This document shows positions 1 through 37,474 of a stretch of DNA of 37,474 nucleotides, one piece after another (within the stretch, counting starts at the first letter, position 1; each line of letters opens with the position of its first letter). The notes beneath the pieces are model-generated. The model saw only the letters and a list, made by a program, of their open reading frames with translations, ran no database searches and was not told where the DNA came from. The DNA is from Arenicella sp. GTDB taxonomy: Bacteria > Pseudomonadota > Gammaproteobacteria > Arenicellales > Arenicellaceae. A program made the position numbers and the translations under genes. Where the stretch lies: contig JALZVW010000155.1 in assembly GCA_023301745.1 (NCBI GenBank), positions 1-37,474 on the forward strand. The letters run 5' to 3'.

Positions 1-803
1 TTAGGTTTGAGCGCGTTGAGCTGTTTCTCAAGTGATTCTATCTGTGCTTTAGTGGTGACCATTGTGTTCATCAGTTGGTCGTGCAGATCCGGGTGTTCGA
101 GCTTTTGCAGGTAAGCATACTTGGCTTCGTCCAAATTATTGATGACCACAGCGATGAACAAGTTAACCACAACAAATGTCCCAATGACCACAAAGCTCAC
201 GAAAAAGAGCCCATAAGCGGGTGATAGCTCCATTGCGGTATACATCACGTCGGTCCAGTCTTCGAGTGTGACGATTCTGAATAGCGTGAGCAGTGAATAC
301 GCTAAGTTGCGCCAGTGCGTTGGGTCGTGTTCAGCGAAAAGGTGAAAGCCCAAAACCGCATAGATGAAGAACAACAAGCTCATCAGAATGGTGATATGAA
401 ACATTGACGGAATTGACCGAACCAGCGTCTCGACGATGAGGCGCAGTTCAGGAAATGCGTTGACCAAACGCAGAACCCTAAGCAAACGAAATACTCGCCC
501 AAGCATCGCAAATTCAGACGAGATAGGGAGTAATGAAAGTACGATCAGTGAAAAATCAAAGATATTCCAACCATCTTTGAAATACTGCCAAGGCCTAGGC
601 GAGAGCGCGACAATCTTTATAATGGCCTCGACGATAAAAAGCCCTAATATTATCGTGTGGCCAGTGCTGAAAATAGACTCGATGGTTGGAGTCATCAAAC
701 TGGGAAAGGCTTCAAAGCCAATCATCGCCGCGGTCACTAAAATCAAACCAATGATGATGCGATCAAATAAAGCCGAAGCCGCAAACTGTCTAATCATGTT
801 CAT
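1..803 (-). CDS. Voltage-gated cation channel, NaChBac-like (3' end cut by window)
   Basis: Single-domain six-helix voltage-gated channel of the inner membrane, expected to form tetramers and pass Na+ or Ca2+. My translation from the ATG at 801-803 gives 267 residues before the window edge. S1 lies near residues 14-31. S4 carries arginines every third position (R103, R106, R109, R112). The pore loop and selectivity filter read TLEDWTD (179-185). S6 follows at about 197-222, and the polar helix from about 224 looks like the usual C-terminal coiled coil. The missing part should be short because bacterial Nav proteins are about 270-290 residues. A second ATG at 795-797 is a possible start, and neither has a clear ribosome binding site. 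It shares its strand with ppc upstream but is separated from it by a strong hairpin. Family membership is secure. Ion selectivity is inferred (see findings). Confidence 0.9.
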   Translation of the reverse strand, partial: MNMIRQFAASALFDRIIIGLILVTAAMIGFEAFPSLMTPTIESIFSTGHTIILGLFIVEAIIKIVALSPRPWQYFKDGWNIFDFSLIVLSLLPISSEFAMLGRVFRLLRVLRLVNAFPELRLIVETLVRSIPSMFHITILMSLLFFIYAVLGFHLFAEHDPTHWRNLAYSLLTLFRIVTLEDWTDVMYTAMELSPAYGLFFVSFVVIGTFVVVNLFIAVVINNLDEAKYAYLQKLEHPDLHDQLMNTMVTTKAQIESLEKQLNALKP

Positions 804-821
804 ATTTAAAAACCGTTCGTG

Positions 822-857
822 CTCGAGTACTGTTTATCTTTATAAACGGTACTCGAG
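822..857. terminator. 16-bp hairpin between ppc and the channel gene
   Basis: Arms at 822-837 and 842-857 pair over 16 positions with one G-T type mismatch around a 4-base loop. The hairpin lies 36 bases past the ppc stop and 19 bases before the channel start, on the same strand. On the minus strand a run of five T follows about ten bases after the stem, so it is a plausible but imperfect rho-independent terminator. An attenuator or an mRNA-end stabiliser is also possible. Confidence 0.55.
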
Positions 858-892
858 TAGAAAATCTTTTACTAGGCTCCTAAATATAAGGC

Positions 893-3661
893 TTAACCCG
901 TATTTCTCAAGCCAGTCGCTATGCCATTAATGCTATCTAAGGCCGGTTTTAGCCACTTCGATTGCATGCGGTCGTCTTCCTGATCTAAACGCGCTAACAA
1001 TTTAACTTGAATGTGGTTTAGAGGGTCGAGATAAGCATTACGCCATCGTACCGACTGACCAATCTCAGGGAAATCAGCCATCATTAGGCGCTCGCCGGTA
1101 ATCTCTCTAATATTCTCAATTGATAAACGATACTCGCTATGGAGTTGAGCGTAGGTGCGTTCAGCAATGTCCGCGTCGCTACAGAGCTTGGAATACTCTT
1201 GTGCAACCTTTTGGTCAGTTTTTAGAATGACCATTTGTGAATTACTCAACAGGTTTTGAAAGTAACGCCAGTTATTTTGCATGTCTTGCAAGGTCGCTAA
1301 ACCGTCTTTTGCAATGGCATCGTTCAATGCGCTGCCTAAGCCATACCAACCAGGAATGTTTTGGCGAGACTGAGACCACCCAAATACCCAGCCAATGGCG
1401 CGAATTGATTTTTTAGAATAGTCGGCTTTCTTACGATGCGATGGGCGTGAACCAATATTCAATAAACCAATTTCGTTCGATGGTGTGGTTTCATAAAAAT
1501 ACTGCATGGTGGCCACATTATCATCGGTAAGTTCGCGGAACGCAGCTTCACCTGAAATTACCAATTGGTCCATCATGGCAATATGTGCCGCTTGGTCTTG
1601 ACGATCATTGCTCGGGTCACTGGCTTTCATTAAACCTGTGATGCCGACCGTTAATTCATAGCGAGCGGTTTCTTTAAAGTTATATTTGAACGAGAGTACT
1701 TCGCCTTGTTCGGTAAACTTAATACCACCTTTAACCGTGCCCTTGGGCTGACTCAAAATTGATTCATGAGTCGGGCCGCCGCCACGGCCAATTGTGCCAC
1801 CACGACCATGGAACAGCAGGCAACGAATATCGTGTTTGTCCGTAACCGACACAATATTTTGTTGTGCTTTGTAGAGGTTCCAGCTGGATGCCAGTATGCC
1901 ACCGTCCTTACACGAATCAGAGTAACCGAGCATGACTTCTTGGGTGCTGTTACTGAACTCCAAGAGCTGACGGTACACAGGATTAGTGAACAAGCTTTCA
2001 AGCGTTGGCTCAGCGTGTTCTAAATCGATCACCGTTTCGAACAAAGGCGCGATGTGAATTTCGCTTGTAACCTTGCCATGCTCATCGGATGTGATCAGGC
2101 CCGACATTTTTGCCAGTAAAGCAACTTCAAGCAGGTGGCTAGCTTCATGCGTCATCGAGATAATGTAGCTGCCAAAACATTCAGCTGACACTTCTTCGCG
2201 CATTTCGCTCATTAGGTCGAATACGGCAATGATATCGGCGCTTTGAATGGTGATTTGACGACGGTCGTAACTCAGAGACTCGGTATCTAGAATTCGCGCT
2301 GTCAACCAAGCCTGACGCTGGGCTTCGTTCATTGCGTAGTAATCAACGGGCTCGTCAATGGTCAAGCCAATTTCATGAATGGCTTGGCTGTGGAGGGTTG
2401 ACTCTTGGCGGATATCCATCTTTGACAAGTAGAAACCGCAGCTATCAAGCAAACGCAATAAATCTTGTAGGCTACCGCGAGTGAGGTTCGACTCATTATG
2501 GTGATTTAGAGAGTCACGCACCGTGGTCAATTCATATTTGAATTCAGCTTCGTTTTGAAAAGCCAAGGGATCGAACGATGGGTGGCCGCCGCCTAGGTGG
2601 GCTTCGGCAATCGCAATGGTGTGCTCTAGTCGTAACTTCACTAAGCTCAACTTACGACGATAAGGCTCTTTATGGTGCTTTTCGCCCAAGTACTTGCTTA
2701 AGCGAATTCGGTCTCGTTTCATCGACGCTTCGAATTCTTCCGACAGCGTTACTTGATCAATGCTGTGAGTCAGGATTTGACTTAAGCTATCGACTCGCCG
2801 AGTGTATTCGTTAAGCACCTCAATTTGCTGCATGCGCAGTGCATTACGCGTTATCTCCGGCGTGACAAACGGGTTGCCGTCGCGATCGCCACCCACCCAG
2901 GTGCCGAAACGCACAATGTTCGGCAAGTTAATCGCTTGGCCGCGAGCCTCTGGGTATGAGTGCTTAATCGCGCTTTCTAGGTCGCGATAAATTTCGGGTA
3001 GGCAAGCGAAGATACTTTCACGAAAATAATATAAAGAGTTTTCAATTTCGTCGTAAACAGTTGGCTTTGACGGTCTGACCGCTTCTGTTTTCCAGAAAAT
3101 TTGGATCATCGCCTTTAATCGGTGGCGAAACTCACTGAGTTCGGCGTCAACCACACCTTCGCGGGTTAAACCCTGATACTCTTTATGAATACGCTGCAGC
3201 GCTTCTAAGACAATAGGGCGCTTCGCTTCAGTTGGGTGGGCGGTAAATGTTGGGTAGTAGTTTAAGTCGCTAACCAATTCGATTACTTCATTCAATGATT
3301 TTCCGTCGCGTTTGAAGCCTTCTACGGTGTCAATGAAGGAATTACTCCAGGTTTCGCCAGCTTCCTCGCGTGACGCACGTGCTTTTTGGTTGGCGTGCTC
3401 TTCTGAGATATTGGTCAGATGAAAGAAGGTGCTAAACGCATGAATAACACGATCAAGCGACTCGACATCTAGACCATCAATGGCTGACAGCAGTTCTTCT
3501 TGTTTAGCGGCGTCAGGCGTTATGCGTTGACTGATAAAGCCTTGCCTCAATAACTCGACAGCGTCAAAGACATCTCGGCCTTCTTGTTCAAGAATAACTT
3601 CGCCTAATAAATCAGGCAGTATTTTAGCGTCATCACTAAGTGCATTAATCGGTGGATTCAC
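893..3661 (-). CDS. ppc: Phosphoenolpyruvate carboxylase
   Basis: Cytosolic enzyme that adds bicarbonate to phosphoenolpyruvate to give oxaloacetate, topping up the TCA cycle. The 922-residue product is slightly longer than the E. coli enzyme. The signatures appear in order: FTAHPTE with the catalytic histidine at 142, GGDRDGNPFVTPE, GYSDSCKDGG, the active-site loop FHGRGGTIGRGGGPTHE, and the family's hallmark C terminus ending RNTG. The start is a GTG at 3659-3661; no ATG lies close by in frame, and a weak AGGG stands about 8 bases upstream. It is transcribed away from the ABC1 kinase gene. A candidate promoter with an inverted repeat across its -35 box lies at 3698-3726. Confidence 0.97.
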   Translation of the reverse strand: MNPPINALSDDAKILPDLLGEVILEQEGRDVFDAVELLRQGFISQRITPDAAKQEELLSAIDGLDVESLDRVIHAFSTFFHLTNISEEHANQKARASREEAGETWSNSFIDTVEGFKRDGKSLNEVIELVSDLNYYPTFTAHPTEAKRPIVLEALQRIHKEYQGLTREGVVDAELSEFRHRLKAMIQIFWKTEAVRPSKPTVYDEIENSLYYFRESIFACLPEIYRDLESAIKHSYPEARGQAINLPNIVRFGTWVGGDRDGNPFVTPEITRNALRMQQIEVLNEYTRRVDSLSQILTHSIDQVTLSEEFEASMKRDRIRLSKYLGEKHHKEPYRRKLSLVKLRLEHTIAIAEAHLGGGHPSFDPLAFQNEAEFKYELTTVRDSLNHHNESNLTRGSLQDLLRLLDSCGFYLSKMDIRQESTLHSQAIHEIGLTIDEPVDYYAMNEAQRQAWLTARILDTESLSYDRRQITIQSADIIAVFDLMSEMREEVSAECFGSYIISMTHEASHLLEVALLAKMSGLITSDEHGKVTSEIHIAPLFETVIDLEHAEPTLESLFTNPVYRQLLEFSNSTQEVMLGYSDSCKDGGILASSWNLYKAQQNIVSVTDKHDIRCLLFHGRGGTIGRGGGPTHESILSQPKGTVKGGIKFTEQGEVLSFKYNFKETARYELTVGITGLMKASDPSNDRQDQAAHIAMMDQLVISGEAAFRELTDDNVATMQYFYETTPSNEIGLLNIGSRPSHRKKADYSKKSIRAIGWVFGWSQSRQNIPGWYGLGSALNDAIAKDGLATLQDMQNNWRYFQNLLSNSQMVILKTDQKVAQEYSKLCSDADIAERTYAQLHSEYRLSIENIREITGERLMMADFPEIGQSVRWRNAYLDPLNHIQVKLLARLDQEDDRMQSKWLKPALDSINGIATGLRNTG

Positions 3662-4059
3662 AACAGGGCCCTAAAATTATGTAATTTAATTACACTAATT
3701 GTAGCATTGCTCAAACTTGGAGCAATACGCATATCGCCGATAGGGTGGATTAATCGATTCTCAAGCCGCTTCTTAAGCCCTATAGCCGAATTTTTAATGC
3801 GGCTTGGCGCGAGCCTGCATGGGAGTTCCCTAATGATTCACTCACTGTAAGGCTGATTATCGAAACGGGTGAGAGATTTCAGCTCCTAGAGGCACTTCTA
3901 GCTAACTAATGGTTATGAACCTAAATTCGTTCACACTTTTTGAGTCGAAGTGTGCAGGAAAAGGAGAAGTCTCTCAGGGATGAGGTTTTCATAAAAACGG
4001 CGTTATTTTTGCTTCGAGTATTCATCTATTAACACCTCGAAGGCGCTACAATTGCCGCT
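3662..4059. other. 398-bp divergent intergenic region (ppc / ABC1 kinase)
   Basis: No convincing gene on either strand. It holds the ppc promoter candidate at one end. It also holds a hairpin-forming repeat CACACTT / AAGTGTG (3932-3938, 3948-3954), and a 7-bp inverted repeat CTTCGAG (4012-4018) / CTCGAAG (4036-4042) just before a TACAAT box at 4047-4052. That box is only 7 bases from the ATG at 4060. If it is the -10 element, the kinase mRNA would be leaderless or nearly so; no good -35 partner is visible. Confidence 0.5.
3698..3726 (-). promoter_or_regulatory. Candidate ppc promoter with overlapping inverted repeat
   Basis: Read on the minus strand, TTGCTC (3720-3725) and TACAAT (3698-3703) are separated by 16 bases, close to sigma-70 consensus, and lie about 40 bases before the ppc start. 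A perfect inverted repeat, ATTGCTC at 3706-3712 and GAGCAAT at 3720-3726, covers the -35 box and spacer. This placement suits a repressor operator. The binding protein is unknown. Confidence 0.4.
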
Positions 4060-5415
4060 ATGAAGAAGATTAAGACAGGCGGGTTGCGCCGGCGTTTTGC
4101 GATTGGCGCAGCAGGGGCTAGAGGCGGCCTAGGTTTACTTACGTCCAAAGCATCAGGCTTGTTGTTATCTAAAGACCAACAAGAGGCCCACGAACAAGCC
4201 GCTTTAGAGCGAGAAGCCATGAGGTTTGTTAAGGAATTGGGCGAACTTAAAGGTGCTTACGTCAAGATTGGCCAAATGTTGGCACTCTACGGCGAGCACT
4301 TATTGCCCAAGGCAGTGACCACCGCGCTGCATACCTTAGAATCACAAACCACCGAATTAGAGTGGAGCGTGATTGAGCCACATTTGCAGTTGGCGCTTGA
4401 ACAGCGCTTAAAGCTTCTAGATATAGAAGCAACTAGCTTTGCTGCAGCGTCGTTGTCTCAGGTTCACAAGGCCAGCGTCAAGGGCAAGTCAGAGCGATTG
4501 TGCGTTAAGGTGCAATACCCGGGAATTGCCGGCGCTATCGAGGACGATTTTCGTAATGTAATGCAAATGCTCACTTTGGCTCGGTGGGTGAAATCTGGGA
4601 GGCAATTAGAACAACTAACAAAGGAACTCAAATATCAACTCTTACGTGAAGTTGATTATCAATACGAGCTCGATACGGCTGAGTTGGTTCGGGATAAACT
4701 GTCAAACGATCGTCGCTATAAAGTGCCTGTCTACTACCCTAGGTTTAGCACTCAGTTGGTGTTAACCATGGAGTTTATTGATGGTTACGATGTAACTCAC
4801 CCAAAGGTTCAATCACTAAGCCAGTCTCGGCGTAATGCTTTGGCAACCGCCATGCTTGAGCTATTTTTTAAAGAAGCATTTGAGTGGGGGTTGATGCAAA
4901 CTGACCCCAACTTCGGAAACTATCGAGTGATTATTGATGAGCAGGGCGAGAGTGATCAACTAGGCCTTCTGGATTTTGGCGCGGTGCACCACCTGCCCAA
5001 TAGTTTTGTCTTGTCGTTAAAGAAAACCATACTGGCGGCGCATGCGGGTGATATTCAAACAACCATAGCGGGTGCAATCGAGCTGAAATGCCTGCGCGAG
5101 TCTGACACACAAAGCGTCAAACAGTCGTTTGCTGAATTTTGTTGTTTTATTTTAGAGCCATTTTCTTCAGATCTTTCAGTCTTGCCTGATTTTACCCGCA
5201 CTGAAGATGGGCTCTACGATTGGCAAGCATCGCGTTTACTTAAGCGCGCAGGCCGGCTTGGCAGTGAGGGCATGTTAATTAAAGGCTTTGTTATTCCGCC
5301 GTCTGAGTTCATGCTGATGGTGCGTAAGTTAACAGGGGTTTTTACCTTTGTCTCAGCGCTTGGTGCTAAATTGGATAGTGCCTGCTTACTTGATCGATAT
5401 GTTGATACGCCTTAA
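4060..5415 (+). CDS. ABC1/ADCK (UbiB-like) atypical kinase
   Basis: Member of the ABC1 protein-kinase-like family, whose known members (UbiB, COQ8) support ubiquinone synthesis or lipid handling at the membrane. The 451-residue protein shows the family marks: the KxGQ motif (KIGQ, 69-72), the alanine-rich loop with SLSQVHKA, the ATP-site lysine in CVKVQYPG, the conserved glutamate in LLREVDYQYEL, DPNFGN in the catalytic loop, and the metal-binding DFG (305-307). There is no clear C-terminal membrane anchor such as that of E. coli UbiB, and the gene is not beside ubiE or ubiJ. It is therefore probably a second ABC1 kinase rather than UbiB itself. It stands alone, divergent from ppc; the next gene has its own promoter. 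Confidence 0.85.
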   Translation: MKKIKTGGLRRRFAIGAAGARGGLGLLTSKASGLLLSKDQQEAHEQAALEREAMRFVKELGELKGAYVKIGQMLALYGEHLLPKAVTTALHTLESQTTELEWSVIEPHLQLALEQRLKLLDIEATSFAAASLSQVHKASVKGKSERLCVKVQYPGIAGAIEDDFRNVMQMLTLARWVKSGRQLEQLTKELKYQLLREVDYQYELDTAELVRDKLSNDRRYKVPVYYPRFSTQLVLTMEFIDGYDVTHPKVQSLSQSRRNALATAMLELFFKEAFEWGLMQTDPNFGNYRVIIDEQGESDQLGLLDFGAVHHLPNSFVLSLKKTILAAHAGDIQTTIAGAIELKCLRESDTQSVKQSFAEFCCFILEPFSSDLSVLPDFTRTEDGLYDWQASRLLKRAGRLGSEGMLIKGFVIPPSEFMLMVRKLTGVFTFVSALGAKLDSACLLDRYVDTP

Positions 5416-5433
5416 GCGGCTTTTACGCTAAAT

Positions 5434-5462
5434 TTGGCTCACCACGGTCAAACGGCTAGAAT
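5434..5462 (+). promoter_or_regulatory. Candidate sigma-70 promoter of ABC transporter operon
   Basis: TTGGCT (5434-5439) and TAGAAT (5457-5462) are separated by exactly 17 bases. They lie about 70 bases upstream of the ABC ATPase start, so the operon need not depend on read-through from the kinase gene. Confidence 0.45.
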
Positions 5463-5530
5463 GCTTAAACAAGCTCGTATTAATTCAAGATTCAATTTAA
5501 CTGTGTGACCTAAGGATTAACCCAGAAATT

Positions 5531-6379
5531 ATGTCGAAAACCTTCGTTGAAATAGAAAATCTCTCCAAGCAATATGGTAGCAATACCGTTCTGCGTGATA
5601 TCAATTTAACGATTGGTGAAGGCGAAATTGTTGGTCTGGTCGGCCCCAACGGTGCCGGTAAGTCGACGTTGCTAAAAGCCATTATGGGGTTAATAAAGTA
5701 TTCAGGTAAGCTATCAATTTTTGATAAAGACCCATCCAGAAATCGAACCGAGCTGTTAAAAAACATGAGTTACATTGCTGATGTAGCCTCACTGCCTGGT
5801 TGGATGAAGGTAAAAGATCTACTCGAGTTTGTTGAGCAAACACACCCTAAGTTTAATATGGCGCGAGCGAAAGAATTACTTCAAGATACGCCGATTCAGC
5901 TAAATAGCCGCATCGAAACCTTATCGAAAGGCATGAAAACACGGCTGCATTTGGTCGCTATTCTATCGATTAATACCGATTTTCTTGTGCTTGATGAACC
6001 GACTCTTGGCTTAGACGTACTGGTTCGTAGGGATTTTCAAGATCGCCTGGTTAAAGACTACTACACCCAAAATAGATCGATACTAATCACCACGCATCAA
6101 ATCGATGAAGTTGAGAGCATTCTCACCAGAGTTGTGTTTATTAAAGAAGGGCTTATCACGCTTGATATAAAAATAGCTGAATTGAAAGACCGTTACAGTA
6201 AACTCATCACCACGCAAAATGTGGTGTTCAGCGACCCGGCTTTAAAGCCCATTTATCAACGCGCTCTACCCGAACACAGCGAGCTGATTTTTCGAGATGT
6301 TGAGGCCTCTGCATTAACTGAATATGGCCAAGTCGTAACACCGAGTCTTGAAGACTTGTTTGTCGCCATTAACGTATAA
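5531..6379 (+). CDS. ABC transporter ATP-binding protein
   Basis: ATPase subunit of an ABC-2 type exporter that works with the permease encoded next. The 282-residue protein has Walker A GPNGAGKST (38-46), the signature loop in the variant form LSKGM (131-135), Walker B with VLDEPT (153-158), and an H-switch in TTHQIDEVES. The C-terminal 70 residues look like the extra domain seen in YtrB/CcmA-like two-gene exporters. The start ATG follows the candidate promoter by about 70 bases. The permease begins 23 bases after the stop, which indicates an operon. No GntR-type regulator gene, often found with this class, is present. The substrate is unknown. Confidence 0.9.
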   Translation: MSKTFVEIENLSKQYGSNTVLRDINLTIGEGEIVGLVGPNGAGKSTLLKAIMGLIKYSGKLSIFDKDPSRNRTELLKNMSYIADVASLPGWMKVKDLLEFVEQTHPKFNMARAKELLQDTPIQLNSRIETLSKGMKTRLHLVAILSINTDFLVLDEPTLGLDVLVRRDFQDRLVKDYYTQNRSILITTHQIDEVESILTRVVFIKEGLITLDIKIAELKDRYSKLITTQNVVFSDPALKPIYQRALPEHSELIFRDVEASALTEYGQVVTPSLEDLFVAINV

Positions 6380-6402
6380 CTCGTCGTTTAAGGAAAATAG
6401 AT

Positions 6403-7161
6403 ATGAAAGTAATGTTAGCCCTCTTAAAACGAGAAATTTTAGAGCATCGTAATATCTGGTTTGTGCCGGTGATATTAGTTGGTATCGCGATATTGGTTCG
6501 CTTGTCGTTAGTCTTCGGTAATTTGAGTGTTGATTTTGAATTGCCGTCGCAACTGCAATTAGACGATCAAGTCGACAGCGTCGTCAATAGTGTACTTGCT
6601 CGTGGCCTGAACTGGATGAACACCATAATCACCATGACAATTATGGTTGTGGCGTGCTTTTACACCTTGTCTTGCTTATACAACGAGCGCCAAGATGAGA
6701 GCATACTCTTTTGGAGATCGTTACCGGTTTCAGACACCACGACGGTTATCTCTAAGTTGCTTATAGCCTTAGTTGTTGCACCACTAACGGTGGTTGTTTG
6801 CCAAATAGTCGTGGCCTTTGTGTTTTTTGGTTTGGGCGCATTTGACTACTTAAGCGTGTATTTAAGCGGTTCATTAGCGCTGCTTCTAAAGATAATAATT
6901 TGGTCTTTATTGCCAACCGTAGCATGGTGCTTATTTTGTTCTGAAGTGGCTAAGAAAAACCCATTTTTGTTAGCGTTTGTTGCGCCAATGCTGTTGTGGG
7001 TTATTGATTCATTATTTTTAAATGGCGTGATTGGTGACAACATTATGGTGAATCGCTGGTTCGGTTTTAATAGCTACACCAGCGTGCCCCTTATTTCAGG
7101 CCTAATACTCAGCGCGGTATTCATTTCATTGGCGATCGTTAAACGCAGTCAGAGAATTTGA
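6403..7161 (+). CDS. ABC-2 type transporter permease
   Basis: Inner-membrane permease of the exporter with the preceding ATPase. The 252 residues contain about six hydrophobic segments: near 17-36, a pair around 73-92, and four more through the C-terminal half. A cytoplasmic LYNERQDESILFWRSLPVSD loop follows the second segment; this loop is common in ABC-2 permeases and probably docks on the ATPase. A clear AAGGAAA stands shortly before the ATG. The transported compound cannot be read from the sequence. Confidence 0.85.
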   Translation: MKVMLALLKREILEHRNIWFVPVILVGIAILVRLSLVFGNLSVDFELPSQLQLDDQVDSVVNSVLARGLNWMNTIITMTIMVVACFYTLSCLYNERQDESILFWRSLPVSDTTTVISKLLIALVVAPLTVVVCQIVVAFVFFGLGAFDYLSVYLSGSLALLLKIIIWSLLPTVAWCLFCSEVAKKNPFLLAFVAPMLLWVIDSLFLNGVIGDNIMVNRWFGFNSYTSVPLISGLILSAVFISLAIVKRSQRI

Positions 7162-7195
7162 GTTTCGCTAAATCCCAAGATTTTAAGCAGCCATT

Positions 7196-8404
7196 ATGAT
7201 TTCACACATTATTAACCGACCGCTTCGCATATTTTTTGTGCTGATACTTGCTGCCGCATTGAGTGGGTGTGCAACTTACTTCGAGCGCTCTGCTCAGAAA
7301 CAGTGTTTTAGCAAAGATTGGTCAGCCGAAGGCTTTAACACCGCGAAGCGTGGCCGTTTGTTTCACCCATCTTGGGAGTACCAAGATAAGGAATGCAAGA
7401 AATACAATATTTGGTCAAACCAAGCTGATTTCATAGAGGGTTATGAGCTTGGTTTAGAGGCGTTCTGCGCTGAACATAATGGTTTCGAGTTTGGCCTTAG
7501 AGATCGAGACTATTACCCTATTTGCGGCCCTAATCAACAAGCCGACTTCGACGCGGCATTTAAAGACGGCCAACGCCTTTATCAAGCACGGGCGCATTTA
7601 GATTCCCAAGAAGCACGCTTATATGAGACCAAAGATGCGATTGAGTATGCTCGTGAAGAACGCGAATACTTAGCTGATGAAATTGACTCTGGAGAACTCG
7701 ATAAAGCAACTGAAAAGAAATACGTAAAAAAGAGATATCGGCTTAAAAAACGTAAACAATCGGCCCAATACAATCTCGCCGGTCATCAAAGTGATCTTCG
7801 CGGTGCGCAGCTCAACGAGTCTTCACTTAGTGAACGCTTATATAATCGCTATTACCATGGCAACAAAGAAGTTGAAAATGGCTTCTCAGGTGACCAATCG
7901 ATTGTGAGTGAAAACGAGGTGATTCACGATCCTTCTATCTTGTTGTATAGACCTACTAAGCTCGCAAAAGAAAATCGACGTGACCTTACAGAAAAAATCA
8001 ATACTTTGGTTCGCCACGTAACAAGCAACCACCTGCGAATTTTTAGGTTTCAAGTTATTGGCGACACCGAATTGTCTTTTATTGAAAAGGGTGGCAAAGC
8101 AACAGAATTACAGCCTAGTCTCCGATTTGGGCACACACCAACACTGATTTTTTGGGACACCAAGCAGCTTAGCTTTGAGTCTTTAGGTACTAACTCGGAG
8201 CTATCATTAGCTTCATTAGATTCCTTTATTGCAACTCAACGACTTACGTTAAAGCTCGAGCCTCAGTTTTTGAGCGAATTTGGCTTTCAAAGTAATCTGG
8301 AAAAACGCCCGTATCGCACAGAAGCTGAAATTTGTCGAAAGGCTAATCACCAGCCGGGCACGATAGGTGCGGTAGAATGCATTGGCCCGATACTTGTAGA
8401 ATGA
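7196..8404 (+). CDS. DUF2799-type lipoprotein with long C-terminal extension
   Basis: Predicted outer-membrane or periplasmic lipoprotein of unknown function. The N terminus is a lipoprotein signal with the lipobox LSGC, giving a lipidated cysteine at about residue 24. The next ~110 residues resemble DUF2799 (repeated aromatic/glycine pattern with YELGLEAFC, CGPNQQADFDAAFKDGQ). A strongly charged, probably coiled-coil segment follows at about 130-210, then a ~190-residue C-terminal region I do not recognise. At 402 residues it is much longer than typical DUF2799 proteins. It starts 34 bases after the permease stop, so it may be the third gene of the ABC operon. Confidence 0.7.
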   Translation: MISHIINRPLRIFFVLILAAALSGCATYFERSAQKQCFSKDWSAEGFNTAKRGRLFHPSWEYQDKECKKYNIWSNQADFIEGYELGLEAFCAEHNGFEFGLRDRDYYPICGPNQQADFDAAFKDGQRLYQARAHLDSQEARLYETKDAIEYAREEREYLADEIDSGELDKATEKKYVKKRYRLKKRKQSAQYNLAGHQSDLRGAQLNESSLSERLYNRYYHGNKEVENGFSGDQSIVSENEVIHDPSILLYRPTKLAKENRRDLTEKINTLVRHVTSNHLRIFRFQVIGDTELSFIEKGGKATELQPSLRFGHTPTLIFWDTKQLSFESLGTNSELSLASLDSFIATQRLTLKLEPQFLSEFGFQSNLEKRPYRTEAEICRKANHQPGTIGAVECIGPILVE

Positions 8405-8857
8405 AGTAGTAGTTTGACCAAGCCTATATTTATGGTGTCGATGGCATTGCACTGCCTATCGATCGTTTGATTGAAATGAAACGCCACGCAAATAAAAGAT
8501 AAATTTAAATAAAGGGTTGTGCCTGAATTTACGTATCAGCTAAATATTATTTAAATGAATGGTGGCTCTCCCTGAATTGGGCCGCTCTCACTCGTCGAAT
8601 TCACGTCTCATCTTTAAACCTCAATGTGCTCTAAGAATGTACTTTAAGATAGGTGCCTGGTGATTTTAGATAGAGGTTGGCGGTCTTGATTGGTCAGTAC
8701 TTATTTTCCGCTCTTCAACATTGATTAGAAAAACGTCATGGTAAATTCACAAAGCTTTCGAGTGCACTTTTTTATTATAGTAATCCAGCCTAAAATACGG
8801 CCAATCCATCTAAGTAATGAGATTTTTAAGTATCTCGTTAAACCGGCATAATTTTTC
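8405..8857. other. 453-bp intergenic region before the RND operon
   Basis: No complete gene is supported. Bases 8413-8502 hold a 29-codon open stretch with protein-like composition but no start codon (see findings). Near the right end a CATAAT box (8847-8852) lies only 5 bases before the adaptor ATG at 8858, with no convincing -35 partner, so the RND promoter is unresolved. A short GAGAT/ATCTC inverted repeat sits just upstream of it (around 8820-8837). Confidence 0.4.
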
Positions 8858-10216
8858 ATGAACGAATTTGAACAACTTAGCGTAGACAGTGACGAACCCA
8901 GTGCAAGAAAAGTATTCATTGCCGATAATTTAAAAATTATTATCCCACTGGCTTTGCTGGTTTTCACGGCGATCATAATACTCTTCTTTGTGTATAGCTC
9001 GCCGCAAGCCAAACCGCAGAGAGGCAAGCTAACCCCACCTCTAACGGTGTCGGTGTTTGATGTGAGCGCGCAACCCTTTCAAATTAATGTTCAAAGTTAT
9101 GGCACGGTTTCTCCTCGTACTCAAAGCTTTATCGTTTCTCAAGTTAATGGTCAGATCACCTTTGTAAGCAATAAACTACGCGACGGTGGCTTCTTTAATA
9201 AGGGCGATGTGCTGCTTCGAGTGGATGATCGTGACTACCTTGCTGATGTAAAAATCTCGCAAGCTAACCTTGCTGACGCACGGCAATCATTAGCTGAAGA
9301 GGTAGCGCTTGCATCACAAGCTGCACGCGATTGGGTTAACCTTGGTAACTCAGGAAAACCCGGTGACCTTGTCTTACGCAAGCCTCAACAGCAAGCGGCG
9401 CAGGCGCGTTTAGACGCAGCTCAAGCGGCACTCACTAAAACTCAATTGACGTTAGAGCGCACAACCATAATCGCGCCGTATGATGGCCGCGTGCTAGACA
9501 AGCAGGTTGATCTTGGCCAAGTTATTAACGCCAATACTCAAATTGCTGAAATCTACGCAAGCGATTACTTAGAAGTCAGGCTGCCGTTGCTCACGGCGGA
9601 CCTAAAGTTCGTTAACTTGCCTGAGGAATACCGCAACGCCGGCGCAACCAAGAACGACTCGCCGGTTGATATTTACTCTTCGTTGGTTGAAGGCTCTGAA
9701 CCGTGGCTTGGGAGAATGGTTAGAACCGAAAGCGCGATAGATGAAAATGCGCGCCAGTTGCATGTGGTGATACAAATTGACGACCCCTTTAACTCTGACC
9801 CGCCTATTAAGACACCTCTAAGAATCGGCGAATACGTTACGGCTAAAATTACAGGTAAAGTAATAGAAGACGCGATTGTTATCCCGTCGGAATCGATCTA
9901 TCAAAATTCATATGTCTATATTGTTAATGACAATATAATTTTGCGCAGAGATATCAAAACCCTTTGGCAAAACAACGGCCAATCATTGATTGGTTCAGGT
10001 TTGAACCATGGTGATCTCTTGGTTACGACAACATTGGGTCAAGTTGCGTCGGGCCTAAAGGTGCAGATAGAGGGTGAAACTAAGGCTAAAACTAAGGCTA
10101 AACCGGCTAAAAAAAGTAAGCCTGAAGCGGTGCCAACGCCTAATTCTGAAGGCCCCGGCCCTAAACAAGCAGATGAACAGGCAAACGTGTTTAAATCACC
10201 GAGATTGGTATCATGA
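8858..10216 (+). CDS. RND efflux periplasmic adaptor (HlyD/AcrA family)
   Basis: Membrane-fusion protein that links an inner-membrane RND pump to an outer-membrane channel. The 452-residue protein has a cytoplasmic N-terminal tail and a membrane anchor at about 26-47 instead of a lipobox. The adaptor core follows: a lipoyl half (GTVSPRTQSFIVSQVNGQI), a helical hairpin rich in Ala/Gln, the second lipoyl half (IIAPYDGRVLDKQVDLGQVI), and a beta-barrel. The tail is low-complexity and lysine/alanine/proline-rich from about residue 408. The stop overlaps the start of the transporter gene (ATGA), which implies translational coupling. No ribosome binding site is obvious. No outer-membrane factor gene lies nearby, so a TolC-like partner must be encoded elsewhere. 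Confidence 0.93.
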   Translation: MNEFEQLSVDSDEPSARKVFIADNLKIIIPLALLVFTAIIILFFVYSSPQAKPQRGKLTPPLTVSVFDVSAQPFQINVQSYGTVSPRTQSFIVSQVNGQITFVSNKLRDGGFFNKGDVLLRVDDRDYLADVKISQANLADARQSLAEEVALASQAARDWVNLGNSGKPGDLVLRKPQQQAAQARLDAAQAALTKTQLTLERTTIIAPYDGRVLDKQVDLGQVINANTQIAEIYASDYLEVRLPLLTADLKFVNLPEEYRNAGATKNDSPVDIYSSLVEGSEPWLGRMVRTESAIDENARQLHVVIQIDDPFNSDPPIKTPLRIGEYVTAKITGKVIEDAIVIPSESIYQNSYVYIVNDNIILRRDIKTLWQNNGQSLIGSGLNHGDLLVTTTLGQVASGLKVQIEGETKAKTKAKPAKKSKPEAVPTPNSEGPGPKQADEQANVFKSPRLVS

Positions 10217-13200
10217 TTGAATGGTTTGCGCGCAACGCGGTAGCGTCTAATTTATTGATGGTGACGATTCTGCTGTCGGGAATGATCACCTTAACGCTTA
10301 GGCTAAACTTAGAAATATTTCCATCGTCAGACCCTGATACTATTTCGATCTCGGTCTCGCTGCGTGGCGCGACCCCTGAAGACATGGAGCTTGGGGTTGC
10401 CGTTAGACTTGAAGAAGCGCTTCAAGGCCTGATTGGCATTGATGAAATTCGCAGTACCTCGCAAGAAGGCTCAGCCTCTGTCAGCATCGACGTGAATGAG
10501 GATCATGACCCTCGCGTAATTTTAGATGACGTAAAAAACCGCATCGACTCGATCAGCACGTTTCCGGCCGAGGCAGAGCGACCTGTTATCGCACTGGCCC
10601 AACGCCGGCGAGAAGTTATTTCAGTCGCGGTTTATACCGAGTATGGCGAAGCGGAAACGCGCAGATTAGCCGAGCAAGTCCGCGATGATCTATTACGCAT
10701 TGACGGTATCTCACAAGTTGATTTAGATTCTGTGCGTGGCTACGAAATTGGTATTGAAGTAAGCCAAGATAAGTTGCGCCACTTTGATCTGAGCATCGCC
10801 GATGTCGCGAACGCAATTTCGAATAACTCACAAGACTTATCAGCGGGTAATGTTCGCACCTCGGGGGGCGACATATTATTGCGCTCGAAGGGCCAGGCCT
10901 ATCGCTACGCTGATTTCGCGTCGATCGTTGTTAAGTCCAATGCCGACGGATCGATTATTAAAGTTGAAGATGTCGCCGACGTGCTCGATGGCTTTCAAGA
11001 AGAAGCCTTGCTCGCTCGGTTTAACGGTCAAATTGCGGCGATGATTGACGTCTATCGAACCGAAGAAGAAGATTCAATCGAAGTGGCTGATTTGGTGCGC
11101 GGCTATATAGCGCAACGTCAACAAAGTGGTCTGCCGACGGGTGCCAACATTGAGTACTGGGATGACGACTCGCAATCCTTAAAATCTCGCTTGTCAACGC
11201 TTGGTAGCAGCGCTCTACAAGGCGGTTTGCTGGTCATTATTATTCTTGCTTTATTTCTTCGCCCGGCCGTGGCGTTTTGGGTGACTCTTGGTATTCCGGT
11301 TACCTTTATGGGGGCTATTACGGCGATTGACTTACTTGGCATCAGCATTAATGTCATGAGTTTATTTGGCTTTATCACGGTGCTAGGGATCGTGGTCGAT
11401 GATGCGATCGTCACAGGTGAAAGTGTCTATTCACGGATGCGCAAGGGCGAAGACGGTTTGCTGGCATCAATCAACGGTACTAAGGCCGTCGCTATTCCAG
11501 TGACCTTTGGGATCTTAACCACAATCGCCGCGTTTATTCCGATTACTCAACTCGAGGGTCGCTTAGGGAGTATCTTTTTACCTATCCCCGCGGTAGTGAT
11601 TCCGGTGTTGCTATTTTCATTGATCGAATCAAAATTTATTCTTCCGGCTCACCTCAAGCATATTAAATTGCGTGACCCGAAAACAGCCGGTCGACTAACT
11701 CGCTGGCAAATGGGCTTTGCTCAAGGCTTTGAAGACATGATCCTGCGCTACTACAAACCAAGCCTCGAAAAAGCGATTGAGTACCGATACAGCGTAATGA
11801 TCTTATTTATATGTGCGTTGATCATCATTGTTATGTCGATTTCTACTGGCTGGTCGCGTTTTGTTTTTATACCGAGTGTTGAGCGCGATGGCGGCTCTGT
11901 CACCTTAGTGATGCCAACGGGCACTCCCTTTGAGGTCACTGATCGGCATGTTCAACGTTTTATGGATGTCGGTCTGGAGCTCAAAGAGCAATACACCAAC
12001 GGCGAAGGTGGTGGGCCCATTATTACTAATATTTTCGCAACCACCGGCACATCGGGCCGCGGCGGAGGCAGTGTTACTTCTAATCTGGCGTCGATACGGT
12101 TTGAGGGCATTCCTCGTAGTGAGCGAGTGATCGACCTTTCTAGTATCGAAATCATGCAAGAGTGGCGTGAGCGCGTAGGCGATATCCCTGGAGCCGAATC
12201 GCTAACCTTTCGTTCGCGCGGGTTTAGTGCGGGCGAACCGATCAATGTTGAACTGCAAAGTCAATCGTTCGATGACCTTCAATCAGTCTCTGATCAATTA
12301 AAAGAACGGTTAGCTAAATTTGACGGTGTGTTTGATATTGCCGACACGCTCGCGAACGGTAAAGAAGAGATACAAATCGAGCTCAAACAACAAGGCCATG
12401 TATTAGGCTTGACGCGCAACGGCGTTGTAAGCCAAGTTAGCCAAGCGTTTAATGGCTTTGAAGCACAGCGAATTCAACGTGGCCGAGATGATATTAGGGT
12501 TTTGGTGCGCTTTCCTCGCTCTGAACGAAGCACCACTCAAACCTTGCAAGGCATGCTCATTACCACACCTGACGGTAATCGAATTCCATTATCGAATGTC
12601 GCTGATTTAATTCCCAGTAAGGGCCCGAGCACGATTAACCGTATTAATCAGTTTCGCACCGTCACGGTGTCGGCTGACGTCAATAAAGAAACAACCAATA
12701 TGACCATCATTAATCGTGAAATTGCGGACTTTCTTGATCAGGTGACATCACAATACCCCAGTGTCAGCGTGTCGTTTACCGGTGAAGCCGAAGAGCAACG
12801 CAAAGCGTTTTCGAGCGTACTGCTCAGCTTTTTCGCATTATTGTTTGTTATTTATGCCTTGTTGGCATTGCCATTAAAATCGTACGGTTTACCGTTGATC
12901 GTAATGTCGGTTATTCCATTTTCGTTGGTCGGGGGGGTGTTAGGGCACTGGCTAATGGGGATACCATTGTCATTATTAAGCATTCTTGGGCTGTTAGCGC
13001 TCATTGGCGTGGTGGTTAACGACAGCTTGGTGTTAGTTGACTACATACGGCAAATGCGCGACAAAGGCGTTAGCTTAATTGATGCTGTTCGTGAATCCGG
13101 CGTGGCTCGCTTTAGGCCAGTCTTTCTAACCTCGATAACAACCTTCTTTGGGCTCATGCCATTAACTTTTCTAAGTAAAGGCGACGTTAGCTCGGCTTTT

Positions 13201-13356
13201 CTTCAGCCAATGGCGGTATCACTGTCATTCGGGATAATTTTCGCCACGGTTATAACCTTGTTTTTTGTACCGATTAATATGCTAATCATGCAAGACATCA
13301 AACGGTTCTTGGTTCGTACTTACGGTAATAGCTCGAGTGAGTCTGATCGGGTTTGA
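10213..13356 (+). CDS. RND efflux transporter (AcrB/MdtB family)
   Basis: Proton-driven inner-membrane exporter of 1047 residues, the usual size for the AcrB family. The first membrane helix follows MIEWFARNAVASNLLM. The TM4 proton-relay aspartates appear in GIVVDDAIV (D396, D397). The TM10 region reads GVVVNDSLVLVDY, with Asn where AcrB has Lys940, a variant common in the less-studied RND branches. Two large periplasmic domains interrupt the helices, as expected. It overlaps the adaptor gene by 4 bases. Substrates could be drugs, detergents or lipids, and the sequence does not decide. A 17-bp tandem repeat begins 5 bases after the stop. Confidence 0.95.
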   Translation: MIEWFARNAVASNLLMVTILLSGMITLTLRLNLEIFPSSDPDTISISVSLRGATPEDMELGVAVRLEEALQGLIGIDEIRSTSQEGSASVSIDVNEDHDPRVILDDVKNRIDSISTFPAEAERPVIALAQRRREVISVAVYTEYGEAETRRLAEQVRDDLLRIDGISQVDLDSVRGYEIGIEVSQDKLRHFDLSIADVANAISNNSQDLSAGNVRTSGGDILLRSKGQAYRYADFASIVVKSNADGSIIKVEDVADVLDGFQEEALLARFNGQIAAMIDVYRTEEEDSIEVADLVRGYIAQRQQSGLPTGANIEYWDDDSQSLKSRLSTLGSSALQGGLLVIIILALFLRPAVAFWVTLGIPVTFMGAITAIDLLGISINVMSLFGFITVLGIVVDDAIVTGESVYSRMRKGEDGLLASINGTKAVAIPVTFGILTTIAAFIPITQLEGRLGSIFLPIPAVVIPVLLFSLIESKFILPAHLKHIKLRDPKTAGRLTRWQMGFAQGFEDMILRYYKPSLEKAIEYRYSVMILFICALIIIVMSISTGWSRFVFIPSVERDGGSVTLVMPTGTPFEVTDRHVQRFMDVGLELKEQYTNGEGGGPIITNIFATTGTSGRGGGSVTSNLASIRFEGIPRSERVIDLSSIEIMQEWRERVGDIPGAESLTFRSRGFSAGEPINVELQSQSFDDLQSVSDQLKERLAKFDGVFDIADTLANGKEEIQIELKQQGHVLGLTRNGVVSQVSQAFNGFEAQRIQRGRDDIRVLVRFPRSERSTTQTLQGMLITTPDGNRIPLSNVADLIPSKGPSTINRINQFRTVTVSADVNKETTNMTIINREIADFLDQVTSQYPSVSVSFTGEAEEQRKAFSSVLLSFFALLFVIYALLALPLKSYGLPLIVMSVIPFSLVGGVLGHWLMGIPLSLLSILGLLALIGVVVNDSLVLVDYIRQMRDKGVSLIDAVRESGVARFRPVFLTSITTFFGLMPLTFLSKGDVSSAFLQPMAVSLSFGIIFATVITLFFVPINMLIMQDIKRFLVRTYGNSSSESDRV

Positions 13357-13360
13357 ACTT

Positions 13361-13411
13361 TCTAAGTATCGGAAGTTTCTAAGTATCGGAAGTTTCTAAG
13401 TATCGGAAGTT
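13361..13411 (+). repeat. Three perfect 17-bp tandem repeats
   Basis: Unit TCTAAGTATCGGAAGTT occurs three times without change (13361-13377, 13378-13394, 13395-13411). It is 5 bases after the RND stop and is not followed by a classic terminator. The bases before the first copy are a decayed match, so the array may have grown from the end of the gene. Confidence 0.9.
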
Positions 13412-13583
13412 TTCCTAGAGTGCGCAGTAAAAGGACAAGGCTGTTGACCGTTTACAATGGATCTCCTTTGGGAAACCGGGGAGAAGGTGTTAGTTATAAA
13501 AGCCACTAAAATTTGGATGAATGTCTAATTTTATGTCAGACTAAGCCGACTAAATTTTACTCAAGCTTGGTTTGCTATTACTC

Positions 13584-15395
13584 ATGTCTGCCCTATTTAC
13601 GCTTGGCTTAATCGGCCTAATTGGATTTTTGTGCCAATGGTTATCGCAAAAGGTAAAACTGCCTGCAATATTGTTTTTATTGCTGTCAGGCATTTTAATT
13701 GGCCCGACTCTGGGCTTAGTTGACCCTAACGAGCTATTTGGCAACATGCTGTTTCCATTTATTTCCTTATCGGTGGCCGTGATTCTATTCGAAGGCGCGC
13801 TCACTCTTAAACGTCAAGAACTAAAAGGCATTGGCCGGCCAGTGCAAAATATGGTCACCATCGGCGTGTTGGTTAACGGCGTTATAATGAGTGTCGCCAC
13901 GCATTATGTTATCGGCCTTAGCTGGTCGCTGTCAGCCTTGTTTGGTGCCTTGATGGTGGTGACGGGGCCAACGGTGATCATGCCGATGCTAAAGGCCATT
14001 CGGCCCAACCGTAAAATTGCCGACGTATTGCGTTGGGAAGGCATTGTCATAGACCCGATTGGCGCCTTAATCGCAGTGCTAGTATTTGAATGGATTGCGG
14101 TACAAAATAAATCGGCCGAGTTCAACGAAATATTCACGGTGTTTGGCGGCACGGTCGCAGTCGGTCTCATTATCGGCGTTGTTGCTGGTTATCTATTTGG
14201 CTTATTGCTACGCCATCACATCATCCCTGAAAAGCTGCATAATTTTTCATCGCTGGCCATTGTTTGCTTTGTATTCGCGGCGTCGGACACCCTAATGCAC
14301 GAATCAGGTTTGTTAGCGGTAACGGTGATGGGTGTGCTACTCGCTAATATGAAGGACGTTCACATTACCGCCATTCTTGAATTTAAAGAAGATCTCACCA
14401 TTGTCTTTGTCTCGACGCTATTTATCGTATTGGCCGCTCGTTTAAATTTTGCTGGTTTCGCGGCTCTCGGCTGGAGCGCGTTACTGTTGCTGCTAATTAT
14501 GCAGTTCATTGCACGGCCGCTGAAAGTCGCCCTAAGCTTTATCGGTTCAGATTTTACTCTTAAAGAAAAAGCCCTGATTGCCTGGATTGGCCCGAGAGGT
14601 ATCGTCGCGGCCGCCGTTTCAGCCGTGTTTGCTCTACGCTTGGAGGAGTTAGGGGTTCCCGATGCCGACAAATTAGTGCCCTTGGCATTTCTCATTATTA
14701 TTGGCACTGTGGTGTTGCAAAGTTTAACCGGCGGCCCATTGGCTCGAGCCTTAGGTGTGGCGATGCCGAAAACCTATGGCTTGGTCATTATTGGCGCAAA
14801 CCCGTTCAGTCTAGCCTTGGCCGAATCACTCAAGAAGATCGACGTTGAGACGGTTATCTGTGACACCAATTGGGAGTTCCTTAGCCGTGCCCGAATATTA
14901 GGGCTTAACACCTATTACGGTAACCCCAGCTCAGATCACGCCGAATTGCACCTAAACTTATCGGCTTACGGCTGTATGTTGGGTTTATCCAACCATTTCG
15001 AATACAACGTGACTCAAGCAAACAGCTTTCGCGACGACTTCGGCGCACGTAATGTCTTTATCTTGCCGCCTAATCAGTCAACCGAACGTTTTCATAAGCA
15101 CGTGGCAAGCACTCATAATAGTGGCCGTTTGTTGTTCAATGAAGACGCAACGCAACTGCACCTTAAAAAGCAATTAAACGCGGGCTCGGCAATTAGGGTA
15201 ACCGAACTTAGTGATACCTATGCATATAAGGAATGGCGTCTAGATAACCAATTAGCGCTGATTTTGATGGCGGTTAAACCCAATGGCGACCTGACCTTTA
15301 ATACCTTAGATCACGACCTAAGAGTAGTACCTGGAGACAAGCTAATTTATTTGAGTGACTCGTCCGACATGAAAAAACCAGAGTCCATGCTGTGA
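13584..15395 (+). CDS. Na+/H+ (cation:proton) antiporter, CPA type, with C-terminal nucleotide-binding-like domain
   Basis: Inner-membrane cation/proton exchanger. The first ~390 residues form about 12 hydrophobic helices of the Na_H_exchanger fold. They include LLLSGILIGPTLGL, the ion-site region EGIVIDPIGA with its membrane aspartate, and WIGPRGIVAAAVSAVFALR, a signature of NhaP-like proteins. The C-terminal ~200 residues start with a Rossmann-like segment (YGLVIIGANPFSLALAESL) resembling TrkA/RCK regulatory domains, which usually bind nucleotide. I chose the ATG at 13584 (603 residues); a TTG 12 bases upstream is in frame, and neither has a clear ribosome binding site. It converges with the DUF2959 gene, with 18 bases between the stops. 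Confidence 0.9.
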   Translation: MSALFTLGLIGLIGFLCQWLSQKVKLPAILFLLLSGILIGPTLGLVDPNELFGNMLFPFISLSVAVILFEGALTLKRQELKGIGRPVQNMVTIGVLVNGVIMSVATHYVIGLSWSLSALFGALMVVTGPTVIMPMLKAIRPNRKIADVLRWEGIVIDPIGALIAVLVFEWIAVQNKSAEFNEIFTVFGGTVAVGLIIGVVAGYLFGLLLRHHIIPEKLHNFSSLAIVCFVFAASDTLMHESGLLAVTVMGVLLANMKDVHITAILEFKEDLTIVFVSTLFIVLAARLNFAGFAALGWSALLLLLIMQFIARPLKVALSFIGSDFTLKEKALIAWIGPRGIVAAAVSAVFALRLEELGVPDADKLVPLAFLIIIGTVVLQSLTGGPLARALGVAMPKTYGLVIIGANPFSLALAESLKKIDVETVICDTNWEFLSRARILGLNTYYGNPSSDHAELHLNLSAYGCMLGLSNHFEYNVTQANSFRDDFGARNVFILPPNQSTERFHKHVASTHNSGRLLFNEDATQLHLKKQLNAGSAIRVTELSDTYAYKEWRLDNQLALILMAVKPNGDLTFNTLDHDLRVVPGDKLIYLSDSSDMKKPESML

Positions 15396-15413
15396 CATAG
15401 ATAGCCTAAATAA

Positions 15414-16067
15414 CTATTTGTTTTGCATCGCATCGATAAAGTTTTTCGACTCATTAATGGATGCTTCCATTTGCCTAATCAATACGCCAACCTTATCTTC
15501 AATGACCAAGACTTCACTAGATAAGCTACTCACCGCGCGTGCGTTTAAATTGTGTTTTAGATAAAGCGTGTTGTCTTGTAACACTTTTAATACGGGTTCC
15601 ACTCGTTGTTGTGACATCTGCATTTTTTTGTAGATCACCGCATAGCGTTGTTTGGTGCTATTCAAATTCGCTTCACTGGTGCGCCGCAACGAGGCACTTT
15701 GGTACTCATTGAGCTCTTGCTGCCACTCTTTGAACAGGGCATTGGCAACCTCGTTAACCGATGTTATTCGATCATCTAGTTCTTGCGCTTGTTCTTCGCT
15801 TGCTTTTACCGCTTTAGCCATGCGTTTATATTTTTTCTCTAAGCCGCCGTCGTCGACATTGACTAAGCCTGCAAGCTCGTCATAGGCCGATTTAAATTGT
15901 TGTTTAGTTTCTTCTTGTGTCTCTGATGTTTTCTCAATTCGATCAACCAAGATATCGCGTTTGTGTATGCCCACTTTTTCGAGCGCTGAGTATTGGGCTT
16001 TTTGAACGGTTCCACAGGCCGACAGGGCTAGGGCTAAGCAAAGGGCGAATGCAATTTTCATAGTCAT
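15414..16067 (-). CDS. DUF2959 lipoprotein (paralogue 1)
   Basis: Protein of unknown function, DUF2959 family. The N terminus is a lipoprotein signal with lipobox LSAC followed by GTVQKAQ, so the mature protein should be lipid-anchored in the envelope. The remaining ~195 residues are highly charged and probably all helical. Conserved stretches shared with the neighbour include DGGLEKKYKRM, EWQQELNEYQ, LYLKHNLNARAVSSL and the C-terminal IRQMEASI. The ATG at 16065-16067 is followed by a second in-frame ATG two codons on. It is head-to-head with its paralogue across 107 bases. Confidence 0.8.
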   Translation of the reverse strand: MTMKIAFALCLALALSACGTVQKAQYSALEKVGIHKRDILVDRIEKTSETQEETKQQFKSAYDELAGLVNVDDGGLEKKYKRMAKAVKASEEQAQELDDRITSVNEVANALFKEWQQELNEYQSASLRRTSEANLNSTKQRYAVIYKKMQMSQQRVEPVLKVLQDNTLYLKHNLNARAVSSLSSEVLVIEDKVGVLIRQMEASINESKNFIDAMQNK

Positions 16068-16115
16068 TAAAATGAGTAGTTGTGACAGTAGTTTACCGAT
16101 AGTAACAAAAACACC

Positions 16116-16144
16116 TTACCGCCAATGATAAAACCATGTTAAAT
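16116..16144 (+). promoter_or_regulatory. Candidate promoter of the second DUF2959 gene
   Basis: TTACCG (16116-16121) and TTAAAT (16139-16144) are separated by 17 bases, about 30 bases before the ATG at 16175 and inside the 107-base region shared by the two divergent paralogues. Match to consensus is moderate. Confidence 0.3.
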
Positions 16145-16174
16145 TTTTATTTTGTAATCACCTGAGCGCAAGCA

Positions 16175-16891
16175 ATGAACCCTCTTGTAAAATTTCTACC
16201 GTTTTTAATGAATAGCCAGTTTTTTTCGAAACATAAAAAATGGTTAGTGGTGGTTGCTGCGATTGCTGGTGCGCATCAAATGTTCAGCCCGAATGGCGTG
16301 GGGGCTAATTGGGGTATCCCTAGTTTTGATACATTTTATGCTGAGCCAAGAGATATATTAATTAATCGCGTAGAAGCGGCCAGCGACGCCCAGAAAGAAA
16401 CCGCCGAAGAGTTTAAATCGGCGTTAGAAAAGTTTATAGAAGTCACCAACTTTGACGGTGGTGATTTAGAGAAAAAATTTAATACCTTAAGTTCGGCGTA
16501 TGACCGCAGTGAAAGTGCGGCTAAAAACGTGACACAGCGAGTTGACCGGGTGGTCAGCGCGACTAATAATTTGCTCGATGAGTGGCGCGAGGAACTCGAG
16601 CAATACCACGATGCGGCGATCAAGAGTCGCGCCGAAGCTCAATTTGATGAAACACGTATCAAAGCGCAAAACCTGATCGATGCAATGCGCAAGGCCGAAT
16701 CGAAAACCAAGCCCGTATTGGGTGCACTAAGGGATCAAGTCTTATTCGTGAAACACAACTTAAATATGCAGGCGATCAGTTCACTAAAGCAAGAAAGTGC
16801 CGTAATAGAACAAGACGTATCGGCTTTGATTAAGGAGATGGAAGCATCAATTGCCGAGGCTGAGTTATTTATAGACTCAATTCGTAGCTAG
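16175..16891 (+). CDS. DUF2959 protein with N-terminal membrane segment (paralogue 2)
   Basis: Paralogue of the divergent gene at 15414-16067. Over about 170 residues the two share the same pattern: DGGDLEKKFNTL, LLDEWREELEQYHDAA, LFVKHNLNMQAISSL, LIKEMEASI. Instead of a lipobox this copy has a basic stretch and one hydrophobic segment at about 23-38 (KKWLVVVAAIAGAHQMF). It may therefore be a single-pass membrane protein or carry an uncleaved signal. The rest is charged and helical. Function is unknown. The pair lies next to a cation/proton antiporter, but no direct link is shown by the sequence. Confidence 0.75.
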   Translation: MNPLVKFLPFLMNSQFFSKHKKWLVVVAAIAGAHQMFSPNGVGANWGIPSFDTFYAEPRDILINRVEAASDAQKETAEEFKSALEKFIEVTNFDGGDLEKKFNTLSSAYDRSESAAKNVTQRVDRVVSATNNLLDEWREELEQYHDAAIKSRAEAQFDETRIKAQNLIDAMRKAESKTKPVLGALRDQVLFVKHNLNMQAISSLKQESAVIEQDVSALIKEMEASIAEAELFIDSIRS

Positions 16892-16897
16892 TTAATA

Positions 16898-16954
16898 GCC
16901 GATATAAATGTATGCCTTCGAGGTGATAAGCTCGAAGGTTTGGCTAATATCGGC
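16898..16954. terminator. Nested inverted repeats downstream of DUF2959 gene
   Basis: The inner perfect repeat CCTTCGAG (16915-16922) / CTCGAAGG (16931-16938) has an 8-base loop. It is nested inside an outer perfect repeat GCCGATAT (16898-16905) / ATATCGGC (16947-16954). It begins 7 bases after the stop codon. There is no T-run, so termination is uncertain; a two-tier RNA hairpin or a protein-binding palindrome is equally possible. Confidence 0.4.
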
Positions 16955-17060
16955 CGATCACCAAAATGTTTCTATTTAAATCGAACAGAAAAAAATATTC
17001 ATGAACTATGAGCGAATTTTGCAGTCGCGCCAGCACGGTCTAGTTTGACGAATACATTTA

Positions 17061-17089
17061 TTGAGGGTCAATGCTCGTCTGGTTATACT
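17061..17089 (+). promoter_or_regulatory. Candidate sigma-70 promoter of sixA operon
   Basis: TTGAGG (17061-17066) and TATACT (17084-17089) are separated by exactly 17 bases and lie about 55 bases before the sixA start. This is the best-looking promoter in the window. Confidence 0.55.
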
Positions 17090-17144
17090 CCGGCTACACA
17101 TACTGTTAAGCTGCATTACGTCACCGTTATAGGGCTAGATATTC

Positions 17145-17636
17145 ATGAAAAAATTATTGTTAATACGTCACGCAAAATCGAGTTGGGCTGACGACGAATT
17201 AGATGATCATGAGCGACCTCTGAATGCGCGTGGTGAACGTGATTCATTTACGATGGCACGTTACTTAGCCGACGCCGATGAAGGCTTGGACGTAATCTTT
17301 ACCAGTACTGCTAATCGGGCGCTTGATTTTGCGCATGTGATTAGTGAGTTTACCGATGTGACCTTAGTTCCAGATTTATCGTTCTATACCTTTGATGAAG
17401 ATGAGCTGATGGAAATTATTCGAAGCCTGCCTGAAGATGCGACTCGAGTCGCCGTGGTTGCGCACAACCCCGCAATTCATCGAGTGGTAGAGCGCCTAAG
17501 CGAATCTGAGTTAGAGAAAATGCCGACCGCGGCAGTTGCTTCGTTTGAATGCCATGTTGATGAATGGCGTGATATCAACGAATCGAATTGTGAATTGATT
17601 TCCCTTGCAACACCGAAACGCTTAGCGGCACGTTAA
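17145..17636 (+). CDS. sixA: SixA-type phosphohistidine phosphatase
   Basis: Small cytosolic phosphatase of the histidine-phosphatase (phosphoglycerate mutase-like) superfamily. Characterised SixA removes phosphate from phosphohistidine in signalling or phosphotransferase proteins. The 163-residue size fits the family. The catalytic RH motif is at the start (LLIRHAKSSWAD, H9), followed by HERPLNARGERD and the second histidine in VAVVAHNPAIH. It is the first gene of a tight plus-strand operon: a parvulin gene follows 12 bases later and a TraB/GumN gene after that. Confidence 0.88.
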   Translation: MKKLLLIRHAKSSWADDELDDHERPLNARGERDSFTMARYLADADEGLDVIFTSTANRALDFAHVISEFTDVTLVPDLSFYTFDEDELMEIIRSLPEDATRVAVVAHNPAIHRVVERLSESELEKMPTAAVASFECHVDEWRDINESNCELISLATPKRLAAR

Positions 17637-17648
17637 GAGAGAGTAATT

Positions 17649-17936
17649 ATGGCTAAAATGGCATGCGCATCGCATATTTTGCTTAAGACCGAGCAAGACG
17701 CTAAACATATCAAGACCAAGTTGGATAACGGTGATAATTTTGCACAGCTGGCAAAAAAACACTCAACTTGCCCATCAGCTAAAAAGGGGGGCGACTTAGG
17801 CGAATTTCGCAAAGGCGCGATGGTTGCTTCGTTTGATAAAGCCGTGTTCACAAAAGGTAGCGAAGATAAAAAATACCTAGGGCCAATAAAAACCAAGTTT
17901 GGTTTCCACCTGATTCAAGTTCTTTATAAAACCTAA
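17649..17936 (+). CDS. ppiC: Parvulin-type peptidyl-prolyl isomerase
   Basis: Single-domain 95-residue parvulin. It interconverts cis and trans peptide bonds before proline. It matches the E. coli PpiC architecture: ASHILLKTE at the start, the NFAQLAKKHSTCPSAKKGGDLGEF core, and the C-terminal GPIKTKFGFHLIQVLY strand. There is no signal peptide, so it is cytosolic. A good AGAGAG ribosome binding site lies before the ATG. It sits between sixA and the TraB/GumN gene with 11-12 base gaps, so the three are very likely cotranscribed. Confidence 0.93.
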   Translation: MAKMACASHILLKTEQDAKHIKTKLDNGDNFAQLAKKHSTCPSAKKGGDLGEFRKGAMVASFDKAVFTKGSEDKKYLGPIKTKFGFHLIQVLYKT

Positions 17937-17947
17937 GCGAGTTACTC

Positions 17948-18820
17948 ATGAAACTTATTTTGAAGCCGTTTCTGGTTCTTACACTCATCACCTTCTCGAT
18001 GACCGTATTTGCAAAAGCACCCGTTTGGAAAGTCAGTAAGGGCGATGACTTTCTCTACTTAGGAGGCACTATTCACGTGTTATCTAAGGATGATTACCCA
18101 TTGCCCGAGGCGTTTGAATTAGCCTACCAAAATACAGACGACATTGTATTAGAAACCGATACCGTGGCCTTAACGGCGCCTGAGGTGCAAGGCCAAATCT
18201 TAAACGCGATGTCGTATCAAGATCACCGAGGTTTATCGAATGTGTTGGATCGCGAGGTTTATAGTCAACTCGACACACTGCTTAAATCGAAAGGCTTGCC
18301 GATTGCCGTTTTTGATAGCTTTACGCCCGCCGGCGCGGTCATGGCATTAACCCAATTTGAGCTGCAACGGCTAGGCTTAATTGGAGTTGAAGGTGTTGAC
18401 GCTCATTTTGGTGGGCGGGCGATTAGTGATAACAAAGAGTCGATTTTCCTTGAGTCGTTTGAAGAGCAACTGGGGTTCATTGAAAGCATGAACCAGCTTG
18501 ATCCTAATTTGCTTATCAAATCAGGTATTCGAGATCTACAGCAGATAGAAAGTATGTGGGGCGAATTGCTCAGTGCGTGGCGCAGTGGAAACTTAGAGCA
18601 ACTAGAAGCCATTGGCATCGACGAAATGAAGCGCGATTTTCCAAGCTTGTATCAAACTATTTTAGTCAAACGCAATGATCAGTGGCTCAAAGAAGTTAAG
18701 GCCATGATGCTCACCCAGGACAAAGAATTCATCTTGGTCGGTGCACTGCATATGGCCGGTGATGATGGCCTAATTAAACGCTTAAAGGCTCAAGGCTATA
18801 AAGTCAGCCAACTTGACTAG
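17948..18820 (+). CDS. TraB/GumN family protein
   Basis: Secreted or periplasmic protein of the TraB/GumN (erythromycin-esterase-like / Tiki-related) superfamily. The family is thought to contain metal-dependent proteases, but bacterial members are mostly uncharacterised. The 290-residue protein has a signal peptide (about 1-22, ending TVFA). Family motifs follow: LYLGGTIHVLSKDDYPLP with the GTIH histidine, ETD after the first helix, LGLIGVEGVDAHF, and the C-terminal ILVGALHMAGDDGLI with the GALH histidine. It is the last gene of the sixA operon. Its stop overlaps that of the convergent DUF3622 gene by sharing the bases CTAG. Confidence 0.85.
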   Translation: MKLILKPFLVLTLITFSMTVFAKAPVWKVSKGDDFLYLGGTIHVLSKDDYPLPEAFELAYQNTDDIVLETDTVALTAPEVQGQILNAMSYQDHRGLSNVLDREVYSQLDTLLKSKGLPIAVFDSFTPAGAVMALTQFELQRLGLIGVEGVDAHFGGRAISDNKESIFLESFEEQLGFIESMNQLDPNLLIKSGIRDLQQIESMWGELLSAWRSGNLEQLEAIGIDEMKRDFPSLYQTILVKRNDQWLKEVKAMMLTQDKEFILVGALHMAGDDGLIKRLKAQGYKVSQLD

Positions 18821-19194
18821 TCGTCAAAGGAATCGAACTCGGCTTCAAAATTAGCGTCAACTTCAGGTGATTGACCGGCTTGCTGCTTAGCCTCTAAGGC
18901 GGCTTCTTTCTCGCGCTTAGCAATCTCAGTTTTCTCTGCACGTCGTGAAGAGCGCTGGCGCTTAATCTCTTCTTGGCTTTTACGGCTAGTACCTTGCCGA
19001 GAGTTTGCGCTTTTCTGAGTATTAATGAATTCGGCTAGGTTGGTCTCAACCCAAGCCTGTGCGTCAGCTTCGCTGCTGAAGTCTTGTTGTTGCTTAGACA
19101 CGATTGATTTACGCGAGGTCACTTGGCGAGTGATTCGCGCTGTCCAAGTATCGCCTTCTTGCAATACTTCACTTTGGTATTTCTTGCTGCTCAT
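18817..19194 (-). CDS. DUF3622 protein
   Basis: Small 125-residue protein of unknown function. The first ~60 residues (DTWTARITRQVTSRKSIVSKQQ, then FSSEADAQAWVETNL) match the pattern of the DUF3622 family known from vibrios and relatives. The rest is a highly charged Lys/Arg/Glu-rich helix with an acidic end (FEAEFDSFDD). There is no signal or membrane segment, so it is probably cytosolic. The 3' end overlaps the stop of the TraB/GumN gene by four bases. It lies upstream of the ABC exporter genes on the same strand, 14 bases from the permease stop, although transcription runs away from them. Confidence 0.7.
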   Translation of the reverse strand: MSSKKYQSEVLQEGDTWTARITRQVTSRKSIVSKQQQDFSSEADAQAWVETNLAEFINTQKSANSRQGTSRKSQEEIKRQRSSRRAEKTEIAKREKEAALEAKQQAGQSPEVDANFEAEFDSFDD

Positions 19195-19208
19195 TATTTT
19201 CTCTAGAA

Positions 19209-19970
19209 TTAATCTTTAAGTTTGTATCCGGTTTTAAACATCAAAGAAACGATCGTCAAACAAATAGCCAGAAAGACGAAGATCATTGAAAGACTAGTCC
19301 AAACGTTCACATCAGAGACTTCGAAAAAGCTCCAACGAAAACCACTGACTAGGTAAACCACAGGGTTAAAAAGGGATACTGTTTGCCAAAAAGGAGGCAA
19401 CATACTGATTGAGTAGAAACTACCACCTAAGAATACTAAGGGGGTAATGACTAATATTGGCACGATTTGTAGCTTTTCAAAGCTATCGGCCCATAGGCCG
19501 ATTATAAAGCCGAAGAGGCTAAAGGAGATACAGGTAAGTACCAGAAATGTCATCATCCATATTGGGTGTTGAATTTCTAGGTCAACGAATAAATTGGCTG
19601 TAAGAAGAATGACGCAGCCGATGACAAACGCTTTGGTTGCCGCGGCCCCGACATAGCCAATTAGAGCTTCAAAAAACGATAGCGGGGCGATTAATATTTC
19701 ATAAATCGTGCCGTTAAATTTAGGAAAAAATATGCCGAAGCTCGCGTTTGAGATACTTTGCGTGAGTATCGTCAGCATGGTTAGACCGGGCACGATGAAC
19801 AAGCCGTAGCTGATACCGTCAATGGTTTGAATACGAGAGCCGATGGCTGAACCAAATACAATAAAATATAACGAGGTTGAAATGACCGGTGACGCTAGGG
19901 TCTGAAATAGTGTGTTTATTGCGCGCATCATTTCGGCACGATAAATCACTTTGATTGCTGAGAAATTCAT
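19209..19970 (-). CDS. ABC-2 type exporter permease (YadH-like)
   Basis: Inner-membrane permease of 253 residues with about six hydrophobic segments. The opening ([30 protein letters not shown]) and the loop [14 protein letters not shown] are characteristic of YadH/ABC-2 exporters. The ATPase gene lies directly upstream with a 3-base gap, so the two form one operon and complex. The substrate is unknown; YadGH-type exporters are conserved in proteobacteria but poorly characterised. The DUF3622 gene lies 14 bases downstream of the operon's end on the same strand, so all three could be one transcript. Confidence 0.88.
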
Positions 19971-19973
19971 AGT

Positions 19974-20924
19974 CTAAGCCTCCGATAATGGCTTTTGCTT
20001 AGAGCCTTTTTGTACTAGGTTAACAAAGATATCTTCCAACGAGCTTTGTGTGGTTTTTAAATCTTTAAGCTGCAACTGAGTTTCGCTCAACAAATTGAGT
20101 AGCTTAGTAATGCCTGTGGCATCCGCTGCCGCATCGTAAGTGTAGGTCAAGCTAGTGCCGGCCGCTGACAGCTCTACATCTAAACCCACTAAACTAGCGG
20201 GTACCTCATTAGCCGGTTCTTTAAGTTCGATGATCAATTGTTTTTTGCCAAGCTTTTGCATCAACTCGGTTTTGTCCTCAATCAACAAGATTTCGCCGCC
20301 GCTGATAACGCCAATACGGTCGGCGATATCTTCGGCTTCTTCTATATAATGGGTAGTCAGAATAATGGTGACCCCGGACTCGCGTAACTTGCTGATCATG
20401 CGCCACATATCTTTGCGCAGTTCAACGTCTACCCCGGCGGTCGGCTCATCTAGAAATAATACTTTAGGTGCGTGAGACAGCGCTTTGGCAATCAGCACAC
20501 GGCGTTTCATGCCGCCTGAGAGCATGCGCAACTGATTATCTTTCTTATCCCACAATGATAAATCTTTGAGAAGTTGCTCTAGGTAGGCGTCATTCTTTTT
20601 GCCGGTATAGAGTCCGCGCGTAAAACGTACCGTGTTCCAAACCGTTTCAAATGAGCTTAACGTCAGCTCTTGCGGAACCAGCCCGATAAGCTGGCGGGCT
20701 TTACGGTAGTGCTTTACATTATCGTGGCCATCAACGGTTACAGTGCCTGAAGTGGCAGAGACAATACCGGCAACGGCTGAAATTAAGGTTGTTTTGCCCG
20801 CCCCATTTGGGCCGAGAAGCGCAAGAATTTCGCCGCGTTCAATCTCTAGATCGACGCCTTTTAGTGCTTGGAAACCATTGTCGTAGACCTTGGTTAAGCG
20901 TTTAATTGATATGATAGAGTCCAT
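19974..20924 (-). CDS. ABC exporter ATP-binding protein (YadG-like)
   Basis: ATPase partner of the YadH-like permease. The 316-residue protein has Walker [10 protein letters not shown] (38-46), the Q-loop in GLVPQEL (about 82-88), the ABC signature LSGGM (136-140), Walker B LFLDEPT (157-163), and an H-loop in [16 protein letters not shown]-terminal region of ~90 residues, as in the YadG/DrrA group, closes the protein. Its start is divergent from the GST-like gene, with 82 bases between them. Family assignment is firm and the cargo is unknown. Confidence 0.93.
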
Positions 20925-21006
20925 GCTTCAATTTTACGCTGCTTTGATGCACATCGTGTGTCTTTTGTGGTTTTAATTTGCAAACAAATACACAGAGCCT
21001 TTAAAG

Positions 21007-21747
21007 ATGAAAAAACCAATTCTTCATGTATTTTTAATATCTCACTATTGCGAGAAGGCGCGCTGGGCACTCGACCTGTGTGGGGTTGATTACCACGTTA
21101 ATCTATTGTCACCATTGGCTCATGCAAAGACCGCAAAGCAGATAGGCGCGAAAAGCTCTGCATTACCGATTTTGCAAACCAGTAGCGGCATTATTCAAGG
21201 CTCAGCCGCGATCATTGAATGGGCTAATTCTCAAGCGCCAGAGAACGATAGACCGGGCTTGCTGATTACCCCAGAATCATTAGCTATTGAGAAACGTTTG
21301 GACGATGTTCTAGGCATTCATGTGCGCCGCTGGTTTTACTCTGAATCATTAATCGATTGCCCCAAGATCGTTAAACCCGTATTTGCAGTAGGCTCAGGCC
21401 TGATTGGGCGAGTTATGTTAAGCCTCGCATGGCCAAAAGTTGTCGCCACCATGATTAAGCGAATGGATTTAGGCGCTGATCAAGAAATTGAGTCTCGGGA
21501 GATTGTTGCAGCTGAGTTAGATTGGTTGGATTCGCTACTAGCTAATGGTAGTGGTAATTTGGTTGGCGATTCTCTTTCTAATGCCGACATTACGGCGGCT
21601 AGTCTGATCGCACCCATGTTTGGACCGTCTCAACATCCGGCGTCAAATGTTGTAAGCCTGCCACCTAGAGTGGATGTTACTGCCAGTGAATGGCGTTCAC
21701 GAGTGTTTGCTCAATGGTTAATGGGGCTTTATCGAGATAATCGGTAA
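21007..21747 (+). CDS. Glutathione S-transferase-like protein
   Basis: The 246-residue protein has an N-terminal thioredoxin-fold GST domain: HVFLISHYCEKARWALDL with a cysteine at residue 15 where omega/beta-type GSTs keep their catalytic Cys or Ser, then the glutathione-contact cis-Pro (SALPIL) and GSAAIIEW. The C-terminal half is helical, as expected (VGDSLSNADITAASLIAPMF). It probably acts in the cytosol in glutathione-dependent reduction or conjugation; the real substrate cannot be told. It is a single gene, divergent from the ABC exporter. Confidence 0.8.
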   Translation: MKKPILHVFLISHYCEKARWALDLCGVDYHVNLLSPLAHAKTAKQIGAKSSALPILQTSSGIIQGSAAIIEWANSQAPENDRPGLLITPESLAIEKRLDDVLGIHVRRWFYSESLIDCPKIVKPVFAVGSGLIGRVMLSLAWPKVVATMIKRMDLGADQEIESREIVAAELDWLDSLLANGSGNLVGDSLSNADITAASLIAPMFGPSQHPASNVVSLPPRVDVTASEWRSRVFAQWLMGLYRDNR

Positions 21748-21877
21748 TTCGACAAAGCTGGTTGCATAGCCTTCTTTCTTGTTGGGCTTACTGTGCGCGG
21801 TTGATAACACGTTATAATTCTTCTCCGCCTATGACTATTGGTACTAGGCAAATACACTAGCAGAAAAGAGAACTTCA

Positions 21878-21922
21878 ATGCACACATACACTTTAGCCGT
21901 GGATAAACATCAAGATGTCTGA
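21878..21922 (+). CDS. Possible 14-codon leader ORF before the flavoprotein gene
   Basis: ATG at 21878 follows an AGAGAAC ribosome-binding-like stretch and opens a 14-residue frame (MHTYTLAVDKHQDV). Its TGA (21920-21922) overlaps the first codons of the flavoprotein gene: the 21915 ATG lies inside it. The flavoprotein start itself lacks a good ribosome binding site. Translational coupling through this ORF is therefore plausible but unproven. Confidence 0.3.
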   Translation: MHTYTLAVDKHQDV

Positions 21923-23117
21923 AACTAGATTTGACGTTATTGTTCTCGGCGGCGGCGCAGCTGGGTTAATGGCGGCGCTCACTGCTGGGCAACGCGGGCG
22001 ACGTGTCGCGGTGCTCGAGGTGTCAAACAAGCTGGGTAAAAAGATACTGATGTCGGGTGGTGGGCGATGTAATTTCACCAACCTTGAAGTAGAAGCAAAT
22101 CACTTTATTTGTGATAACCCGCATTTTGTTAAGTCGGCACTGGCTCAATATACTCAGTGGGACTTTATCGGTTTAGTGGCAAAGCATGACGTGCCGTATC
22201 ACGAAAAAAGCCATGGCCAACTATTTTGTGATAAATCGGCCAAGGACATTCTCAAACTATTAGTCGACGAATGCGAAGAGGTCGGTGTCGATCTGCGCCT
22301 AAATTGTGAAATTGATAGTGTATGCGTTGCTGATGACGCCAACGAATACAATATAAATACTCACCAGGGTAGCTTTAAAGCGGCCAGTTTAATTGTCGCA
22401 ACCGGTGGCCTGTCGATCCCGAGCTTAGGTGGGGCCACGGGTTTTGGTTACCAGCTTGCCGAACAGTTTGGCCTAAGCTTAAATCCGACCGAAGCGTCGC
22501 TAGTGCCAATGACCTTAAGTGGTAAGTGGCAAGACCTTTCAACGGCGCTATCCGGTGTGTCACTGCCGGTCGCTGTGTCGGTGCCAGAAAAGGGCTTTGC
22601 TGAGAGTATGTTGTTTACTCATCGAGGCCTGAGTGGACCGGCGATTTTGCAATTATCAAACTATTGGAATTCAGGTGACCCGATTAGCATTGACTTACTG
22701 CCGGGCGAAGACGCCGCTGAACTATTTTTGTTGCGTAAGAAGACGAATCCCAAAAGTATGTTGTCAGGCATTTTGAGCAATTTTCTGCCCAAATCGTTAA
22801 TTGCCGAGTTACAAGGCCGATGGTGGGCTGACTGTGCATCGTCAACCTTGCATGAAATGAAAAATGAAGATCTACAGCGTCTCGGTAGCTTGTTTAATAG
22901 TTGGGCATTACGCCCATCAGGCACCGAGGGCTATCGCACCGCCGAGGTCACCCGTGGCGGGGTAAATGTTGACGCTATTTCGTCTAAGACCATGGCCACT
23001 AAAGCGCTTCCAAGCCTGTTTTTCATTGGTGAAGTGCTCGATGTGACAGGTCACCTTGGTGGTTTTAACTTTCAATGGGCTTGGTCTTCGGGCTATGTGG
23101 CTGGTATGAATGCATGA
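21915..23117 (+). CDS. FAD-dependent oxidoreductase, BaiN/HI0933 (YhiN) family
   Basis: Flavoprotein of 400 residues, the normal size for the family. The N-terminal FAD-binding motif is DVIVLGGGAAGLMAA, followed by the family signature KLGKKILMSGGGRCNFTN. A middle substrate domain includes FTHRGLSGPAILQLS, and the protein ends with GEVLDVTGHLGGFNFQWAWSSG, the second FAD contact. Members are widespread and named after BaiN, but their reaction in most gammaproteobacteria is unknown. A TATAAT box at 21813-21818 is a possible -10 element, without a convincing -35. A short ORF overlaps the start. Confidence 0.9.
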   Translation: MSETRFDVIVLGGGAAGLMAALTAGQRGRRVAVLEVSNKLGKKILMSGGGRCNFTNLEVEANHFICDNPHFVKSALAQYTQWDFIGLVAKHDVPYHEKSHGQLFCDKSAKDILKLLVDECEEVGVDLRLNCEIDSVCVADDANEYNINTHQGSFKAASLIVATGGLSIPSLGGATGFGYQLAEQFGLSLNPTEASLVPMTLSGKWQDLSTALSGVSLPVAVSVPEKGFAESMLFTHRGLSGPAILQLSNYWNSGDPISIDLLPGEDAAELFLLRKKTNPKSMLSGILSNFLPKSLIAELQGRWWADCASSTLHEMKNEDLQRLGSLFNSWALRPSGTEGYRTAEVTRGGVNVDAISSKTMATKALPSLFFIGEVLDVTGHLGGFNFQWAWSSGYVAGMNA

Positions 23118-23474
23118 TTGAGTTGAACGATTGTTATCTCAGACGCAATCATAGATAGCTATTAATCATTCTTTGGGTGGTGCTTTGACTTTATTGCGCC
23201 AGGCTATTTCTATTGAAAAAAGGTCTGCGCGAAACCAGTATCCATCAGCGCATTTTTCATCCTTCTTCATCATTGCCTGTGACGCCTCTTCTTGGCCTAA
23301 ATCGAGATGCTGATTTTTCACAGGTGTAGCTTTAAGGATAATACGCCGCAGTGGAATGAATAGAACGGTGCAATGACAATCAAATTCGCCCGTTTGTTGA
23401 AATTCAATATTGTAGTATATTGAGTTTTCCGTTTATAGAAAGCGACATTAGAATCGACTCTGCGCTAGCAAAAA
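23118..23474. other. 357-bp region between flavoprotein and hybrid sensor genes
   Basis: Most of this stretch (23166-23448) is taken by the frame-disrupted minus-strand ORF listed separately. The remaining plus-strand space before 23475 is A/T-rich and should hold the promoter of the sensor gene. I see no element good enough to mark. Confidence 0.4.
23166..23448 (-). pseudogene. Frame-disrupted small hypothetical ORF
   Basis: On the minus strand, bases 23432 down to 23166 are open for 88 codons before TGA and read like real protein (SIYYNIEFQQTGEFDCHCTV ... CADGYWFRADLFSIEIAW), but no start codon lies near its beginning. A good start exists one frame away: ATG at 23446-23448 gives MSLSINGK. 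Dropping a single base near 23424-23430 joins both into a ~93-residue protein. This suggests a one-base insertion, a sequencing error, or less likely a programmed shift. I do not recognise the family. It occupies most of the gap between the flavoprotein and the hybrid sensor and is divergent from the latter. Confidence 0.4.
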
Positions 23475-26400
23475 ATGCAAAAAAAATTGATATTAAATGC
23501 CTTCTTGAAATTGTGTTTTTTGACGTTTTTTTCAAGTTCTGCATTCGCCACTGCACCGCCGTATAAAGACAATTGCATGCCTGTAGTTGAGAACATGCAA
23601 GGCGCAAATCTTTTGTATTTTGGTTTTCACTACCAAGATAATCAAAACCAATTTTCAGCCTCCGATTTGGTATATAGCAAAAATTTTGATGCTTTTTTTG
23701 AGCGTAATAACTTTAATAGAATGGCTGACTTATCGGGCGAATACGTTCTGGGTGAAAGTGGCGTGAGCCATTGGTTGAGGTTCTGTTTATCTAACACAAC
23801 GAATATCGTTCAAAATTTAGTGTTAGCCGCGGCGCCCGCGGTACTTGCTGAAATTGATTTCTACCCGCAAAAAAAAGGATTAAAAGCGTTTCAAACCGGT
23901 AACCGTAAGCCGTTTAGTAGTCGAGATATAAATTCGCCTCAGTATCACTTTAATGTTCAGCTTCAAGCCGGTGAGACACAAGATTTTTACCTACGAGTAA
24001 AATCACGCTCCAAGGCATATATCCGTGCGTCGATATCGAGTGAGCCAGAGTATCTCATTGCAAAAGATGGTAGAGAAAGTTTAGACGGGCTCTATGTAGG
24101 GGTTTTACTTGGTTTAATGCTTTACACCATGCTGCTTTATATTTGGGTGCGCGACCCACTGTCGCTTTTATACATGATTTGGTGTTCGAGCATAATCGTT
24201 TTATTCGCGGCGGTTGATGGCCGAATATTGCAATATGTTCTGCCCGACAACCCCGAACGAGCGTATTCGTTCATTATTATATCCTATCCCTTGTGTGTCC
24301 TTGTCTCAGCGTTCTTCGCTCGCCAATTCATTCGGCTTAAAGAGTTTCCACTGTTAGATAAGGTTGGCCACGCTATTATTGCTGTCTGCGTTGTGGTCAT
24401 AGCGGTGGCGTACCCTAAGGGGCACGTAGTCTATTTTAAAGCCTGCGCTATGAGTGGATTTCTCGTGGTTGTTTATTTTGGTGTAATTGCGCCGTTTTAT
24501 GGAATGGTTAGCCGGCGTTCGACACATAGCAAATACTTGTTAATGGCTCAGCTACCGCTGGTGGTTTGTATTATTGATCGTACACTGTTCACAATGGCAG
24601 TTTCCTCCGAATACGTTATACCGTACACGCCGAAGGTTGGTTTGGGCGCGACCATGGTATTAATGGCCTTATGTAATGGCCTTATTACCTACCGCGAAAA
24701 ATACCAAGCTCAGGACATAGCGATAGAGCAGCTAGAGATTTCGAACAGCTTGAAAAGCAATTTTAACAATGAGCTCCAAGTGGAAGTCGAGCAGAAGACA
24801 ACCCAAATCCGAAAAATCAACGCCGAACTCGAACAACAAAAGCAAAAGCTAATCAAATTAGATGAGGTCAAATCGACCTTTTTTGCCAATATAAGCCATG
24901 AATTTAGAACGCCAATTACACTTATACAAGGCCCTCTTAGTGATCTTTTAGCAAACGAACGATACCCTGAGAAAAGCAGTACCCCGTCGGTGATTAATAG
25001 TGCGATTAGGCAATCTAAATCTTTACAAGCGATGGTTGATCAATTACTGATGTTGAGTAAATTCGATGGCGATTCGCTAAGCCTTCGAGCATCGAAAATC
25101 AATGTCAGTGACGCGGTGAATTTGATAACTACCCAGTTTTATAGCTTCGCTGAAAGCAAGAAAATTAAACTAAGCTTTCAAAGTGAGGCGCCAGAAGTGA
25201 GCGCCTATATTGATATAGAAAAACTACAGGTGATGCTGAACAATTTGTTAAGCAATGCGTTCAAATTTACCCCGGCTAGTGGCCGTGTAGTGGTAGACGT
25301 ATCTAGTGCGGCCGATAGATCAATGTTGGAAGGCGAAAGATCCACCGATGAGTATGTTGAAATTCGTGTCACCGATACAGGGCATGGCATACCTGATGAT
25401 GAACTTGACTATGTTTTTGATCGTTTTTTTCAATCTCGCTCATCGGCATTAAATGGCTCAGGCATTGGTACTGGTATTGGGCTTACACTGGTCAAGGAGT
25501 TTGCGATGTTGCACGGAGGTTATGTTGAGGTGGCACACCGTAGGCGAACAGTCCCGATAAGCCGTGACCAAAACCAAGGTATTGATCAAAACAAGAAAGG
25601 AACCGTGTTTTGCATACGACTACCGCTCGGTAAGGCTCATTTATCGGACAATGAAATAATTGTTAATGGCGATATTGCTCCTCTGATAGGCGAAGAAAGC
25701 AGCCAAATAGGTATTGAGCAAAGTGAAAACCAACCCAAAGCTGAAGTTATAAGCCCCAAAGGTGACCGCCCCACGGTGTTGGTCGTTGATGACAATGACG
25801 ACATGCGTGCCTACATTTGCGGCCATCTACTATCAGATTATCGCGTGATCGAAGCGCAAGACGGCGTTGAAGCCGAGGCCGTGGCCAATAAGCAGCTACC
25901 TGATTTAATTATTACAGATCTTATGATGCCCAAGCGTGATGGCTTAGCGTTTGTTGAATCGTTAAAAACCAGCGAGAACAATAAGCTGGCTAACACTCCT
26001 GTCATTATGTTGACCGCCAAAGCCAGCTTAGATGATCGACTTAGCGGTTTACTTGCCGCCGTCGATGATTACCTTACCAAGCCGTTTGACGCGCGTGAGC
26101 TCAAGCTGCGAGTTAGTAACTTGTTGAAAAAAAATGCCCAGTTTCATGCGTTTTATAGCGCTGGTGAGCCGATTGCCGCAGACAACCTCAAGGAATCGAT
26201 TCAGAGCGACAAGGACCAATTCATTGGCAAAGCGCGCTCAATCGTTGATCAGTATTTGGCAAACCCCGCTTTTGGGGTTAACGAACTGGCCGAGCATTTG
26301 CATGTAAGTCGAGCGACCTTGGCTCGGCGCTTATCTGAGAAGGGTAACTTCACGCCCTCTGAGTTTATTCGGCATTGCCGATTAGACAAAGCTCGGCAAT

Positions 26401-26516
26401 TATCAGAACAAGGAAGCGTTCGCTCTGTCAAAGAGCTCGCTGGAGCCGTTGGTTTTAGCCAAGCTGGTTATTTTTCGCGCCTTTATCAGAAAACCTTCAA
26501 TACCGCGCCTATTTGA
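23475..26516 (+). CDS. Hybrid sensor: 7TMR-DISM - histidine kinase - receiver - AraC HTH in one chain
   Basis: A one-protein signalling system of 1013 residues. Order: signal peptide (about 1-26); periplasmic 7TMR-DISMED2-like domain (about 45-175); seven-helix 7TMR-DISM membrane domain (about 203-410); coiled coil (about 415-465); HisKA with the phospho-acceptor in ISHEFRTP (H475); HATPase with LLSNAFKF (about 590), DTGHGIPDD and GIGLTLV; receiver with VLVVDDNDDMR and phospho-aspartate D815 in IITDLMMP; AraC-type DNA-binding domain at the C terminus (VNELAEHLHVSRATLARRL, then VGFSQAGYFSRLYQKTF). DISM domains of this kind often bind carbohydrate-like ligands. The DNA-binding domain is fused to a membrane protein, so regulation must act from the membrane. 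The collagen-like protein gene is the immediate downstream neighbour. Confidence 0.93.
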   Translation: MQKKLILNAFLKLCFLTFFSSSAFATAPPYKDNCMPVVENMQGANLLYFGFHYQDNQNQFSASDLVYSKNFDAFFERNNFNRMADLSGEYVLGESGVSHWLRFCLSNTTNIVQNLVLAAAPAVLAEIDFYPQKKGLKAFQTGNRKPFSSRDINSPQYHFNVQLQAGETQDFYLRVKSRSKAYIRASISSEPEYLIAKDGRESLDGLYVGVLLGLMLYTMLLYIWVRDPLSLLYMIWCSSIIVLFAAVDGRILQYVLPDNPERAYSFIIISYPLCVLVSAFFARQFIRLKEFPLLDKVGHAIIAVCVVVIAVAYPKGHVVYFKACAMSGFLVVVYFGVIAPFYGMVSRRSTHSKYLLMAQLPLVVCIIDRTLFTMAVSSEYVIPYTPKVGLGATMVLMALCNGLITYREKYQAQDIAIEQLEISNSLKSNFNNELQVEVEQKTTQIRKINAELEQQKQKLIKLDEVKSTFFANISHEFRTPITLIQGPLSDLLANERYPEKSSTPSVINSAIRQSKSLQAMVDQLLMLSKFDGDSLSLRASKINVSDAVNLITTQFYSFAESKKIKLSFQSEAPEVSAYIDIEKLQVMLNNLLSNAFKFTPASGRVVVDVSSAADRSMLEGERSTDEYVEIRVTDTGHGIPDDELDYVFDRFFQSRSSALNGSGIGTGIGLTLVKEFAMLHGGYVEVAHRRRTVPISRDQNQGIDQNKKGTVFCIRLPLGKAHLSDNEIIVNGDIAPLIGEESSQIGIEQSENQPKAEVISPKGDRPTVLVVDDNDDMRAYICGHLLSDYRVIEAQDGVEAEAVANKQLPDLIITDLMMPKRDGLAFVESLKTSENNKLANTPVIMLTAKASLDDRLSGLLAAVDDYLTKPFDARELKLRVSNLLKKNAQFHAFYSAGEPIAADNLKESIQSDKDQFIGKARSIVDQYLANPAFGVNELAEHLHVSRATLARRLSEKGNFTPSEFIRHCRLDKARQLSEQGSVRSVKELAGAVGFSQAGYFSRLYQKTFNTAPI

Positions 26517-26591
26517 AGCATTCGTAAAGAGTCGCTAAAGCAGCGAAAAGCCGCTGAAAACCGGGAAATCAAACAACTTGAACCGATAGGA

Positions 26592-26629
26592 CGTCACTGG
26601 TGCTGCAACATGCGTCACCAGTGCTGCAA
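26592..26629 (+). promoter_or_regulatory. Two 17-bp direct repeats, 21 bp apart: candidate AraC-type operator
   Basis: CGTCACTGGTGCTGCAA (26592-26608) and CGTCACCAGTGCTGCAA (26613-26629) differ at two positions, and their starts are 21 bp apart, two helical turns. This is the arrangement of classical AraC half-sites. They lie between the AraC-domain sensor and the collagen-like gene, 16 bases upstream of a TTGATC element (26645-26650) that could be a -35 box. The differing bases also create an inverted CACTGGTG / CACCAGTG pair. Binding by the neighbouring sensor is inference. Confidence 0.5.
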
Positions 26630-26762
26630 GCGAGTGCGCATGCATTGATCAACCCCCGTTTTTACTTAATAGTTCGTTTAAAGGGTACTTAGTATCAATA
26701 ATAAATTGATGAGTTTAGCTACTAAAACTCACAACATAAACTAAAAACGGGTTACATCTAAA

Positions 26763-28061
26763 ATGAAAAATTTATTCAGCGCACTAATGATATCAATCCT
26801 ACTGGGTGCGTCTTTTGCTGCTATGGCGCAAACCAGAGTGGTGGTTATTCCTTTGTTAGGTGACGATGCAGTATCAACCTGGCGCGGTGCATGGCTTATA
26901 AACACCAGCTACGGCGCAGGAGACCTTGTCGAGTTCGATGGCAGCAGTTATATCGCCATTAATTCACATACTTCGACATTAGGCAATATTCCGCCGAGCT
27001 CTGTTTGGGATTTAGTTGCTGCATCTGGGGCAAACGGAATAAACGGTGCACGAGGGTTGCCCGGAACGCCCGGAACGCCCGGAGCTACTGGCGCTACTGG
27101 CGCTACTGGCGCGCGTGGTCTTACCGGGCCAACGGGTGCAACGGGCGCAACGGGCGCAACGGGCGCAACGGGCGCAACGGGCGCAACGGGCGCAACGGGC
27201 GCATCTGGTGCAGATCTTTTTGAAAGAGTCATTGTTGTGAATGGAGATGGAACACCTGTCCAGAATCGCACGGCATTGAATACGGCAATGATTCAAGCAA
27301 ACAGCCTTGCCAGCGCGACTTCGCCAGTGCTTATTTTCCTAGAACCCGGTATTTATGCTGATGGCGGTCTATCAGCTGTTGACAATGTTTCCATTAAAGG
27401 CTCAGGTAGAAGCACCGATATTCAGGGTGGCTTTACCTTACAAAATGGGGAGATTAGTAATGTTCGTTTTAGCACTCCAGATGGTTTAGTAGAAACGCTT
27501 ACTGTTGGCGGAGTGATTGCGTTCGATAATGTCAGTATAGAAGGTAATTTTCGAATTTCGTCTCAAGTTAATAGCGAACTCACTATGAATAGGTTAAATA
27601 TAAATTCTACCGGTAGTGCGTTGTTAACTACTAACTCAGCTACTTTGATAGTTGATTCATCTACCATATCCGCATCCACTGGCAGTGCTGTCTTTGGAGC
27701 CAGCACTACAATTATTCGTAATTCGAGCTTACGTGCTGGAAACGGGGCATTGGTTGCGTCTTCAGGTGACTCCGTGATTATTCGAAATTCAGAAATCCGT
27801 AGTACCGACGCCACGGTAGCTATTACTGGTCTTGGAGCGATGTTCGACATTAGCAACAGCCTTCTCGAAAACCCAGTTACCAGCAGCCTTTTATCCGCAG
27901 CCCAGGGACTTAGCGCCACAATCACAGGTTCAAGATTTGTTGTTGGCAGCAGTCTAACGGGTACCTCGATTGTTTCCACAACCGAAGTATGTTTGGGTAA
28001 TTCTCTGATCGTTACTGGCACTACCCCTAGCACTAGCTTTCTAACTAATACATGTTTGTAA
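26763..28061 (+). CDS. Secreted collagen-like protein with beta-helix region
   Basis: The 432-residue exported protein has these parts: signal peptide (1-22, ending AMA); a ~45-residue module (about 40-86, [21 protein letters not shown] ... VWDLVA) resembling carbohydrate-binding module 5/12; 21 uninterrupted Gly-X-Y triplets (89-151), mostly Gly-Ala-Thr, which should form a collagen triple helix; and a ~280-residue Ser/Thr/Ile/Asn-rich C-terminal region with repeats such as [20 protein letters not shown] that suggest a right-handed beta-helix. It is probably an extracellular trimeric fibre or adhesin. Its position after the AraC-type hybrid sensor and the 21-bp repeats suggests that the sensor controls it. 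The triplet region is coded by 9-bp tandem repeats, so length may vary between strains without frameshift. Confidence 0.85.
27063..27203 (+). repeat. 9-bp in-frame tandem repeats coding collagen triplets
   Basis: Three blocks of nine-base repeats: GGAACGCCC twice (27063-27080), GGxGCTACT three times (27081-27107), and ACGGGYGCA eight times (27132-27203, seven of them identical). The identity of the last block at the DNA level, not just the protein level, points to recent slippage or unequal recombination. Confidence 0.92.
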
Positions 28062-28079
28062 CTAATAAATATCAGGAAG

Positions 28080-28131
28080 GTAAAAGGGGGCCGGAAGTAG
28101 GCGTGTTTGTCATCGCCCCTTTTACTTTTTT
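28080..28131 (+). terminator. Rho-independent terminator of the collagen-like gene
   Basis: GTAAAAGGGG (28080-28089) pairs perfectly with CCCCTTTTAC (28116-28125) across a 26-base loop and is followed by six T (28126-28131), 19 bases after the stop codon. It is the clearest terminator in the window, although the loop is long. It separates this transcript from the small Cys-rich gene. Confidence 0.75.
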
Positions 28132-28222
28132 GAGAGTCTAAGAATATTGAGATTTCTTTCGATGAGAACCGATAGCCCAAAGTTCTTATCGTTTCTAACA
28201 GGGCTAAATACAGGATGTTTTT

Positions 28223-28597
28223 ATGAATCGACTTATAACAGTAAAGGTTAGTTTTCTTATTTTATTTCTAGCGATTTCTAGTGTGTTCAATACCGTGAAT
28301 GCGCAAGAGCTGAGACAATTGACTCAAGTAGAAATGAGCAGTTTGCTAGACCGAATATTTCAACAAGGTAACTTATGCCCAGAGGGGTTCACGCCCAATG
28401 GCGCATACCCTAAATCGGCGCGTTGTATTAGTTTTACGGGTTATGGTAACTGTCCATCAGTGGCCAAAGGCTGTGTGGAGCAAAGTGTGGCCCTACAGCA
28501 GCCAGCGCGGTTACTCTTTCCAAATACGCCTAAAGAGGTCCCATATTGTAATTGTCCTGCATCGTTTTCGAATTGGGGTTCTGTAAAACCAAACTAG
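28223..28597 (+). CDS. Small secreted six-cysteine protein of unknown function
   Basis: The 124-residue protein has a signal peptide (about 1-27, hydrophobic core VSFLILFLAIS, cleavage likely after VNA). The ~97-residue mature part has six cysteines (52, 68, 77, 84, 109, 111), enough for three disulfides. Short motifs include CPEGFTPNGAYPKSARC and YCNCPASFSNWG. I do not recognise the family. AGGA lies about 9 bases before the ATG, supporting the start. It follows the collagen-like gene but is separated from it by a strong terminator, so it probably has its own promoter. Its secretion and location suggest it may belong to the same extracellular programme, which is inference only. Confidence 0.65.
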   Translation: MNRLITVKVSFLILFLAISSVFNTVNAQELRQLTQVEMSSLLDRIFQQGNLCPEGFTPNGAYPKSARCISFTGYGNCPSVAKGCVEQSVALQQPARLLFPNTPKEVPYCNCPASFSNWGSVKPN

Positions 28598-28904
28598 AGT
28601 CTCGATTCGTTATAATAGGAGTCAGGAGGGGAGATTATCTAGTCACTGAATTCTTAGGAAACGAACCTTTGGACCATGATATACAACGTCACATTAAATG
28701 AACTTGGTGAGCATAGTATTCACCTATGCTTGCCATCTATGTTGGTAGAAAGAAGGCTATATAAAAATAGCTTGGCCACTTCACTTTGGGGTTCACAAAG
28801 GTCATCGACCAGATTAAGGAACGTTAGGTCTAAATACGTCTATACAAGTATTCCAGTATAGAATGGTAGTGAAAGTGGTTGTTATGTTTGGGTCTTATTT
28901 ATGA
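28598..28904. other. 307-bp convergent intergenic region
   Basis: It lies between the 3' ends of the Cys-rich gene and the TerB-like gene. A 61-codon open frame at 28676-28861 has no ribosome binding site and an implausible composition. I see no terminator or RNA gene here. Confidence 0.4.
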
Positions 28905-29366
28905 TCAGAAATCCTCAATCCCCATTTGCAGCTTAGCATTCTCTTGAGTTTGAAAAATTTGCATCTCGTTTAGGCACAATAGGCCGGCGAGCTTACGAAC
29001 TAAGGTATTTTCATCTTGATCAATTGTCTGGTCTGCGAGCGCGACCAGCCATAGGTTTTCAAGCAGCTTCATGCGTTTGGCATTGCCCCAAGTTTCGCAA
29101 ATAGTGCGGGTGATTTTCTTTAACGCGTCTTCATCGGGGCGAGATTTTGAAATTTGGGCAAATAGGGCGTTTAGGTCTTCTTGGCGAAGGTTGAATTGAC
29201 GCCGTAGAACCTCCGTCATGGTGATGAGTTCAATTCGATCTACTCGGCCGTCGGCCTTAACCACTTCAAGCATTAAACGAGCGGTTGCTAATCTAACGTC
29301 TGATTCGAGAGGCTCGCTGTTGCTCACCTGCCTTGACTTGAATAGCTTTTTTACTGGTTGAAACAT
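28905..29366 (-). CDS. TerB-like (tellurite-resistance-domain) protein
   Basis: Cytosolic all-helical protein of 153 residues with a TerB fold. The paired acidic, metal-binding-like motifs are visible: VVKADGRVDRIEL in the first half and ALADQTIDQDENTLVRKLAGLL in the second. Proteins of this type are common single-gene TerB relatives and usually have no proven tellurite role. The N terminus is basic (KKLFKSRQ). It lies 221 bases downstream of the aminotransferase gene on the same strand. A 7-bp inverted repeat (TGTCTTA / TAAGACA at 29424-29447) lies in between, upstream of the start. Confidence 0.75.
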   Translation of the reverse strand: MFQPVKKLFKSRQVSNSEPLESDVRLATARLMLEVVKADGRVDRIELITMTEVLRRQFNLRQEDLNALFAQISKSRPDEDALKKITRTICETWGNAKRMKLLENLWLVALADQTIDQDENTLVRKLAGLLCLNEMQIFQTQENAKLQMGIEDF

Positions 29367-29587
29367 GAGGCACCCGTGTTTTAAATTCTTTTTATTCGAT
29401 ATTGTCAGGACACTATATCGGCTTGTCTTAAAGCAAGATATAAGACATTTGGACTATAACTAGGGTGCATTTTGTCGACTGGCTGCTTGTATCGGCCATT
29501 TGTTTGCTATCTTTTTACTAGGCTTAGCCAGCTATTGACCGACTAAACCCATAACTTAACCCAGAGAAGCTAGGGGTAACGTTTGAT

Positions 29588-30715
29588 TTATAGTGCTTTT
29601 TCTAGCGTGTTTTCAAACGTCGTGACGGCGGCGTTTACGTCATAAAGTTTGTCTAAGCCAAACAGGCCAAGGCGAAAGGTTTGGAAGTCGGCGGGTTCAT
29701 CGCATTGAAGTGGAACGCCTGCTGCGATCTGCATGCCATGAGCTGAGAAGGCGCTGCCGTTTTGAAAAGTGGCATCTTTGGTATAGCTGACCACAACTCC
29801 GGGGGCTTCGAAGCCTTCAGCGGCAACGCTTGGTATTCCTTTTTCGCGTAATATTGCGCGAATTTTTTGGCCTAGCTCGATCTGCGCGGCATGAACTTTA
29901 GCAAAGCCGTATTGCTTTGTTTCTTGCATGACATGGTTGAATCGAACCAGTGAGTCTGTCGGCATGGTCGCGTGATAGGCGTGGCCGCCATTTTCATAGG
30001 CGATCATAATCTCTGACCATTTTTTCAAATCACATGCAAAGCTATTACTCTGGGTAGTTTGCATACGCTCAACGGCCGCGTTGTTCATCATTACTAAGCC
30101 GCAACATGGTGAGCCACTCCAGCCTTTTTGCGGAGCGCTAATGAGTACATCAACGCCGACCTCTTTCATATCGACCCAAACCGCGCCGGAGGCAATGCAA
30201 TCTAGTACCAAAAGCCCGCCGACCGAATGAATCGCATCGGCAACTTCTTTTAAATAGTCGGTTGGTAAAATAATACCGGCCGATGTTTCAACATGAGGCG
30301 CGAATACCACCGCCGGTTTCTCTTTTTTTATGGCTGAAACGACTTCGTCGATCGGTGCGGGCGCAAAGGGCGCTTGGCTGTCCAGATGTGTTTGTCGCGC
30401 TTTCATTACCGTGCAGCTTAAGGGTAGCTCCGCCATGTCTAGTATTTGTGTCCAGCGATAGCTAAACCAACCATTGCGAATAACCAGGCAGTGCTGGTTA
30501 TTGGCGAATTGGCGAGCTACGGCCTCCATGCCGAAGGTGCCGCTACCGGGAATAACCGCGACCGCATCGGCGTTGTATACCTCTTTAAGGGTAGCCGAAA
30601 TATTGTTCATCACGGACTGAAACGAGACAGACATGTGGTTCAAGGAACGGTCGGTATAGACTACTGAGTACTCGAGTAAGCCGCTTGGGTCTACTGTGCT
30701 GAGAGGGGTTGTCAT
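29588..30715 (-). CDS. Class V aminotransferase (alanine-glyoxylate / serine-pyruvate type)
   Basis: PLP-dependent fold-type I aminotransferase of 375 residues, usual for the family. The PLP lysine is K198 in the motif SAPQKGWSGSPCCG. Upstream come the GSGTFGMEAV phosphate-loop region and VLDCIASGAVWVDM, with the aspartate that pairs with the pyridine nitrogen. The best guesses for the reaction are transfer from alanine or serine to glyoxylate or pyruvate; related enzymes use 2-aminoethylphosphonate, and no phosphonate genes are near. A strong GGAG ribosome binding site lies 7 bases before the ATG. It appears to be a single gene. Confidence 0.88.
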   Translation of the reverse strand: MTTPLSTVDPSGLLEYSVVYTDRSLNHMSVSFQSVMNNISATLKEVYNADAVAVIPGSGTFGMEAVARQFANNQHCLVIRNGWFSYRWTQILDMAELPLSCTVMKARQTHLDSQAPFAPAPIDEVVSAIKKEKPAVVFAPHVETSAGIILPTDYLKEVADAIHSVGGLLVLDCIASGAVWVDMKEVGVDVLISAPQKGWSGSPCCGLVMMNNAAVERMQTTQSNSFACDLKKWSEIMIAYENGGHAYHATMPTDSLVRFNHVMQETKQYGFAKVHAAQIELGQKIRAILREKGIPSVAAEGFEAPGVVVSYTKDATFQNGSAFSAHGMQIAAGVPLQCDEPADFQTFRLGLFGLDKLYDVNAAVTTFENTLEKAL

Positions 30716-30933
30716 TGGGGTCTCCGGGTGCGTTTGCCGATAGAGCGATCAAAAAATCATTCAACTTAGGCTAATCTTGTATCAAATGTGGCTGGGGTAC
30801 CGCAATAGCGCTTGAGAAATACTCGGTATGCGATAGGCGTTAGCCATTAGCCTATTTCGAAGCAGCGAGTTGCTTGATTTAACGTTAATGCTTGGGGGTA
30901 GGGCTGAAAGCCGATGATTGCGAAAAGGGGCCA

Positions 30934-31461
30934 CTATTTCATTTTATCTAACAAGACGTAAACCGCACCGGTGCCGCCGTCATTTGCTGGCGTTGAGACC
31001 ACCGCAATCACATGTTGATTTTTACTAAGCCAGCCAATAAGCATGTTTTTTAGTACCGGCTTACGACCCGCCGAGTTACGACCTTTACCGTGCACGATGC
31101 GAATGGCGCGCACATTGTCTCTGGCGCATTCATTAACAAAACCGTGGGTTTCTTGTTTCGCGTCTCCGGCGACTAGGCCGTGTAGATCCAATTCATCTTG
31201 GATTGCGTAGTCGCCACGGCGTAATTTTTTAAGTAAACGGCTGGAGAAACCAGAGCGCAAAAACTTGAGTTCGTCACCGCTTTCAAAGCTGGCACTTTCG
31301 TCAGACTCTTCGAGCAATTCATCCAGCACTCTTTGATCGTCTAACAAACGCTGTCTGGGCGTGGTGTCGGCCGGTTTACGGTAGGGCGCGATTTTATCTT
31401 GCTTAAGTGGTTTAACACCAAGCCCTATTAATCGCGCCATGCTGTCATCGTCTGAACCCAA
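30934..31461 (-). CDS. smrA: Smr domain endonuclease-like protein
   Basis: The 175-residue protein has a C-terminal Smr domain: LDLHGL with the DxH motif, then IRIVHGKGRNS with the HGKG signature. Small Smr proteins such as E. coli SmrA/SmrB are RNA or DNA endonucleases, and SmrB cuts mRNA at collided ribosomes. The N-terminal SDDDSM...VKPLKQDK pattern fits SmrA-like proteins. Because that region is conserved, I keep the TTG start at 31459-31461 (no earlier start is possible because a stop lies just upstream) rather than the ATG at 31438-31440. The gene starts 32 bases after trxB and is probably cotranscribed with it. Confidence 0.82.
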   Translation of the reverse strand: MGSDDDSMARLIGLGVKPLKQDKIAPYRKPADTTPRQRLLDDQRVLDELLEESDESASFESGDELKFLRSGFSSRLLKKLRRGDYAIQDELDLHGLVAGDAKQETHGFVNECARDNVRAIRIVHGKGRNSAGRKPVLKNMLIGWLSKNQHVIAVVSTPANDGGTGAVYVLLDKMK

Positions 31462-31493
31462 ACTTCAACTCTATTCTTACTCGGCTTAGCTAA

Positions 31494-32802
<1,309 letters not shown>

Positions 32803-35136
32803 ATGCCACAGGCAAAGCGCAAGCAAATCAAAGAAACTGAACAAGGTGGGGCCGGCATTATGTCGCCGCGAGTCCGTGAGCTTGGCTCTGAAATTGTGGT
32901 GGTGTTTAGCGCATTTTTGTCGTTATACGCCTTGTTATCACTATTAACCTACAGCGCGAACGACCCGGGTTGGTCACACAGTGGTGGCGACGCCACTAAA
33001 GTAAGCAATTTAGGTGGCCAATTTGGCGCTAACTTCTCGGACATGTTGCTGCACGGCTTTGGCTATATGTCGTTCTTGGTACCGATTATGATTTTGCTAC
33101 TCGGTGTTAACTTCTTTCGAAACCGCCATGACACCTCCGAACCGTCGTATTTCAATAGACTATTGATCGCGGCCGGGTTTCTAATCACGGTGATGGGCGG
33201 CTGCGGTATCGAAAACCTGCATTTTAATCACTGGGCTGAATCAAAGCATTTCATTGCTGGCGGTTACCTCGGTGGTTGGCTTAATAGTGGTTTAGTTGAA
33301 CTATTTGGTCAGATTGGCACAACCATGCTGATGGTGGTGTTATTCCTGACCGGCATCACAATTTTCTCCAACGTGTCGTGGTTCACTTTGATGGACTCAA
33401 TTGGCGAACGTATCTTTAGCGTAATTGATAATTTCAACGACCGCCGTGAGCAAAAAGAAGATCGTGAAATTGGTGCAAAGGCGCGTATCGTTCGCCAAGA
33501 AGTTGTGACTGAACTCAAAGAGAAGGTCAAGATTGCACCAACAATCATGCCTAAGCTAGCCCCTGTTGAAAGTAAAAAAGAAGACAGTGGGCGCATGGAA
33601 CGCGAGAAGCAAACCAATATGTTCGACACCATGCACAGCTCTAATAGCGCGCTGCCGGCCTTGTCTCTGCTTGACCCGCCCGATGTTCAACAGGTTGGCT
33701 ATTCCGATGATGAACTCAATGCGTTAAGTGTTCTCTTGGTTAAAAAACTGGCCGACTTCAATGTGTCTATCGAAGTTGTCAGTGTGCATCAAGGCCCAGT
33801 GATCACTCGTTTTGAAATCGATCCGGCGCCTGGTATTAAAGCGGCTACGATTACCGGGCTCGCTAAGGATTTGGCCCGTGCGCTCTCAATTGTTAGCGTT
33901 CGTGTGGTTGAAAATATTCCAGGTAAAGCCTATATCGGTATCGAAATACCCAATGAGTCGCGCGAGATCGTTCGCTTGGTCGAAGGTTTGTCGTCGAGCC
34001 AATTTGAAAATATGAGCTCACCGCTGGCATTAGTGCTTGGTAAAGATATCAGTGGTAAAACAGTCATTGCTGATTTAGCCAAGATGCCTCATGTATTAAT
34101 TGCCGGTACAACAGGCTCTGGTAAGTCGGTTTGCATTAACGCGCTAATTTTGAGTTTGATTTATAAGGCAACGGCTCAAGAAGTGCGCATGATCATGATT
34201 GATCCGAAGATGCTTGAGCTTTCGGTGTACGAGGGCATTCCGCATCTATTATGCCCGGTTGTGACTGACATGAGTGAGGCCGCCAACGCACTGCGTTGGA
34301 GCATCGTTGAGATGGAGCGTCGCTATAAATTGATGTCAGAATTAGGCGTGCGAAACCTCGCAGGCTATAACCGTAAAGTCAAAATTGCCGAAGAAGCCGG
34401 TGAGGCCATTCTGGACCCTTTTGTGAGAGAAGGCGAGGTAGCTGAACCATTACAGGAATTGCCTTGTTTGGTGGTAATTATCGATGAACTCGCTGACCTC
34501 ATGATGACCGTTGGCAAGAAAGTCGAAGAATTAATCACTCGTTTAGCACAGAAAGGCCGAGCATCTGGCGTGCATTTGGTGTTAGCCACTCAGCGGCCGT
34601 CGGTTGACGTGATTACCGGTCTACTAAAGGCCAATATCCCGACCCGTATTGCTTTTCAAGTGTCATCAAAAATTGATTCAAGGACCATCATTGATCAAAT
34701 GGGCGCTGAAATGCTTCTAGGTCATGGCGATATGTTGTTCTTGCCGCCGGGTACCAGCTTGCCTGAGCGCGTGCATGGTAGTTTTGTTTCAGATAAAGAG
34801 GTTCACGAAGTTGTTCAATCGCTGATCGGCGACACTAAGCCTGAGTACGATGAGTCTATTCTTAGTGCTCCGAAAGAAATCAATAATGCCTTGCCGAGCG
34901 CTTTTCGAGACGATGCGGTGAATGACGACCCTGAAAATGACCCTCTTTATGATCAAGCCGTGGAGTTTGTTACCCGAACTCGTAAAGCCTCAATCTCGTC
35001 TGTTCAGCGTCAATTAAGAGTTGGGTATAACCGAGCGGCTCGTATGATCGAAACGATGGAAATGACGGGTGTTATTACGGCGGCTGAAGACAATGGTCGA
35101 CGCGAGGTGCTTGCGCCACCACCACCCGAGTATTAG
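32803..35136 (+). CDS. ftsK: DNA translocase FtsK
   Basis: Septum-anchored motor that pumps chromosomal DNA at division and activates XerCD recombination at dif. The 777-residue protein has an N-terminal four-helix membrane domain (about 27-205), a short linker (about 205-290), and the RecA-like motor with Walker A GTTGSGKS (435-442) and Walker B VVIIDELADLMM. LATQRPSVDVITGLLKANIP follows, and the C-terminal gamma winged-helix domain (QRQLRVGYNRAARMIETME) reads KOPS sites. It is much shorter than the 1329-residue E. coli protein because the linker is short, as in Pseudomonas-type FtsK. An alternative start at the ATG of residue 20 has a good GGTGGGG upstream. Confidence 0.98.
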   Translation: MPQAKRKQIKETEQGGAGIMSPRVRELGSEIVVVFSAFLSLYALLSLLTYSANDPGWSHSGGDATKVSNLGGQFGANFSDMLLHGFGYMSFLVPIMILLLGVNFFRNRHDTSEPSYFNRLLIAAGFLITVMGGCGIENLHFNHWAESKHFIAGGYLGGWLNSGLVELFGQIGTTMLMVVLFLTGITIFSNVSWFTLMDSIGERIFSVIDNFNDRREQKEDREIGAKARIVRQEVVTELKEKVKIAPTIMPKLAPVESKKEDSGRMEREKQTNMFDTMHSSNSALPALSLLDPPDVQQVGYSDDELNALSVLLVKKLADFNVSIEVVSVHQGPVITRFEIDPAPGIKAATITGLAKDLARALSIVSVRVVENIPGKAYIGIEIPNESREIVRLVEGLSSSQFENMSSPLALVLGKDISGKTVIADLAKMPHVLIAGTTGSGKSVCINALILSLIYKATAQEVRMIMIDPKMLELSVYEGIPHLLCPVVTDMSEAANALRWSIVEMERRYKLMSELGVRNLAGYNRKVKIAEEAGEAILDPFVREGEVAEPLQELPCLVVIIDELADLMMTVGKKVEELITRLAQKGRASGVHLVLATQRPSVDVITGLLKANIPTRIAFQVSSKIDSRTIIDQMGAEMLLGHGDMLFLPPGTSLPERVHGSFVSDKEVHEVVQSLIGDTKPEYDESILSAPKEINNALPSAFRDDAVNDDPENDPLYDQAVEFVTRTRKASISSVQRQLRVGYNRAARMIETMEMTGVITAAEDNGRREVLAPPPPEY

Positions 35137-35167
35137 ACCAAAATCTAGATATATATAGGCAAATACT

Positions 35168-35884
35168 ATGATCTCAAAAAATACTAGGACCTCAAAAAAT
35201 ACTAGGATCTCAAAAAATACTAGGATCTCAAAAAATACGATGCAGCCCAAAAAAGCGATAGTGCTAGTGGTGTTAGGTCTATTTATCGGGCTTTCAAGCT
35301 CAATAGCCTCGGCTTCTGAAGCGATGCTTAAGCGCTTTTTTATAGAGGTGAACACCTTGCAGGCCGACTTCAACCAGCGAATTGTAGACGAGAGTGGTAT
35401 GACTCTTGAAATCAAAAAAGGGGTTTTTTCATTGTCTAGACCAGGCAAATTTCGCTGGAATTACGCAAATGACGATGAAGATTTTCCGCTAGGGCTGCAA
35501 ATTATCTCTGATGGCCGTTTGATTACCTTCTTCGAGCCCGATTTAGATACCGCCAATCAACGTAGTATGCAGAATGCGCTCGAACAAGTACCTACGCTGT
35601 TGCTGGTTGAATCTGGTGAACGCTTAGAAACGCACTTTAATATTGTTGACTTTGGCCTGACCGATGGTTTGAGCTGGGTTGCGCTAAAGCCAAAAGACGA
35701 AAATGCTGGCTATCAAGAGCTGATGATAGGTTTTGCCAAAGAAGTCTTAAGCGCCATTGTCTTGACCGATGGGCTCGGTAATGAAACCAGTTTAACCTTG
35801 TCCAACGTGGTGACTAATACTGAGCTTGAGACGGCCCTTTTTGAATTCACGCCAGCTGATGGCGTTGATGTCATACGCCAGTAA
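35168..35884 (+). CDS. lolA: Outer-membrane lipoprotein carrier protein LolA
   Basis: Periplasmic chaperone that carries lipoproteins from LolCDE to LolB. The mature part shows the family pattern: LQADFNQRIVDESGMTLEIKKG, then FSLSRPGKFRWNY, then ITFFEPDLDTANQR. The start is unclear. ATG 35168 has an AGG at good spacing and gives 238 residues, with a 24-residue N terminus made of four ISKNTR-like repeats before the signal peptide. ATG 35240 gives a normal 214-residue precursor with a standard signal peptide (MQPKKAIVLVVLGLFIG) but has no well-placed ribosome binding site. It is 31 bases after ftsK and 4 bases before crcB, so it is probably cotranscribed with both. Confidence 0.92.
   Translation: MISKNTRTSKNTRISKNTRISKNTMQPKKAIVLVVLGLFIGLSSSIASASEAMLKRFFIEVNTLQADFNQRIVDESGMTLEIKKGVFSLSRPGKFRWNYANDDEDFPLGLQIISDGRLITFFEPDLDTANQRSMQNALEQVPTLLLVESGERLETHFNIVDFGLTDGLSWVALKPKDENAGYQELMIGFAKEVLSAIVLTDGLGNETSLTLSNVVTNTELETALFEFTPADGVDVIRQ
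35171..35242 (+). repeat. Four 18-bp tandem repeats at the lolA start
   Basis: Unit ATCTCAAAAAATACTAGG occurs four times: copies 1 and 3 identical, copy 2 with one change, copy 4 ending ACGATG instead of ACTAGG. A partial fifth copy precedes them and contributes the ATG at 35168. The unit length keeps the reading frame. Confidence 0.92.
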
Positions 35885-35888
35885 ACTG

Positions 35889-36260
35889 ATGTTTTATATC
35901 GCCATAGTGTTAGCCGGAGGTAGCGGCGCTCTGCTGCGTTACTTGCTAGGGCGGGCGGCTGTTAATTTGGGCTGGGCTGCGCTACCATTCGGAACTCTCA
36001 TCGCTAATTTACTGGGCTGCTTTCTCATCGGTTATTTATCATGGATGCTGGTGCATCGCTGGCAGCTGACTAATGAGGTTCAAGTCGTTGTACTAACCGG
36101 CTTTTTAGGTGGCTTTACGACGTTTTCGGCGTTCTCCCTTGAGACGATATCGATGATTCAACAAGGCGCATCGTTAAAGGCATTTGCCTATGTTGGAATC
36201 AGTGTTACGCTTTGTCTTTTTATGTGCTTTGCAGGTTTGTTTCTAGCCAAACAACTCTAA
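35889..36260 (+). CDS. crcB: Fluoride channel/exporter CrcB (FluC)
   Basis: Small four-helix inner-membrane protein that lets fluoride leave the cell, working as a dual-topology dimer. The chosen ATG 35889, 4 bases after the lolA stop, gives 123 residues, the family's usual length. A longer frame reading back to 35826 would overlap lolA and add an unlikely N terminus. Signatures: GGSGALLRYLLG, FGTLIANLLGCFLIG with the conserved asparagine, and TGFLGGFTTFSAFSLE with the phenylalanine-box residues. There is no fluoride riboswitch directly upstream because the gene follows lolA so closely. Confidence 0.95.
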   Translation: MFYIAIVLAGGSGALLRYLLGRAAVNLGWAALPFGTLIANLLGCFLIGYLSWMLVHRWQLTNEVQVVVLTGFLGGFTTFSAFSLETISMIQQGASLKAFAYVGISVTLCLFMCFAGLFLAKQL

Positions 36261-36344
36261 TTGATTACTTCGCCGGATTGATCGCTTCGGTCACCCAAGT
36301 GTCACCAACAATATTACAGATCCAGATTTAACGCTTAAATAACT

Positions 36345-37474
36345 ATGATTGATCCACAATTATTACGTGCCGATATAAATGCGGTTGCAGCGGCCTTAAA
36401 AATAAAAGGCCACACCTTAGATGTTACCGCCTATCAAACGCTAGAAGCAAAGCGTAAGTCGCTTCAAATTGAGGCCGAAGGGCTACAAGCTAAGCGCACC
36501 TCCAGGTCTAAAGAGATTGGTAAAACCAAGGCTCAAGGCGGTGATGTTGAAGCGCTAATGCGCGAGGTAAGCTCCTTTGCTGATCGATTGAAAGAGGCTC
36601 AAATTGAGCTGGAAAACGTTAAAAATGAGATGTTTGCGATCACTGACATTATGCCAAATATGCCTCATGCCTCAGTGCCTGAAGGCAAGTCTGAAGATGA
36701 CAATGTTGAGCTGATGAAATGGGGTACACCCAAGCAGTATGATTTTGATGTGCGAGATCATGTTGATTTAGGCGAAGCGCTAGGTGCCTTAGATTTTGAA
36801 ACAGCGACTAAAATTGCCGGGCCGCGATTCGTTGTTATGAAGGGCGCACTCGCTCGAATGAATCGAGCGTTGATCCAATATATGTTGGACACGCATACAG
36901 ACAAGCATGGCTATCAAGAAGTTTATGTGCCGTATTTAGTCAATCAAGATAGTTTGAAGGGCACGGGGCAGTTTTCTAAGTTTGCTGACAATGACCTGTT
37001 TGCCACACAATCTGAAGACGGTTATTACCTAATTCCAACCGCCGAAGTTCCGGTCACCAACATTGTTCGTGATGAAATTTTAAAGTCGAATGAACTTCCG
37101 CTTAAATTAGTCGCACATACACCATGCTTTCGTCGTGAAGCGGGCAGTTATGGCCGTGACACGCGAGGCATGATTCGGCAACACCAATTTGAAAAAGTTG
37201 AATTAGTTCAAATTGTTAAGCCTGAGAATTCGTATGATGCCTTAGAAGAGTTAACCGGTCATGCCGAGGCAATATTGAAAGGGTTAGAACTGCCTTATCG
37301 AAAAGTGTCGCTTTGTGGTGGCGATCTAGGGTTTTCTGCGGCCAAGACGTATGACTTAGAAGTGTGGCTGCCGGGTCAAGAGGCGTACCGTGAAATCTCG
37401 TCTTGCAGTAATATTGAAGCGTTTCAAGCGCGCCGACTAAAAGCGCGCTACAGGCCTGACGACAAGAAAACTGA
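36345..37474 (+). CDS. serS: Seryl-tRNA synthetase (3' end cut by window)
   Basis: Class II enzyme that charges tRNA-Ser (and tRNA-Sec) with serine. My translation from ATG 36345 stays open to the window end and gives 376 residues of an expected ~425-430. It begins [10 protein letters not shown] and has the N-terminal coiled-coil arm (about 30-100) that holds the tRNA long variable arm. Motif 1 is around [18 protein letters not shown]. Motif 2 is [21 protein letters not shown]. Before the edge comes the region [18 protein letters not shown]; motif 3 lies beyond the window. It starts 84 bases after crcB. Confidence 0.97.

Follow-up and report, generated by a model that had tools for sequence, protein, structure and literature searches.

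According to the accessible part of the study of Ravcheev et al. 2013 (PMC3878776), HTCS are unique to Bacteroidetes, adjoin their targets and may act on distant ones too, and most of their sensors belong to COG3292. For Bacteroides the same part infers operators that are direct repeats of, on average, 21 bp, some of them made of 16-bp sites with a 5-bp spacer, and it links HTCS to SusC/SusD and glycan-use genes, 25 out of 36 in B. thetaiotaomicron (PMC3878776), so that we regard this linkage as usual and not as defining for HTCS. In a literature search covering mostly papers available without subscription, none of the matches listed describes a system such as the one presented here; no paper was matched on CBM-bearing collagen-like proteins of Gammaproteobacteria, and the match for HTCS and Gammaproteobacteria concerns, in its accessible part, xylan use.

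The 7TMR-DISM kinases and cyclases RetS, LadS and NicD signal via GacS or c-di-GMP. For NicD, the accessible text of PMC8544897 states that its DISMED2 domain is said to bind carbohydrates and that SagS together with NicD steers attachment, with glucose-6-phosphate as the cue.

The window analysed here is a stretch of 37,474 nucleotides from Arenicella, a member of the Gammaproteobacteria. We consider it probable that it encodes an HTCS-like regulator whose small regulon consists of exchangeable surface proteins (Table 1), and 'HTCS-like' was chosen as the name because the host lies outside the Bacteroidetes. As the original prediction had described it, one open reading frame encodes a single 1013-aa chain leading from a periplasmic sensor through 7TM, kinase and receiver to an AraC domain, and Pfam matches above the curated cut-offs agree with 7TMR-DISMED2 (residues 53–187), 7TMR-DISM_7TM (202–399), HisKA (466–531), HATPase_c (580–719), Response_reg (768–880) and HTH_18 (938–1012). 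Sensor, kinase, receiver and AraC HTH in one chain are also what the accessible part of PMC3878776 gives for AraC-type HTCS; unlike those, the window regulator has a gammaproteobacterial host, a 7TMR-DISM sensor instead of the usual COG3292 and, as putative targets, single and varying surface proteins instead of polysaccharide-use loci. Polysaccharide-use neighbours, which the original prediction had named beside surface genes as frequent targets of such hybrid sensors, were not seen, as no glycan-use or SusC/SusD family was found among the 19 window proteins scanned, a part of all ORFs. With its DISMED and 7TM domains the protein is a 7TMR-DISM receptor by Pfam and shares the DISMED2 and 7TM input module with RetS, LadS and NicD, but its output is a predicted DNA-binding domain on the same chain. 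Nine kinase and receiver residues of our own selection (H475, N590, D634, G636, D772, D773, D815, T847 and K869) are all found in the protein and are unchanged across 8/8 aligned sensor sequences. Orthologs with 42–60% identity occur at seven other loci in six other Arenicella genomes, and relatives beyond the genus appear also in sequence records of other phyla. Against PDB sequences the DISMED2 domain gave no significant match, the insignificant ones being RetS-type sensor domains (E 0.75 and 0.91).

Table 1: Features of the sensor locus, with positions counted from the first letter of the window.
Feature	Position	Strand	Basis
Block absent at the syntenic place in genome G006	23118..28904	.	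Flanks 21915–23117 and 28905–29366 adjacent in G006
Sensor-regulator, 1013 aa, HTCS architecture	23475..26516	+	Pfam; 7 other orthologous loci
7TMR-DISMED2 periplasmic sensor domain, residues 53–187	23631..24035	+	Pfam E 1e-19
Receiver domain, residues 768–880, with D815, T847, K869	25776..26114	+	Pfam and alignment
AraC-type double HTH, predicted DNA-binding, residues 938–1012	26286..26510	+	HTH_18 E 4.2e-17
Candidate operator half-site 1, CGTCACTGGTGCTGCAA	26592..26608	+	Direct repeat, 21-bp start-to-start spacing
Candidate operator half-site 2, CGTCACCAGTGCTGCAA	26613..26629	+	Direct repeat; 133 bp ahead of collagen ATG
Secreted collagen-like protein, 432 aa	26763..28061	+	Pfam, structure model, crude signal-peptide scorer
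21 Gly-X-Y triplets	27027..27215	+	Residues 89–151; 9-nt tandem array encodes part
Terminator-like hairpin behind collagen gene	28072..28133	+	Inverted repeat; folding energy
Secreted orphan, 124 aa, six Cys	28223..28597	+	Crude scorer: signal-peptide-like start; Cys count

Between the sensor and the collagen-like gene lies a direct repeat whose half-site length and pitch of about 21 bp appear to match the HTCS operators in the accessible part of PMC3878776, and we favour an operator reading for this reason. A 27-nt stretch (26592–26618) is 96% conserved behind the sensor of genome G008, whereas the longest exact word common to both spacers outside the repeat is 9 nt; that the repeat was kept and the rest of the spacer was not counts as further support for an operator. 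No consensus sigma-70 promoter was found between the candidate operator and the collagen gene, the whole scanned stretch holding two sigma-70 matches compared to 3.0 expected. Judging from the sequence, the sensor probably acts on the next gene, the collagen-like one, and like the AraC-type HTCS described in the accessible part of PMC3878776 it would stand next to a putative target and have a possible distant one. An autoregulatory repeat ahead of the sensor was dropped, as none of the eight upstream regions reaches 12/16 at pitch 21. The highest value among them, 11/16 in G010, is at the same time the best pitch of its row, and a distant sensor relative in G018, which belongs to another genus, shows 11/16 at pitch 21 on both sides with other pitches equal or higher.

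Outside the window, a repeat of 21-bp pitch recurs behind four of the seven orthologous sensors, and in two of these cases (G010 and G015) it is weak when taken singly. Pitch 21 was the best of 18 pitches in five of seven sensor-downstream regions (P 1e-5 if pitches are equally likely), and with any pitch allowed these five gave P values of 0.003, 0/300, 0/300, 0.087 and 0.09 in 300 mononucleotide shuffles per region; the second sensor of G009 (contig C165) faces convergent genes and was left out of this test. The regions of G001 and G002 have no recognisable repeat (pitch 18 is the best in G001, with P 0.34, and pitch 24 in G002, with P 0.61) and the profile search of both whole genomes found no significant site, yet the HTH residues of the G002 sensor are similar to those of the G009 sensor on contig C63. 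With a pattern derived from three of the sites next to sensors, four more were located, all in sensor-bearing genomes: one in G008 (contig C74) with 0 mismatches, one in the window genome (G000, contig C183) and two in G009 (contig C42) with 2 mismatches each, which for these three of the four off-sensor sites is the level of chance matches in that search. A second pattern, made after those three sites were known, fits them perfectly. In a profile search of 21 genomes the nine sites scored E values of 1.4e-6 to 0.011, matching by construction as the profile was built from them, and elsewhere nothing fell below 0.29, leaving no site past the nine. An any-pitch scan of 40,055 intergenic bases (at least 13/16) gave pitch 21 only for the window and G008 and five matches for pitch 17; we do not rely on it, as its complexity filter removed the strong triple repeat of G009 and its threshold removed G010 and G015.

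All nine sites lie on the 5' side of a target gene in the correct orientation (9/9 by eye), and the targets carry signal peptides in 9/9 cases by eye and in 8/9 by a crude scorer that differs from SignalP. With the same scorer 66 of 208 background genes appear exported, a number that includes some targets and is probably inflated, which gives an enrichment with P 7e-4; the by-eye count would give 3e-5, resting on signal peptides judged by eye. Many AraC-type factors with 21-bp direct repeats exist, and together with the missing sites of G001 and G002 this might suggest that the sensor regulates other genes and adjoins the collagen gene by chance, and that a different factor of the AraC type owns the repeat. 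We regard this as unlikely, since among the 18 genus members strong copies are confined to sensor-bearing genomes (5/7 against 0/11 sensor-less congeners; Fisher 0.0025, relatedness ignored) and since the repeat is found directly behind the sensor in five loci.

Returning to the operator reading, the two genes of the window genome that have a site ahead of them are its single collagen-like match and its single choice-of-anchor-Q match, while in several sensor genomes choice-of-anchor-Q matches are numerous (20 in G001, 17 in G015 and 9 in G010) and lack a site. Both sites of the window genome fall into different classes, GTCACTGGTGCTGCAA and TTCACAAACGTCTCAA, which have TCAC...CAA in common, and as only one sensor was found in this genome the second site may belong to a missing regulator.

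The secreted protein with a CBM-like module and 21 collagen triplets foreseen by the original prediction was borne out by Pfam, triplet count and the crude signal-peptide scorer. It consists of a signal peptide, an N-terminal 12-residue segment, a CBM5/12-like module (residues 43–74; CBM_5_12 27.5 bits, just over the cut-off of 26.2), the triplets (Collagen 36.9 bits, cut-off 27.2), part of which are encoded by 8.9 copies of a 9-nt tandem array (27125–27203), and a beta-rich C-terminal part; against its own assembled genome it matches only itself (E ≤ 0.01). The exported G-X-Y tract makes it a bacterial collagen-like protein comparable to Scl1/Scl2 and Lcl, from which it differs by scoring 30–33 bits against NCBIfam cut-offs of 325–500, by its CBM5/12-like N-terminal and beta-rich C-terminal parts and by having no LPXTG seen. 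The predicted beta-helix in the C-terminal part is only weakly supported: a single-sequence AlphaFold2 model consists almost wholly of strands (mean pLDDT 58, pTM 0.65), but Foldseek gave nothing at E ≤ 0.001 (best 0.29), and the 50 rows listed include many right-handed beta-helix proteins (tailspikes, polygalacturonases, AlgE epimerases) as well as several LRR receptors (TLR, LGR4).

A conserved co-occurrence of sensor and collagen gene, as had been proposed, was rejected: at the seven orthologous loci outside the window no sensor adjoins a collagen gene, and among 18 genomes four have homologs of both, three of the sensor only, three of collagen only and eight of neither (Fisher P 0.33; including a weak collagen-only match in G008 gives 0.14). 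Among the genes behind the other orthologous sensors are ones for FadL-like, LRR-like, trimeric-autotransporter-like and FG-GAP proteins. As far as collagen is concerned the sensor homologues do stand beside unrelated genes, which the original prediction had named as speaking against itself, yet the neighbour looks exported and lies on the same strand in five of these seven loci, one being cut by a contig end. Many neighbour names (SRPBCC, ArsR, TRAP, S8 peptidase, dienoyl-CoA reductase) were assigned by eye and some neighbour proteins by profile scan. Clear collagen relatives occur away from the sensor in six other Arenicella genomes, a count that does not include G008 and G051, where the collagen tract is matched only weakly; in G015 the distance is about 271 kb, and in three cases they adjoin genes named by eye as subtilisin-like peptidase and TAT-signal gene. 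Neither site pattern matched at these places. A dedicated and conserved sensor-collagen attachment module, for which the adjacency of both genes in the window and the operator-like repeat ahead of the collagen gene would speak, is contradicted within the genus by these loci and is in our opinion highly improbable. Control of the neighbouring gene by the regulator, the wider form of the claim, is supported by the 21-bp-pitch repeat but not by a conserved collagen pair.

The locus as a whole is a discrete block: in G006 the flanking genes lie 0.12 kb apart compared with a 5.8-kb block in the window, so that the block was either gained in the window genome or lost in G006. This agrees with the earlier idea of a self-contained module, except that the collagen partner is not conserved. 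A GATTGTTAT-like target-site duplication on both sides of the block is too short to be claimed. The missing block, the different gene after similar repeats in every species and two consecutive surface genes on contig C42 of G009, each with a nearly identical repeat, could also mean that the repeats are recombination or attachment sites for swapping surface-protein genes and not (only) operators. We find this quite unlikely, as the three block genes have no recombinase or transposase Pfam match (overlapping antisense ORFs left out), the repeats found stand 5' of their target genes and the strong copies are confined to sensor genomes, and as half-site length and pitch match published operators (accessible part of PMC3878776). 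Homologous recombination between operators could nevertheless explain the exchange and is compatible with an operator role.

The gene following the collagen gene encodes the secreted six-Cys protein that had been noticed before, and the crude scorer and the cysteine count agree with that description. Searches of Pfam, NCBIfam and PDB gave no match, nor did 60 other genomes at E ≤ 0.001. The hairpin between both genes has a folding energy of -27.9 kcal/mol (z -3.6; as stable in 0/200 shuffles), and because of it the six-Cys gene is probably a transcript of its own; with its T-run partly inside the stem, the hairpin was missed by a simple terminator scan, which allows only loops of 3–8.

In the mechanism that we propose for the HTCS-like regulator, the periplasmic 7TMR-DISM domain would sense a ligand, perhaps a sugar-like one, and the kinase would phosphorylate the receiver of its own chain. 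The AraC-type HTH would then bind, probably as a dimer, to two half-sites of 16–17 bp placed 21 bp apart (26592–26629) and turn on the collagen-like surface protein downstream, and it may also act on the choice-of-anchor-Q protein as a second surface protein. We infer phosphorelay, DNA binding, activation, signal and attachment role alike. The sequences suggest that the regulator was kept across Arenicella, with a recognisable operator in 5/7 genomes, and is followed by different surface proteins; this difference between species would have arisen by replacement of the surface protein.

In summary, the concrete candidate operator makes the regulon of the sensor directly testable, and HTCS-type regulation, known for glycan-use loci of Bacteroidetes, would reach a marine member of the Gammaproteobacteria and cover surface proteins as well. 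A single step that needs neither c-di-GMP nor Gac/Rsm would link sensing by 7TMR-DISM to which surface protein is chosen. As a tentative idea, which we hold for possible rather than likely, the HTCS-type sensor and its 3' operator may form a plug-in cassette, a landing spot for different exported surface proteins in Arenicella; the proteins installed in it would be collagen-like, LRR-like, trimeric autotransporter, FG-GAP and porin. If so, the same input would govern another surface protein in each species, allowing a modular re-equipping of the cell surface, and a switch that was kept while its protein changed would be a tractable example of regulatory wiring outlasting its targets.

Window contig C155 belongs to a 3.05 Mb genome of 191 contigs, which is 95% complete and comes from Arenicella, a gammaproteobacterium (below, G numbers denote the genomes compared with G000 as the window's own, C numbers contigs and L numbers fetched loci). 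The three ORFs of the original prediction were found at their coordinates, and Pfam domains as well as triplet and cysteine counts confirmed it in describing a sensor chain, a collagen-like protein and a six-Cys protein. In the sensor, 7TMR-DISMED2, 7TMR-DISM_7TM, HisKA, HATPase_c, receiver and HTH_18 domains follow each other, each above the Pfam cut-off, and all nine kinase and receiver residues checked are present. The collagen protein, classed as exported by a crude signal-peptide scorer, carries 21 G-X-Y triplets and a CBM5/12-like module barely above the Pfam cut-off; its C-terminal part is beta-rich in a low-confidence model, and the structural matches of this part are insignificant, many being beta-helix proteins and several LRR receptors. 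As part of the collagen tract is encoded by a tandem array, its length could differ among strains. The third protein is an orphan with six Cys, exported according to the same scorer.

Features of the window and of the compared loci
Feature	Location	Description
Tandem repeat	window 13359-13410	perfect, pitch 17, TTTCTAAGTATCGGAA-like, directly following ORF 10213-13356
DUF2959 genes	window 15414-16891	two, adjoining, divergent
Block	window 23118-28904	
Sensor gene	window 23475-26516 (+)	1013 aa
Candidate operator	window 26592-26608 / 26613-26629	CGTCACTGGTGCTGCAA-N4-CGTCACCAGTGCTGCAA, pitch (start-to-start) 21
Collagen gene	window 26763-28061 (+)	
Tandem array	window 27125-27203	9 nt, 8.9 copies, codes for part of collagen tract
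Six-Cys gene	window 28223-28597 (+)	
Behind sensor	G008	FadL-like outer-membrane protein
Behind sensor	G009 C63	exported protein, Receptor L (LRR-like) and P-domain matches
Behind sensor	G010	~1,816 residues, below-cut-off matches to trimeric autotransporters YadA, BimA
Behind sensor	G015	exported FG-GAP protein
Behind sensor	G002	contig end, 79 bases inside an ORF beginning MKKLFCLLAMSLMVHASFANAFELES
Behind sensor	G001	convergent SRPBCC-like and ArsR-like genes (by eye), then beta-helix-like protein
Behind sensor	G009 C165	convergent genes, TRAP-transporter-like (by eye)
Off-sensor site	G000 C183	before choice-of-anchor-Q protein gene
Off-sensor sites	G009 C42	one before choice-of-anchor-Q protein, one before Lcl_C protein
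Off-sensor site	G008 C74	before ORF interrupted by contig end
[KR]VVV[IV]PLxG[DE][DE]-like stretch	window 26763-28061; L022:4296-5384; L028:6659-7621; L030-L036	
Operator-bearing choice-of-anchor-Q proteins	L139:7718-9097; L141:1867-4293	alike tails, SFFVIPVSGGKAVIVEL and SFFVVPLPNGKSVIFSL

To see what follows the sensor elsewhere we compared the downstream neighbours at seven other sensor loci, assigning families by profile match where scanned and otherwise by eye. A collagen-like neighbour was present at none of the seven, and collagen as a conserved partner was thus not borne out. All five complete same-strand successors, including that of the window, have a length of at least 300 aa and are classed as exported by the scorer, against a background of 21 out of 122 same-strand pairs in fetched loci that were themselves chosen around sensors and collagen genes. 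Signalling proteins aside, the only recurring flanking family among the eight loci is one pair in G008 and G009 C63 (54% identity), resembling dienoyl-CoA reductase by eye.

The 246 bases between the sensor and collagen genes contain a direct repeat as candidate operator. Its half-site matches the window only at these two places and once more with three mismatches, and three matches occurred in none of 100 shuffles. The same repeat lies behind the G008 sensor, with a 27-nt stretch 96% identical to the window, and the longest exact word common to both spacers outside the repeat is 9 nt. G009 C63 has three TGTCACAAACGTCTCAA-like copies at 21 bp, one of them mismatched, and G010 and G015 show weaker repeats of CACAAACC or CTCAAACC type, also at 21 bp. 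A pitch of 21 was the best among 16–33 in five of seven sensor-downstream regions tested (window, G008, G009 C63, G010 and G015), the exceptions being G001 and G002. The half-sites of E. coli AraC are 17 bp long and likewise 21 bp apart. For the AraC-type hybrid two-component systems (HTCS) of Bacteroides, the operators treated in the relevant part of PMC3878776 are inferred direct repeats with a mean of 21 bp, e.g. two 16-bp sites and a 5-bp spacer.

The HTH residues vary along with the site class. SRATL and GFSQA are found in both the window and G008, which both have sites of the GTCACTGGTG class, SKATL and GFNQV in G009 C63, and SEATL in G010 and G015 with their CACAAACC- or CTCAAACC-like sites. 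For these five loci and residues picked by us, such co-variation is as would be expected if the sensor protein reads the site. G002 (SKATL, GFNQA, resembling G009 C63) showed no recognisable site behind its sensor or in its genome.

A first pattern from three sensor-adjacent sites gave 13 matches in 19 genomes at up to two mismatches (reversed-pattern control: 7). In addition to sites next to sensors it matched G008 C74 at 0 mismatches and, at two mismatches each, G009 C42 twice and G000 C183 once; the remaining matches in G005, G007 (two), G017 and G018, each with two mismatches, were taken as chance. With a second pattern (CACAAAC...), made after seeing those sites, 8 matches were obtained in 21 genomes at up to three mismatches (control: 3); six had 0–1 mismatch, all in sensor genomes, and a three-mismatch match fell in G014, which is not a sensor genome. 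The nine sites reached E 1.4e-6 to 0.011 in 21 genomes with a profile built from these same nine, and no other match there was below E 0.29. The G000 C183 site belongs to a different class (TTCACAAACGTCTCAA) from that of the window, although only a single sensor was found in G000, which calls for caution. The gene behind it is the only choice-of-anchor-Q match of this genome; matches without a site are numerous in other sensor genomes (20 in G001, 17 in G015), and therefore the surface-protein load may differ widely within the genus. The tails of the two operator-bearing choice-of-anchor-Q proteins could be a C-terminal sorting signal.

No candidate site was found before the six-Cys gene by the second pattern, the profile or the half-site search of the window. 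A 73-nt stretch 3' of the collagen stop folds stably (−27.9 kcal/mol, z −3.6, 0/200 shuffles; T-run partly in the stem), and thus the six-Cys gene probably has its own transcript.

Among 17 further members of the genus that were searched, six carry sensor orthologs (42–60% identity); G009 has two, and one of the whole set is truncated at the N-terminus. No further ortholog was found at E≤1e-120 in 109 genomes of the order, and G018 from another genus has one relative with 30% identity. Judged by a neighbouring gene, the window's species is most closely related to G007 (79%) and G006 (76%). As both lack the sensor, its distribution is patchy, which loss and horizontal transfer fit alike. The genes that flank the 5.8-kb block in the window have counterparts in G006 (76% and 71% identical) separated by 0.12 kb, and synteny there extends to two genes on the left side and five on the right; gain in the window's species and loss in G006 both fit. 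The left flanking gene is followed in G012 by a homolog of 30934-31461 and in G007 by other sequence to the contig end, showing that the block occupies a variable place. None of its three genes had a mobile-element match in Pfam.

The collagen protein shares a [KR]VVV[IV]PLxG[DE][DE]-like stretch directly after the signal peptide with exported proteins of unlike remainders (collagen, beta-helix-like, Lcl_C, Collar); this stretch could be a tag for sorting or assembly. A cluster recurs in L031 (G015), L032 (G004) and L033 (G005), where the gene for a small TAT-signal protein (LPLWHKPLVNAIVLPAHAQTS-like) is oriented divergently to those for a collagen protein and, as named by eye, a subtilisin-like peptidase; the L031 collagen protein, the single one scanned, has a Collar domain. 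A comparable collagen-peptidase pair is present in G011.

We propose that a ligand would bind the DISMED2 domain, leading to autophosphorylation at H475 and transfer to D815, upon which the HTH would bind the repeat as a dimer and the surface gene would be transcribed. The DISMED2 domain of NicD is stated to bind carbohydrates and SagS and NicD take part in attachment, as described in the relevant part of PMC8544897, and by analogy a carbohydrate ligand is suggested. The original prediction is probably right in outline on control of a neighbouring gene and wrong on a conserved collagen partner. HTCS were described in 2013 as Bacteroidetes-only in the corresponding passage of PMC3878776. Kinase-receiver-HTH relatives are also found in records titled Proteobacteria, L075 (Nitrosomonas sp. 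MAG, 36% identity) and L108 (Wenzhouxiangella sp. MAG, 32%), and HTCS-like chains may thus extend beyond that statement, unless these contigs are misbinned. The Arenicella sensor is an HTCS-like chain that has a non-Bacteroidetes host, a 7TMR-DISM input and probable surface-protein targets differing between species.
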